From IMG/VR virus record IMGVR_UViG_3300043137_000503, positions 1 to 31,523 of that record: DNA of 31,523 nucleotides, one strand, 5' to 3'. Positions 1 through 31,523 of this stretch are shown here, piece after piece. The notes beneath the pieces are model-generated. The model was not told where the DNA came from. It saw only the letters and a program-made list of their open reading frames with translations, and made no database searches. The translations under genes were made by a program, and so were the position numbers. Every line of letters begins with the position of its first letter. The stretch's first letter is position 1. Origin of the DNA: a virus.

Positions 1-127
1 CGGATGATGTTTAATGTTGTATGTTGAAGAGCAGTCAATTAATCTTGAAAACTGATTACATTGATGGAGATTTACCTCGATGCTAGAATCAAGGAGAAGA
101 GAGATTGACTTAAATAACAGGGGAGGG
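1..127. repeat. Left copy of 127-bp terminal direct repeat (circularisation overlap)
   Basis: These 127 bases are identical to 31397-31523 at the other end of the window. Both copies start CGGATGATG and end GGGGAGGG. The length equals a common maximum k-mer size of short-read assemblers, so the simplest reading is that the contig closes on itself and the true circle is about 31,396 bp. A genuine podovirus terminal repeat is possible but would only by chance be exactly 127 bp. Confidence 0.95.
7..27. repeat. Three tandem 7-bp iteron-like repeats
   Basis: Three consecutive heptamers ATGTTTA, ATGTTGT and ATGTTGA share the core ATGTT at a 7-bp period. They lie between the integrase and the RepL-like gene, across the circle junction, and occur again at 31403-31423 because of the terminal overlap. 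Short tandem repeats near an initiator gene are typical of iteron origins, but three short copies could arise by chance. Confidence 0.4.
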
Positions 128-535
128 GACGCAACTTAATGCAGCTCCCCTGACCTCTAAAGAGTTTTTCACAGTGCTCCCACACTGCTTCACTGATTTT
201 ACCCAACACGTGGTTCTACGAAGTATTCCAATAAGTCAATTGGTTCGTAGTTTCCCGTTTAGCCTAGTAGTTCGCCTTGCAAGTTTGCACCAGTGCGTTC
301 TTTGCTAGTAAGCCGATTCTCGAAAGAATCAAACTCTCAAATGTGAGAGCAAACGGTTAAAAAGGTCGATAGGCGTTAATCAATTCAAAGCCTCATCCAC
401 AATGTACTGGGCATCCGGGTCTGAAATCAACAAAAAAATGTTACTTTACGAAGATTTTAGTAAAGTACTTAGTTGGCTGGGTACTATGTACTAAGACCCA
501 AGAGAAATATCCTTCGCTCACGCTACGGATATTCA
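118..535 (+). other. Densely structured untranslated region: candidate replication origin or large non-coding RNA
   Basis: No credible gene lies here. Perfect hairpin stems seen: 118-125/145-152 (8 bp), 172-176/183-187 (5 bp), 216-222/244-250 (7 bp) enclosing 228-232/239-243 (5 bp), 315-319/326-330 (5 bp), 334-339/344-349 (6 bp), 442-449/460-467 (8 bp) and 506-512/527-533 (7 bp). DnaA-box-like sites are TTTTTCACA (165-173, fits TTWTNCACA) and TCATCCACA (393-401, one mismatch to TTATCCACA). The next gene encodes a RepL-like winged-helix protein. An origin with secondary structure or a large phage RNA both fit; the sequence alone does not decide. Confidence 0.5.
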
Positions 536-589
536 GGTTGGATACCGGGTAAATTTCAACTGTTTCTAAAGTAAAAAGTCAGTAATATC

Positions 590-615
590 AACAATTGTTC
601 CATGTACTATATAAT
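590..615 (+). promoter_or_regulatory. Candidate promoter with palindromic operator upstream of the RepL-like gene
   Basis: A perfect 10-bp palindrome AACAATTGTT (590-599) lies just upstream of a consensus -10 hexamer TATAAT (610-615). No good -35 hexamer is visible at the usual spacing, so the promoter may need an activator. It would give a leader of roughly 280 bases before the ATG at 901. The palindrome covers where a repressor could block RNA polymerase. Confidence 0.4.
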
Positions 616-900
616 AGACGATTAAGGACGCCTCTGATTACAGGCAGTTGTAAAACTCAAAACATTACAAATAATGCAAATTACCATTAAGAATAATGAT
701 GCCTATAACACATTAATTTTACTTAATTTTAAATATTTGTTTATTTATTGCAAAAAAGATATTGCTATCGGTATAGATGTCGTATATAATGATTATATCG
801 AAACTGAACTCCTGTTGATTCCGCTACCACTCTTCCTCCACTTCATTGACCAGTCATATTAGACAATGTGATTTCAATAATTAGTAATGGAGAATACATC

Positions 901-1353
901 ATGGCGCAGCGCATCAAATACGAGAAGTACGACGAAACAACTGGTGAAGTTTTATCTTACGGTGATAAGAAAGTTAAAAAGAAGGTTAAGTACAGCGGTG
1001 CTTACGGTACGATTTACTTCGATAAGGCAGCAGAGTTGTTTAAGGACATAAGACCTCTTGCAAAGACCCTTTTGCTGCTTATCTGTACTCAAGCTAGTCA
1101 TGACAGCCTCGATGTAAAGATACACCATAGAGAGCTTGCGGATAGTCTTGGTATTGATGCTAGAAACCTCAGCCCCTTTGTAAAAGAACTTGTTGCAGCA
1201 CAGGCAATACTTCCAACGAAGAAAAGCGGGACACTGTACTACTATAGAATCAATCCAAGCATTATCCGACATTACAAGACTGCGAAGTTCGAGCAAGCAG
1301 ACTTTGAGTGGAAAGTGCTTGTTTCAAAGAATTTAACAGCTTCCTCTGACTGA
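901..1353 (+). CDS. RepL-like winged-helix protein, putative replication initiator or regulator
   Basis: A 150-residue protein with no membrane segment. The N-terminus is strongly basic (many Lys at 23-30). Residues about 48-66 are hydrophobic helix, 77-99 look like a helix-turn-helix (RELADSLGIDARNLSPFVKEL), and 107-119 like a wing ending in YRINP. This wing pattern and spacing recall RepL-type plasmid initiators and related winged-helix DNA-binding proteins. The start at 901 is preferred over upstream GTG 868 because GGAG (888-891) is correctly spaced from it. A strong terminator follows at once, so it is a single-gene transcript. It follows the structured region 118-535, which suits an initiator acting on a nearby origin. 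A transcriptional regulator is the main alternative. Confidence 0.5.
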   Translation: MAQRIKYEKYDETTGEVLSYGDKKVKKKVKYSGAYGTIYFDKAAELFKDIRPLAKTLLLLICTQASHDSLDVKIHHRELADSLGIDARNLSPFVKELVAAQAILPTKKSGTLYYYRINPSIIRHYKTAKFEQADFEWKVLVSKNLTASSD

Positions 1354-1381
1354 CACCCTTGGGTGTTCTCCATAATCCACG

Positions 1382-1411
1382 CCCTCGGCCTTATCAGGCT
1401 GGGGGTTTTTT
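1382..1411 (+). terminator. Rho-independent terminator after the RepL-like gene
   Basis: A 10-bp stem (1382-1391 with 1396-1405, two G-U pairs), loop TATC, is followed directly by six T. It lies 28 bases after the stop codon and isolates the initiator-like gene from the operon downstream. Confidence 0.9.
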
Positions 1412-1495
1412 CGTTTATATCGAAAATAGTTTAAACAAATCACAAAAGACATGTCATTACCTATAGTTTAAAATGCCCTAAAATAATGCAAAAGC

Positions 1496-1524
1496 TTGCA
1501 GTTTAGTTATACTTCGGTTATAAT
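1496..1524 (+). promoter_or_regulatory. Sigma70-like promoter for the 1667-2785 operon
   Basis: A perfect -10 TATAAT (1519-1524) lies 17 bp downstream of TTGCAG (1496-1501), which keeps only the TTG of the -35 consensus. It is the only good promoter in the gene-free stretch 1354-1666 and would give a leader of about 135 bases containing the hairpin at 1553-1587. Confidence 0.6.
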
Positions 1525-1552
1525 ACTCATATAGCGAGTGTGTATAAATATA

Positions 1553-1587
1553 GTGCGAACCGCTAGGAGTTTTCAACTCCACCGCAC
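1553..1587 (+). promoter_or_regulatory. Two-tier hairpin in the 5' leader
   Basis: Outer stem GTGCG (1553-1557) with CGCAC (1583-1587). Inner stem GGAGTT (1566-1571) with AACTCC (1575-1580), loop TTC. No T-run follows, so it is not a terminator; it probably stabilises or regulates the transcript that starts near 1531. The inner 5' arm carries an RBS-like GGAG without a start codon nearby. Confidence 0.45.
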
Positions 1588-1638
1588 GGAGCCTCTAAAA
1601 CGAGCAAGCTCTGACACTAACAAAAAAGGAAAATTTTT

Positions 1639-1707
1639 ATGAATCATTTTTTAAGGATTATTTGTTATGTCAGCAGTAGATATTCAGAGAAAGAGTTTCA
1701 GCAGTAA
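1639..1707 (+). CDS. Possible 22-residue leader peptide
   Basis: ATG at 1639 follows AAAGGA (1625-1630) at good spacing and opens 22 codons (starts MNHFLRIICYV) that overlap the next gene in another frame, stopping at 1707. Translation through it would cross the ribosome-binding site (AAGGA near 1653) of the gene at 1667, so it could couple or attenuate that gene. No database family is implied; it may simply be fortuitous. Confidence 0.25.
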   Translation: MNHFLRIICYVSSRYSEKEFQQ

Positions 1708-2224
1708 GTTATCAGCAGAGAACGACGGCCCAGGACGTGACGCAGTTAGTGTGTGCGTCTCACCTTATTCAGTAGTTGTAGCCCATACCAAAACTACAAT
1801 GCCCGACCTCTACCTTGAGACCCTTGATATATTTCTTGAAGTAGAGCGCCGTGGTGAGCGTGTCTGGGAAGGCACTGAACCATTTAAATTCCCCACGTTT
1901 AATGTGCTGAAGCGAAAATACGAAAAGTGGGAAGACCCAGCGTGTTGGTATGAATATGCCGAGTCCGTTTTTCTTTTCTCGTTATCCTGGAATTTAAAGC
2001 TCGGCTACATCATTCCAGTATGGGCCTGCCACGGTATTGAGCCTATATGGCAACGATGTTTCGTGGACGGTGAATGGCGCTTTGATTGGGTAAAGCAAGT
2101 CCCTGTCTCACGCTTATCTCTCGTGAACCTCGAAAAGCCTGAAACATTCGTGGAAGCCTTTGAAGACCAAGCCAAGAAGTTTGAGAAGTTCAAAGCCAAT
2201 GGTGGAAAATGGAGCGTGAAATGA
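1667..2224 (+). CDS. Hypothetical protein, first gene of a three-gene operon
   Basis: 185 residues, not recognised. It has no signal peptide and no clear transmembrane segment, though 102-122 is aromatic and hydrophobic (LFSLSWNLKLGYIIPVW). It is rich in Trp (eight or so), which is unusual for a small early phage protein. The C-terminal 30 residues are charged and Lys-rich, likely helical. AAGGA at about 1653 supports the ATG at 1667. Its stop overlaps the start of the next gene (ATGA at 2221-2224), so the two are translationally coupled. Position right after a host-type promoter suggests early or lysogenic expression rather than a virion role. Confidence 0.75.
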   Translation: MSAVDIQRKSFSSKLSAENDGPGRDAVSVCVSPYSVVVAHTKTTMPDLYLETLDIFLEVERRGERVWEGTEPFKFPTFNVLKRKYEKWEDPACWYEYAESVFLFSLSWNLKLGYIIPVWACHGIEPIWQRCFVDGEWRFDWVKQVPVSRLSLVNLEKPETFVEAFEDQAKKFEKFKANGGKWSVK

Positions 2225-2415
2225 GTAGCTCCATTCAAATTGATATCACCCGCACAATGCTCAACGAAATCTCGGTACGAGTTGTAACTGCACATGGCCC
2301 CATCGCATTCAAGGGCAGCCTAAAAGAGTGCTTTCAGATTCTACAAGAGATGGTCGCCCTGACTCCAGCAGAAGTTCCTTTCAAGAAAGAGGAGCTGTCT
2401 GATGACCAAAACTAA
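2221..2415 (+). CDS. Small hypothetical protein, coupled to its neighbours
   Basis: 64 residues from the ATG at 2221, chosen over the in-frame ATG 2209 because GGAG (2211-2214) sits six bases upstream and the start forms an ATGA overlap with the previous stop. Predicted by eye as a small alpha/beta fold: a beta-like N-terminus (IQIDITRTM, ISVRVVTA) and one helix (LKECFQILQEMVAL), then an acidic tail. It overlaps the next gene by 14 bases. Function unknown. Confidence 0.65.
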   Translation: MSSSIQIDITRTMLNEISVRVVTAHGPIAFKGSLKECFQILQEMVALTPAEVPFKKEELSDDQN

Positions 2416-2785
2416 ACGCAACTATACCCGCTTTTATAACAAGTGGCGGAACGATTCGGATTATATCAAAACACTGCCTGCTGCTGAGAAAGAGTGGATG
2501 GAAAAGTTCATCGGGGAGTACTATCAAGGTAACAAGCCTGAATTGCACCCCCAAGCGATGCACAATGAATTGTACGCAAGCTACCACAGCGCACAGAACG
2601 ATGTACTGACAGCCCCCTTGCATGTCATTGAGGCGCAGGTTGAGCAAATACACCGCCAGTATCAGAAATCGAAGAACCCGTCTGAAATCACTCGGTGGTA
2701 TACGCCCTCGGATTGGACCGCTGCGATTGTTGAGGATGAATTAGAGCTGAGTTTTCCAACCCCAAAGAAATTCTACGTCGTCTAA
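2402..2785 (+). CDS. Hypothetical protein, third gene of the operon
   Basis: 127 residues, soluble, mostly helical. AGAGGAG upstream of 2402 supports the start. The segment EWMEKFIGEYYQGN followed by LHPQAMHNELY resembles, from memory, small proteins found just ahead of terminase genes in other podoviruses, but I cannot name the family. The C-terminus (PTPKKFYVV) is short and hydrophobic. It ends the operon; an untranslated leader with the repeated late motif begins immediately after it. Confidence 0.65.
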   Translation: MTKTKRNYTRFYNKWRNDSDYIKTLPAAEKEWMEKFIGEYYQGNKPELHPQAMHNELYASYHSAQNDVLTAPLHVIEAQVEQIHRQYQKSKNPSEITRWYTPSDWTAAIVEDELELSFPTPKKFYVV

Positions 2786-2969
2786 CTAGCCCGGTTGCCC
2801 AGTTATATATGAAAGGTGAAATTCTTCTAACCTTTCTACGGGCCGAACCAGATTGTGTCGCAGCTAGTTACTTCAGTAATCTCCACAATCCGGCCCCCTC
2901 TTTTCTCTTCTACCTCTCTGAGATGAAGAACCTAAACAGTCCATACAAACGACAAAAGGAAACAGACCA
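2786..2969 (+). promoter_or_regulatory. Untranslated leader C of the late operon with the repeated motif
   Basis: Contains GTTGCCCAGTTATATATGA (2794-2812), the first of three copies of a motif also found at 9555 and 11646. The motif sits between the strands of a structure: outer stem 2789-2793/2839-2843 (GCCCG/CGGGC) and inner stem 2811-2817/2830-2836 (GAAAGGT/ACCTTTC). AAAAGGA (2954-2960) serves the next gene. No sigma70 promoter is obvious, so the motif may itself be a phage promoter or RNA-processing site. Confidence 0.45.
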
Positions 2970-3137
2970 ATGACAGAACAAACTACACTTACCAAAAACC
3001 AAGCTTTATCAATAATTCTACAACTCGCCTCACAAGCTTCCATCAAAGCAGCCGATAGCGCAGTCGTGCTTCAAGCAGTTTCAATTGTACAAGCCCTTCA
3101 AGACAACGAGGTGAGCACCGATGAAACACCTGCTTAA
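2970..3137 (+). CDS. Small hypothetical protein, first gene of the late operon
   Basis: 55 residues, opening MTEQTTLTKN and ending STDETPA. AAAAGGA nine bases upstream gives a strong start. The body is Ala/Gln/Ser-rich and amphipathic, consistent with a single helix. It overlaps the next gene by 17 bases in another frame. No family recognised. Its tight RBS and overlap make it a likely real gene despite its small size. Confidence 0.55.
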   Translation: MTEQTTLTKNQALSIILQLASQASIKAADSAVVLQAVSIVQALQDNEVSTDETPA

Positions 3138-3411
3138 GCTCCTCGCTTTCGTTCTTTCATTCTTCAAAAAGACTCCGTCACAAATTACGTTACGACACCA
3201 GTTCAATGCACTTCAAGCTCATGCTGCAGCCGTTGACGATATCACATTCTGGTTTCACCAAAATCCGCATTACTGTACGAACGAAATCGTTACTCAGCTC
3301 GAAAACTCAAGCAGCAGACTCGCAGCTCTTACCTCTGCAGTCCTCATCAAAATAAGATTTGACGAAGAGCAAGTTCAAATCCAACGAATCATGAAGGGAA
3401 TTACGAAATGA
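3121..3411 (+). CDS. Small protein with N-terminal hydrophobic anchor
   Basis: 96 residues. Residues about 4-16 (LLKLLAFVLSFF) form a short hydrophobic stretch followed by KK, like a signal anchor or amphipathic membrane helix. The rest looks helical, with aromatic residues around 43-50. GAGGTG upstream supports the ATG. It is coupled to the next gene by an ATGA overlap at 3408. Position ahead of terminase and the membrane tendency make a lysis-related role possible, but no holin or spanin signature is clear. Confidence 0.6.
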   Translation: MKHLLKLLAFVLSFFKKTPSQITLRHQFNALQAHAAAVDDITFWFHQNPHYCTNEIVTQLENSSSRLAALTSAVLIKIRFDEEQVQIQRIMKGITK

Positions 3412-3701
3412 GGATGAGATTTGAAGAGTCTGAGAGGATACAACGTAACACTCAACATCTGATAGACGCTATAAGTACCGCAGTAAAGGCTGTGTCCGGC
3501 TCTGAACTTATCAGGGGTCACCTTAGGGCCTGCGATGATTTAGATAAGAAAGACATTCTAAAGAAATCGCAGATGATTACAGAGCAATTAACCCTCCTTC
3601 AGGAAGAAATTGCTGTAGACCTCGCAAAGAAAATCCACTGGTTGTTAATTGAAGAACCTGCACTACAAGCTAAACCGAAACAAGAAGATAATGAAAGCTA
3701 A
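3408..3701 (+). CDS. Hypothetical helical protein
   Basis: 97 residues, charged, largely helical with heptad-like hydrophobic spacing in 20-85 (coiled-coil tendency) and an acidic, Lys/Glu-rich tail. It starts inside the stop of the previous gene (ATGA), so it is translationally coupled, and the two products may act together. No cysteine pair or motif suggests an enzyme. Function unknown. Confidence 0.6.
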   Translation: MRMRFEESERIQRNTQHLIDAISTAVKAVSGSELIRGHLRACDDLDKKDILKKSQMITEQLTLLQEEIAVDLAKKIHWLLIEEPALQAKPKQEDNES

Positions 3702-3706
3702 AATCA

Positions 3707-3940
3707 ATGAGTAAACTACCACAAAAAAGAATCGCTGTTGATGTTGTCGCAGCGCCCACAGAAGCCCCCAAACCAACTCACGAATTCATTGGTATTAAAC
3801 GCCACGGCTCCAATGATATTGGCCTCTACGTTTTGAAAGACGGCAAGGCGGTTGAAGTGGCCCGTGACACTTTCGCAATCATCCAAGGAAAAATGTGTAA
3901 TGAGCTTTACCGCATTTGCTACATGAGCGAGGGTAAATAA
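3707..3940 (+). CDS. Small hypothetical protein
   Basis: 77 residues. A disordered Pro/Ala/Lys N-terminus (1-25) leads to a compact beta-rich domain (FIGIKRHGSNDIGLYVLKDG) and a short helix. No strong RBS is seen, so it may depend on coupling with the gene ending five bases upstream; its own stop directly precedes the next ATG. No function recognised; the position among small genes before terminase is the only clue. Confidence 0.6.
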   Translation: MSKLPQKRIAVDVVAAPTEAPKPTHEFIGIKRHGSNDIGLYVLKDGKAVEVARDTFAIIQGKMCNELYRICYMSEGK

Positions 3941-4204
3941 ATGTTGGAACTATCCCTCACGCTTCTTGCAGCCATTGTAGTCCTCTCCCTTGTTTTTGCG
4001 TGGAATGAGAATGCGAAACGTGTACTGCAAAAAGAAACAAATTCTAAATCTGATATCATTCACGCTAAGCGTCAAGCCGAACTAGAAGCCTTGATGCTTT
4101 CCTCCATTGAAGACTGCAAGAATCTACGCTCCCAATTGGTAGACATGAAAACTGACGTTGCATCTGTGAAGGTCTCCCTTGGATGGAGCCCGCAGGATAA
4201 GTAA
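3941..4204 (+). CDS. Single-pass membrane protein with coiled coil (spanin- or holin-like architecture)
   Basis: 87 residues. Residues 2-20 (LELSLTLLAAIVVLSLVFAW) form one clear transmembrane helix, followed by a charged helical segment 25-78 with heptad spacing. An N-terminal anchor plus periplasmic coiled coil is the layout of inner-membrane spanins (Rz-type), and also of some phage proteins of unknown role. No overlapping outer-membrane lipoprotein partner (Rz1-like) is seen in the other frames here. It abuts its neighbours: the stop at 4202-4204 overlaps the next ATG by one base. Confidence 0.55.
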   Translation: MLELSLTLLAAIVVLSLVFAWNENAKRVLQKETNSKSDIIHAKRQAELEALMLSSIEDCKNLRSQLVDMKTDVASVKVSLGWSPQDK

Positions 4205-4524
4205 TGGCAAAGAATGTTTTCACAAAAGACAATCAGCCTGCAAAGAAAGGCCGTCCTGTTGGGTCGAAAGACATCAAGACGTTACTCAAATGTGAGTTTG
4301 TCCTTGCTGCCAAGGGAATAAACCCCACAGATGAAATTCTGAAGCTCATTCCTCAGCTTGAACCTAAAGACCAATTAGAGGCATGGCAGTTCCTTTTGAA
4401 ATATTGCCAGCCACAGTACTCACCCACGAACATTATGGTTGTAAGTAACAGTAACCAATCAGAAATAAAATCAGTTGAAACTGAAGACCTTTTAAACGAG
4501 GTCATTGATGTCCAACCCAGCTGA
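4204..4524 (+). CDS. Putative small terminase subunit
   Basis: 106 residues, placed directly before the large terminase and overlapping it by 17 bases. The N-terminus is basic (AKKGRPVGSKDIKTLL), a pattern common in DNA-binding terminase small subunits and in homeodomain-like proteins of this slot. The middle (about 45-75) is helical and could mediate ring assembly; the C-terminus is acidic and would contact the large subunit. It would recognise the packaging site. Assignment rests mainly on gene order and length, since small terminases diverge strongly. Confidence 0.6.
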   Translation: MAKNVFTKDNQPAKKGRPVGSKDIKTLLKCEFVLAAKGINPTDEILKLIPQLEPKDQLEAWQFLLKYCQPQYSPTNIMVVSNSNQSEIKSVETEDLLNEVIDVQPS

Positions 4525-5935
4525 CAACCCAAATTTCTTGAATCAACTTGAGCAGAAAATGCTTCACGATAGCTCTAAAAAAGAGGCTGTCCATGAGCTT
4601 TTCAGTCGAGGAGAATTGACTTGGATGCTACATGACGGTCAACGAGAAATTGCAAAACGTATCGAGGAAACAGACTCCAACGAAATACTGATTCTATGCT
4701 CCCGACAGTTCGGTAAAAGCTTCTTCAGTTTGGTTTATACGCTAATGTTCTTACAAAAGAACCCAAAAACAAAAGCTATCATTTTTGCAGCTACGAACAA
4801 GCAAGCTGTGCAGATTACCAACGACAACATGAACATGATTTTGAGACTCGCACCTCCTGAGTTCCTCGTAAGAAGAAAGACGGACAGAGTGTGGGCACTT
4901 TCAAACGGTAGTGAATTACGCATCGGTTCACTTGAAGAAGCAGACAGTAGCCGAGGAGTAAATGCCAGCCTTATCTTAATGGAAGAAGGGGCAGCAAGTT
5001 GCTCATCTGAAATCTACGCATATGCACTTTCAAGTGTCATAGGCCCTATGCTGTTACGTTCAAAGCAAGCCAAGCTTTTGCATGTGACGACCCCCTCGAA
5101 GAATCTAAACCACATCGTACACACACAGATACTGCCCAAGCTCGATGCTAAAGGAGCTGTTGCAAGGTTTACAGTGTATGACAATCCGCAACTCTCTGAA
5201 GCCCAGATAAAAGAGGCTAGAGCAAGATGCTTAACAGAGGACGATTTTGAACGAGAATACTTGTGCAAGATTGTAAAGTCACAAACCCTGACAGTTATTC
5301 CAGAGTTCGAAGAGCATCTACATTTAAGCCCTGATTTACAAGTCCCCGAGAAAGCATTTTGGTGCTTGGGATTAGACCTTGGCGGTACGGTTGACAAGAC
5401 TGCCCTCGTACTCGGTTACTTTGATTTTAGAACCAACCAGAGAGTCATTTGGGACGAGGCTTTCTTACCTATCAACACAGCTTCAGAACAGATTGTAGAG
5501 GCTGCTAAGGCCCTTCTAGCCAAGGTTCCAGCTGGTCATGAATACTCAGTGACTTGTGATGCTCCAGGACAGGTAAGAATAGACATGTCACGCTTGGGCT
5601 TATCAACATTCCTACCTCGAAAGGGTGCAGGAAGCTTTGAGGCTGGTATCTCGAATGTGCGTTATCTTTTCAGCAAACAAGAGCTGACCATTCACCCTAG
5701 ATGCCAGAATCTAATCAGGACTCTGAAGTTTGCGCAGTTCAATAAGAACCGCTCTGACTTCCAACGTACAGAAGAATTAGGGCATGCGGACATGATTGCT
5801 GCTCTGATGTACCAGACTCGTCACCAACGCACAGACAACCCTTTCCCACTTACTCATAATCTCAAACGAGATACTCACTTCTACGATTTACAAGACAAGA
5901 AAACCTCCGATTTAGAATTAATGTTACTCGGCTAG
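4508..5935 (+). CDS. terL: Terminase large subunit (packaging ATPase/nuclease)
   Basis: 475 residues from the ATG at 4508 (an upstream TTG 4505 is in frame). It pumps DNA into the procapsid at the portal vertex and cuts concatemers. The N-terminal ATPase has a Walker A-like SRQFGKS (65-71) and Walker B LILMEE (155-160) with catalytic Glu. The C-terminal RNase H-like nuclease shows the three acidic positions expected: D290 in GLDLGG, D351 in VTCDAPG and D428 in GHADMIAAL. Length is normal for podovirus terminases. It is followed after 15 bases by a free-standing HNH endonuclease gene inserted between it and the portal. Confidence 0.95.
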   Translation: MSNPADNPNFLNQLEQKMLHDSSKKEAVHELFSRGELTWMLHDGQREIAKRIEETDSNEILILCSRQFGKSFFSLVYTLMFLQKNPKTKAIIFAATNKQAVQITNDNMNMILRLAPPEFLVRRKTDRVWALSNGSELRIGSLEEADSSRGVNASLILMEEGAASCSSEIYAYALSSVIGPMLLRSKQAKLLHVTTPSKNLNHIVHTQILPKLDAKGAVARFTVYDNPQLSEAQIKEARARCLTEDDFEREYLCKIVKSQTLTVIPEFEEHLHLSPDLQVPEKAFWCLGLDLGGTVDKTALVLGYFDFRTNQRVIWDEAFLPINTASEQIVEAAKALLAKVPAGHEYSVTCDAPGQVRIDMSRLGLSTFLPRKGAGSFEAGISNVRYLFSKQELTIHPRCQNLIRTLKFAQFNKNRSDFQRTEELGHADMIAALMYQTRHQRTDNPFPLTHNLKRDTHFYDLQDKKTSDLELMLLG

Positions 5936-5950
5936 AACAAAGGAACACAA

Positions 5951-6424
5951 ATGACACTGAATCAAGAACGATTAAAAGAGATACTAGACCTTGATGTATC
6001 TGCTTCAGTCTTCACCAGAAAGACATCTGGAAATGGTTTCAATAAAGGAGATGTGGCAGGCTGTGTTAACAACAGAGGCTACGTTCACATTAGGATTGCT
6101 GGCAAAAAATACTTAGCACACCGCCTCGTTTGGCTCTGGGTTTATGGCGAATGGCCTAAAGGACAACTGGACCACCTGTCAGGCGATAAGCTCGATAATC
6201 GCATCTCAAATCTGAAAGATGTTACTTGTAGAGAAAACCAGCAGAATCAAAGCAGACATCGAAATGGGCGATTGGTGGGTTGCTATTTTCATAAACAAAC
6301 AAGCAAGTGGTGTGCTCGAATAAAAATTGAAGGAAGTATGAAGTACCTCGGACTTTATCCTACTGAACTAGAAGCCCATAACGCATACATGTCCGCTCTA
6401 AACCAATTTCAATTACAAGCATAA
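5951..6424 (+). CDS. Free-standing HNH homing endonuclease with AP2-type DNA-binding domain
   Basis: 157 residues. The HNH nuclease (about 33-100) carries H57 (AHRLVW), D74-H75 and N83/N87 (DNRISNL), all expected catalytic or metal-site residues. The C-terminal AP2-like domain (105-157) starts NGRLVGCYFHK and would bind DNA. Such genes cut alleles lacking them and spread by recombination. It lies in the late operon between terL and portal with no sign of an intron, since both neighbours are intact. It is clearly paralogous to the genes at 11736 and 26410. AAAGGA upstream supports the start, and AAGGAA after the stop serves the portal gene. Confidence 0.9.
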   Translation: MTLNQERLKEILDLDVSASVFTRKTSGNGFNKGDVAGCVNNRGYVHIRIAGKKYLAHRLVWLWVYGEWPKGQLDHLSGDKLDNRISNLKDVTCRENQQNQSRHRNGRLVGCYFHKQTSKWCARIKIEGSMKYLGLYPTELEAHNAYMSALNQFQLQA

Positions 6425-6436
6425 GGAACAAACCCA

Positions 6437-8518
6437 ATGACAGACCAATATTTTGCAACAAAGCCTTCAGAAGACTTCGTCCATGAAGCACATGAGAAGA
6501 TACGGGAGTACTATGGGGATTTACGAGACACAGGTCTCTTCGGTCTCATAAGCAAGAGCTATGCAGGTTATTATGGCGGCGATTTACGAGATTCTGGTGG
6601 GGCTCTTTTTGAGAGTTCGAAGCTATCCAGAAGCGGAAAGAGCGGTGAGATAACCAACCTCAAGACAAATCACTTCAGAAACCTGCTCAAGCACACTCTA
6701 CAACTTGCTACCTCACAGAAGCCAGCTCTTCAGTGCAGAGCCTCTAACTCCGACTATAAGTCCCAGTCTCAGACTCTCTTGGCAAATGGGATACTTGACT
6801 ACTATTTCAATGAGAAGAAGCTCTCACAACACTTCACCAAAGCCGTTGAACTTGCACTAGTAATGGCTGAAGGCTGGGTATCTTGCACCTGGAATGCGGA
6901 TAAAGGTGAAGTAGTTGCAATTCATCCACAGACACAAGCACCAATCTATGAAGGCGACCTTGAGTTTGAAACGCATAACATCACAGATGTAGTCAGAGAC
7001 GTATCACTCAAGAACCAGACCAACGATTGGCTGATGGTCAGAAGCTTCAAGAACAAGTGGAACCTAGCAGCAAAGTATCCAGACCTACAGGATGACTTGC
7101 TGCAAGAAACAGACACTAACTTTGACTATGAGAACTTTGAATCCTTCAGTTTCAACCAAAGACGAAACAGCAAACAATCAGACGACTATGTGACCCACTG
7201 GACCTTCTATCACAAGCCAACTGAAGCAATGCCACAGGGAAGAATGGTTCAGTTTGTTGGTGATGTGGTTCTATTTGATGGTCCAATACCCTATAGAGAC
7301 ATCCCTCTCTATGGTTGCACACCAGACACCCTTCTAAACACTCCCTACGGCTATTCTCCTGCATTTGAACTCCTTGGAGCACAGCAGGCGTTGGACATCC
7401 TCTCATCGACCATCATGACCAACCAAGCTACAAATGGTGTGCAGAACATCTGGACCCGTAAAGGGGATGACCTCTCGGTGCGTAACCTTCAGGGTGGAAT
7501 GAAGCACATCAGTTCAGAAGAGATGCCCCAACCACTTCAGCTTACCCAAACGGCAGTTGAGGTATTCAACTTTCGCCAAACCATCATCGGCGAGATGGAA
7601 ACACTGTCGGGAATCTCAGCAACAGTCAGAGGCAACCCAGAAGCAAACCTCAAGTCAGGTTCTGCTCTTGCTCTTGTAGTTTCACAGTCAATACAGTTCT
7701 CATCACTACTAGAAGCTTCCTACATGACTCTCATTGAGCAAGTAGGGACCGCAATCATCAACCAGATACGAGATTTCTCACAGACCAAAAGAGTAGCGTC
7801 TATCATAGGTGAAGCAAATAGACCCTTCCAGAAAGAATTCACCTCAGATGACATATCACAAGTAAACAGAGTCACAGTTGAACCAGTTTCACCCCTCAGC
7901 AAAACTGTCTCAGGACGAGTAGAAATAGCAAACCAGCTGCTAGAAAAAGGCTTCATTGAGAACCCCAAGCAATACCTCACAGTACTGCAAACAGGTCAGC
8001 TTGATGCTTCTTTGGAAGGCTCTAACCACGAACTGTTGAATATACGTGCTGAGAATGAAGCCCTTAAAGAAGGTAAGAAGGTCTTTGCGATAGTAACAGA
8101 CAACCATCAGGCTCACATCATTGACCACAAGTCACTTCTCGCTACCCCAGAAGCCAGAGAGAACCCAGAGTTTATAGCCTCAGTTCTTAATCACATCCAA
8201 GAGCACTTGGACCTGTGGCGTTCTGCTGACCCAGCTATCTTGCAAATCACTAATCAAGCCTTGCCTCCTCCACCTAACAACACAACTCTCTTGCAAGAGC
8301 AAATGAATCCTACGAGAGAAGGTCAACAAATGCCTCAGATGCAACAAGGTCAACCGACACAGCAAGTGAATCCTTCACAATCCGCACCTGTCCCTGCTCA
8401 AATGTTACAGCAAGAACTCCCACAGGATTCGAGACAACCAAACCAGCCAAATTTACCTTCACTTCCAGAAGGAAGTCCTCAAGAAACACAAGCAGCCTAT
8501 GAGCGATTGAACCAATAA
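6437..8518 (+). CDS. Portal protein
   Basis: 693 residues, close to P22-type portals. It forms the dodecameric ring at one capsid vertex through which terminase packs DNA and to which the tail attaches. Evidence is position between terL and scaffold, size, and a body pattern typical of P22-like portals (FRNLLKHTLQLATSQKPAL early, ETLSGISATVRGNPEANLKSG near 390, QSIQFSSLLEASYMTLIEQ near 415). The last 100 residues are Gln/Pro-rich low complexity, possibly a flexible extension into the capsid. AAGGAA supports the ATG. Exact family should be confirmed by structure comparison. Confidence 0.85.
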   Translation: MTDQYFATKPSEDFVHEAHEKIREYYGDLRDTGLFGLISKSYAGYYGGDLRDSGGALFESSKLSRSGKSGEITNLKTNHFRNLLKHTLQLATSQKPALQCRASNSDYKSQSQTLLANGILDYYFNEKKLSQHFTKAVELALVMAEGWVSCTWNADKGEVVAIHPQTQAPIYEGDLEFETHNITDVVRDVSLKNQTNDWLMVRSFKNKWNLAAKYPDLQDDLLQETDTNFDYENFESFSFNQRRNSKQSDDYVTHWTFYHKPTEAMPQGRMVQFVGDVVLFDGPIPYRDIPLYGCTPDTLLNTPYGYSPAFELLGAQQALDILSSTIMTNQATNGVQNIWTRKGDDLSVRNLQGGMKHISSEEMPQPLQLTQTAVEVFNFRQTIIGEMETLSGISATVRGNPEANLKSGSALALVVSQSIQFSSLLEASYMTLIEQVGTAIINQIRDFSQTKRVASIIGEANRPFQKEFTSDDISQVNRVTVEPVSPLSKTVSGRVEIANQLLEKGFIENPKQYLTVLQTGQLDASLEGSNHELLNIRAENEALKEGKKVFAIVTDNHQAHIIDHKSLLATPEARENPEFIASVLNHIQEHLDLWRSADPAILQITNQALPPPPNNTTLLQEQMNPTREGQQMPQMQQGQPTQQVNPSQSAPVPAQMLQQELPQDSRQPNQPNLPSLPEGSPQETQAAYERLNQ

Positions 8519-8535
8519 AAGAAAAGGAATAGAAA

Positions 8536-9495
8536 ATGTCAGAAGTAACAGCAGACGTATCCGTAGAAGCAGCCCCAGTAGAAGTTAGCGAGGGTGTAGA
8601 TACCTCAAGCGATGCAAGCTCAGCAGAAGAGTCCTTTGAGGATTTTAAAGCTCGTCTAGAGGGTGAAAAAGCTACAAAGACGAAAGAACCCAAGAAACCT
8701 ACAGAGCCCAAAGAAACAAAGCCTGAGCCCAAAGTTTGGAAGCTAAAAGTCGATGGTCAAGAAGTTGAGTTCGACGCCACGGATGAAGCGGCCGTGCAAC
8801 GTGTGGTTCAAAAAGGTCTAGCCTCGGACCGTAAGTTTCAGGAAGCTGCCAAGGTACGTCAACAAGCTGAGAATTTCGTTAAGATGCTAAAAGAGAACCC
8901 ACTAGAGGTACTTAAGCACCCTTCTCTTGGTCTCAATTTCAGGGAACTGGCTGAGAACTTCCTCTATGAACAAATTCAAGCGGAGTCTATTTCTCCAGAA
9001 GAGCGACAAGTATCCTCTGAGCGAGAGGAGCTTGAGCGGTATAGAAGGCAGGAGCAGGAAACTAAGCAGCAACAGCAAACCAAGCAGCAAGAAGAACTGA
9101 AAGACCGATATCGTCAAGATTACCAAACCAAATTTATTGAAGCTCTAGACGTTGCGGGTTTACCAAAGTCTGACTGGTCTGTGACGAGAATGGCGACTTA
9201 TATGCGTGAGGCTATTTCAAAAGGTCTCACCAACGTAACTCCAAAAGACGTAGCTCACCTTGTCAAGCAAGATTGGCTCAGTGCTCAAAGAGAGATGTTT
9301 GGTTCTCTGGATGGTGACAAGCTTATTGAAGTCTTGGGGAAAGATGTGGCTGAGAAGATTCGTTTGCATGATGTTGCCAAATATAAGCAAGGACAGCAAC
9401 AGCCTAATCAGCAGCCTGGAAAGGTCAGCAAGGCCCCCGAGAAGCAAGGCAAGAAGAAATATTCCTCAATCGAAGACATGATTAACGATATGTAA
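8536..9495 (+). CDS. Scaffolding protein
   Basis: 319 residues, between portal and coat, the usual slot. The N-terminus (1-75) is acidic and disordered, followed by a Lys/Glu/Pro stretch. A small folded segment (VWKLKVDGQEVEFDATDEAAVQRVV) is typical of phage scaffold-like proteins. Residues about 150-195 are a Glu/Gln-rich coiled coil, and the basic C-terminus (KAPEKQGKKKYSSIEDM) could bind coat. It would direct procapsid assembly and leave before maturation. AAAAGGAA upstream marks the start. Confidence 0.8.
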   Translation: MSEVTADVSVEAAPVEVSEGVDTSSDASSAEESFEDFKARLEGEKATKTKEPKKPTEPKETKPEPKVWKLKVDGQEVEFDATDEAAVQRVVQKGLASDRKFQEAAKVRQQAENFVKMLKENPLEVLKHPSLGLNFRELAENFLYEQIQAESISPEERQVSSEREELERYRRQEQETKQQQQTKQQEELKDRYRQDYQTKFIEALDVAGLPKSDWSVTRMATYMREAISKGLTNVTPKDVAHLVKQDWLSAQREMFGSLDGDKLIEVLGKDVAEKIRLHDVAKYKQGQQQPNQQPGKVSKAPEKQGKKKYSSIEDMINDM

Positions 9496-9743
9496 AAATA
9501 AATCAAGCCCAAATAATCAGTAATAGTGACGGACCAAAAATAATTTCTCGTTCCGTTGCCCAGTAATAGTAGAGAACAAATCTGACCTGTCTTCCGCTAT
9601 AGGCTTTCTCGCTAGTAAGACGCCACCGAGCCATCTGAAGAGAAACACCCTCCAAAGACCGTCTAATCGAATCTCAGTTTCACAGTTCATAAAAAACAAA
9701 TCCGCAGACAAAGCTCTGCAAACTATAAAAGGTAACAATCACC
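9496..9743 (+). promoter_or_regulatory. Untranslated leader A ahead of the coat gene with the repeated late motif
   Basis: 248 bases without a gene. It contains CCAAATAATCAGTA (9509-9522) and GTTGCCCAGTAATAGTAGA (9555-9573), each matched in the same order in leader B (11615-11628 and 11646-11665). CAGTAATAGT occurs twice here (9518-9527, 9561-9570). A possible stem GTCTT/AAGAC follows downstream. AAAAGG before the ATG at 9744 is the ribosome-binding site. A dedicated promoter or processing site for the coat gene fits its need for high expression. Confidence 0.5.
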
Positions 9744-10982
9744 ATGGCTTCAACTAAGACCTCCCTAGAAACAGCATTCAAGTACGTTCAAGAGAAATCC
9801 CTCAATGACCTCAAGCCCAACTCTTCTATTTTGCAAGACTTGGCCGGTCCTATCAAAGCTTCTGACCAACTCGGTCGTAAGTTCCTTTGGCCAGTATGCC
9901 TCAGCTTCGAGCTTGGCTTCACATTCGGTGACGGCTCTGCATTCTCGTATAACGATGACGTTGCAGGCGTTTACGAAGAAATCGAAATCGACCCAAACCC
10001 AGTAGTCCTCAAGTCTCGCCTTTCAATCGAAGCGGCCGACCGTATGGCTAAATCAGACAAAGCGGTGCTCAACCATGTTGGTCTTCGCTCTGGTCAGATG
10101 AAGATGAGCCTCTCTAAGGTAGCAGAAGTTGACTCTCTCTTGGGTCGTTCTGCAGTTGGAATCGGTGTTGCAACTTCTACAGCCAACACAAACGCAACCA
10201 CTGAAGTAATCACTTTCTCAGCTGCTACTTGGGCACCTGGAATCTGGTCTGGAATGGAAGGCGCTAAGCTTGAAGCTCGGGCAGCTGGTGTTCTTGTAAA
10301 CACTAACGCAGACCTAGTTATCTCAGCAATTGACCATGACAACAAAGCAATCACTGTAACTGGACATGCAACTGACATTGCTGCTCTAGCTGCTGCCGAT
10401 GTTTACTTCCTCAAGGGTCAATACGCAAACGGCCAATACGGTATCCACTACCAACTAGATACTTCTGGTTCTGTATTCGGTATCAACAACAGCACTTACG
10501 CTCTCTGGAAAGGTAACGAGTACGCAGTTGGTGGAGCCCTTACAGTAAGCAAGGTTCTTAAGGCTTCGGCAAAAGCAGTAAGCAAAGGCGGTCTCGATGA
10601 AGACTGTGTTCTAGTTTGCTCACCAGTAACCTTCGAAAACATGAACAGTGACATCGCTGCTCTTCGCTCACAAGATTCCAGCTACAAGTCTGAGAAGTCT
10701 GAGCAAGGCGTAAACGGAATCACTTACCATGCACAGTTCGGTAAGATTGAAATCATAGCACACCCTTTCTGCATGGAAGGTTACGCATACCTCATTCCAA
10801 AGAAAGCCCTTCGCAAAGTTGGTGCAACTGACATTACGTTTGGTACTCCTGGCAAAGATGGCGACGCATTTGAGTTGCTTGAGTCAGTAGCTGCATACCA
10901 GCTCACTGGTCGCTACAGCTTCCAAATGTTCGTCAATGCTCCTGCCAAGTGTGTTTTGCTCAGCGGAATTACCAACACTTAA
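9744..10982 (+). CDS. Major capsid (coat) protein
   Basis: 412 residues, directly after the scaffold, with its own leader and followed by a terminator, as expected for the most abundant virion protein. The N-terminal part (SLNDLKPNSSILQDLAGPI, LWPVCLSFELGFTFGDGS) follows the pattern of HK97-fold coats in podoviruses. Residues about 151-226 form a Thr/Ala/Val-rich insertion (VITFSAATW, ITVTGHATDIAAL) that looks like an added beta domain, analogous in position to the insertion domains of some coats. C-terminal ESVAAYQLTGRYSFQMFV fits the last strands of the fold. Codon choice and low-complexity runs match its neighbours. Confidence 0.85.
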   Translation: MASTKTSLETAFKYVQEKSLNDLKPNSSILQDLAGPIKASDQLGRKFLWPVCLSFELGFTFGDGSAFSYNDDVAGVYEEIEIDPNPVVLKSRLSIEAADRMAKSDKAVLNHVGLRSGQMKMSLSKVAEVDSLLGRSAVGIGVATSTANTNATTEVITFSAATWAPGIWSGMEGAKLEARAAGVLVNTNADLVISAIDHDNKAITVTGHATDIAALAAADVYFLKGQYANGQYGIHYQLDTSGSVFGINNSTYALWKGNEYAVGGALTVSKVLKASAKAVSKGGLDEDCVLVCSPVTFENMNSDIAALRSQDSSYKSEKSEQGVNGITYHAQFGKIEIIAHPFCMEGYAYLIPKKALRKVGATDITFGTPGKDGDAFELLESVAAYQLTGRYSFQMFVNAPAKCVLLSGITNT

Positions 10983-10997
10983 TCGGTCCTTCTAAGA

Positions 10998-11020
10998 GGG
11001 TCACTTCGGTGGCCCTTTTT
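10998..11020 (+). terminator. Rho-independent terminator after the coat gene
   Basis: Stem GGGTCAC (10998-11004) with GTGGCCC (11009-11015), one G-U pair, UUCG tetraloop, then TTTTT (11016-11020). It lies inside the late operon, so it probably acts as a partial terminator that keeps coat transcripts in excess over downstream tail genes. Confidence 0.9.
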
Positions 11021-11061
11021 CTTCTTTCTCCACTTTTAAAATTCAAATAAGGACACACCAA

Positions 11062-11607
11062 ATGTCATCTCTACAAATTGTAGTTAATGCCGAGGAAACT
11101 CAGGCTAAACTCATCCAAGACCTCGTAATAGACACAACCAAGACCAGAGAAGCAGCACTCGCTATCTCACAGTACTTTCGCAATGTAGCAACCGGTAACT
11201 CAACAGGCGTTATTGATGTTCACACTGGCTCAGCTGCACCCGTTGCTGCTTCAGGAACATTTACTCTCGTATCAGTTCCAGCAGATGACACTGTTGTAAT
11301 TGGTGGTGTGACCCTCACTGCAAAAGCTTCTCCATCAGGTGAGAACCAGTGGAGCCAAGCAGGAACAGACACAGTTGATGCTGCTGCTCTAGCTACCAAA
11401 ATCAATGCTCACTCAACACTCTCACAAGTCGTTACGGCCACCTCTGCTGCTGGAGTAGTTACGGTTACAGCCAAGGTCAAAGGAGTGATTGGCAATGTAA
11501 TCACTATAAGCGAGACAGGCTCATCAATTACCGCATCGGGCGCTGCTCTGTCAGGGGGCACAGGCGGAGCCACAGACTCTGCTACGACCTATACGCTCGG
11601 CCTCTAA
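11062..11607 (+). CDS. Putative capsid decoration (cement) or minor virion protein
   Basis: 181 residues, beta-rich, Thr/Ala/Val/Gly-rich, no signal peptide. A short helical N-terminus (1-55) precedes a domain (about 60-165) with the pattern TVVIGGVTLTAKA, AALATKINAH, GVVTVTAKVKGVIGNVITIS. This kind of domain recurs in phage structural proteins, and a similar segment appears in the nozzle protein of this phage (about residues 316-410). The slot right after the coat gene favours a decoration protein, though a tail component is possible. AAGGA upstream supports the ATG. Confidence 0.55.
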   Translation: MSSLQIVVNAEETQAKLIQDLVIDTTKTREAALAISQYFRNVATGNSTGVIDVHTGSAAPVAASGTFTLVSVPADDTVVIGGVTLTAKASPSGENQWSQAGTDTVDAAALATKINAHSTLSQVVTATSAAGVVTVTAKVKGVIGNVITISETGSSITASGAALSGGTGGATDSATTYTLGL

Positions 11608-11735
11608 TTCCTATCCAAATAATCAGTATCTATAAGGGCAATCTCGTTGCCCAGTAATAAGTAGAACCTCTGACTGGCGAAGAGTTGGATGGTTTCGCCA
11701 GCGTCTTAACTTAACAATCCAGTCAAAGGTTCATT
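11608..11735 (+). promoter_or_regulatory. Untranslated leader B with the repeated late motif and competing hairpins
   Basis: Shares CCAAATAATCAGTA (11615-11628) and GTTGCCCAGTAATAAGTAGA (11646-11665) with leader A, plus TCTGAC just after. A perfect 8-bp hairpin follows: 11674-11681/11694-11701 (CTGGCGAA/TTCGCCAG). TGACTGG (11671-11677) can instead pair with CCAGTCA (11719-11725), immediately upstream of the AAAGG ribosome-binding site of the HNH gene. The two pairings share bases and exclude each other. Confidence 0.5.
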
Positions 11736-12212
11736 ATGAATACACAATCCGATTTTAAAGAGATTTTAGATTATAACCCAGAGACTGTTGAGTTTACTTG
11801 GAAGAAAGCTTTAGGTACTAGAGCAAAAGCTGGTGATGTTGCTGGCCATGTTCATAAAGCTCAGGGTTATCATCAAATCAAGATTGCAGGAAAGCAATAC
11901 AAAACACATCGTCTAGTCTGGCTCTTCGAGACGGGAGAGTGGCCCAAAAACCACATCGACCATATGGACGGGAATCGACTTAACAACCACATCTCCAATT
12001 TGCGAGATGTGACGCAAAGAGAGAATAACCAGAATCTTGAATCTCATAGAAATGGTCGACTTGTAGGGTGCTACTTTTACAAGCCTCTTCAAAAGTGGAA
12101 AGCACAAATAAAAATCAACCGTAAAGCAAAGCACCTCGGCTACTTTCTAACAGAACTTCAAGCCCACCAAGCCTACCTCAAGGCATTAAACGAATTTCAA
12201 CTTCAAGCCTAA
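11736..12212 (+). CDS. Free-standing HNH homing endonuclease with AP2-type domain (second copy)
   Basis: 158 residues, paralogue of the gene at 5951: the same layout, ending in almost the same residues (LNEFQLQA against LNQFQLQA). HNH residues H58 (THRLVW), D75-H76 and N84/N88 are present, and the AP2-like domain (107-158) starts NGRLVGCYFYK. It sits between the decoration protein and tail fibre genes; its stop is ten bases before the fibre ATG, and AAGGAA there serves the fibre. It is the first gene after leader B, so its insertion may have separated the fibre gene from its original leader. Confidence 0.9.
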   Translation: MNTQSDFKEILDYNPETVEFTWKKALGTRAKAGDVAGHVHKAQGYHQIKIAGKQYKTHRLVWLFETGEWPKNHIDHMDGNRLNNHISNLRDVTQRENNQNLESHRNGRLVGCYFYKPLQKWKAQIKINRKAKHLGYFLTELQAHQAYLKALNEFQLQA

Positions 12213-12221
12213 GGAAAATCC

Positions 12222-15149
12222 ATGGCAACTAACATTACATTAAACTCAGTATCATACTCGATACCAGCTGTGGGGGAAAGTTCATGGGGAACCTCTCTTT
12301 CTGCTTTCTTAATTGCACTTCCTACAGGTGTTCTTTCAAAGGCAGGTGGCTCATTTCCCCTCACAGCAGTCGCAGACTTTGGGGCTAACTTTGGCCTCAA
12401 ATCACTCTACTTCTCATCAAGAGGTACAGCTTCATCCGCTGGTCTTATAAGACTTGCAGTATCTGATTCTATTGGCTGGAGAAATGCTGGCAACTCAGCA
12501 GACCTCTTGCTTAACTTGTCTTCTGATGCGCTTACATTCAACTCAAATCCTGTCTTAACACTTGCAAATGGTGCATCTAACACCCTCCTCAAGATGAACT
12601 CGGGAGGCACTACCTTTGAATACGGTCTGCTTGCAAACGCAAACGTAGAAGCTTCAGCTGCTATCGCATACTCGAAACTCAATCTCGCAACCTCAATTGT
12701 CAACGCTGACGTATCGACCTCAGCAGCCATTGCCCATAGTAAATTTGCGAACATAACAGCAGGCTCTGTATTGCTTGGAAACGCTTCAAACGTTCCAACA
12801 GCAACAGCCCTCTCGGGTGACGTAACTGTCAACTCATCCGGTGTCACAGCTATTTCTGCAGGTGTCATAGTCAATGCCCACATCAACGCTTCAGCTGCTA
12901 TAGCAAGAACCAAACTTGCCTCAGGAACAGCAAGCCATGTAATCATCAACGACGGCTCGGGTGTTATCTCAAGCGAAGAACAACTTGCAACATCCCGAGG
13001 CGGGACAGGACAAAACTCTACTGCCACTTTCCCTACTTCTGGTGTCGTTGTAACCGAATCCGCTACTCAGACGCTTCTCAATAAAACCATCTCGACCACA
13101 GCAGCAGCCACTGGTGCATTCTTGCTACCCCCTGGAACCACTGCTCAAAGACCTACTCCTGCATCAGGTCATGCTCGGTTTAATACTGACACCAACGAAT
13201 TTGAAGGCTATGCAAACGGTGCATGGTCGTCTATCGGTGGCGGTATCAACGAACAGGCTCTAAAGAACTACCTGAAGACCTACGCTACGGCGTCAATCGC
13301 TCCTGGCACACTGAGTACCCTTGCATCGACAACAGCGAATCTAGTGTCTCTAACAGCCTTTTATGCCGACTCAACATCGGGTACAGCTGCATTGACTCAA
13401 TCATCGTCAACGACACTGAGAGGTGCAACAAACTACCTTTCATCAGTCTCAGGCGCTGCGCTCGCAGGTACTTCATTCTTACAGTTACCTGCTTTTGCTC
13501 TAGAGGGCTCAGACCTTGGCAAGCCTGTTTCCATAAATTTTGATATTAACTCGACACTTACAAGCGGTGATTGGGATGTTGTCGTAGTTCGCTATAACAG
13601 CTCGGGAACACACCAAAGCATTATTTCAGTAGCAGGAAACGCTTCAACGGCATCTGCTACCCCAAGTGCAAGACTTCCAGGCGGTACTTCACAATTTAAT
13701 GGCTTCTTCGTTCCAGACTCAACCACTGCTGGTGACCTTTACGCACTGCGATTCAGGCGACTTGTTGGTTCTGTGCAGGTACGACTAGATACCTTGTTTG
13801 CTGGGCCTCAGCCAGTGAGAACCGGTGCACCTGTTACGGATTGGGTTAGCTATACACCCTCAGGCCCTTGGAACACAAACACAACTTACACAGGCCAATG
13901 GAAACGAGTAGGTGATTCTATAGAGCTGCTCATCGACGCCGCTTTTTCCGGTGCACCAAACGCAGCATCCGCAAACTTCACTTTTGCTCAATTGCTCAAC
14001 GGTCTGTCACTAACCGTCGATACTGCAAAATTGCCAACAGCAAGCGTTCCACAATTACCTATTGGTTCATGGGTTATTTTGGACCAGGGGGTACAAGTTT
14101 ATAATGGTGGAATTAGCACATCTGGTACAACAGCGGAATGTTACAAAGCCGCTGGTGGAGGGGTTAGCAATACTGACCCAATAACATTCGGTGCAACTGA
14201 CAACATTTCTCTACGGGTTACATTACCAATCACCGGCTGGTCATCAAACGTAACGATGGCAGATAGGGCTGTTGAGGAATACGCAAGTAACTCAAGCTCA
14301 ACAGATGCAAACGATACTACAAGTTTTGTCTACGGTGCTGCTGGTTCGCAAGGAGTTATGTCAACAACTGTGCTAACCGCTGCTCGCTCTAAGAGGGTTA
14401 GATTTCAAACTCCAATTCAAGCTACAGATAAACTGTTTTTGGAAGTTTTCGACTCCACAATGGGTGTCTGGTTTCCGCATGATACGCACAACAACGGTAG
14501 TTTTGCCTACTCTGTTCAAAACAGTGTCGGATATGGGCTTTACCTCGGCAGGGTTGCCGGAAGTACCACTGATATAGACGTCTGGTTTGAAAGATACTCT
14601 AGGGCAACAGGAGCGACCTACGGCGCTGCTGGACAAGAATGGTCCGCAGTTGCTTCGGCAGTGAACCGATTTAGGGTTCGCAAAGTCTCAGGCGGTGCGC
14701 AAGTTGGTTATCCAATCTCAGCAAGAAACATTGTTGGCGATACGAGCGGAACCGCTGTGCCTACAGGGTATGTTGGGCAGACGATAGCGACTGACTCAGG
14801 CTATAGCGCAGTTACTACAGCTACTGCTTTAACCCTTGGAAGCCTTGCTTTAACTCCCGGCGTTTGGGCTTTATCTGGAACTTTGAGAGTGAGTCAGATA
14901 ACTTCTTTAACCGGAACGAGAATTCTAGGACTTTTTTCTTTATCAACAAACTCAACATCACAAATAGACTCGTATGCGCTCATTGACGGGCCAACAATGC
15001 CAACCGCAGCGGCCGACATAATCCAAACAACCGGTCAAAGTATCGTAACAATTTCTGCAAACACAACCTATAACTTTAACATCTATGCTCTATTTTCTGC
15101 TGGTACCATGCAAGCAAAGTGCAGCATAAGAGCAGTGAGGATAGCATAA
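12222..15149 (+). CDS. Tail fibre / receptor-binding protein
   Basis: 975 residues, the largest gene. The N-terminus (SVSYSIPAVGESSWGTSLSA) is a typical virion-attachment start of phage fibres. Residues 139-153, 161-175 and 218-232 are imperfect repeats of the type NAxVxASAAIAxSKL, common in trimeric fibre shafts. Around 310-340 lies a FNTDTNEFEGYANGAW motif typical of fibres. The C-terminal half is Ser/Thr/Gly-rich beta sequence with a likely knob in the last 120 residues (WALSGTLRVSQI, YALFSAG). It would bind the host surface. No chaperone domain is seen at its C-terminus; that domain occurs instead in the protein at 21623. Confidence 0.8.
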   Translation: MATNITLNSVSYSIPAVGESSWGTSLSAFLIALPTGVLSKAGGSFPLTAVADFGANFGLKSLYFSSRGTASSAGLIRLAVSDSIGWRNAGNSADLLLNLSSDALTFNSNPVLTLANGASNTLLKMNSGGTTFEYGLLANANVEASAAIAYSKLNLATSIVNADVSTSAAIAHSKFANITAGSVLLGNASNVPTATALSGDVTVNSSGVTAISAGVIVNAHINASAAIARTKLASGTASHVIINDGSGVISSEEQLATSRGGTGQNSTATFPTSGVVVTESATQTLLNKTISTTAAATGAFLLPPGTTAQRPTPASGHARFNTDTNEFEGYANGAWSSIGGGINEQALKNYLKTYATASIAPGTLSTLASTTANLVSLTAFYADSTSGTAALTQSSSTTLRGATNYLSSVSGAALAGTSFLQLPAFALEGSDLGKPVSINFDINSTLTSGDWDVVVVRYNSSGTHQSIISVAGNASTASATPSARLPGGTSQFNGFFVPDSTTAGDLYALRFRRLVGSVQVRLDTLFAGPQPVRTGAPVTDWVSYTPSGPWNTNTTYTGQWKRVGDSIELLIDAAFSGAPNAASANFTFAQLLNGLSLTVDTAKLPTASVPQLPIGSWVILDQGVQVYNGGISTSGTTAECYKAAGGGVSNTDPITFGATDNISLRVTLPITGWSSNVTMADRAVEEYASNSSSTDANDTTSFVYGAAGSQGVMSTTVLTAARSKRVRFQTPIQATDKLFLEVFDSTMGVWFPHDTHNNGSFAYSVQNSVGYGLYLGRVAGSTTDIDVWFERYSRATGATYGAAGQEWSAVASAVNRFRVRKVSGGAQVGYPISARNIVGDTSGTAVPTGYVGQTIATDSGYSAVTTATALTLGSLALTPGVWALSGTLRVSQITSLTGTRILGLFSLSTNSTSQIDSYALIDGPTMPTAAADIIQTTGQSIVTISANTTYNFNIYALFSAGTMQAKCSIRAVRIA
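12636..12917 (+). repeat. Three 45-bp coding repeats in the fibre shaft
   Basis: Copies at 12636-12680, 12702-12746 and 12873-12917 encode related 15-residue units: NANVEASAAIAYSKL, NADVSTSAAIAHSKF and NAHINASAAIARTKL. Their DNA has diverged while the protein pattern is kept, suggesting selected structural repeats rather than recent duplication. Confidence 0.8.
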
Positions 15150-15371
15150 ATGACCTACATACTACGAGCCAAAAACGCCAACTTACCTCAATACAATCCT
15201 GAGTCAATCGTTGCCTGGAACGTTGAACCAATCCTTGAAATAGCTGCTGCTGAGCTGTGGGAACTGGTTGAGGATGTTGAAGCAGCACTTGAACTATCAC
15301 CTTTGGAACCTAAAGCTGAAGAAGCAGTAGAGCCTGAAGTTGTGGAGGAAGATGATGTTGAAATTGTTTAA
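15150..15371 (+). CDS. Small acidic protein downstream of the fibre
   Basis: 73 residues, starting directly at the fibre stop codon. The N-terminus (MTYILRAKNANLPQYNP) may be a small folded part, followed by helix (IAAAELWELVEDVEAALEL) and a very acidic Glu/Val tail. Small acidic proteins after fibre genes can be fibre assembly chaperones, but no family is recognised. It overlaps the next gene in another frame by 17 bases. Confidence 0.55.
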   Translation: MTYILRAKNANLPQYNPESIVAWNVEPILEIAAAELWELVEDVEAALELSPLEPKAEEAVEPEVVEEDDVEIV

Positions 15372-15525
15372 GTGCAGAAGAAGCTCTCTTGCCCTCATAG
15401 GGATGTGCTTACTGGCCTACTTGGGTATTCATAACAACACAGACGTTTCTCTTGCAATTGCAGGAATCTGCGGGGCTGTTGCCGGTGCTAATGCCTTCGA
15501 GAAGCGAGGTGTCAAAGATGTCTGA
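15355..15525 (+). CDS. Small two-helix membrane protein, holin-like
   Basis: 56 residues from ATG 15355, picked because GGAGG (15344-15348) is six bases upstream; ATG 15352 and TTG 15340 are in frame but worse placed. A basic start (KLFKCRRS) precedes a first hydrophobic helix (about 11-24, ALIGMCLLAYLGI) and a second (about 31-48, VSLAIAGICGAVAGANAF). Short size, two helices and the membrane protein next door fit a holin, which would form the membrane lesion timing lysis. No sequence family can be named from sight. Confidence 0.5.
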   Translation: MLKLFKCRRSSLALIGMCLLAYLGIHNNTDVSLAIAGICGAVAGANAFEKRGVKDV

Positions 15526-15793
15526 AGAACGCTTTACTCGCATAGAAGACAAGCTAGATGTTCTCCTTGATAGGGCTGCCAGAACAGAAACAAAAGTAGA
15601 AAGCATCTCGGACAAGGTAGAGAGCATCGAGGCTAAAACTGTAGCTCATGACAACTACACAAGCAGGCTGTCAGAGCGAGTGGAGACTATTGAATCATTC
15701 GCAAAGGTGCCCGCAAGGATTTTTGAATTCACCTGGAAGGCAAGCCTCTCTGTCGGCGTAATAATAGCACTAATACATTGGATAAAGGGATAA
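15518..15793 (+). CDS. XhlA-like coiled-coil membrane protein
   Basis: 91 residues from ATG 15518 (GAGG at 15506-15509, spacing eight); a longer upstream start would overlap the holin-like gene entirely. Residues 1-62 form a charged coiled coil (RFTRIEDKLDVLL, TKVESISDKVESIEAK), and residues 73-89 a C-terminal transmembrane helix (ASLSVGVIIALIHWI). This layout is that of XhlA/haemolysin-type proteins, which work with holins in phage lysis. It overlaps the previous gene by eight bases. Together they look like a membrane half of a lysis cassette, but without an endolysin beside them. Confidence 0.55.
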   Translation: MSEERFTRIEDKLDVLLDRAARTETKVESISDKVESIEAKTVAHDNYTSRLSERVETIESFAKVPARIFEFTWKASLSVGVIIALIHWIKG

Positions 15794-15797
15794 TAAA

Positions 15798-16025
15798 ATG
15801 AAATGTCCGCACTGCCAGCATGAAATTGATAATCAAATAGAAGAAACAGAAATGGAATCAGAAGCTCCTGAGATGGACATGGATTCTGACGCCAAAGTTA
15901 AGGACGATGTTCTTGCTGAACTCATCGAAGCTATGAGGGGTTCATTGGGTGAAAAGCTCAAGCCCAAAGCAGAGATGTCCGTTTCCATAATCAAGAAAAA
16001 AGACGACGAAGATGAAGAGGTCTAA
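15798..16025 (+). CDS. Small protein with zinc-ribbon-like CxxC start
   Basis: 75 residues, starting MKCPHCQHEID: a single CPHC knuckle with two nearby His that could complete a metal site alone or in a dimer. The rest is extremely acidic (EEETEMESEAPEMDMD and a DDEDEEV tail) with one helix (DVLAELIEAMRGSL). AAGGGA upstream supports the start. It sits between the membrane pair and the adaptor. Function unknown; an adaptor or assembly helper is possible. Confidence 0.6.
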   Translation: MKCPHCQHEIDNQIEETEMESEAPEMDMDSDAKVKDDVLAELIEAMRGSLGEKLKPKAEMSVSIIKKKDDEDEEV

Positions 16026-16027
16026 CC

Positions 16028-16903
16028 ATGTCCTACACCTCAGCAGACCTGCTATCTGCAATTGAGAGACGCTCTTTTGCTCCCTCAAACCAGTCCACAT
16101 TCTCTACCACTGAAATACTTGCTTTGGCAAATGAAGAAACACAGTCACTCATCCTGCCTGCAATCTTGTCAGTGAGAGAAGAGTTTTTCGTCACTCAGTC
16201 AGAAATCACCATCACAGCAACCCAATCTTCATACGATGTTCCTGCTAGAGCCATTGGACTCATAGTAAGGGAAGTTCAGCTCGTTAACTCTTCTGGAAGC
16301 TACAAAGACATCCCAAGGATAGAGCCTGAAGACGTCAGAACCAGCCAAACTGGAAGCCCAACAGCTTTCTACATGAAGGGTAACTCTATTGTGCTCTACC
16401 CAACACCGTCAAGCACTCAAGATACACTGAGAGTCTCTTACTTTATTGCACCTGGAAGCCTTATAGAAACCTCTTCTGGAGCTGTTATCTCTGCAATCAA
16501 TACTACAACCAATGTAGTCACTGTCTCTACTATTCCCTCAACTTGGGTAACTGGAAATACTTTCGATTTACTGAATGCCAAAGGTGGACAGGAATACAAG
16601 GGAACAGACCTTACTTCAACTCTAGTCTCAGGTGCAGACATCACATTTACAACATTGCCGTCGAACTTAGCAGTTGGTGACTATGTTTCAATCGCAGAAA
16701 CAAGCCCACTGGTTCAACTTCCACCAAACTTCAGACCCGTTCTTGCTCAAGCTGTTGCTTCAAGAATGCTTCAAAGCATGAATCAACCTGGAGCAGATGA
16801 TGCAATGCGTCAATTGGACAAGGTGATGCAAGCAGCCATCAAAATGATAACTCCCCGAGTTGTGGGGGAAGACCGAGTACTACTTCCGAATAATTGGTTC
16901 TGA
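16028..16903 (+). CDS. Head-tail adaptor protein (P22 gp4 / T7 gp11-like)
   Basis: 291 residues, larger than the 170-200 usual for this family. N-terminal helices (SADLLSAIERRSFAP, EILALANEETQSLILP) and the central signature (PTAFYMKGNSIVLYPTPSSTQDTLRVSYF) are typical of podovirus adaptors that join the portal ring to the nozzle. Residues about 148-228 form an extra beta-rich insertion (NVVTVSTIPSTW, GDYVSIAETSP) that explains the length. The C-terminal helix (QAVASRMLQSMNQPG) would insert against the portal. It lies directly before the nozzle gene as in P22. Confidence 0.75.
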   Translation: MSYTSADLLSAIERRSFAPSNQSTFSTTEILALANEETQSLILPAILSVREEFFVTQSEITITATQSSYDVPARAIGLIVREVQLVNSSGSYKDIPRIEPEDVRTSQTGSPTAFYMKGNSIVLYPTPSSTQDTLRVSYFIAPGSLIETSSGAVISAINTTTNVVTVSTIPSTWVTGNTFDLLNAKGGQEYKGTDLTSTLVSGADITFTTLPSNLAVGDYVSIAETSPLVQLPPNFRPVLAQAVASRMLQSMNQPGADDAMRQLDKVMQAAIKMITPRVVGEDRVLLPNNWF

Positions 16904-16925
16904 AAATCCTTAAGGAACAATCTAA

Positions 16926-19409
16926 ATGAGTCAGACGTTAACACTTAAAGCTAAAGGGTTGTATACCTCCTGGTCGGAATTTGCCGAAATACCAGAAGGA
17001 AGCCTCATTGTAGCGGATAACATCGATATCTCTACAGATAATATTGTTGAACCAAGACGGGGTTTCGAACGGCAATCCGCAGGCTACTCATCCTCGTCAA
17101 ACAGAACAGATAAGATTTGGTTCTATCAAGATAAGCAATTCGCTCACAATGGAACAACGCTTTTCTCTGCAACAAACGTATCCTATTTCAGCTCAGGTAC
17201 TTGGAATTCAGTAGGAACATTCTCCGCACCCTCAGAAGCAAGAATTAAGACTCTAGAAGCCTCTCAGAACCTCTACTTCACAACTTCAACTGGTGTGCAG
17301 AAGCTCGATGCCTACAATGGCACAGCAAGGCTTTCTGGTGCTTTTAAAGGATTGGACCTTGAAGCCTCAACAACTGGTGCTTCTGGCTTTCTAGCAAACA
17401 ACTTCAGAGTTGCTTACAGAATCCTTTGGGGTATTGAAGACGCAAACAAGAACTTACAGATTGGTGCTCCTTCACAACGAATTGACCTCAAGAATGTTGC
17501 TGGTGGAACCAGAGATGTTTCTTTAACCTTGACCATTCCCTCTGGTGTCACTACCTCATGGTTGTATCAAGTCTACAGAAGCTCACAAATCGATAACACC
17601 TCTGCAGACATTGAACCAAACGATGAGCTTCAGCTTGTCTATGAAGGTAACCCAACAGCAGGTCAAATTACTGCGGGAACCATTACACTCACAGACCTTG
17701 TTCCTGATGCTTTAAGAGGAGCGACAATCTACACCGCTGCTTCTCAAGAAGGCATCGCCTACTCAAACGAGAGACCTCCACTGGCAAAAGACTTGGCAAC
17801 TTTCAGGGACACTACCTTTTATTCAAACATCACTTCAAAACATCGCTACTACCTGACCATCCTTGGTGTCTCTGGAACCAATGGTATGGCTGTAAACGAT
17901 ACGATTTACATCGATGGAATCACTTACACCGGTAAAGCAGCTGAGACTGTAGCATCTGCTCAGTTCAAAGTAACTACTTCTGGCTCTGCCTCACAGAACA
18001 TCAAAGACACAGCACTATCACTGGTCAAAATCATCAACAGACACACTTCATCAACTGTCTATGCCTATTACCTCTCTGGACCTGATGACCTTCCTGGGAA
18101 GATTCTGCTGGAAGAGAGAAGTATCGGTGGTTCAGCTTTTGTCATCAGAGCGTCAAGAGCATCGAGCTTGAGTCCTTCAGGTATCCCTTCAAGTGGAAGC
18201 ACTGAGACCTCAACAAACGACAACTTCAAGAACGGTCTGATGTGGTCAAAGCCTTTTCAACCTGAAGCAGTTCCTCTAGTGAACCAGCTGCAAGTTGGAA
18301 ACAAAGACAAGGCCATTCTGCGGATTGTTCCATTGAAAGATGCACTCATCATCTTCAAGGAAGAGGGTATCTACAGGCTTACTGGTTACTACCCGAGCTT
18401 TGACGTTGAATTGCTAGACTCATCTGCAAGACTTATTGGAAATGAAACCCCTCAGATTTTAAACAACCAAATCTTCTGCCTCACAGACCAGGGTGTCTCT
18501 GTAGTTGCTGACTCTGTTAAAATCATCTCCAGACCCATAGAGCAGACGCTTCTTGAACTGTTCGCATCAAGCTTGGCACTGGTGAAGTCTGTTGGTTTTG
18601 GCTGTGCCTATGAGACTGAGAGAAAGTATTACCTTTGGCTTCCCCAGAGTGAGAATGCTACCTATGCAACCCAGGCTTTTGTCTACAACGTTTTCACAAA
18701 TACCTGGGTCAGACATCTTGTCAATGCATCCACTGCACTCACCACAACGACCCAGCTCTATGTTGGTGACCCAACCTCTAACTTCATTTTAAAAGACAGA
18801 AAGAGCTACACATTCAGAGACTATGGTGACTACAAAGCAGTGGTGACTATAATTTCCTCAGCTGGAAACACCTTAACTTTGGACTCCATTGCAAGTGTAG
18901 TGGTGGGTGATTTGATTTATCAGACATCCTCAATATTTGCCTATGTGACGTCCCTTGATAGCTTGGCTTCTACCGTTGTAGTTAGCACAAATCCTGGCTT
19001 CACAAGCGCCGCCGCAGACCTTCTATCTGCTATTAATGTTACCCTAAAATGGCTCCCGATTGCTGCTGGAAATCCAGGCATCACAAAATCCTTTCACACC
19101 ACACAGCTCATCTTTAAATCCAGGTTCACTGGCATCGGTTACATGACCTTTGAATCAGACCTCTCATCTTCAGTTGAGAATGTGGCTTTACAGGGCGGAG
19201 AAATTGATGCTTGGGGGCTGTTTAGATGGGACTTCGCTCCTTGGGGTGGGGACACTCAGAAAAGACCACTTCGACAATGGGTACCTCGTACAAAGCAACG
19301 CTGCTCACAGCTTACAGTGGGGTTCACTCATGCTTTTGCATTCTCGGGCTGGCAGCTGCAAGGGCTATCCGTTCACTTTGAGGGCGGCTCAGAGAAAACT
19401 GACCGCTAA
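16926..19409 (+). CDS. Tail nozzle / DNA stabilisation protein (P22 gp10 / T7 gp12-like)
   Basis: 827 residues, immediately after the adaptor. It would form the hexameric nozzle that seals packaged DNA. The N-terminus (FAEIPEGSLIVADNIDISTDNIVEPRRGF) and the central DALIIFKEEGIYRLTGYYP followed by CLTDQGVSVVAD are the propeller-type motifs of this family. Two extra beta-rich segments, about 316-410 and 637-700, enlarge it; the first resembles the putative decoration protein at 11062. AAGGAA supports the ATG. Size matches T7 gp12 better than P22 gp10. Confidence 0.75.
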   Translation: MSQTLTLKAKGLYTSWSEFAEIPEGSLIVADNIDISTDNIVEPRRGFERQSAGYSSSSNRTDKIWFYQDKQFAHNGTTLFSATNVSYFSSGTWNSVGTFSAPSEARIKTLEASQNLYFTTSTGVQKLDAYNGTARLSGAFKGLDLEASTTGASGFLANNFRVAYRILWGIEDANKNLQIGAPSQRIDLKNVAGGTRDVSLTLTIPSGVTTSWLYQVYRSSQIDNTSADIEPNDELQLVYEGNPTAGQITAGTITLTDLVPDALRGATIYTAASQEGIAYSNERPPLAKDLATFRDTTFYSNITSKHRYYLTILGVSGTNGMAVNDTIYIDGITYTGKAAETVASAQFKVTTSGSASQNIKDTALSLVKIINRHTSSTVYAYYLSGPDDLPGKILLEERSIGGSAFVIRASRASSLSPSGIPSSGSTETSTNDNFKNGLMWSKPFQPEAVPLVNQLQVGNKDKAILRIVPLKDALIIFKEEGIYRLTGYYPSFDVELLDSSARLIGNETPQILNNQIFCLTDQGVSVVADSVKIISRPIEQTLLELFASSLALVKSVGFGCAYETERKYYLWLPQSENATYATQAFVYNVFTNTWVRHLVNASTALTTTTQLYVGDPTSNFILKDRKSYTFRDYGDYKAVVTIISSAGNTLTLDSIASVVVGDLIYQTSSIFAYVTSLDSLASTVVVSTNPGFTSAAADLLSAINVTLKWLPIAAGNPGITKSFHTTQLIFKSRFTGIGYMTFESDLSSSVENVALQGGEIDAWGLFRWDFAPWGGDTQKRPLRQWVPRTKQRCSQLTVGFTHAFAFSGWQLQGLSVHFEGGSEKTDR

Positions 19410-19460
19410 ATTAGACAACAAATTGGATGCTACGAAGCCCAGTGTAGTTAGGGGGATGTT

Positions 19461-19865
19461 ATGGCAAAATTACCATCGCTAAAACGCATAATTTCAGATT
19501 CTCTTACGAAGTACCAGGATTTAAATGAACCTGTGTTTGCCGTCCTCAATAACTTCATGGAGTCAGTTTCAAGGGCATTAAATGGTAACCTTACGTTCTC
19601 AGAAAACATGGATTCCCAGATAATGAGCTTCACAGACAATGGAGTCTACCCAATCAAACTTGCATGGAGCCGCACTTCAAAACCCAGAGCGATTTGGCTT
19701 GGTGCCATCTCAAGAGTCGACGGTTCTGACCCAGTGCTCTCTACCGCCGTAACTCCCAACTGGAAATTTTCACAAAACGGTCAAATAGAAATCATCTCAA
19801 TGGTCGGTCTCTCTGCTTCATCAACAAATAAATACAACATTACATTAATAGCAATTACAGGATAA
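19461..19865 (+). CDS. Small virion protein in the tail-needle position
   Basis: 134 residues. An N-terminal helical part (about 1-50) precedes a beta-rich domain with SRTSKPRAIWLGAISRVDG and NGQIEIISMVGLS, which looks like a compact trimeric knob. In P22 the needle gene (gp26) follows the nozzle gene, as here, but this protein is half that length and lacks a long coiled-coil rod, so it may be only a plug or knob. AGGGGG upstream of the ATG is a good ribosome-binding site. Confidence 0.45.
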   Translation: MAKLPSLKRIISDSLTKYQDLNEPVFAVLNNFMESVSRALNGNLTFSENMDSQIMSFTDNGVYPIKLAWSRTSKPRAIWLGAISRVDGSDPVLSTAVTPNWKFSQNGQIEIISMVGLSASSTNKYNITLIAITG

Positions 19866-19870
19866 ACAAC

Positions 19871-21610
19871 ATGGCATTCGTTCAAACGCTAGAAGACGAC
19901 GAAGATAAAGACAAGCCTCAAGAGCAACAAGGTGCGGAAAAGGTCCTTTCTACGGGGCAAGGGTCAACTATCCCTACAGGCGGTTCCTCAACTGCTCAAT
20001 CCCCTGAAGGCAAAAAAGCCTCAAGTACTGGTTGGTCAAATCTCACACAATACATTGATGCCAATAAGGGTAACGACGTTGCTCTGGCAGATAAAATTGG
20101 CTCTACTGTGGATAACCAAGCAACCACAATCAAGGACACTCAGAACACCCTTGGAACCAAAGCAACTACTGACATCGCAAAGAGCATAGTCAAGGATTCT
20201 GGTGTCATATCTGGGCTGAATTCTAATCCCACTGCGGTGAATAAGGATGCTTTCGCCGCACAAAGAAATGCAACTTACAAAGGTCCAAATGATACATCTG
20301 ACTACACTGAATACGCAAAACAGCAAGCAGACCTGAACAAGTTTAAAGGAACGCTCGATAATACCAACTCACAAGAAGGCAGAGAAGTACTTCTCACTGA
20401 TGCCTATAAGAGAAACGACTACAATCAAGGTATGAAGAAGCTCGATGGTTTCATTCTTGGTGCCAGTGAGGGTTCAAAGCAGAAGATTGCAGACCTCAAC
20501 AACAAATACTCGGGTGTTGAAACAGATTGGAATAAATTTAACGACGAAATCAGAGGTTCCATTACTGGTGCAAGAGAAGCTACAAAGAAGACTGCTGAAG
20601 CAACAAACAAAGCTTATCAAGATGCCCTGAAGGCTACAGAAGCAAATGTTAACGCAGCAAAAACCTCTGCACAAACAAACAGTGCTCAAAGACAGCAACA
20701 GTTCAATTCACTCACTTCAAACCTCAGTAACCAAGACCCTAACGTAAGAGCTGAGGCTATGAAACAAGCTGGCATCGACCCGTCGGTTGGTGAGTGGTTG
20801 ATGAGCAGGGGAGTGCAACCAAAAGACCTTCTTTCACAAGCCGGTGGGGCAAAGGTTGGAAACTTCCTTCAAGATGGTGAAGCACAGAAATACTCTGCTT
20901 TGATGAACCTCGATGACAAGCAAGTAAACGAAGACCTGACCAGTAAGGGTGTCACTGACCAAGTGTTCAACTCGGATGGCATCAAAATAAAAGGTGCTGC
21001 TGATGCAAAGGCTTTGCAAGATTCACTCAATTCTCAAAGAGCCTCAAAACAATCCGAGCGAATTAAACAATCTGAGCGTTTAAGAGCCAAAATCAATCAG
21101 GGTGTTTATGACCAAGAAGTAGCTTCTGCAACAGGTCTTTCACAAGACGAGTTCAGCTATGCAAGAGCGAATGGAATCAATCTTTCAAACGACTTCAGAA
21201 CAGGTGCAACTCTCAACGTTGGTGACGTAGCAAACAACGACCAAAGAAAGCAATGGGGTGACCTGAAGGCTCTACTTGGTATCAATGACAACTTCAACAT
21301 TCAAGACACACAAGATGAAGGCAACGCATTCAGTTACAATTCTGGAAATGTTGTTTCTCAAATTGGTCAGAAGAGAGCTGCTCAAGCTGCAGAGGCGGAA
21401 AGACAGAGAGTTGAGGCGGAGAAAGCTGCTGCTGAAGCTGAGAGAAAGCGTCAACAACAATTGCAGGAAACTGGAGTTGAAGGTCTCAATACTGACTTTG
21501 GTAATCCAAGCAACCCTACACCTCAGGCTGGAGCTGGGGAAGCTCCGGCACCAGACAATGCTCTATCAAGAAAAATCAACAAATTTGGCAATTGGCTTTC
21601 AGGGAAATAA
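19871..21610 (+). CDS. Ejection-type internal virion protein
   Basis: 579 residues, Gln/Asn/Ala/Lys-rich, largely helical, no signal peptide. Long coiled-coil regions around 225-285 and 500-531 (AEAERQRVEAEKAAAEAERKR) are separated by a middle domain (NVRAEAMKQAGIDPSVGEWLMSRG). Position after the nozzle and needle slot matches the P22 ejection genes (14, 7, 20, 16), whose products leave the virion and help DNA cross the envelope. Residues about 533-551 carry TGVEGLNTDFGNPSNPTPQ, a pattern almost repeated in the small lipoprotein at 26235. Exact P22 counterpart cannot be set. Confidence 0.6.
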   Translation: MAFVQTLEDDEDKDKPQEQQGAEKVLSTGQGSTIPTGGSSTAQSPEGKKASSTGWSNLTQYIDANKGNDVALADKIGSTVDNQATTIKDTQNTLGTKATTDIAKSIVKDSGVISGLNSNPTAVNKDAFAAQRNATYKGPNDTSDYTEYAKQQADLNKFKGTLDNTNSQEGREVLLTDAYKRNDYNQGMKKLDGFILGASEGSKQKIADLNNKYSGVETDWNKFNDEIRGSITGAREATKKTAEATNKAYQDALKATEANVNAAKTSAQTNSAQRQQQFNSLTSNLSNQDPNVRAEAMKQAGIDPSVGEWLMSRGVQPKDLLSQAGGAKVGNFLQDGEAQKYSALMNLDDKQVNEDLTSKGVTDQVFNSDGIKIKGAADAKALQDSLNSQRASKQSERIKQSERLRAKINQGVYDQEVASATGLSQDEFSYARANGINLSNDFRTGATLNVGDVANNDQRKQWGDLKALLGINDNFNIQDTQDEGNAFSYNSGNVVSQIGQKRAAQAAEAERQRVEAEKAAAEAERKRQQQLQETGVEGLNTDFGNPSNPTPQAGAGEAPAPDNALSRKINKFGNWLSGK

Positions 21611-21622
21611 AAGGAAACAATC

Positions 21623-23032
21623 ATGGGTATTCTAGACTTGTTCGGGGGTAATACAGCCTCTGAAGATAGAAAAGCAAAACAAAAGCTCGACGAGATGGGA
21701 AATGTTATTGAAGACGTGGATACCCCAGTCTTTGAAGACATCGTTCCAGACAACTACAGCTGGCAAGGTGATTTGAACCCTGCTGCACTTGTTGATGCTC
21801 AGACAGTTTCTGCACCTGATAAGTTAAATTACGAAGGTGTAGATTCGTTCCTTGCAGACAACTATGAAGCACAAGATTCATTGCTAAACGACATCAATGT
21901 TGACCCCCGACTTCAAGACAACCAGATGGCTGCTCTAGCAAGCCTTCAGGGTATCATCGACAATGGTGGAATGAGCTTAAAAGAGCAGGCTCAGATGCAA
22001 AAGCTTCAGGGTGATGTAGGTGCTGCTGACAAGGGTCGCAGAGATGCTATCCTGCAGAACATGCAAGCCAAAGGACAGTCTGGTGGTGGTTTAGAACTAC
22101 TGGCTCAGATGCAATCATCCCAAGCTGCTACAGACAGAGCTTCACAAGGTGGCTTAGACGCTGCTGCTATGGCACAAGAGAGAGCTTTGAGTGCTATCAT
22201 GCAACAAGGGAACATGTCTGGTCAGATGCGAGACCAAAGCTTTGGCGAACAGTCTCAGCAAGCCTCGGCACAGGATGCTATCAACAAGTTCAATACTCAA
22301 AACAAGATGAACACTTCTCAGTTTAATGCTGGTGTAAATAACAATGCTGGCCAGTTTAATGCTGGGAACACACTTGATACAGGCAAGTTTAACATACAGG
22401 GTACTCAGCAAAACAAGCAATTTAATGCTGGTCAAGAACAAGGTGCACAGCAGTCCAACGCCAATACTGTGAATGACATGGCAACAAAGACTTGGGGTGC
22501 AAAACAAGACCTTTCTAACATGAACACTGGTGCTTCTAATCAAGCCATGATTCAGAACAAAGTAAACAAGCCTCAGAACATGTTTGACAATGCTTCAAAG
22601 AAAGCAGGAATGCAGCAAGGTGCTCTTGGTGCTCAGGCTGATTATTACACTATGCTTGGCGACCGCAAGAAGAAAGAAGCTGCTGAAACATTGGGTGCTA
22701 TTACCAAAGGTGCAACCGCTATTGGAGGTGCAGCACTCAGCGCAGGAATGATGGCTTCAGATGAACGAGTAAAGAAAGACATCAAGAAAGTCTCTCCTGA
22801 AGCAATTCAAGAGTTCTTCTCGGCGTTTGACCCAAAAAGTTACAAATACAAATCTCAAGAACATGGTGAAGGTGATAAAGTCGGTCTCATGGTCCAGGAT
22901 ATTGAAGACACTGAACTCGGCCAGAAGATGGTTAGAGAGCAGGACGGCGTCAAGGCAATTGATAAGCAAACCCTTGAAGGGGTCATGTTATCGGCTATTT
23001 CAGAACTCATGAAAGAAAAAAGGAAAAAGTAA
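21623..23032 (+). CDS. Ejection-type protein with FNAG repeats and C-terminal S74 self-cleaving chaperone
   Basis: 469 residues. The N-terminal half is Gln/Ala-rich and helical. About 229-275 contains several QFNAG-type repeats about ten residues apart. The last 91 residues are an intramolecular chaperone of the endosialidase/peptidase S74 kind: S379 in SDERVKKDI, GLMVQDIED, and a terminal helix (LEGVMLSAISELMKEK). In this family, Ser and Lys drive self-cleavage before the Ser, so the product would be 378 residues plus a released chaperone. The domain usually ends tail fibres; here it is in the ejection block. AAAAGGAA supports the start. Confidence 0.75.
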   Translation: MGILDLFGGNTASEDRKAKQKLDEMGNVIEDVDTPVFEDIVPDNYSWQGDLNPAALVDAQTVSAPDKLNYEGVDSFLADNYEAQDSLLNDINVDPRLQDNQMAALASLQGIIDNGGMSLKEQAQMQKLQGDVGAADKGRRDAILQNMQAKGQSGGGLELLAQMQSSQAATDRASQGGLDAAAMAQERALSAIMQQGNMSGQMRDQSFGEQSQQASAQDAINKFNTQNKMNTSQFNAGVNNNAGQFNAGNTLDTGKFNIQGTQQNKQFNAGQEQGAQQSNANTVNDMATKTWGAKQDLSNMNTGASNQAMIQNKVNKPQNMFDNASKKAGMQQGALGAQADYYTMLGDRKKKEAAETLGAITKGATAIGGAALSAGMMASDERVKKDIKKVSPEAIQEFFSAFDPKSYKYKSQEHGEGDKVGLMVQDIEDTELGQKMVREQDGVKAIDKQTLEGVMLSAISELMKEKRKK

Positions 23033-23033
23033 C

Positions 23034-24206
23034 ATGCAGTTTGGTCCTCTCACAGAGCAAGAAACTCTTGATGAAAATGAAAAGAAAAAACAAGCTCTCA
23101 GAAGCTACTTGACACAGAAATACAGTGCTCCCGTTGCTGAAGAAGCTCCACCCTCGAATGAAAATCAACGCATAGCCTCAGACCTCGTGACCAACCTCGG
23201 GTCAGCCTTTGAGCAGTTTGGAAGGGGTGCCTCTGTTGCACGTGGCGGCGTTCGTGATGATGGTTCTTTTTACATGGACGTTAACTCTCAGGTTCAAGGA
23301 AAATTCGACCGGGATGAAAAGAAGCTCAAAGATGAACAACTCAAAAAGCGACAGTTGCAGGACGATACTTGGAACGCCGATGTTAAGAACAGACAGGTTC
23401 AAGAATGGGCTGACTCTGATGCAGATAGAGCTACCAAAACAGCCGACCTAGAAGCTGAAAAAGACCCTACAAGTCAACAGTCAGTAATGGCACAAGAACT
23501 TGCGAAGCGTCTAATGCCAAGCAAAGACTTTACTGGAATGAGTGCTGCTCAATTGAAGAATGCTATCCCGACACTTGAGAAGCTTTATGCAATTGAAGAG
23601 AACAACAAAGCCAAGATTGAAGCTGCAAAAGCACTACAAGCAGAGCGTTCAGTTGCCAGAAACGACAGAGAGCAAGCTAGAGCTGATGTTAGAGAAGACA
23701 GACAATACAAGCGACAAGAAGAGCTGAAGCTAAGGGAACTGGAAACAAACATTCCTGGCTACGAGAAGACTGGTGAGGCTGCCATTAAAGCATCTGACGC
23801 TGAGAAACTTAGAAAAGCAGCTGCAACACAAGAGACAATTGATGCACAATTGAACGAGCTAAGAGACCTTCAATCGAAGTATGGAAACTTTGAAACTGGG
23901 CCAAATGGCGAGCGCATGCTTGCTCTGTCTAGTTCAATACAGTTGAAGCTAAAGGAACTGGAAAACCTTGGTGTCTTGAACGGTCCCGACTTGTCAATCC
24001 TTCAGAAACAAATCCCCGATGTCGGTGGCTGGTCTGGACTGAATCCCACAAACCGCAACGACAATACCGCCGCTAAACTAGAGCAGGCTCAGAAGATGAT
24101 TCGAGGAATGACTGAGAAGACACTCGAAAAGTCAGGCTTTAGAAAAGCAGGTGCACAGCAGCAAGATGCTCCACCTAAGAAAAACTTTACGCATGAGGAC
24201 TTTTAA
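23034..24206 (+). CDS. Ejection-type internal virion protein, coiled-coil rich
   Basis: 390 residues, highly charged, helical almost throughout. Long heptad-like stretches lie around 85-150 and 180-245 (NDREQARADVREDRQYKRQEELKLRELE is split here by polar runs). A short Pro/Glu segment at 35-45 and a disordered basic C-terminus complete it. No enzyme motif is visible. It begins two bases after the previous stop and ends two bases before the next start, so all these genes form one translational unit. Likely an ejected protein that lines the channel across the cell envelope. Confidence 0.55.
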   Translation: MQFGPLTEQETLDENEKKKQALRSYLTQKYSAPVAEEAPPSNENQRIASDLVTNLGSAFEQFGRGASVARGGVRDDGSFYMDVNSQVQGKFDRDEKKLKDEQLKKRQLQDDTWNADVKNRQVQEWADSDADRATKTADLEAEKDPTSQQSVMAQELAKRLMPSKDFTGMSAAQLKNAIPTLEKLYAIEENNKAKIEAAKALQAERSVARNDREQARADVREDRQYKRQEELKLRELETNIPGYEKTGEAAIKASDAEKLRKAAATQETIDAQLNELRDLQSKYGNFETGPNGERMLALSSSIQLKLKELENLGVLNGPDLSILQKQIPDVGGWSGLNPTNRNDNTAAKLEQAQKMIRGMTEKTLEKSGFRKAGAQQQDAPPKKNFTHEDF

Positions 24207-24208
24207 CT

Positions 24209-25999
24209 ATGCCAGTTAGTTTTTATGACAAAGAAGGTAACCTTCAGTCAGTGCCAGATGCTTTCGATGACCAAGGCAATAACGTAGCAGTGAATCACTT
24301 GCGTTCTAAAGGCTACAAGACAGGACAGAACTTCGTCGGAAATGAGACCAGTAAGAAACCTGGAGTTCCAGTTTTCATTCCTGATGAAGAAATTAGTGAC
24401 GCAGTCAAAACGGGTAAATTTGATACTCCTGAAACATGGGAAGCAAAGTTAAAACAACCAGAATTCACCGCAACACAGTCTGCTCTGCGAGGAGCTGCTC
24501 AAGGTGCTACGTTTGGTTTTGCAGATGAAATCACAGCTGGTGCTCAGTCTGTATTCGGAGACAAGACTTACAAGCAAGCTAGAGATGAGAATCGTAATTT
24601 TGATAGAGCCTCTGAAGAACAGAACCCCAACGCTTACCTTGGAGGTAACGTCGCTGGCGGTCTTGCTACAGCGGTCATTCCTGCTGGCGCTGCTGCTGGT
24701 TTAGGTCGAATGGCTGCTCAAGGTGCTGCGATGGGTGGCGTTGCTGGTCTTGGTGCAAGTGAAGCAGAAGACCTGCAAGGAATGGTAAAGGACACAGCAA
24801 TTGGTGCAGGATTCGGTGGTGCTATTCCGGTAGGAATGAACCTCGCTGGTAAAGCTATCAGTAAAGTTGCAAAGCCTCTGGTGAAAGGTGTGAACAAGGT
24901 TGCTTTTGATGTTGACTCAGATGTGACTGAAGCATTGATGAATAATCCAAAAGCATTGCAGGGTGCAAAGTCTGTTTCTGGTCTTGAAGATGATGTTGTG
25001 CAGTCTGCAAACAGAATGAAGGAACGGGTCTCACAAGGTAGCAGTGAGGCTTGGGATACACTCGGGCAGAGTAAACTCACAAATGCAGAAACTACAAAGA
25101 AGACCATTCTTGAGAGTCTTGAAAAGAATCTGTTTGATAAGAATCATTTGAAAATTAACCCTGATGGGCAAGTGGTAGCAAACCCACTGAGTCAATCCCA
25201 AAGAGTTATCAAACAAGCAGAAGCAATAAAGCAATACCTCACAAACACTGACCTCTCAGAGGTTGAACTGAAGAAGTTTGTTCTGTCTCTTGATGATGAA
25301 ATTGACTGGGACAAGAAAGCTCTCAAGGCTTCAAATGAGTTCCTGAAGAGTATCAGACATGATGTTGACCAGAATCTGAAGTCTCTAAACCCTGACTACA
25401 AAAAGGCAATGGAAGGTGTTGCCGATGACGTAAGCACTCTATCAGCTACCACAAAAGATTTTGGTTTGAAGAAAGCGGTTGACGAGTATGGAAACAGCAC
25501 TCTAGGCGGTTCTGACCTGACGCTATCCAAAGTGAAGACAATGAAGGACTCTGTAGGTAAAGACCAACTTCTCTACAGGAAGGAAAACCTCGACAAGCTC
25601 GACCCAAATCTGAATGCTGAGTTTGAGAAAGCAAGACTTGCTGAAAGAGCCTCTGGTGGTGTTACCAACGGTTCAAGAAACTCAATAACTGGTGCTGTAA
25701 TTGGTGGTGCCATTGGTACTGCTGTGGGTGGTCCATTGGGCTCAATAATTGGTGGAGCTGCAGGTGTGGCTGCCGGTAGAGTCACTGACAAGTATGGGCG
25801 AGTTATAGGGCAGAACCTTGCAAAGGGTGCTGGGATAACAGCAAGCAAAGCAAAGCAAGCTCTGGAGAGCAAGTACGGTAAGTATTTCAAGGAAGGTGTT
25901 GGTAGAAGCATCAACTCTGCTGGTGTCACTCATTACCTGCTTTATTCGAAAGATTCTGAGTACCGTAAGCTTTATGATGAAGCAAAGAAGGAAGACTAA
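24209..25999 (+). CDS. Large ejection-type protein with GFADE motif and glycine-rich hydrophobic segments
   Basis: 596 residues, last gene of the late operon. About 98-110 is GATFGFADEITAG, a motif seen in many podovirus internal virion proteins. Two Gly/Ala-rich hydrophobic stretches, about 145-200 (GGLATAVIPAGAAAGLG, GFGGAIPVGMN) and 493-527 (GAVIGGAIGTAVGGPLG, IIGGAAGVAAG), could insert in membrane as glycine-zipper helices. Between them is a helical charged domain. This fits a P22 gp16/gp20-type protein that forms part of the trans-envelope DNA conduit. GAGGAC upstream supports the ATG; it overlaps the convergent HNH remnant by four bases. Confidence 0.6.
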   Translation: MPVSFYDKEGNLQSVPDAFDDQGNNVAVNHLRSKGYKTGQNFVGNETSKKPGVPVFIPDEEISDAVKTGKFDTPETWEAKLKQPEFTATQSALRGAAQGATFGFADEITAGAQSVFGDKTYKQARDENRNFDRASEEQNPNAYLGGNVAGGLATAVIPAGAAAGLGRMAAQGAAMGGVAGLGASEAEDLQGMVKDTAIGAGFGGAIPVGMNLAGKAISKVAKPLVKGVNKVAFDVDSDVTEALMNNPKALQGAKSVSGLEDDVVQSANRMKERVSQGSSEAWDTLGQSKLTNAETTKKTILESLEKNLFDKNHLKINPDGQVVANPLSQSQRVIKQAEAIKQYLTNTDLSEVELKKFVLSLDDEIDWDKKALKASNEFLKSIRHDVDQNLKSLNPDYKKAMEGVADDVSTLSATTKDFGLKKAVDEYGNSTLGGSDLTLSKVKTMKDSVGKDQLLYRKENLDKLDPNLNAEFEKARLAERASGGVTNGSRNSITGAVIGGAIGTAVGGPLGSIIGGAAGVAAGRVTDKYGRVIGQNLAKGAGITASKAKQALESKYGKYFKEGVGRSINSAGVTHYLLYSKDSEYRKLYDEAKKED

Positions 26000-26223
26000 T
26001 TACTCTGCGGGCTAAGGTTCTCTCGCAGATTTGCAATTCTGTTATCGTCTCGATTACCATTCAAGTGATAGGTGCCATTGACCGGAAATGTGCCGTAGAC
26101 GTAAAGCCAGGCTAAATCATTGGCCCTGTAATACACTCCGTCAATCTCGATGACTCTGTATCCATCGGGGTCGATTTCTCCTGCAACTTCTCCAGCTACC
26201 TTTCTTTGAGTTCCTCTTATCAT
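25996..26223 (-). CDS. Short HNH endonuclease remnant
   Basis: 75 residues from the ATG at 26223 (AAGGAG five bases upstream on the minus strand). It covers only the HNH half (VAGEIDPDGYRVIEIDG, AWLYVYGTFPVNG, HLNGNRDDNRIANLRE) and stops where the full-length paralogues continue into the AP2-like domain. The first His (AHRLVW in paralogues) reads ANDLAW here, and the DH pair reads YH, so it is probably inactive. The good RBS suggests it is still translated. It is the last gene of the leftward HNH-lipoprotein block and abuts the ejection gene end. Confidence 0.65.
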   Translation of the reverse strand: MIRGTQRKVAGEVAGEIDPDGYRVIEIDGVYYRANDLAWLYVYGTFPVNGTYHLNGNRDDNRIANLRENLSPQSN

Positions 26224-26234
26224 AAAGTCTCCTT

Positions 26235-26396
26235 TTAATTTGTTAAACAAGTATTATCTTCAGGAATAGGGTTGTCTGGGTTATTAAAATCTGTTTCTAG
26301 GTTCTCGACTCCAACTTCGCCAGTTGTAACTTTCTCACACTCTCTACCACAGGAAATTGCTAGAGCGAGTAAAGGTATCAGGAATATGATTTTCAT
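26235..26396 (-). CDS. Small lipoprotein sharing a motif with the phage ejection protein
   Basis: 53 residues. A signal peptide (MKIIFLIPLLALAIS) ends at lipobox Cys16, so the mature 38-residue chain would be lipid-anchored. Start 26396 is chosen because it opens the signal peptide and AAAGG lies upstream; longer starts would overlap the HNH gene. Residues about 27-45 read VGVENLETDFNNPDNPIPE, matching TGVEGLNTDFGNPSNPTPQ in the ejection protein at 19871 as GVExLxTDFxNPxNPxP. Two further Cys (19 and 50) could form a disulphide. Possible roles: superinfection exclusion, or an envelope docking partner. Expressed from a host-type promoter on the opposite strand to the late genes. Confidence 0.7.
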   Translation of the reverse strand: MKIIFLIPLLALAISCGRECEKVTTGEVGVENLETDFNNPDNPIPEDNTCLTN

Positions 26397-26409
26397 TTGA
26401 ATTACCTTT

Positions 26410-26895
26410 CTATGCTGTGAGTGGATGATGTCCAAACCATTCGAAGTGAGTGTCTCTATAAGCGGTGTGCGCTTCTGATTCTGTTAAATAGAGACCGAGG
26501 GATACTTTTTCCCCATTGATACGGATTTCAGCATGCCACTTATTTTTCTGTTTATGATAGTAACATCCCACCAGACGGCCATTTCTGTGAGATTTCTGGT
26601 TCTGTTGGTTTTCCCTATTAGAGACATCTCGTAAATTTTCAATACGATTATCAAGTTTATCATTGTTAATGTGGTCTATCTGGCCTTTTGGCCAATCGCC
26701 AGTTTCAAATAGCCAGACCAGTCGATGTGCATAGTAGTTTCTACCTTTGATTCCAATGTAGTGGTAGCCTTTAACTTTATTAACACATCCAGCGATGTCC
26801 CCAACTTTGACGTTTTGACGAGGTTTCTTCCAAGTAAACTCTGCTGTCTCTCGACGGTAATTTAGTAACTCTTTAAATTCTTCTAAAGTTAACAT
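26410..26895 (-). CDS. HNH homing endonuclease with AP2-type domain (third full copy)
   Basis: 161 residues, paralogue of 5951 and 11736, here on the minus strand. HNH residues H57 (AHRLVW), D74-H75 (QIDH) and N83/N87 are intact; the AP2-like domain (105-148) begins NGRLVGCYYHK. The C-terminus differs from the other copies (EWFGHHPLTA instead of FQLQA). AAGGA eight bases upstream of the ATG at 26895 is a good RBS. It leads a leftward transcript from the perfect promoter at 26930-26958, followed 13 bases later by the lipoprotein gene, so homing could carry the lipoprotein along. Confidence 0.9.
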   Translation of the reverse strand: MLTLEEFKELLNYRRETAEFTWKKPRQNVKVGDIAGCVNKVKGYHYIGIKGRNYYAHRLVWLFETGDWPKGQIDHINNDKLDNRIENLRDVSNRENQQNQKSHRNGRLVGCYYHKQKNKWHAEIRINGEKVSLGLYLTESEAHTAYRDTHFEWFGHHPLTA

Positions 26896-26910
26896 TCAGT
26901 AATCCTTCAT

Positions 26911-26926
26911 AAGTGTTTCAGCACTT
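26911..26926 (-). promoter_or_regulatory. Candidate operator at the HNH-lipoprotein transcription start
   Basis: Inverted repeat AAGTG (26911-26915) / CACTT (26922-26926) with a 6-bp centre covers the expected +1 of the leftward promoter. It could bind a phage repressor or fold as a 5-bp hairpin at the 5' end of the RNA. Short, so chance is possible. Confidence 0.3.
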
Positions 26927-26929
26927 GTG

Positions 26930-26958
26930 ATTATACCATGTATCATATAGCATGTCAA
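26930..26958 (-). promoter_or_regulatory. Perfect-consensus sigma70 promoter, leftward
   Basis: On the minus strand: TTGACA (26958-26953), 17-bp spacer, TATAAT (26935-26930). Both hexamers and spacing match the consensus exactly. It reads into the HNH, lipoprotein and HNH-remnant genes, against the late operon, and so should be active in a lysogen with host RNA polymerase alone unless repressed. Confidence 0.85.
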
Positions 26959-27029
26959 CAAAAATGCTCAAAAATGGGGCAGAGTTGCTTTACCTCGCAA
27001 CGACCAGTTCCATAAGGAGGTATCTATAA

Positions 27030-27284
27030 ATGCAAATACTATCGACAATACCAAAAGCAAATGTCTATACCGTACACACGCTGGGTCGTAGCGCCTCTAT
27101 AAAGGTCAAGGCTGAATCTCATATTCTGCTTGGTGAAACGTACTGCCTGAGCAAATTGACGCAGGAAGAGCTTGAAAAAGCCCTTTTGGCAGGCAGGGCT
27201 ACTTACTTTGTCTTCGAGATTGATAAGAGCAGGGTGAAATACCTGGAGCGGGGTAATGTTGTTGTTAACAGGCGGCAAAAATAA
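27030..27284 (+). CDS. Small hypothetical protein with strong ribosome-binding site
   Basis: 84 residues. AAGGAGG at 27015-27021 is a perfect Shine-Dalgarno sequence. The sequence suggests a small alpha/beta fold: strands (YTVHTLGRSASIKVKAES, TYFVFEID) around a helix (TQEELEKALLAG). The C-terminus is basic (NRRQK). It starts divergently from the HNH block and 61 bases ahead of the antitoxin-like gene. No family recognised. Could be part of the accessory addiction region or a small regulator. Confidence 0.65.
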   Translation: MQILSTIPKANVYTVHTLGRSASIKVKAESHILLGETYCLSKLTQEELEKALLAGRATYFVFEIDKSRVKYLERGNVVVNRRQK

Positions 27285-27306
27285 TCGCTGCAACACTAAA
27301 CTTTTG

Positions 27307-27315
27307 TGCTAGAAT
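27307..27315 (+). promoter_or_regulatory. Extended -10 promoter for the Doc operon
   Basis: TGCTAGAAT (27307-27315) fits an extended -10 (TGnTATAAT, one mismatch), with no good -35 at the right distance. It lies about 30 bases upstream of the antitoxin-like start, right after the previous gene. Confidence 0.4.
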
Positions 27316-27345
27316 GGACGATATGTATTGTTAAGGAGAAGTACA

Positions 27346-27528
27346 ATGAATAACGAAAAATTGCAAGTTCCTGAAAAGGTTAACAAGAATATAGTGGTAC
27401 CGGTGGCGACTAGTACCCCTGAAGTCCAAAAAATTGTTGATTCGGGTGATAGACAGCAGTTGATTGAGTTCAATGTGAAGCGTATGGCTCCTCTATTAAA
27501 TTCATTGAGAGAATATGATAGTAAATGA
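27346..27528 (+). CDS. Putative antitoxin partner of the Doc toxin
   Basis: 60 residues from ATG 27346, chosen for AAGGAG (27333-27338). It is directly upstream of and overlaps (ATGA) the Doc-type toxin gene, the classic antitoxin-first order with coupling. A Val/Lys/Asn-rich N-terminus is followed by a helical C-terminal half (RQQLIEFNVKRMAPLLNSLREYD) that could fill the toxin groove. It does not obviously look like Phd (no visible MazE/AbrB- or YefM-type DNA-binding part), so it may be an unusual antitoxin or need the region's other regulator for DNA binding. Confidence 0.55.
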   Translation: MNNEKLQVPEKVNKNIVVPVATSTPEVQKIVDSGDRQQLIEFNVKRMAPLLNSLREYDSK

Positions 27529-27914
27529 TAAATTGGCTGTCAAAGCAGGAGATTATCAATATCCATTCAATGATTCTTGTCCCCGGCGAGCCTGATGGTT
27601 TTCTTAATGAAAGCAATTTAGACGCAAGTCTCTATTCCCTCCAGTATTATGAAAACGAGCCACTTGTAAATTTAGCGGGACTTTTGTTATGGAAATTGAC
27701 AAAAGGTCATATTTTTCAGCAAGGTAATAAACGCACTGCAGTTGCGTCGACTGTTTTATTCCTGAACCTAAATAATGTAGATGTTGCATACCAGTATTCA
27801 GGGTCAGAGGATGACCCGCTCTACCAGCTAACAATCAATATAGCCATGAATTCAATTGAAGATATTGAGGTTGGACAGCACTTAGTGCGTACGATTAACT
27901 TTACGTACGATTAA
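27525..27914 (+). CDS. Doc-type (Fic/Doc fold) toxin
   Basis: 129 residues, the Doc family size. Residues 62-72 are HIFQQGNKRTA, the Doc form of the Fic motif (HxFx[DNQ][AG]NKR), with the catalytic His62, Asn68 and Arg70 present. Doc of phage P1 phosphorylates EF-Tu and stops translation. The region around (NEPLVNLAGLLLWKLTKGH before, VASTVLFLNLNN after) follows the family helices. It overlaps the antitoxin-like gene and ends 70 bases before a convergent regulator gene. In P1 the phd-doc pair keeps the plasmid prophage in the population, so it may have the same role here. Confidence 0.85.
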   Translation: MINWLSKQEIINIHSMILVPGEPDGFLNESNLDASLYSLQYYENEPLVNLAGLLLWKLTKGHIFQQGNKRTAVASTVLFLNLNNVDVAYQYSGSEDDPLYQLTINIAMNSIEDIEVGQHLVRTINFTYD

Positions 27915-27983
27915 ATGCTCGGCGGATGAGATAATCAGACTCTCATACCCCATCAGTAGCCTTCAGTACCTACACAGTAGACC

Positions 27984-28358
27984 TCACACCCCCAACATCT
28001 TTTGTAGCTTTTCACTAGCCTCAGTAACGTCACGCTGTAATCGCATAATCTGACCCTGCTTGGAGGCTATCTTATGGGCTAGTCCTGGCAAGGAGCCCTC
28101 GGGGTAGGCGATTGCGCCCTCGATAGATGTAACGTTCTCAGATTGGCTGAAATCACCTGTAAGAAGCTTAACTGGTGTGGTGTTAAAGATTGTTGCAAGC
28201 ACTTCTAATCTGTCTAGATGGATGCCAGTGTCTCCGGCAAACATTTTACCAATTAAAGGTATAGACACCCCAAGTTTTTCAGCAAGCTGTGATTGTGTAA
28301 TGCCCTGCTTTTCCATCAACTCTTTAATGTTTTCAACTACTTTTGATTGTAAGCCCAT
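27984..28358 (-). CDS. XRE/Cro-CI family transcriptional regulator
   Basis: 124 residues. A helix-turn-helix spans about 18-45 (GITQSQLAEKLGVSIPLIGKMFAG), part of a five-helix XRE domain (about 5-65). The C-terminal tail (about 90-124, GQIMRLQRDVTEASEKLQKML) is a coiled coil suited to dimerisation. There is no S24 protease domain, so if it is the lysogeny repressor it would not be inactivated by RecA in the LambdaCI way. GGAG seven bases upstream of the ATG (28358) supports the start. It lies downstream of the large lipoprotein on the same strand and converges with doc. Confidence 0.85.
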   Translation of the reverse strand: MGLQSKVVENIKELMEKQGITQSQLAEKLGVSIPLIGKMFAGDTGIHLDRLEVLATIFNTTPVKLLTGDFSQSENVTSIEGAIAYPEGSLPGLAHKIASKQGQIMRLQRDVTEASEKLQKMLGV

Positions 28359-28440
28359 TGTTTTTCTCCAGGTTTATAGGGAATGATATCCGCTTATATG
28401 ACTGGTGTAGCAAAGAATAGGCCGTTGGGGCAATAGGAAG

Positions 28441-29340
28441 TTAATTGCTATCTGTAAGATTCACTACCGAGCAATTACTGGCAGGAATTGTGAATGTATC
28501 AACAGCTGGGTTAAATTCGACATCATTATAGGTGATGACTGGCACCAGGGTTGAGCGATTAAGGCTAACTTCCCAATAACCTCCGCCGTTTGCGCCTCTC
28601 AAATCAAAAGACACAGATACAAACCCGAACTTAGCACCTGCCTGGCCTGAACCGTAATTTACAGAGCTACTGATTCCCTGATAGGCATCTTGGATTACCG
28701 CTTGGACTAAAACGTCCCCCGCATTAGTAATTTGTGCCTGATATTCATAGTATATGCCAGTAGTTTCAATTTGACCGGAGCAACGATAGGTTTGAATAAT
28801 TCTGCCATAATCTTTGCATATGTATTTGGCGCTGCCAACATCATCCTCACCTGAATCTTTTTGTCCATTTCCATTAGTATCATTGAATTGAGTGACCTTA
28901 CTACCTCCGAAGATGCAATTTGCTCCAGATGCCTCTGCGGTTATTGCGACACCCCTGAACTGCGGCTTGAAGTTCGGAATTTGATGTGTTGCAGACCCAC
29001 ACGTGACCAATCCCGAATCGGAGACTGTGCAATCAGTGCCTTCTTTGCCATTTGTCCCATCTTTTCCTGCTATATCAACGGTATTCCAAGAACCAGCAGT
29101 GCAAGTTCTGAATTCTTTCTCTACCAATAAATAAGCCAAAGACCCTTCATTCGATTCGGAGCACTTTGGCAGCTTTTGAGCTGAAGCGAATGACATCGAG
29201 GTTGATTTATCGGGTTGTGTGGGGAGTGGAGGGGTTTCTATGGTCTTTTCATCTGAAGCAGGAGCCTTTGTGGAGGTCTCAGCGGAACCACAAGAGACCG
29301 TAAAAGCAGCTAGAATAGTTAGTGAAATAGACATCTTCAT
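28441..29340 (-). CDS. Large secreted lipoprotein (moron-like)
   Basis: 299 residues. Signal peptide MKMSISLTILAAFTVS ends at lipobox Cys17. A Ser/Thr/Pro linker follows (to about 50), then a short collagen-like run (GKDGTNGKEGTDC, about 93-105), paired Cys and a DTNGNGQKDSGEDD stretch (about 152-165) with a metal-binding look. The C-terminal half is beta-rich with a Gly/Tyr/Asn pattern (YQGISSSVNYGSGQAG). The mix resembles surface lipoproteins of Bdellovibrionota-like bacteria, hence a host-derived lysogenic-conversion gene is likely. AAGGAG upstream supports the ATG. It diverges from the second XRE gene, sharing its regulatory region. Confidence 0.7.
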   Translation of the reverse strand: MKMSISLTILAAFTVSCGSAETSTKAPASDEKTIETPPLPTQPDKSTSMSFASAQKLPKCSESNEGSLAYLLVEKEFRTCTAGSWNTVDIAGKDGTNGKEGTDCTVSDSGLVTCGSATHQIPNFKPQFRGVAITAEASGANCIFGGSKVTQFNDTNGNGQKDSGEDDVGSAKYICKDYGRIIQTYRCSGQIETTGIYYEYQAQITNAGDVLVQAVIQDAYQGISSSVNYGSGQAGAKFGFVSVSFDLRGANGGGYWEVSLNRSTLVPVITYNDVEFNPAVDTFTIPASNCSVVNLTDSN

Positions 29341-29389
29341 TGGAAATTTCTCCTTTGTGTTGATTTCCTTCTGAGTCTATCGCTCGAAC

Positions 29390-29434
29390 TTGTATAGAAC
29401 TTTATGTACAAAATGAGAATAATAGTTCTATACT
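29390..29434. promoter_or_regulatory. Divergent regulatory region with a perfect 10-bp inverted repeat
   Basis: GTATAGAACT (29392-29401) and AGTTCTATAC (29424-29433) are exact inverted repeats with a 22-bp spacer. The left arm also lies within a second imperfect palindrome, TTGTA (29390-29394) to TACAA (29407-29411). A -10-like TATACT (29429-29434) overlaps the right arm and faces the XRE gene at 29479. This is the expected place for autoregulation by that XRE protein and control of the lipoprotein gene on the left. Confidence 0.6.
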
Positions 29435-29478
29435 AAAGTTATTCAACTGTCTGTAGCATTTGATTGCAGGAGGCGTTG

Positions 29479-29760
29479 ATGAATCTGAAGACGATTGTGA
29501 GTCAAAATTTGAAGCGAATGCGCCTTGCAAAAAAGCTTACACAAAAGGAACTCGCCGAAAAGACAAAGCTAAGTATGCGGTTTGTCTCCAAGATGGAGAG
29601 TGACCCACAGAACCTGTCCCTCGACACTTTAGAGCTGTTAGCAAATGCTCTAGGTGTTTCTCAAAAAGAGATTTTTGCTGGCTGGATATCCACAGAGGAT
29701 TCCAAGGAAGATATCGCAATTCAACTTCATGCCCTCATCGATGCCCTGAAGAGTAAGTAA
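29479..29760 (+). CDS. XRE/Cro-CI family transcriptional regulator (second)
   Basis: 93 residues from ATG 29479, chosen for AGGAGG (29468-29473); an upstream TTG 29464 is in frame. XRE domain (about 4-68) with helix-turn-helix KLTQKELAEKTKLSMRFVSKMES and the family's following helix (LSLDTLELLANALGVSQKEIF). A short charged C-terminal helix may serve dimerisation. It faces the inverted repeat at 29392-29433, so it is likely autoregulatory and controls the large lipoprotein. Either this or the 27984 gene could be the lysogeny repressor; sequence does not settle it. Confidence 0.85.
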   Translation: MNLKTIVSQNLKRMRLAKKLTQKELAEKTKLSMRFVSKMESDPQNLSLDTLELLANALGVSQKEIFAGWISTEDSKEDIAIQLHALIDALKSK

Positions 29761-29864
29761 ACCTCCCTTAAAGACTTCAATTTAAAAACCGATTGCTTTT
29801 CTTAGTACTTCAGGTACTTTGTCGTTTGTTCAGTGGTGTAAAGTCCCTCCCGGCCCACCATTTT

Positions 29865-30031
29865 TGAACCCATTTTTGTTACCAATCAAGCTATAAACGC
29901 TTGATAAGATTGAACTCCTTAACAAGGAAATTAAATCCGGTGTCAGAGATGGGTTCATTTGTGAAAACCTGCAATTACAGTTAGTTGCAGAGAGGCCGAT
30001 AAATGGAGGTAACACCGAAAGGGAGCCTCCA
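29865..30031 (+). promoter_or_regulatory. Structured leader (or attP arm sites) upstream of integrase, with RBS-sequestering hairpin
   Basis: The 271-base gap 29761-30031 has no gene. Within it: a 9-bp outer stem TGAACCCAT (29865-29873) / ATGGGTTCA (29949-29957), enclosing hairpins 29885-29891/29899-29905 (7 bp) and 29916-29920/29924-29928 (5 bp), a three-way junction. Then an 8-bp stem 29969-29976/29983-29990, and finally TGGAGG (30004-30009) / CCTCCA (30026-30031) whose loop holds the integrase RBS (GGGAG, 30021-30025). The last stem would hide the start. Alternatively, the outer repeats are integrase-binding sites of attP. Confidence 0.5.
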
Positions 30032-31300
30032 ATGTATCTCGACACTCGGAAAAACAAAAAAGGTCAACTGCGCTTTCGTTTTACCTACCTCGACCATCTC
30101 GGTAACAGGTTACGTTATCCTGCTGCAGATACTCCTATCTTCAAGACCAGAGAAGAAGCTGAGAAATGGGCTAGGTCTCAGTCAGCTGCGATGGGGGCAA
30201 AGAAAGCGTTCATCGAGAAAAAGCTCGAATGGAAGACAAAGCACTATCAGTTCAACGAGCTGCTCACCAAATTTCAAGGTTGGCAAAAAGAACGGGCACC
30301 GAACAGTTGGAAAAACAATGTGCTCTATCTTGAGCAGTGGGTGCTTCACTGGTTCCTGAACATCAAGGGACTTAACAACGTCAATACCTGGCACCTGTAC
30401 TTTCATGAATTCTCAGACTGGCTTTCGACCAATGCGAATCAGTTGATACGAGGAAAGTCAAAACCGATTGCGGCAGGGACAATCAACAATATTCTGCGCA
30501 CAGTGAATGTCTTTCTCACTTTTCTGCAGAGCTACAACCTCATTGACCCAAGCTCTGTCCAAAAGACACCCGTTTTACCATCTCATAAGCTCGGAAGTAG
30601 GGGGTATAAAGACATCATCCTTGAGGAAGAACTGGAACTGATTTGCAAACGAATCGACTGCAGAACCACCGCTGAGTTCCTGACGGTGTTGTATAATACT
30701 GGCATGCGTTTCAATGAGCTATTCGGATTGCCTATGAATGCGTTGTTTAAAGGTGAAGTGAGTAGTGAGTCTCTTAAAAAAGAACTGGAGCGGTGCAACA
30801 TCTCATATTTCGGATATCTACTACTTGATTCACAACCAGCGGATGAAAATAGACATAGAGAAGCTGATGGTACAATCAAAAGAAAACCCTTGAAGAGTCA
30901 TAAGGTAATAAGCCCAAAGAACAGTCGCATCATCCCAATCCGTACCAAAGAAGTTTGGAACATCCTTGCCACTCGGTATCTGACCCAGAGTAAACTTCAT
31001 GCTGAGGGTAAGTTTGGGAAGGACCGCACCGACTACATGCTATTTGATGAGTTGAACTACAATCAGGCATACATCAAGCTAAGAGAAGCATACAAAGATA
31101 CGAAGTTTGCGCCAAAAGCCTTTCATGCTTGCAGACATACCTTTGTCACTCGATTGGTGGGTGAAACTAAAAGTTTCTTTCTTACGAGGATGATTACTGG
31201 GCACAGAAAAGATACGAGCTTTGAGCGGTATCTTCACATCTATGAGCAAATTGCGACAGAAGCGAAGGCGTCTGAACAAGAGATTGATTTGGTGGTTTAA
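30032..31300 (+). CDS. int: Tyrosine recombinase / phage integrase
   Basis: 422 residues. An N-terminal arm-binding-like part (1-55, GQLRFRFTYLDHLGNRLRYP) and a core-binding SAM-like domain (about 70-180) precede the catalytic domain (about 190-415). Catalytic residues by pattern: Arg in YNTGMRFNEL, a beta-hairpin Lys around SHKVISPKNSRIIPI, HxxR in HACRHTF, His in TGHRK, and the Tyr nucleophile in RYLH near the C-terminus. It integrates the phage circle at an attachment site and excises it with help from a factor not seen here. GGGAG supports the ATG, within a hairpin loop. Downstream sequence (31301-31396 and 1-) is the untranslated origin-like region. Confidence 0.92.
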   Translation: MYLDTRKNKKGQLRFRFTYLDHLGNRLRYPAADTPIFKTREEAEKWARSQSAAMGAKKAFIEKKLEWKTKHYQFNELLTKFQGWQKERAPNSWKNNVLYLEQWVLHWFLNIKGLNNVNTWHLYFHEFSDWLSTNANQLIRGKSKPIAAGTINNILRTVNVFLTFLQSYNLIDPSSVQKTPVLPSHKLGSRGYKDIILEEELELICKRIDCRTTAEFLTVLYNTGMRFNELFGLPMNALFKGEVSSESLKKELERCNISYFGYLLLDSQPADENRHREADGTIKRKPLKSHKVISPKNSRIIPIRTKEVWNILATRYLTQSKLHAEGKFGKDRTDYMLFDELNYNQAYIKLREAYKDTKFAPKAFHACRHTFVTRLVGETKSFFLTRMITGHRKDTSFERYLHIYEQIATEAKASEQEIDLVV

Positions 31301-31396
31301 TTGGTTGTGCGTTGTAGCTAGGGACTTAATCATTCAACCTTGCGCTTATTAGAAAGCAAATTTCCCTCATCATGACTTGGACATCAGGAGCGATAG
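31301..31396. other. Untranslated end of the unique sequence
   Basis: Between the integrase stop and the repeated end I see no gene and no clear terminator. Short complementary segments (GGTTG near 31303, CAACC near 31336) could pair. Because the molecule is circular this stretch joins base 1, so the whole gap from integrase to the RepL-like gene is about 1 kb. Confidence 0.5.
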
Positions 31397-31523
31397 CGGA
31401 TGATGTTTAATGTTGTATGTTGAAGAGCAGTCAATTAATCTTGAAAACTGATTACATTGATGGAGATTTACCTCGATGCTAGAATCAAGGAGAAGAGAGA
31501 TTGACTTAAATAACAGGGGAGGG
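31397..31523. repeat. Right copy of 127-bp terminal direct repeat
   Basis: Exact second copy of bases 1-127. The sequence upstream of this copy (31301-31396) is therefore the true left neighbour of position 1, which places the integrase 3' end directly beside the untranslated, origin-like region. Confidence 0.95.

Follow-up and report, generated by a model that had tools for sequence, protein, structure and literature searches.

The window analyzed here, a stretch of viral DNA of 31,523 nucleotides (IMG/VR record IMGVR_UViG_3300043137_000503), opens with a long gene-free stretch in front of a gene for a presumed replication initiator, which raises the question of what this noncoding DNA does for the phage. 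The preliminary description had proposed a replication origin or a large structured RNA. The terminal 127 bp of the window are identical at both ends (1–127 = 31397–31523), and a longer overlap is absent. Because this terminal repeat is exact, the contig was treated as circular, with a length of 31,396 bp. The repeat had not been noticed before, and the noncoding stretch therefore continues as 31301–31396. In the circle, the gene-free stretch spans the 996 bp between the stop codon of the integrase gene (31300) and the start codon of the presumed initiator gene (901) and is the largest of the 14 intergenic gaps longer than 60 bp. A decayed gene was also considered and rejected, as the longest open frames are short and the sole ORF (674–862) has no Pfam match. 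The elements that frame the stretch are the following.

30032–31300, plus strand: tyrosine integrase bordering the stretch (PF00589, phrog_1)
31301–31396, unstranded: opening 96 bp of the circular intergenic stretch, abutting the integrase stop codon and joining position 1
901–1353, plus strand: 150-aa RepL-like winged-helix protein, the presumed replication initiator (RepL profile match and predicted fold)
1381–1406, plus strand: intrinsic-terminator-like hairpin 3′ of the RepL-like gene (sequence pattern)

The window carries a tailed-phage gene set that includes terminase, SU10-type capsid and adaptor proteins, HNH genes, and the tyrosine integrase, together with a P22-like portal (below the Pfam cut-off), two cI/Cro-like regulators, and a Doc-family gene. 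A Pfam scan of 37 ORFs recognized no polymerase, primase, helicase, or partition family. The Doc-family gene (27346–27914, plus strand; TIGR01550, E = 2.4e-12, above the cut-off) overlaps a 60-aa ORF upstream, with which it likely forms an addiction module of a kind typical of plasmid-like prophages. Phage P1 carries Phd-Doc, and the window likewise has a Doc-type addiction gene. Three HNH_3 endonuclease genes (5951–6424, 11736–12212, and 26410–26895 (−)) are probably selfish insertions. Between the two regulators lies a lipoprotein-like gene (28441–29340, minus strand) that contains a collagen-like stretch and matches DUF7151; it is a possible lysogenic conversion gene.

Relatives of this phage were found through its structural genes. 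A search with a portal alignment detected 247 related loci in viral contigs, the best 80 of which were retrieved. The nearest relative among these 80, G001, shares 65% identity in the portal and 79% in the major capsid protein. G001 has no RepL-like gene, integrase, or noncoding stretch of this kind, and other genes occupy the place where replication functions are expected. The noncoding stretch itself has no homologue in phages or plasmids by blastn, where E values up to 10 gave short chance matches; G001 yielded a single 14-base match and no homologue, and nothing credible appeared in the loci of related records. Relatives of the integrase were found neither in viral contigs, phages, and plasmids nor in two genomes and 398 genomes of one phylum, and a search with the protein encoded at 1667–2224 returned none. 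As single queries, the terminase found no relatives in viral contigs and the portal none in genome contigs. The Cro-like protein found eight loci, none of which has another window gene in common. A further observation concerns GATC, of which the circle has not a single copy (about 103 expected); CGCG does not occur either (25 expected). Silvanigrella phage CP017838.1 likewise lacks GATC (72 expected; the record is partly N), but the GATC count of G001 is normal (143 versus 155 expected). The absence in both the window and CP017838.1 hints at a common host group with GATC restriction.

The product of 901–1353 had been called RepL-like. This holds at the level of a remote, colinear profile match, whereas the Pfam model of RepL does not match the protein. 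For comparison, we aligned ten proteins that are RepL or RepL-like, from pNE131 and nine further plasmid or phage records. By hhalign, this RepL profile aligned with the product over 114 colinear columns (probability 76, E = 2.3e-5), and the shared features are an N-terminal D-x-x-TGE motif, the winged helix (helix-turn-helix), and an INP motif. An HMM built from the same alignment gave the protein 14.5 bits, the top score of 32 window proteins; the next window protein, an HTH regulator, reached 7.7 bits, and the best of 500 self-shuffles reached 5.8. However, PF05732 gave no match even at E values up to 10, no PHROG was assigned, all HTH matches were below threshold, and P1 RepL did not align. 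No close relatives were found in viral contigs, phages, plasmids, or 40 related records. The structure model, predicted from the single sequence, has a mean pLDDT of 58 and is best defined at residues 51–120. With this low-confidence model, the first PDB matches by Foldseek are plasmid Rep winged helices (E = 2e-3), and the BFVD matches include RepL and replication initiators. When the matches of the same low-confidence model are ordered by Z score, regulators lead, with an archaeal DNA-binding riboflavin kinase at 10.3 and CRP at about 9, followed by the initiators 4pt7, 1hkq, and 5kbj at 8.9, 8.5, and 8.3, which align over longer spans of 82 to 93 residues. The protein thus appears RepL-like at a remote level only and would not be counted as a member of the RepL family.

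The DNA upstream of this gene had been described as dense in hairpins, which proved real. Perfect stems with loops of 3 to 20 nt were counted in region 1–670, in 300 shuffles, and in 47 windows of 670 nt. The region contains 21 stems of at least 5 bp, 9 of at least 6 bp, 3 of at least 7 bp, and 2 of at least 8 bp, compared with shuffle means of 11.6, 3.0, 0.7, and 0.2; these counts were reached by 3, 0, 7, and 5 of the 300 shuffles, respectively. Two of the nine stems of at least 6 bp are alternatives that overlap others (118–152/124–151 and 298–328/315–330). Region 1–670 ranks first of the 47 windows for stems of at least 5, 6, and 7 bp. The excess is absent from four control gaps of the genome (1354–1666, 2786–3120, 9496–9743, and 26000–26234). 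The principal hairpins and inverted repeats are listed here.

118–152, unstranded: 8-bp perfect hairpin stem CAGGGGAG/CTCCCCTG with a 19-nt loop (from the hairpin count)
315–330, unstranded: 6-bp perfect hairpin GATTCT/AGAATC (from the hairpin count)
334–349, unstranded: 6-bp perfect hairpin CTCTCA/TGAGAG (from the hairpin count)
442–467, unstranded: inverted repeat with 10-bp arms (one mismatch) and a 6-bp spacer, also an 8-bp perfect hairpin
464–492, unstranded: second inverted repeat with 10-bp arms (one mismatch) and a 9-bp spacer, adjoining 442–467
506–533, minus strand: 7-bp hairpin with TAGCGT in the minus-strand loop (CS-6 hexamer of plasmid single-strand origins)

Folding energies agree mildly with the hairpin excess. 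As a whole, region 1–670 folds with z = −2.5 on the plus strand and −2.8 on the minus strand (20 shuffles). Among 57 windows of 560 nt (16 shuffles), the region ranks fourth on the plus strand (z = −2.5) and first on the minus strand (z = −3.6), and the 160-nt windows within it average z = −1.25 (plus) and −1.5 (minus), compared with about −0.1 for the genome. Two structured places elsewhere in the genome were also noted. The 277-nt leader before the integrase start at 30032 (29755–30031, plus strand) folds with −84.4 kcal/mol (z = −5.5, 200 shuffles), contains the 160-nt window with the strongest structure genome-wide, and has no Rfam match; its 5′ CCTCCCTT pairs with the AAGGGAG that precedes the integrase start, a pairing that suggests regulation of integrase at the level of translation. 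In addition, a strong hairpin cluster at 11601–11740 (160-nt window z = −4.8, plus strand) lies 3′ of the gene at 11062–11607 and is probably a terminator or a repeat.

Between the hairpins and the RepL-like gene lies a segment of very low stability, flanked by two promoter-like sites.

588–615, plus strand: promoter-like site TCAACA-16-TATAAT (10-of-12 match)
663–698, plus strand: repeats CATTACAAATAATG (663–676) and CATTAAGAATAATG (685–698) at 22-bp spacing, at the left edge of the AT-rich segment
664–763, unstranded: AT-rich segment (83% AT), candidate DNA unwinding element and the least stable 100 bp of the genome
762–790, plus strand: promoter-like site TTGCTA-17-TATAAT, located some 110 bp upstream of the initiator gene (pattern match)

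On a 50-bp scale, the lowest stability of the genome (714–763, 90% AT) is reached in this segment too. Iteron/DnaA theta origins are expected to have an AT-rich unwinding element, and the global stability minimum of the window does fall within 664–763. The pair of 14-bp repeats at its edge may serve as initiator or repressor sites. The palindrome and TATAAT reported earlier at 590–615 are present and coincide with the promoter-like match at 588–615. Further promoter-like sites lie on the minus strand at 754–726.

The shorter signals on which the preliminary description had drawn for an origin carry less weight.

7–27, plus strand: three tandem ATGTTxx heptamers (weak evidence)
165–173, plus strand: DnaA-box-like TTTTTCACA (TTWTNCACA, no mismatches; chance level)
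393–401, plus strand: DnaA-box-like TCATCCACA (one mismatch; chance level)

Both DnaA boxes are where they had been placed, but two in the region do not exceed chance. TTWTNCACA occurs three times in the genome and TTATCCACA, allowing up to one mismatch, eight times, at scattered positions, and a further DnaA-like box lies outside the region at 1539–1547. The heptamers (ATGTTTA, ATGTTGT, and ATGTTGA, starting at 7, 14, and 21) also exist as described and do not exceed chance; the triplet is the sole period-7 case in the genome, in which triple 5-mers at periods of 6 to 25 occur eight times. An iteron array was rejected, as the 24 repeated 9-mers of the region compare with 11 to 53 in 18 windows covering the genome. 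GC skew was dropped as an origin sign. Its cumulative curve has turning points at about 2 and 20.5 kb, whose sign is not the one expected if the origin lies close to 1 kb, and a coding-strand third-position bias similar to that of the window is also present in the structural genes of G001. The only perfect TTATCCACA of the genome (20107–20115, minus strand) lies inside a coding gene near the cumulative GC-skew minimum.

The hexamer in the hairpin at 506–533 was examined in the same way. TAGCGT is the CS-6 hexamer of plasmid single-strand origins, according to PMC4598088, and single-strand origins of the ssoA/palA type resemble the window in having a row of hairpins with this hexamer in one loop. 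The genome has 24 hairpins with stems of 7 bp or longer, and this is the only one with TAGCGT or TAGCGA in its loop, compared with 3 of 2293 hairpins in other viral loci, a frequency tested after the motif had been seen. The ssoA/palA-type origins also have an RSB sequence, which is missing from the window; the best match to the RSB of ssoA in the region has 5 mismatches of 17 and is one of six such matches in the genome, whereas the pNE131 match has 3 mismatches. A scan of viral contigs for the 506–533 hairpin found none. Because the motif was tested post hoc and its companion RSB is missing, the CS-6 hexamer is only a hint of a single-strand origin.

The arrangement as a whole was compared with five minimal RepL plasmids by testing the noncoding remainder of each circle like the stretch of the window, with 100 shuffles. 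The noncoding lengths are 802 to 1026 bp in the plasmids, counting as noncoding a part of Sau1491 that contains an annotated 189-bp ORF, and 996 bp in the window. The plasmids contain 22, 9, 10, 20, and 13 stems of 6 bp or more, where shuffles average 8.1, 4.0, 5.0, 4.2, and 6.0, and the observed counts are attained in 0, 2, 1, 0, and 0 of 100 shuffles; the five are not independent cases, because two of them, both staphylococcal, have a common hairpin sequence. The 996-bp stretch has 12 such stems against 4.8 in shuffles, and none of 100 shuffles reaches this count. The AT-richest 100 bp begins 118 to 257 bp before repL in the five plasmids and lies 237 to 137 bp before the gene in the window. 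By folding energy, the window is weaker, with z = −2.7 compared with −6.8 to −13.8 in the plasmids (12 shuffles). The window therefore has the layout of a RepL minimal replicon as we defined it in this analysis rather than by a published definition, namely a hairpin-rich noncoding stretch of 0.8 to 1.0 kb, an AT-rich 100 bp, and the gene. In further stretches upstream of RepL genes, a stem excess was present in L106, pNE131, and L119, whose counts are attained in 0, 7, and 1 of 200 shuffles, and unclear in L107 and phage HS1 (42 and 46 of 200). Phages P1 and HS1 have no large noncoding stretch directly before repL. The layout was compared here among RepL replicons alone and may be common to small replicons.

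The closest known systems are instructive in both likeness and difference. Plasmids of the pSN2 family with a PF05732 RepL, such as Campylobacter concisus pSma2 and Selenomonas pSRD77, share the layout and the colinear initiator. In contrast, the window protein stays below the Pfam RepL model, the hairpins are weaker, the ssoA RSB is missing, and the replicon would sit in a 31-kb phage with an integrase. According to PMC5703833, the pSN2 family is regarded as rolling-circle, has recognized dso and ssoA elements, and is less studied than other families. Phage P1 resembles the window in having an initiator called RepL with DnaA-box-like sites nearby. However, P1 RepL initiates theta replication at oriL, which most likely lies within repL (annotation and PMC9948254), whereas the AT-rich element of the window lies upstream of a gene that is not itself AT-rich.

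Taken together, we lean toward reading 31301–31396 and 1–900 as the DNA that acts in cis for a small RepL-type replicon of a temperate phage, with an attP probably within it. The origin half of the preliminary description is backed by context, since a RepL-like initiator adjoins the least stable DNA of the genome, no other replication gene is recognized, and the layout is that of RepL plasmids; the DnaA boxes and heptamers first named as its signs are weak. In the model that we infer from this arrangement, with binding, melting, priming, and attP as its parts, the RepL-like protein would be expressed from the promoter at about 762–790, bind beside the AT-rich element (664–763), and open the DNA there. 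The remaining replication steps would fall to the host replisome, as the phage has no recognizable polymerase, primase, or helicase. The hairpins at 118–533, when single-stranded, may act as priming or processing sites in the manner of small-plasmid single-strand origins, and the integrase-side end probably also holds the attP.

The attachment site may be given a larger role. We consider it rather unlikely that about 31301–560 is mainly an attP, with cores at 442–467 and 464–492 accompanied by arm-type sites and sites for accessory proteins, that 660–900 is a regulator promoter, and that the winged-helix gene encodes the regulator. The integrase stop codon does border the stretch, as in phage lambda, where attP lies beside the 3′ end of int, and the presence of a tyrosine integrase and repressor genes means that the phage should have an attP; as the integrase gene is adjacent, this site likely lies within the stretch. 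By its shape, 442–467 is a candidate tyrosine-recombinase core site (attP core) or a single-strand hairpin. Nowhere in the genome apart from this site and the adjoining 464–492 are 10-bp inverted arms with no more than one mismatch and a spacer of 5 to 9 present, and two or more such sites occurred in 7 of 300 shuffles of the stretch. When two mismatches are allowed, however, 10-bp-arm sites are not in excess (3 versus 2.2). A search for an attB remnant of the tRNA type found nothing resembling a tRNA T arm beyond one 1-mismatch match at 536. The CRP-kind transcription regulators that lead the structural matches by Z would suit a regulator, but the RepL profile match speaks against a plain one, and this reading leaves the phage without any initiator.

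An RNA function appears improbable. The stretch could encode a large structured RNA, for instance an ornate phage RNA or a minus-strand transcript that runs from about position 720 to 1 and primes or regulates replication. The minus strand does contain the best-folding 560-nt window of the 57, and the promoter-like sites at 754–726 are suitably placed. RNA-based origins also have a precedent in extrachromosomal mycobacterial prophages, where they were defined by deletions of about 400 to 500 nt, according to PMC7157519. The origins of Alma, LadyBird, and RedRock resemble the stretch in being gene-free DNA of a few hundred base pairs that might drive replication of a prophage; these phages, as described in PMC7157519, encode no Rep protein and have parABS instead of an integrase, whereas the window has an initiator-like gene and an integrase and no recognized partition gene. 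Moreover, the RNA-family search that had been proposed did not favor the RNA half of the preliminary description, as Rfam gave no match at gathering scores (GOLLD, ROOL, OLE, and others) and nothing credible at a relaxed threshold, where matches were far below those scores. Both strands fold alike, as DNA palindromes would, and the 160-nt windows average only −1.25 and −1.5 where the integrase leader of the same genome reaches −5.5.

Ordinary noncoding DNA, with terminators, promoters, and chance palindromes between two modules, would fit the DnaA boxes, heptamers, and direct repeats, none of which exceeds chance, but this is highly improbable given a hairpin count that ranks first of 47 windows, is reached by none of 300 shuffles, and has no counterpart in the four other intergenic gaps.

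If the phage relies on a RepL replicon, as we lean toward, the contrast with G001 would show a change of lifestyle by exchange of the replication module. A bolder version, to which we give little credence, is a self-sufficient plasmid-style replicon in which the hairpins, the attP, and the RepL-like initiator are fused as a single cis element, or an undescribed structured RNA made from the stretch that sets how often a RepL-like protein initiates. If the fused replicon were true, integration and autonomous replication would be controlled from one stretch. In staphylococci, RepL replicons belong to the smallest plasmids of the rolling-circle type, and little work has addressed how they replicate and control copy number (PMC5703833). 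The window offers a compact system for testing the role of hairpins in RepL origins.

What the first reader, a model, noticed from the sequence alone, without database searches (positions are those of the whole stretch)
26235..26396. Tiny lipoprotein copies a 17-residue pattern of the phage's own ejection protein
The 53-residue lipoprotein and the ejection protein at 19871 (about residues 533-551) share GVExLxTDFxNPxNPxP, 11 fixed positions in 17. The genes are on opposite strands with different codons, so it is not a recent DNA repeat. A prophage-expressed, envelope-anchored peptide that mimics part of an ejected protein could compete for its partner and block superinfection, or both may bind the same envelope protein. 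I know of no described system like this.
Basis: partly seen in the sequence, partly recalled or inferred. Interest (0 to 1): 0.8.

Follow-up and report, generated by a model that had tools for sequence, protein, structure and literature searches.

The report
Phage lipoprotein sharing ejection-protein motif
A temperate phage carries a tiny membrane-anchored protein, laid out like known proteins that lock out competing phages, which shares a 17-residue stretch with the phage's own likely DNA-delivery protein; this may block reinfection by occupying that protein's docking site, but no relative has yet been found in which to test it.

Summary
The score is 75; the next short unrelated match in the phage scores 50, and the best non-paralogous one in 428 kb of control DNA scores 58. 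Codons are no more alike than the peptides require, so this is protein-level similarity, not a recent DNA copy.

The motif was found nowhere else searched: IMG/VR, phage and plasmid records, and 56-58 genomes of one host phylum. Three distant relatives (28-37% portal identity) are known; the two long enough to check lack the motif and the lipoprotein.

The lipoprotein has the three-Cys layout of Cor/Llp superinfection-exclusion (SE) lipoproteins. Its antisense placement after the late operon recalls T1 cor and rtp45. Its operon has the genome's only perfect sigma-70 promoter. Four known SE lipoproteins share no such segment with their own phage.

Best reading: an SE lipoprotein of Cor/Llp-like design that shows a docking peptide of the ejection protein as a decoy. 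The exclusion role is moderately supported; the decoy step is inference.

The parts
26235..26396 (-). 53-aa lipoprotein: signal peptide and lipobox LAIS|C, mature part of 38 aa with Cys1 (lipid), Cys5 and Cys35 (mature numbering)
   Evidence: Translation; Shine-Dalgarno-like GAAAGG upstream; satisfies the PROSITE PS51257-type lipobox by eye. No Pfam, NCBIfam or PADLOC hit; weak PHROG 'lipoprotein' hit (phrog_200, E 0.073) over signal peptide and N-terminus
26262..26312 (-). shared motif in the lipoprotein, GVENLETDFNNPDNPIP (residues 29-45)
21473..21523 (+). shared motif in the putative ejection protein, GVEGLNTDFGNPSNPTP (residues 535-551); falls in the low-confidence stretch between helices 492-533 and 564-577 of a single-sequence model
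19871..21610 (+). 579-aa putative ejection protein: mostly helical, no Cys, C-terminal amphipathic helix
   Evidence: Position behind the portal-to-hub gene set, same place as L038 12404-13813 and G059 (L112 17321-18679); helices; hydrophobic moment and Cys count. No Pfam or NCBIfam family; weak phrog_28970 hit, E 0.0017
26410..26895 (-). HNH_3/AP2-like homing endonuclease, first gene of the minus-strand operon
   Evidence: PF13392 E 6e-19; PHROG_99
25996..26223 (-). short HNH_3 protein, third gene of the operon (ORF listed from 26250; ATG with strong Shine-Dalgarno at 26223)
   Evidence: PF13392 E 5e-9; sequence
26930..26958 (-). perfect extended -10 sigma-70-type promoter (TTGACA-17-TATAAT) upstream of the three-gene operon; the only 12/12 match in the window

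Best explanation
The gene encodes a small, lipid-anchored, disulphide-closed superinfection-exclusion lipoprotein of Cor/Llp-like design, made from a strong promoter of its own on the strand opposite the late genes. Shown by sequence: the shared 17-residue motif, the lipobox, the three-Cys layout, the operon and the perfect promoter. Inferred: the lipoprotein sits on the periplasmic face of the outer membrane and shows the motif in a loop closed by Cys5-Cys35. In the ejection protein the same motif lies in a probably flexible linker next to a C-terminal amphipathic helix, and would dock on a membrane-near partner as the DNA conduit forms (the periplasmic face of the outer-membrane receptor, another envelope protein, or another conduit subunit). 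A lysogen that already carries the motif on a lipoprotein would occupy that partner, so a superinfecting phage of the same type fails to build its conduit.
For: (1) The motif match is far above chance and purely at amino-acid level. Codons at the five variable positions are random (4 of 15 nt equal) while 12 residues are kept, which points to selection on the peptide. (2) The motif makes up 17 of the 38 mature residues, so presenting it is most of what the lipoprotein can do. (3) Cys layout 16/20/50 of 53 matches Cor of T1 (17/25/73 of 75), N15 (17/28/76 of 78) and HK022 (17/28/76 of 77). Llp has a disulphide constraining its termini and binds the periplasmic face of FhuA (PMC9586334). (4) Antisense gene after the late or tail genes, as for T1 cor and rtp45. 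(5) Only 12/12 promoter in the genome; temperate phage. (6) In both proteins the motif lies 12-13 residues from a membrane anchor (lipid) or likely membrane-active element (amphipathic helix 563-576, highest hydrophobic moment in the protein). [quoted passage not shown]
Against: No relative carries both features, so coupling is untested. The syntenic proteins of L038 and G059 lack the motif, so it is not a general part of such proteins. Known SE lipoproteins (Rtp45 and three Cor) share no comparable segment with their own phage: best unrelated scores 31-44. There is no sequence homology to Llp or Cor. 'Ejection protein' rests on gene order only. The partner and the outer-membrane location are unknown. 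A self-directed decoy might also burden the phage's own progeny if the lipoprotein is made late.
Confidence: 0.38

Rival explanations
1. It is an SE lipoprotein of the Cor/Llp kind that jams the phage's outer-membrane receptor from the periplasm by allostery. The motif is only the receptor-binding peptide, and the ejection protein uses the same peptide to recognise the same receptor, with no competition during ejection itself.
For: Cys layout and gene placement; Llp and Rtp45 both work from the periplasmic face of the receptor (PMC9586334, PMC12685063).
Against: No homology to any known SE lipoprotein. Known members share nothing comparable with their own phage's proteins.
Confidence: 0.22
2. 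Both proteins carry the same short linear motif for a common host envelope partner, but the lipoprotein does something else, such as helping conduit assembly, altering the lysogen's envelope, or acting in lysis. Superinfection is not affected.
For: Short motif in a stretch predicted as non-helical, at low confidence, in both; conserved pattern with random codons.
Against: A late helper or spanin would be expected on the late strand; this gene is antisense with its own promoter. No adjacent or overlapping i-spanin partner was seen and there is no second transmembrane segment. The motif was not found in genomes of one host phylum.
Confidence: 0.2
3. The lipoprotein arose from an old fragment of an ejection-protein gene caught behind a signal peptide in a homing-endonuclease cassette. 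It is a passenger without a motif-dependent role.
For: It lies between two HNH genes in one operon, and the genome holds three HNH paralogs at about 57% identity; lower GC than the phage (0.36 against 0.44).
Against: A passenger would lose the motif, yet 12 residues are kept while the other five codons and the synonymous sites are randomised. No DNA similarity remains beyond what the peptides force.
Confidence: 0.12
4. Chance convergence of two flexible linkers rich in Asn, Pro and Asp.
For: Biased composition; a single pair, picked after the fact by a reader who scanned the whole window.
Against: 20,000 local-composition shuffles reach at most 53 against 75; in 428 kb of control contigs no non-paralogous pair scored above 58; the hit survives SEG masking.
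Confidence: 0.08

Closest known systems
Cor superinfection-exclusion lipoproteins (phages T1, N15, HK022)
   Same: Small lipoprotein; lipid Cys at residue 16-17, second Cys 4-11 residues later, third Cys 1-3 residues from the C-terminus; antisense moron after the tail genes in T1
   Different: No sequence similarity; shorter (53 against 75-78 aa); Cor shares no segment with its own phage's proteins (best unrelated scores 31-36)
Llp of phage T5 (binds FhuA)
   Same: Small outer-membrane lipoprotein with one disulphide constraining its termini, acting from the periplasmic side (PMC9586334)
   Different: T5 is a long-tailed siphovirus and Llp blocks receptor binding by allostery; no hit to its solved chain
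Rtp45 of phage Rtp (binds LptDE)
   Same: Small SE lipoprotein with one disulphide; minus-strand gene after the tail operon (PMC12685063)
   Different: Cys positions 20/30/38, not near the C-terminus; no segment shared with its tape measure protein (best unrelated score 44, elsewhere)
SieA of phage P22
   Same: Prophage exclusion whose escape mutations lie in the C-terminal regions of ejection proteins; P22-like short-tailed phage (PMC10883804); the window's portal weakly matches P22_portal, E 8e-5
   Different: Inner-membrane protein, not a lipoprotein; no shared motif reported
Ltp of phage TP-J34
   Same: Prophage lipoprotein acting on the C-terminal end of an ejected protein, the tape measure protein (PMC3952083)
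   Different: Gram-positive host; repeat domain proposed to bind the target through opposite charge, not a copy of the target

Membership tests
Cor/Llp-type superinfection-exclusion lipoproteins | Short lipoprotein with signal peptide and lipobox | tested here: met
   Sequence; mature part of 38 aa, +2 residue Gly
Cor/Llp-type superinfection-exclusion lipoproteins | One intramolecular disulphide joining the two ends (Cys soon after the lipid Cys and Cys near the C-terminus) | tested here: met
   Cys positions only: 16/20/50 of 53 against 17/25/73 of 75 (T1 Cor); bond formation not testable here
Cor/Llp-type superinfection-exclusion lipoproteins | Detectable sequence homology to Cor, Llp or Rtp45 | tested here: not met
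   No meaningful BLASTP match to Rtp45 or the three Cor; no PDB hit up to E 10; only a weak hit, E 0.073, to the PHROG 'lipoprotein' family
Cor/Llp-type superinfection-exclusion lipoproteins | Blocks infection by the same phage | not testable with these tools
   Needs an expression and plaque assay
o-spanin (Rz1-like) | Lipoprotein gene next to or overlapping an i-spanin, in the lysis cassette, late strand | tested here: not met
   Antisense to late genes, flanked by HNH genes; no adjacent i-spanin seen
P22-like ejection protein (for the 579-aa protein) | Large, mostly helical protein encoded behind the portal-to-hub gene set | tested here: met
   Gene order shared with L038 and G059; helices at low confidence
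P22-like ejection protein (for the 579-aa protein) | Sequence or profile match to a known ejection-protein family | tested here: not met
   No Pfam or NCBIfam match; one PHROG of unknown function at E 0.0017; syntenic proteins only E 0.03-0.09

The most novel reading that the evidence does not exclude
A prophage displays, on a lipid-anchored and disulphide-closed mini-protein, a copy of the docking peptide of its own ejected conduit protein, so that exclusion works by molecular mimicry of the phage's own injection machinery and is specific to phages with that peptide.
Probability: 0.3. Interest if true: 0.8.

Novelty: new variant of a known kind. Interest (0 to 1): 0.52.

Why it matters
Which envelope proteins short-tailed phages use when their ejected proteins build a conduit is largely unknown. 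If the shared motif is a docking peptide, it names a 17-residue bait with which to pull that partner out. It would also show that exclusion lipoproteins can work by copying a peptide of the injection machinery rather than only by jamming a receptor. The same search (small prophage lipoprotein against its own ejection or tape-measure proteins) can be run on any phage collection.

Tried and rejected
(a) Low-complexity or chance match: rejected by SEG masking, shuffles and control contigs.
(b) Recent duplication or gene conversion: DNA identity equals that expected from the peptides alone.
(c) Motif widespread: TDFxNPxNP has 34 exact DNA hits in IMG/VR, about what I estimate for chance from the pattern length; none has GVE in front, many are antisense or short frames, and the two that looked closest (L019, L004) are in contigs unrelated to this phage. 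GVExLxTDFxNP gave none, and GVExLxTDFxN gave one hit in a frame that does not look like a gene.
(d) Relatives by lipoprotein or ejection protein: none in IMG/VR or phage records for either, none in plasmids for the lipoprotein.
(e) Portal and hub queries found only distant relatives: L038, L039 and the prophage of G059.
(f) Host-genome search: reached one phylum (56-58 genomes, entered through an Oligoflexales genome) and one phylum I could not identify (395 genomes, portal query only, nothing). I could not reach genomes known to be Bdellovibrionota proper. No lipoprotein, ejection protein or motif found.
(g) o-Spanin reading: rejected on placement.
(h) Structure predictions from single sequences: low confidence (pLDDT 58 and 51), no fold search made.
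(i) Operator search: the inverted repeat AAGTG-N6-CACTT just downstream of the promoter has no second copy.

Full report
WHAT WAS CHECKED. The minus-strand ORF at 26396-26235 encodes MKIIFLIPLLALAISC|GRECEKVTTGEVGVENLETDFNNPDNPIPEDNTCLTN. It has a good lipobox, a Shine-Dalgarno-like site (GAAAGG) before its ATG, and lies 13 nt behind the stop codon of an HNH endonuclease gene and 11 nt before the ATG of a short HNH_3 gene. The three genes form one minus-strand operon. A perfect extended -10 promoter (TTGACA-17-TATAAT) lies at 26958-26930, 34 nt before the first ATG; it is the only 12/12 promoter match in the window.

THE SHARED MOTIF. The 579-aa protein at 19871-21610 carries ETGVEGLNTDFGNPSNPTPQ at residues 533-552 and the lipoprotein EVGVENLETDFNNPDNPIPE at 27-46: 13 of 20 identical, 12 of 17 in the core. 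BLAST gives E 1e-7 against that one protein, 1.7e-5 in an all-against-all of the window, and 8e-5 with low-complexity masking. Twenty thousand shuffles of both local sequences reached 53 against 75 observed (Gumbel p about 2e-8). The next short unrelated match in the window scores 50. Over 428 kb of other contigs (mostly viral, plus prophage regions; 6,680 ORF pairs) the only higher or comparable pairs are repeated C-termini in L008 that I read as tail-fibre paralogs; the best remaining pair scores 58. The match is not chance in any ordinary sense, though it is one pair picked after the fact. From the BLAST statistics I estimate about 3e-4 for the whole proteome.

PROTEIN-LEVEL, NOT DNA-LEVEL. 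34 of 51 nt agree; two random back-translations of the same peptides give 31.5 +/- 2.0. Six of 12 shared residues use the same codon, against 4.6 expected. The five variable codons agree in 4 of 15 nt, which is random (from the codon table). Either an old copy whose 12 residues were kept by selection while everything else drifted, or convergence on the same 12 residues: both point to a function of the peptide.

HOW FAR IT SPREADS. No relative of the lipoprotein was found in IMG/VR, 50,697 phage records or 72,556 plasmids, nor of the 579-aa protein in IMG/VR or phage records. The motif itself was searched as DNA: TDFxNPxNP has 34 hits in IMG/VR, about my chance estimate, none with GVE in front. 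GVExLxTDFxNP has none, and GVExLxTDFxN one, in a frame that does not look like a gene. The phage's nearest relatives are remote: L039, an IMG/VR fragment (37% portal identity); CP017838.1, a phage of Silvanigrella aquatica (L038; about 28% portal identity, same gene set for terminase, portal, coat, adaptor and hub); and a prophage in genome G059 (31%). L038 and G059 have a protein at the same place as the 579-aa one, but without the motif and without this lipoprotein; L039 ends before that region. In 56-58 genomes of the phylum reached through an Oligoflexales genome nothing turned up for the lipoprotein, the motif or the ejection protein. The host is not established; a bacterium of the Bdellovibrionota sphere is likely from L038 and G059.

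ANATOMY OF THE 579-AA PROTEIN. It lacks Cys and has no Pfam or NCBIfam match, only a weak PHROG hit of unknown function. A single-sequence AlphaFold model is weak (pLDDT 51) but shows long helices, the motif in a low-confidence stretch (534-562) between helix 492-533 and a short C-terminal helix 564-577. That last helix, NALSRKINKFGNWL, has the highest hydrophobic moment of the whole protein; the C-termini of the two syntenic proteins are likewise in the top 2% of their own. I call it an ejection protein because of gene order (behind hub 16926-19409 and ahead of two further large proteins and phrog_5880-like 24209-25999) and shape; that is inference.

The mature lipoprotein has three cysteines: the lipidated one, one four residues later, and one three residues before the end of the mature chain. 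Cor of T1 (17, 25, 73 of 75), N15 (17, 28, 76 of 78) and HK022 (17, 28, 76 of 77) have the same plan, and Llp of T5 has a disulphide that constrains its termini (PMC9586334). T1 cor and rtp45 are, like this gene, antisense genes after the tail genes. Llp and Rtp45 bind the periplasmic face of the phage's outer-membrane receptor (PMC9586334, PMC12685063). So the lipoprotein is laid out and placed like an SE lipoprotein, although no sequence homology is detectable. By contrast Rtp45 and the three Cor proteins share no segment with their own phage's proteins (best unrelated scores 31-44). The shared motif is therefore the unusual part, not the lipoprotein.

MECHANISM. Most likely (0.38): an exclusion lipoprotein showing the docking peptide of the ejection protein as a decoy. 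In both proteins the motif lies 12-13 residues from a membrane anchor or likely membrane-active helix, so both copies could sit at the same membrane face. The precedents for ejected proteins as the target of exclusion are good: P22 SieA escape changes map to the C-terminal regions of gp16 and gp20 (PMC10883804) and Ltp is proposed to act on the C-terminal end of a tape measure protein (PMC3952083); here too the motif is near the C-terminus. Steps shown: the motif, its significance, protein-level conservation, lipobox, Cys plan, operon, promoter, temperate genome. Steps inferred: outer-membrane location, disulphide, ejection role, docking function, common partner, competition, exclusion. Rivals: receptor jamming with the motif as a receptor-binding peptide (0.22), common partner without exclusion (0.20), passenger of the homing-endonuclease cassette (0.12), chance (0.08).

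VERDICT. A genuine and well-supported sequence oddity with a plausible mechanism that cannot be tested by comparison at present because the phage has no close relative in the collections. New variant of a known kind (small SE lipoproteins), conditional on the exclusion role.

Noticed in passing
1-127 and 31397-31523: Exact 127-bp terminal direct repeat, so the record is probably a complete circular or terminally redundant genome of about 31.4 kb.
   Followed up: partly
5951-6424, 11736-12212, 26410-26895, 25996-26223: Three HNH_3/AP2-like endonuclease paralogs at about 57% identity in one small genome, two between late genes and one with its own perfect promoter, plus a fourth, truncated HNH_3 protein.
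   Followed up: partly
27328-27914: Likely toxin-antitoxin pair: Doc/Fic toxin (TIGR01550 E 2e-12, PF02661) overlapping a small upstream ORF.
   Followed up: no
28441-29340 (-): Second prophage lipoprotein, 299 aa with a DUF7151 domain (E 3e-7), between two Cro/CI-type regulator genes; another candidate envelope-conversion gene.
   Followed up: no
21623-23032: Putative virion protein ending in a Peptidase_S74 (endosialidase chaperone) domain although it is not an obvious tail spike.
   Followed up: no
L008 6331-9333: Four frames share a C-terminal segment (H-N-x-x-P ... W-K-R-T-A), two of them short frames on the opposite strand: looks like spare tail-fibre ends, as in invertible fibre modules.
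   Followed up: no
L038 21111-25296 and 30344-34358: The Silvanigrella phage record holds a block of several genes twice, identical at protein level; assembly effect or real duplication.
   Followed up: no
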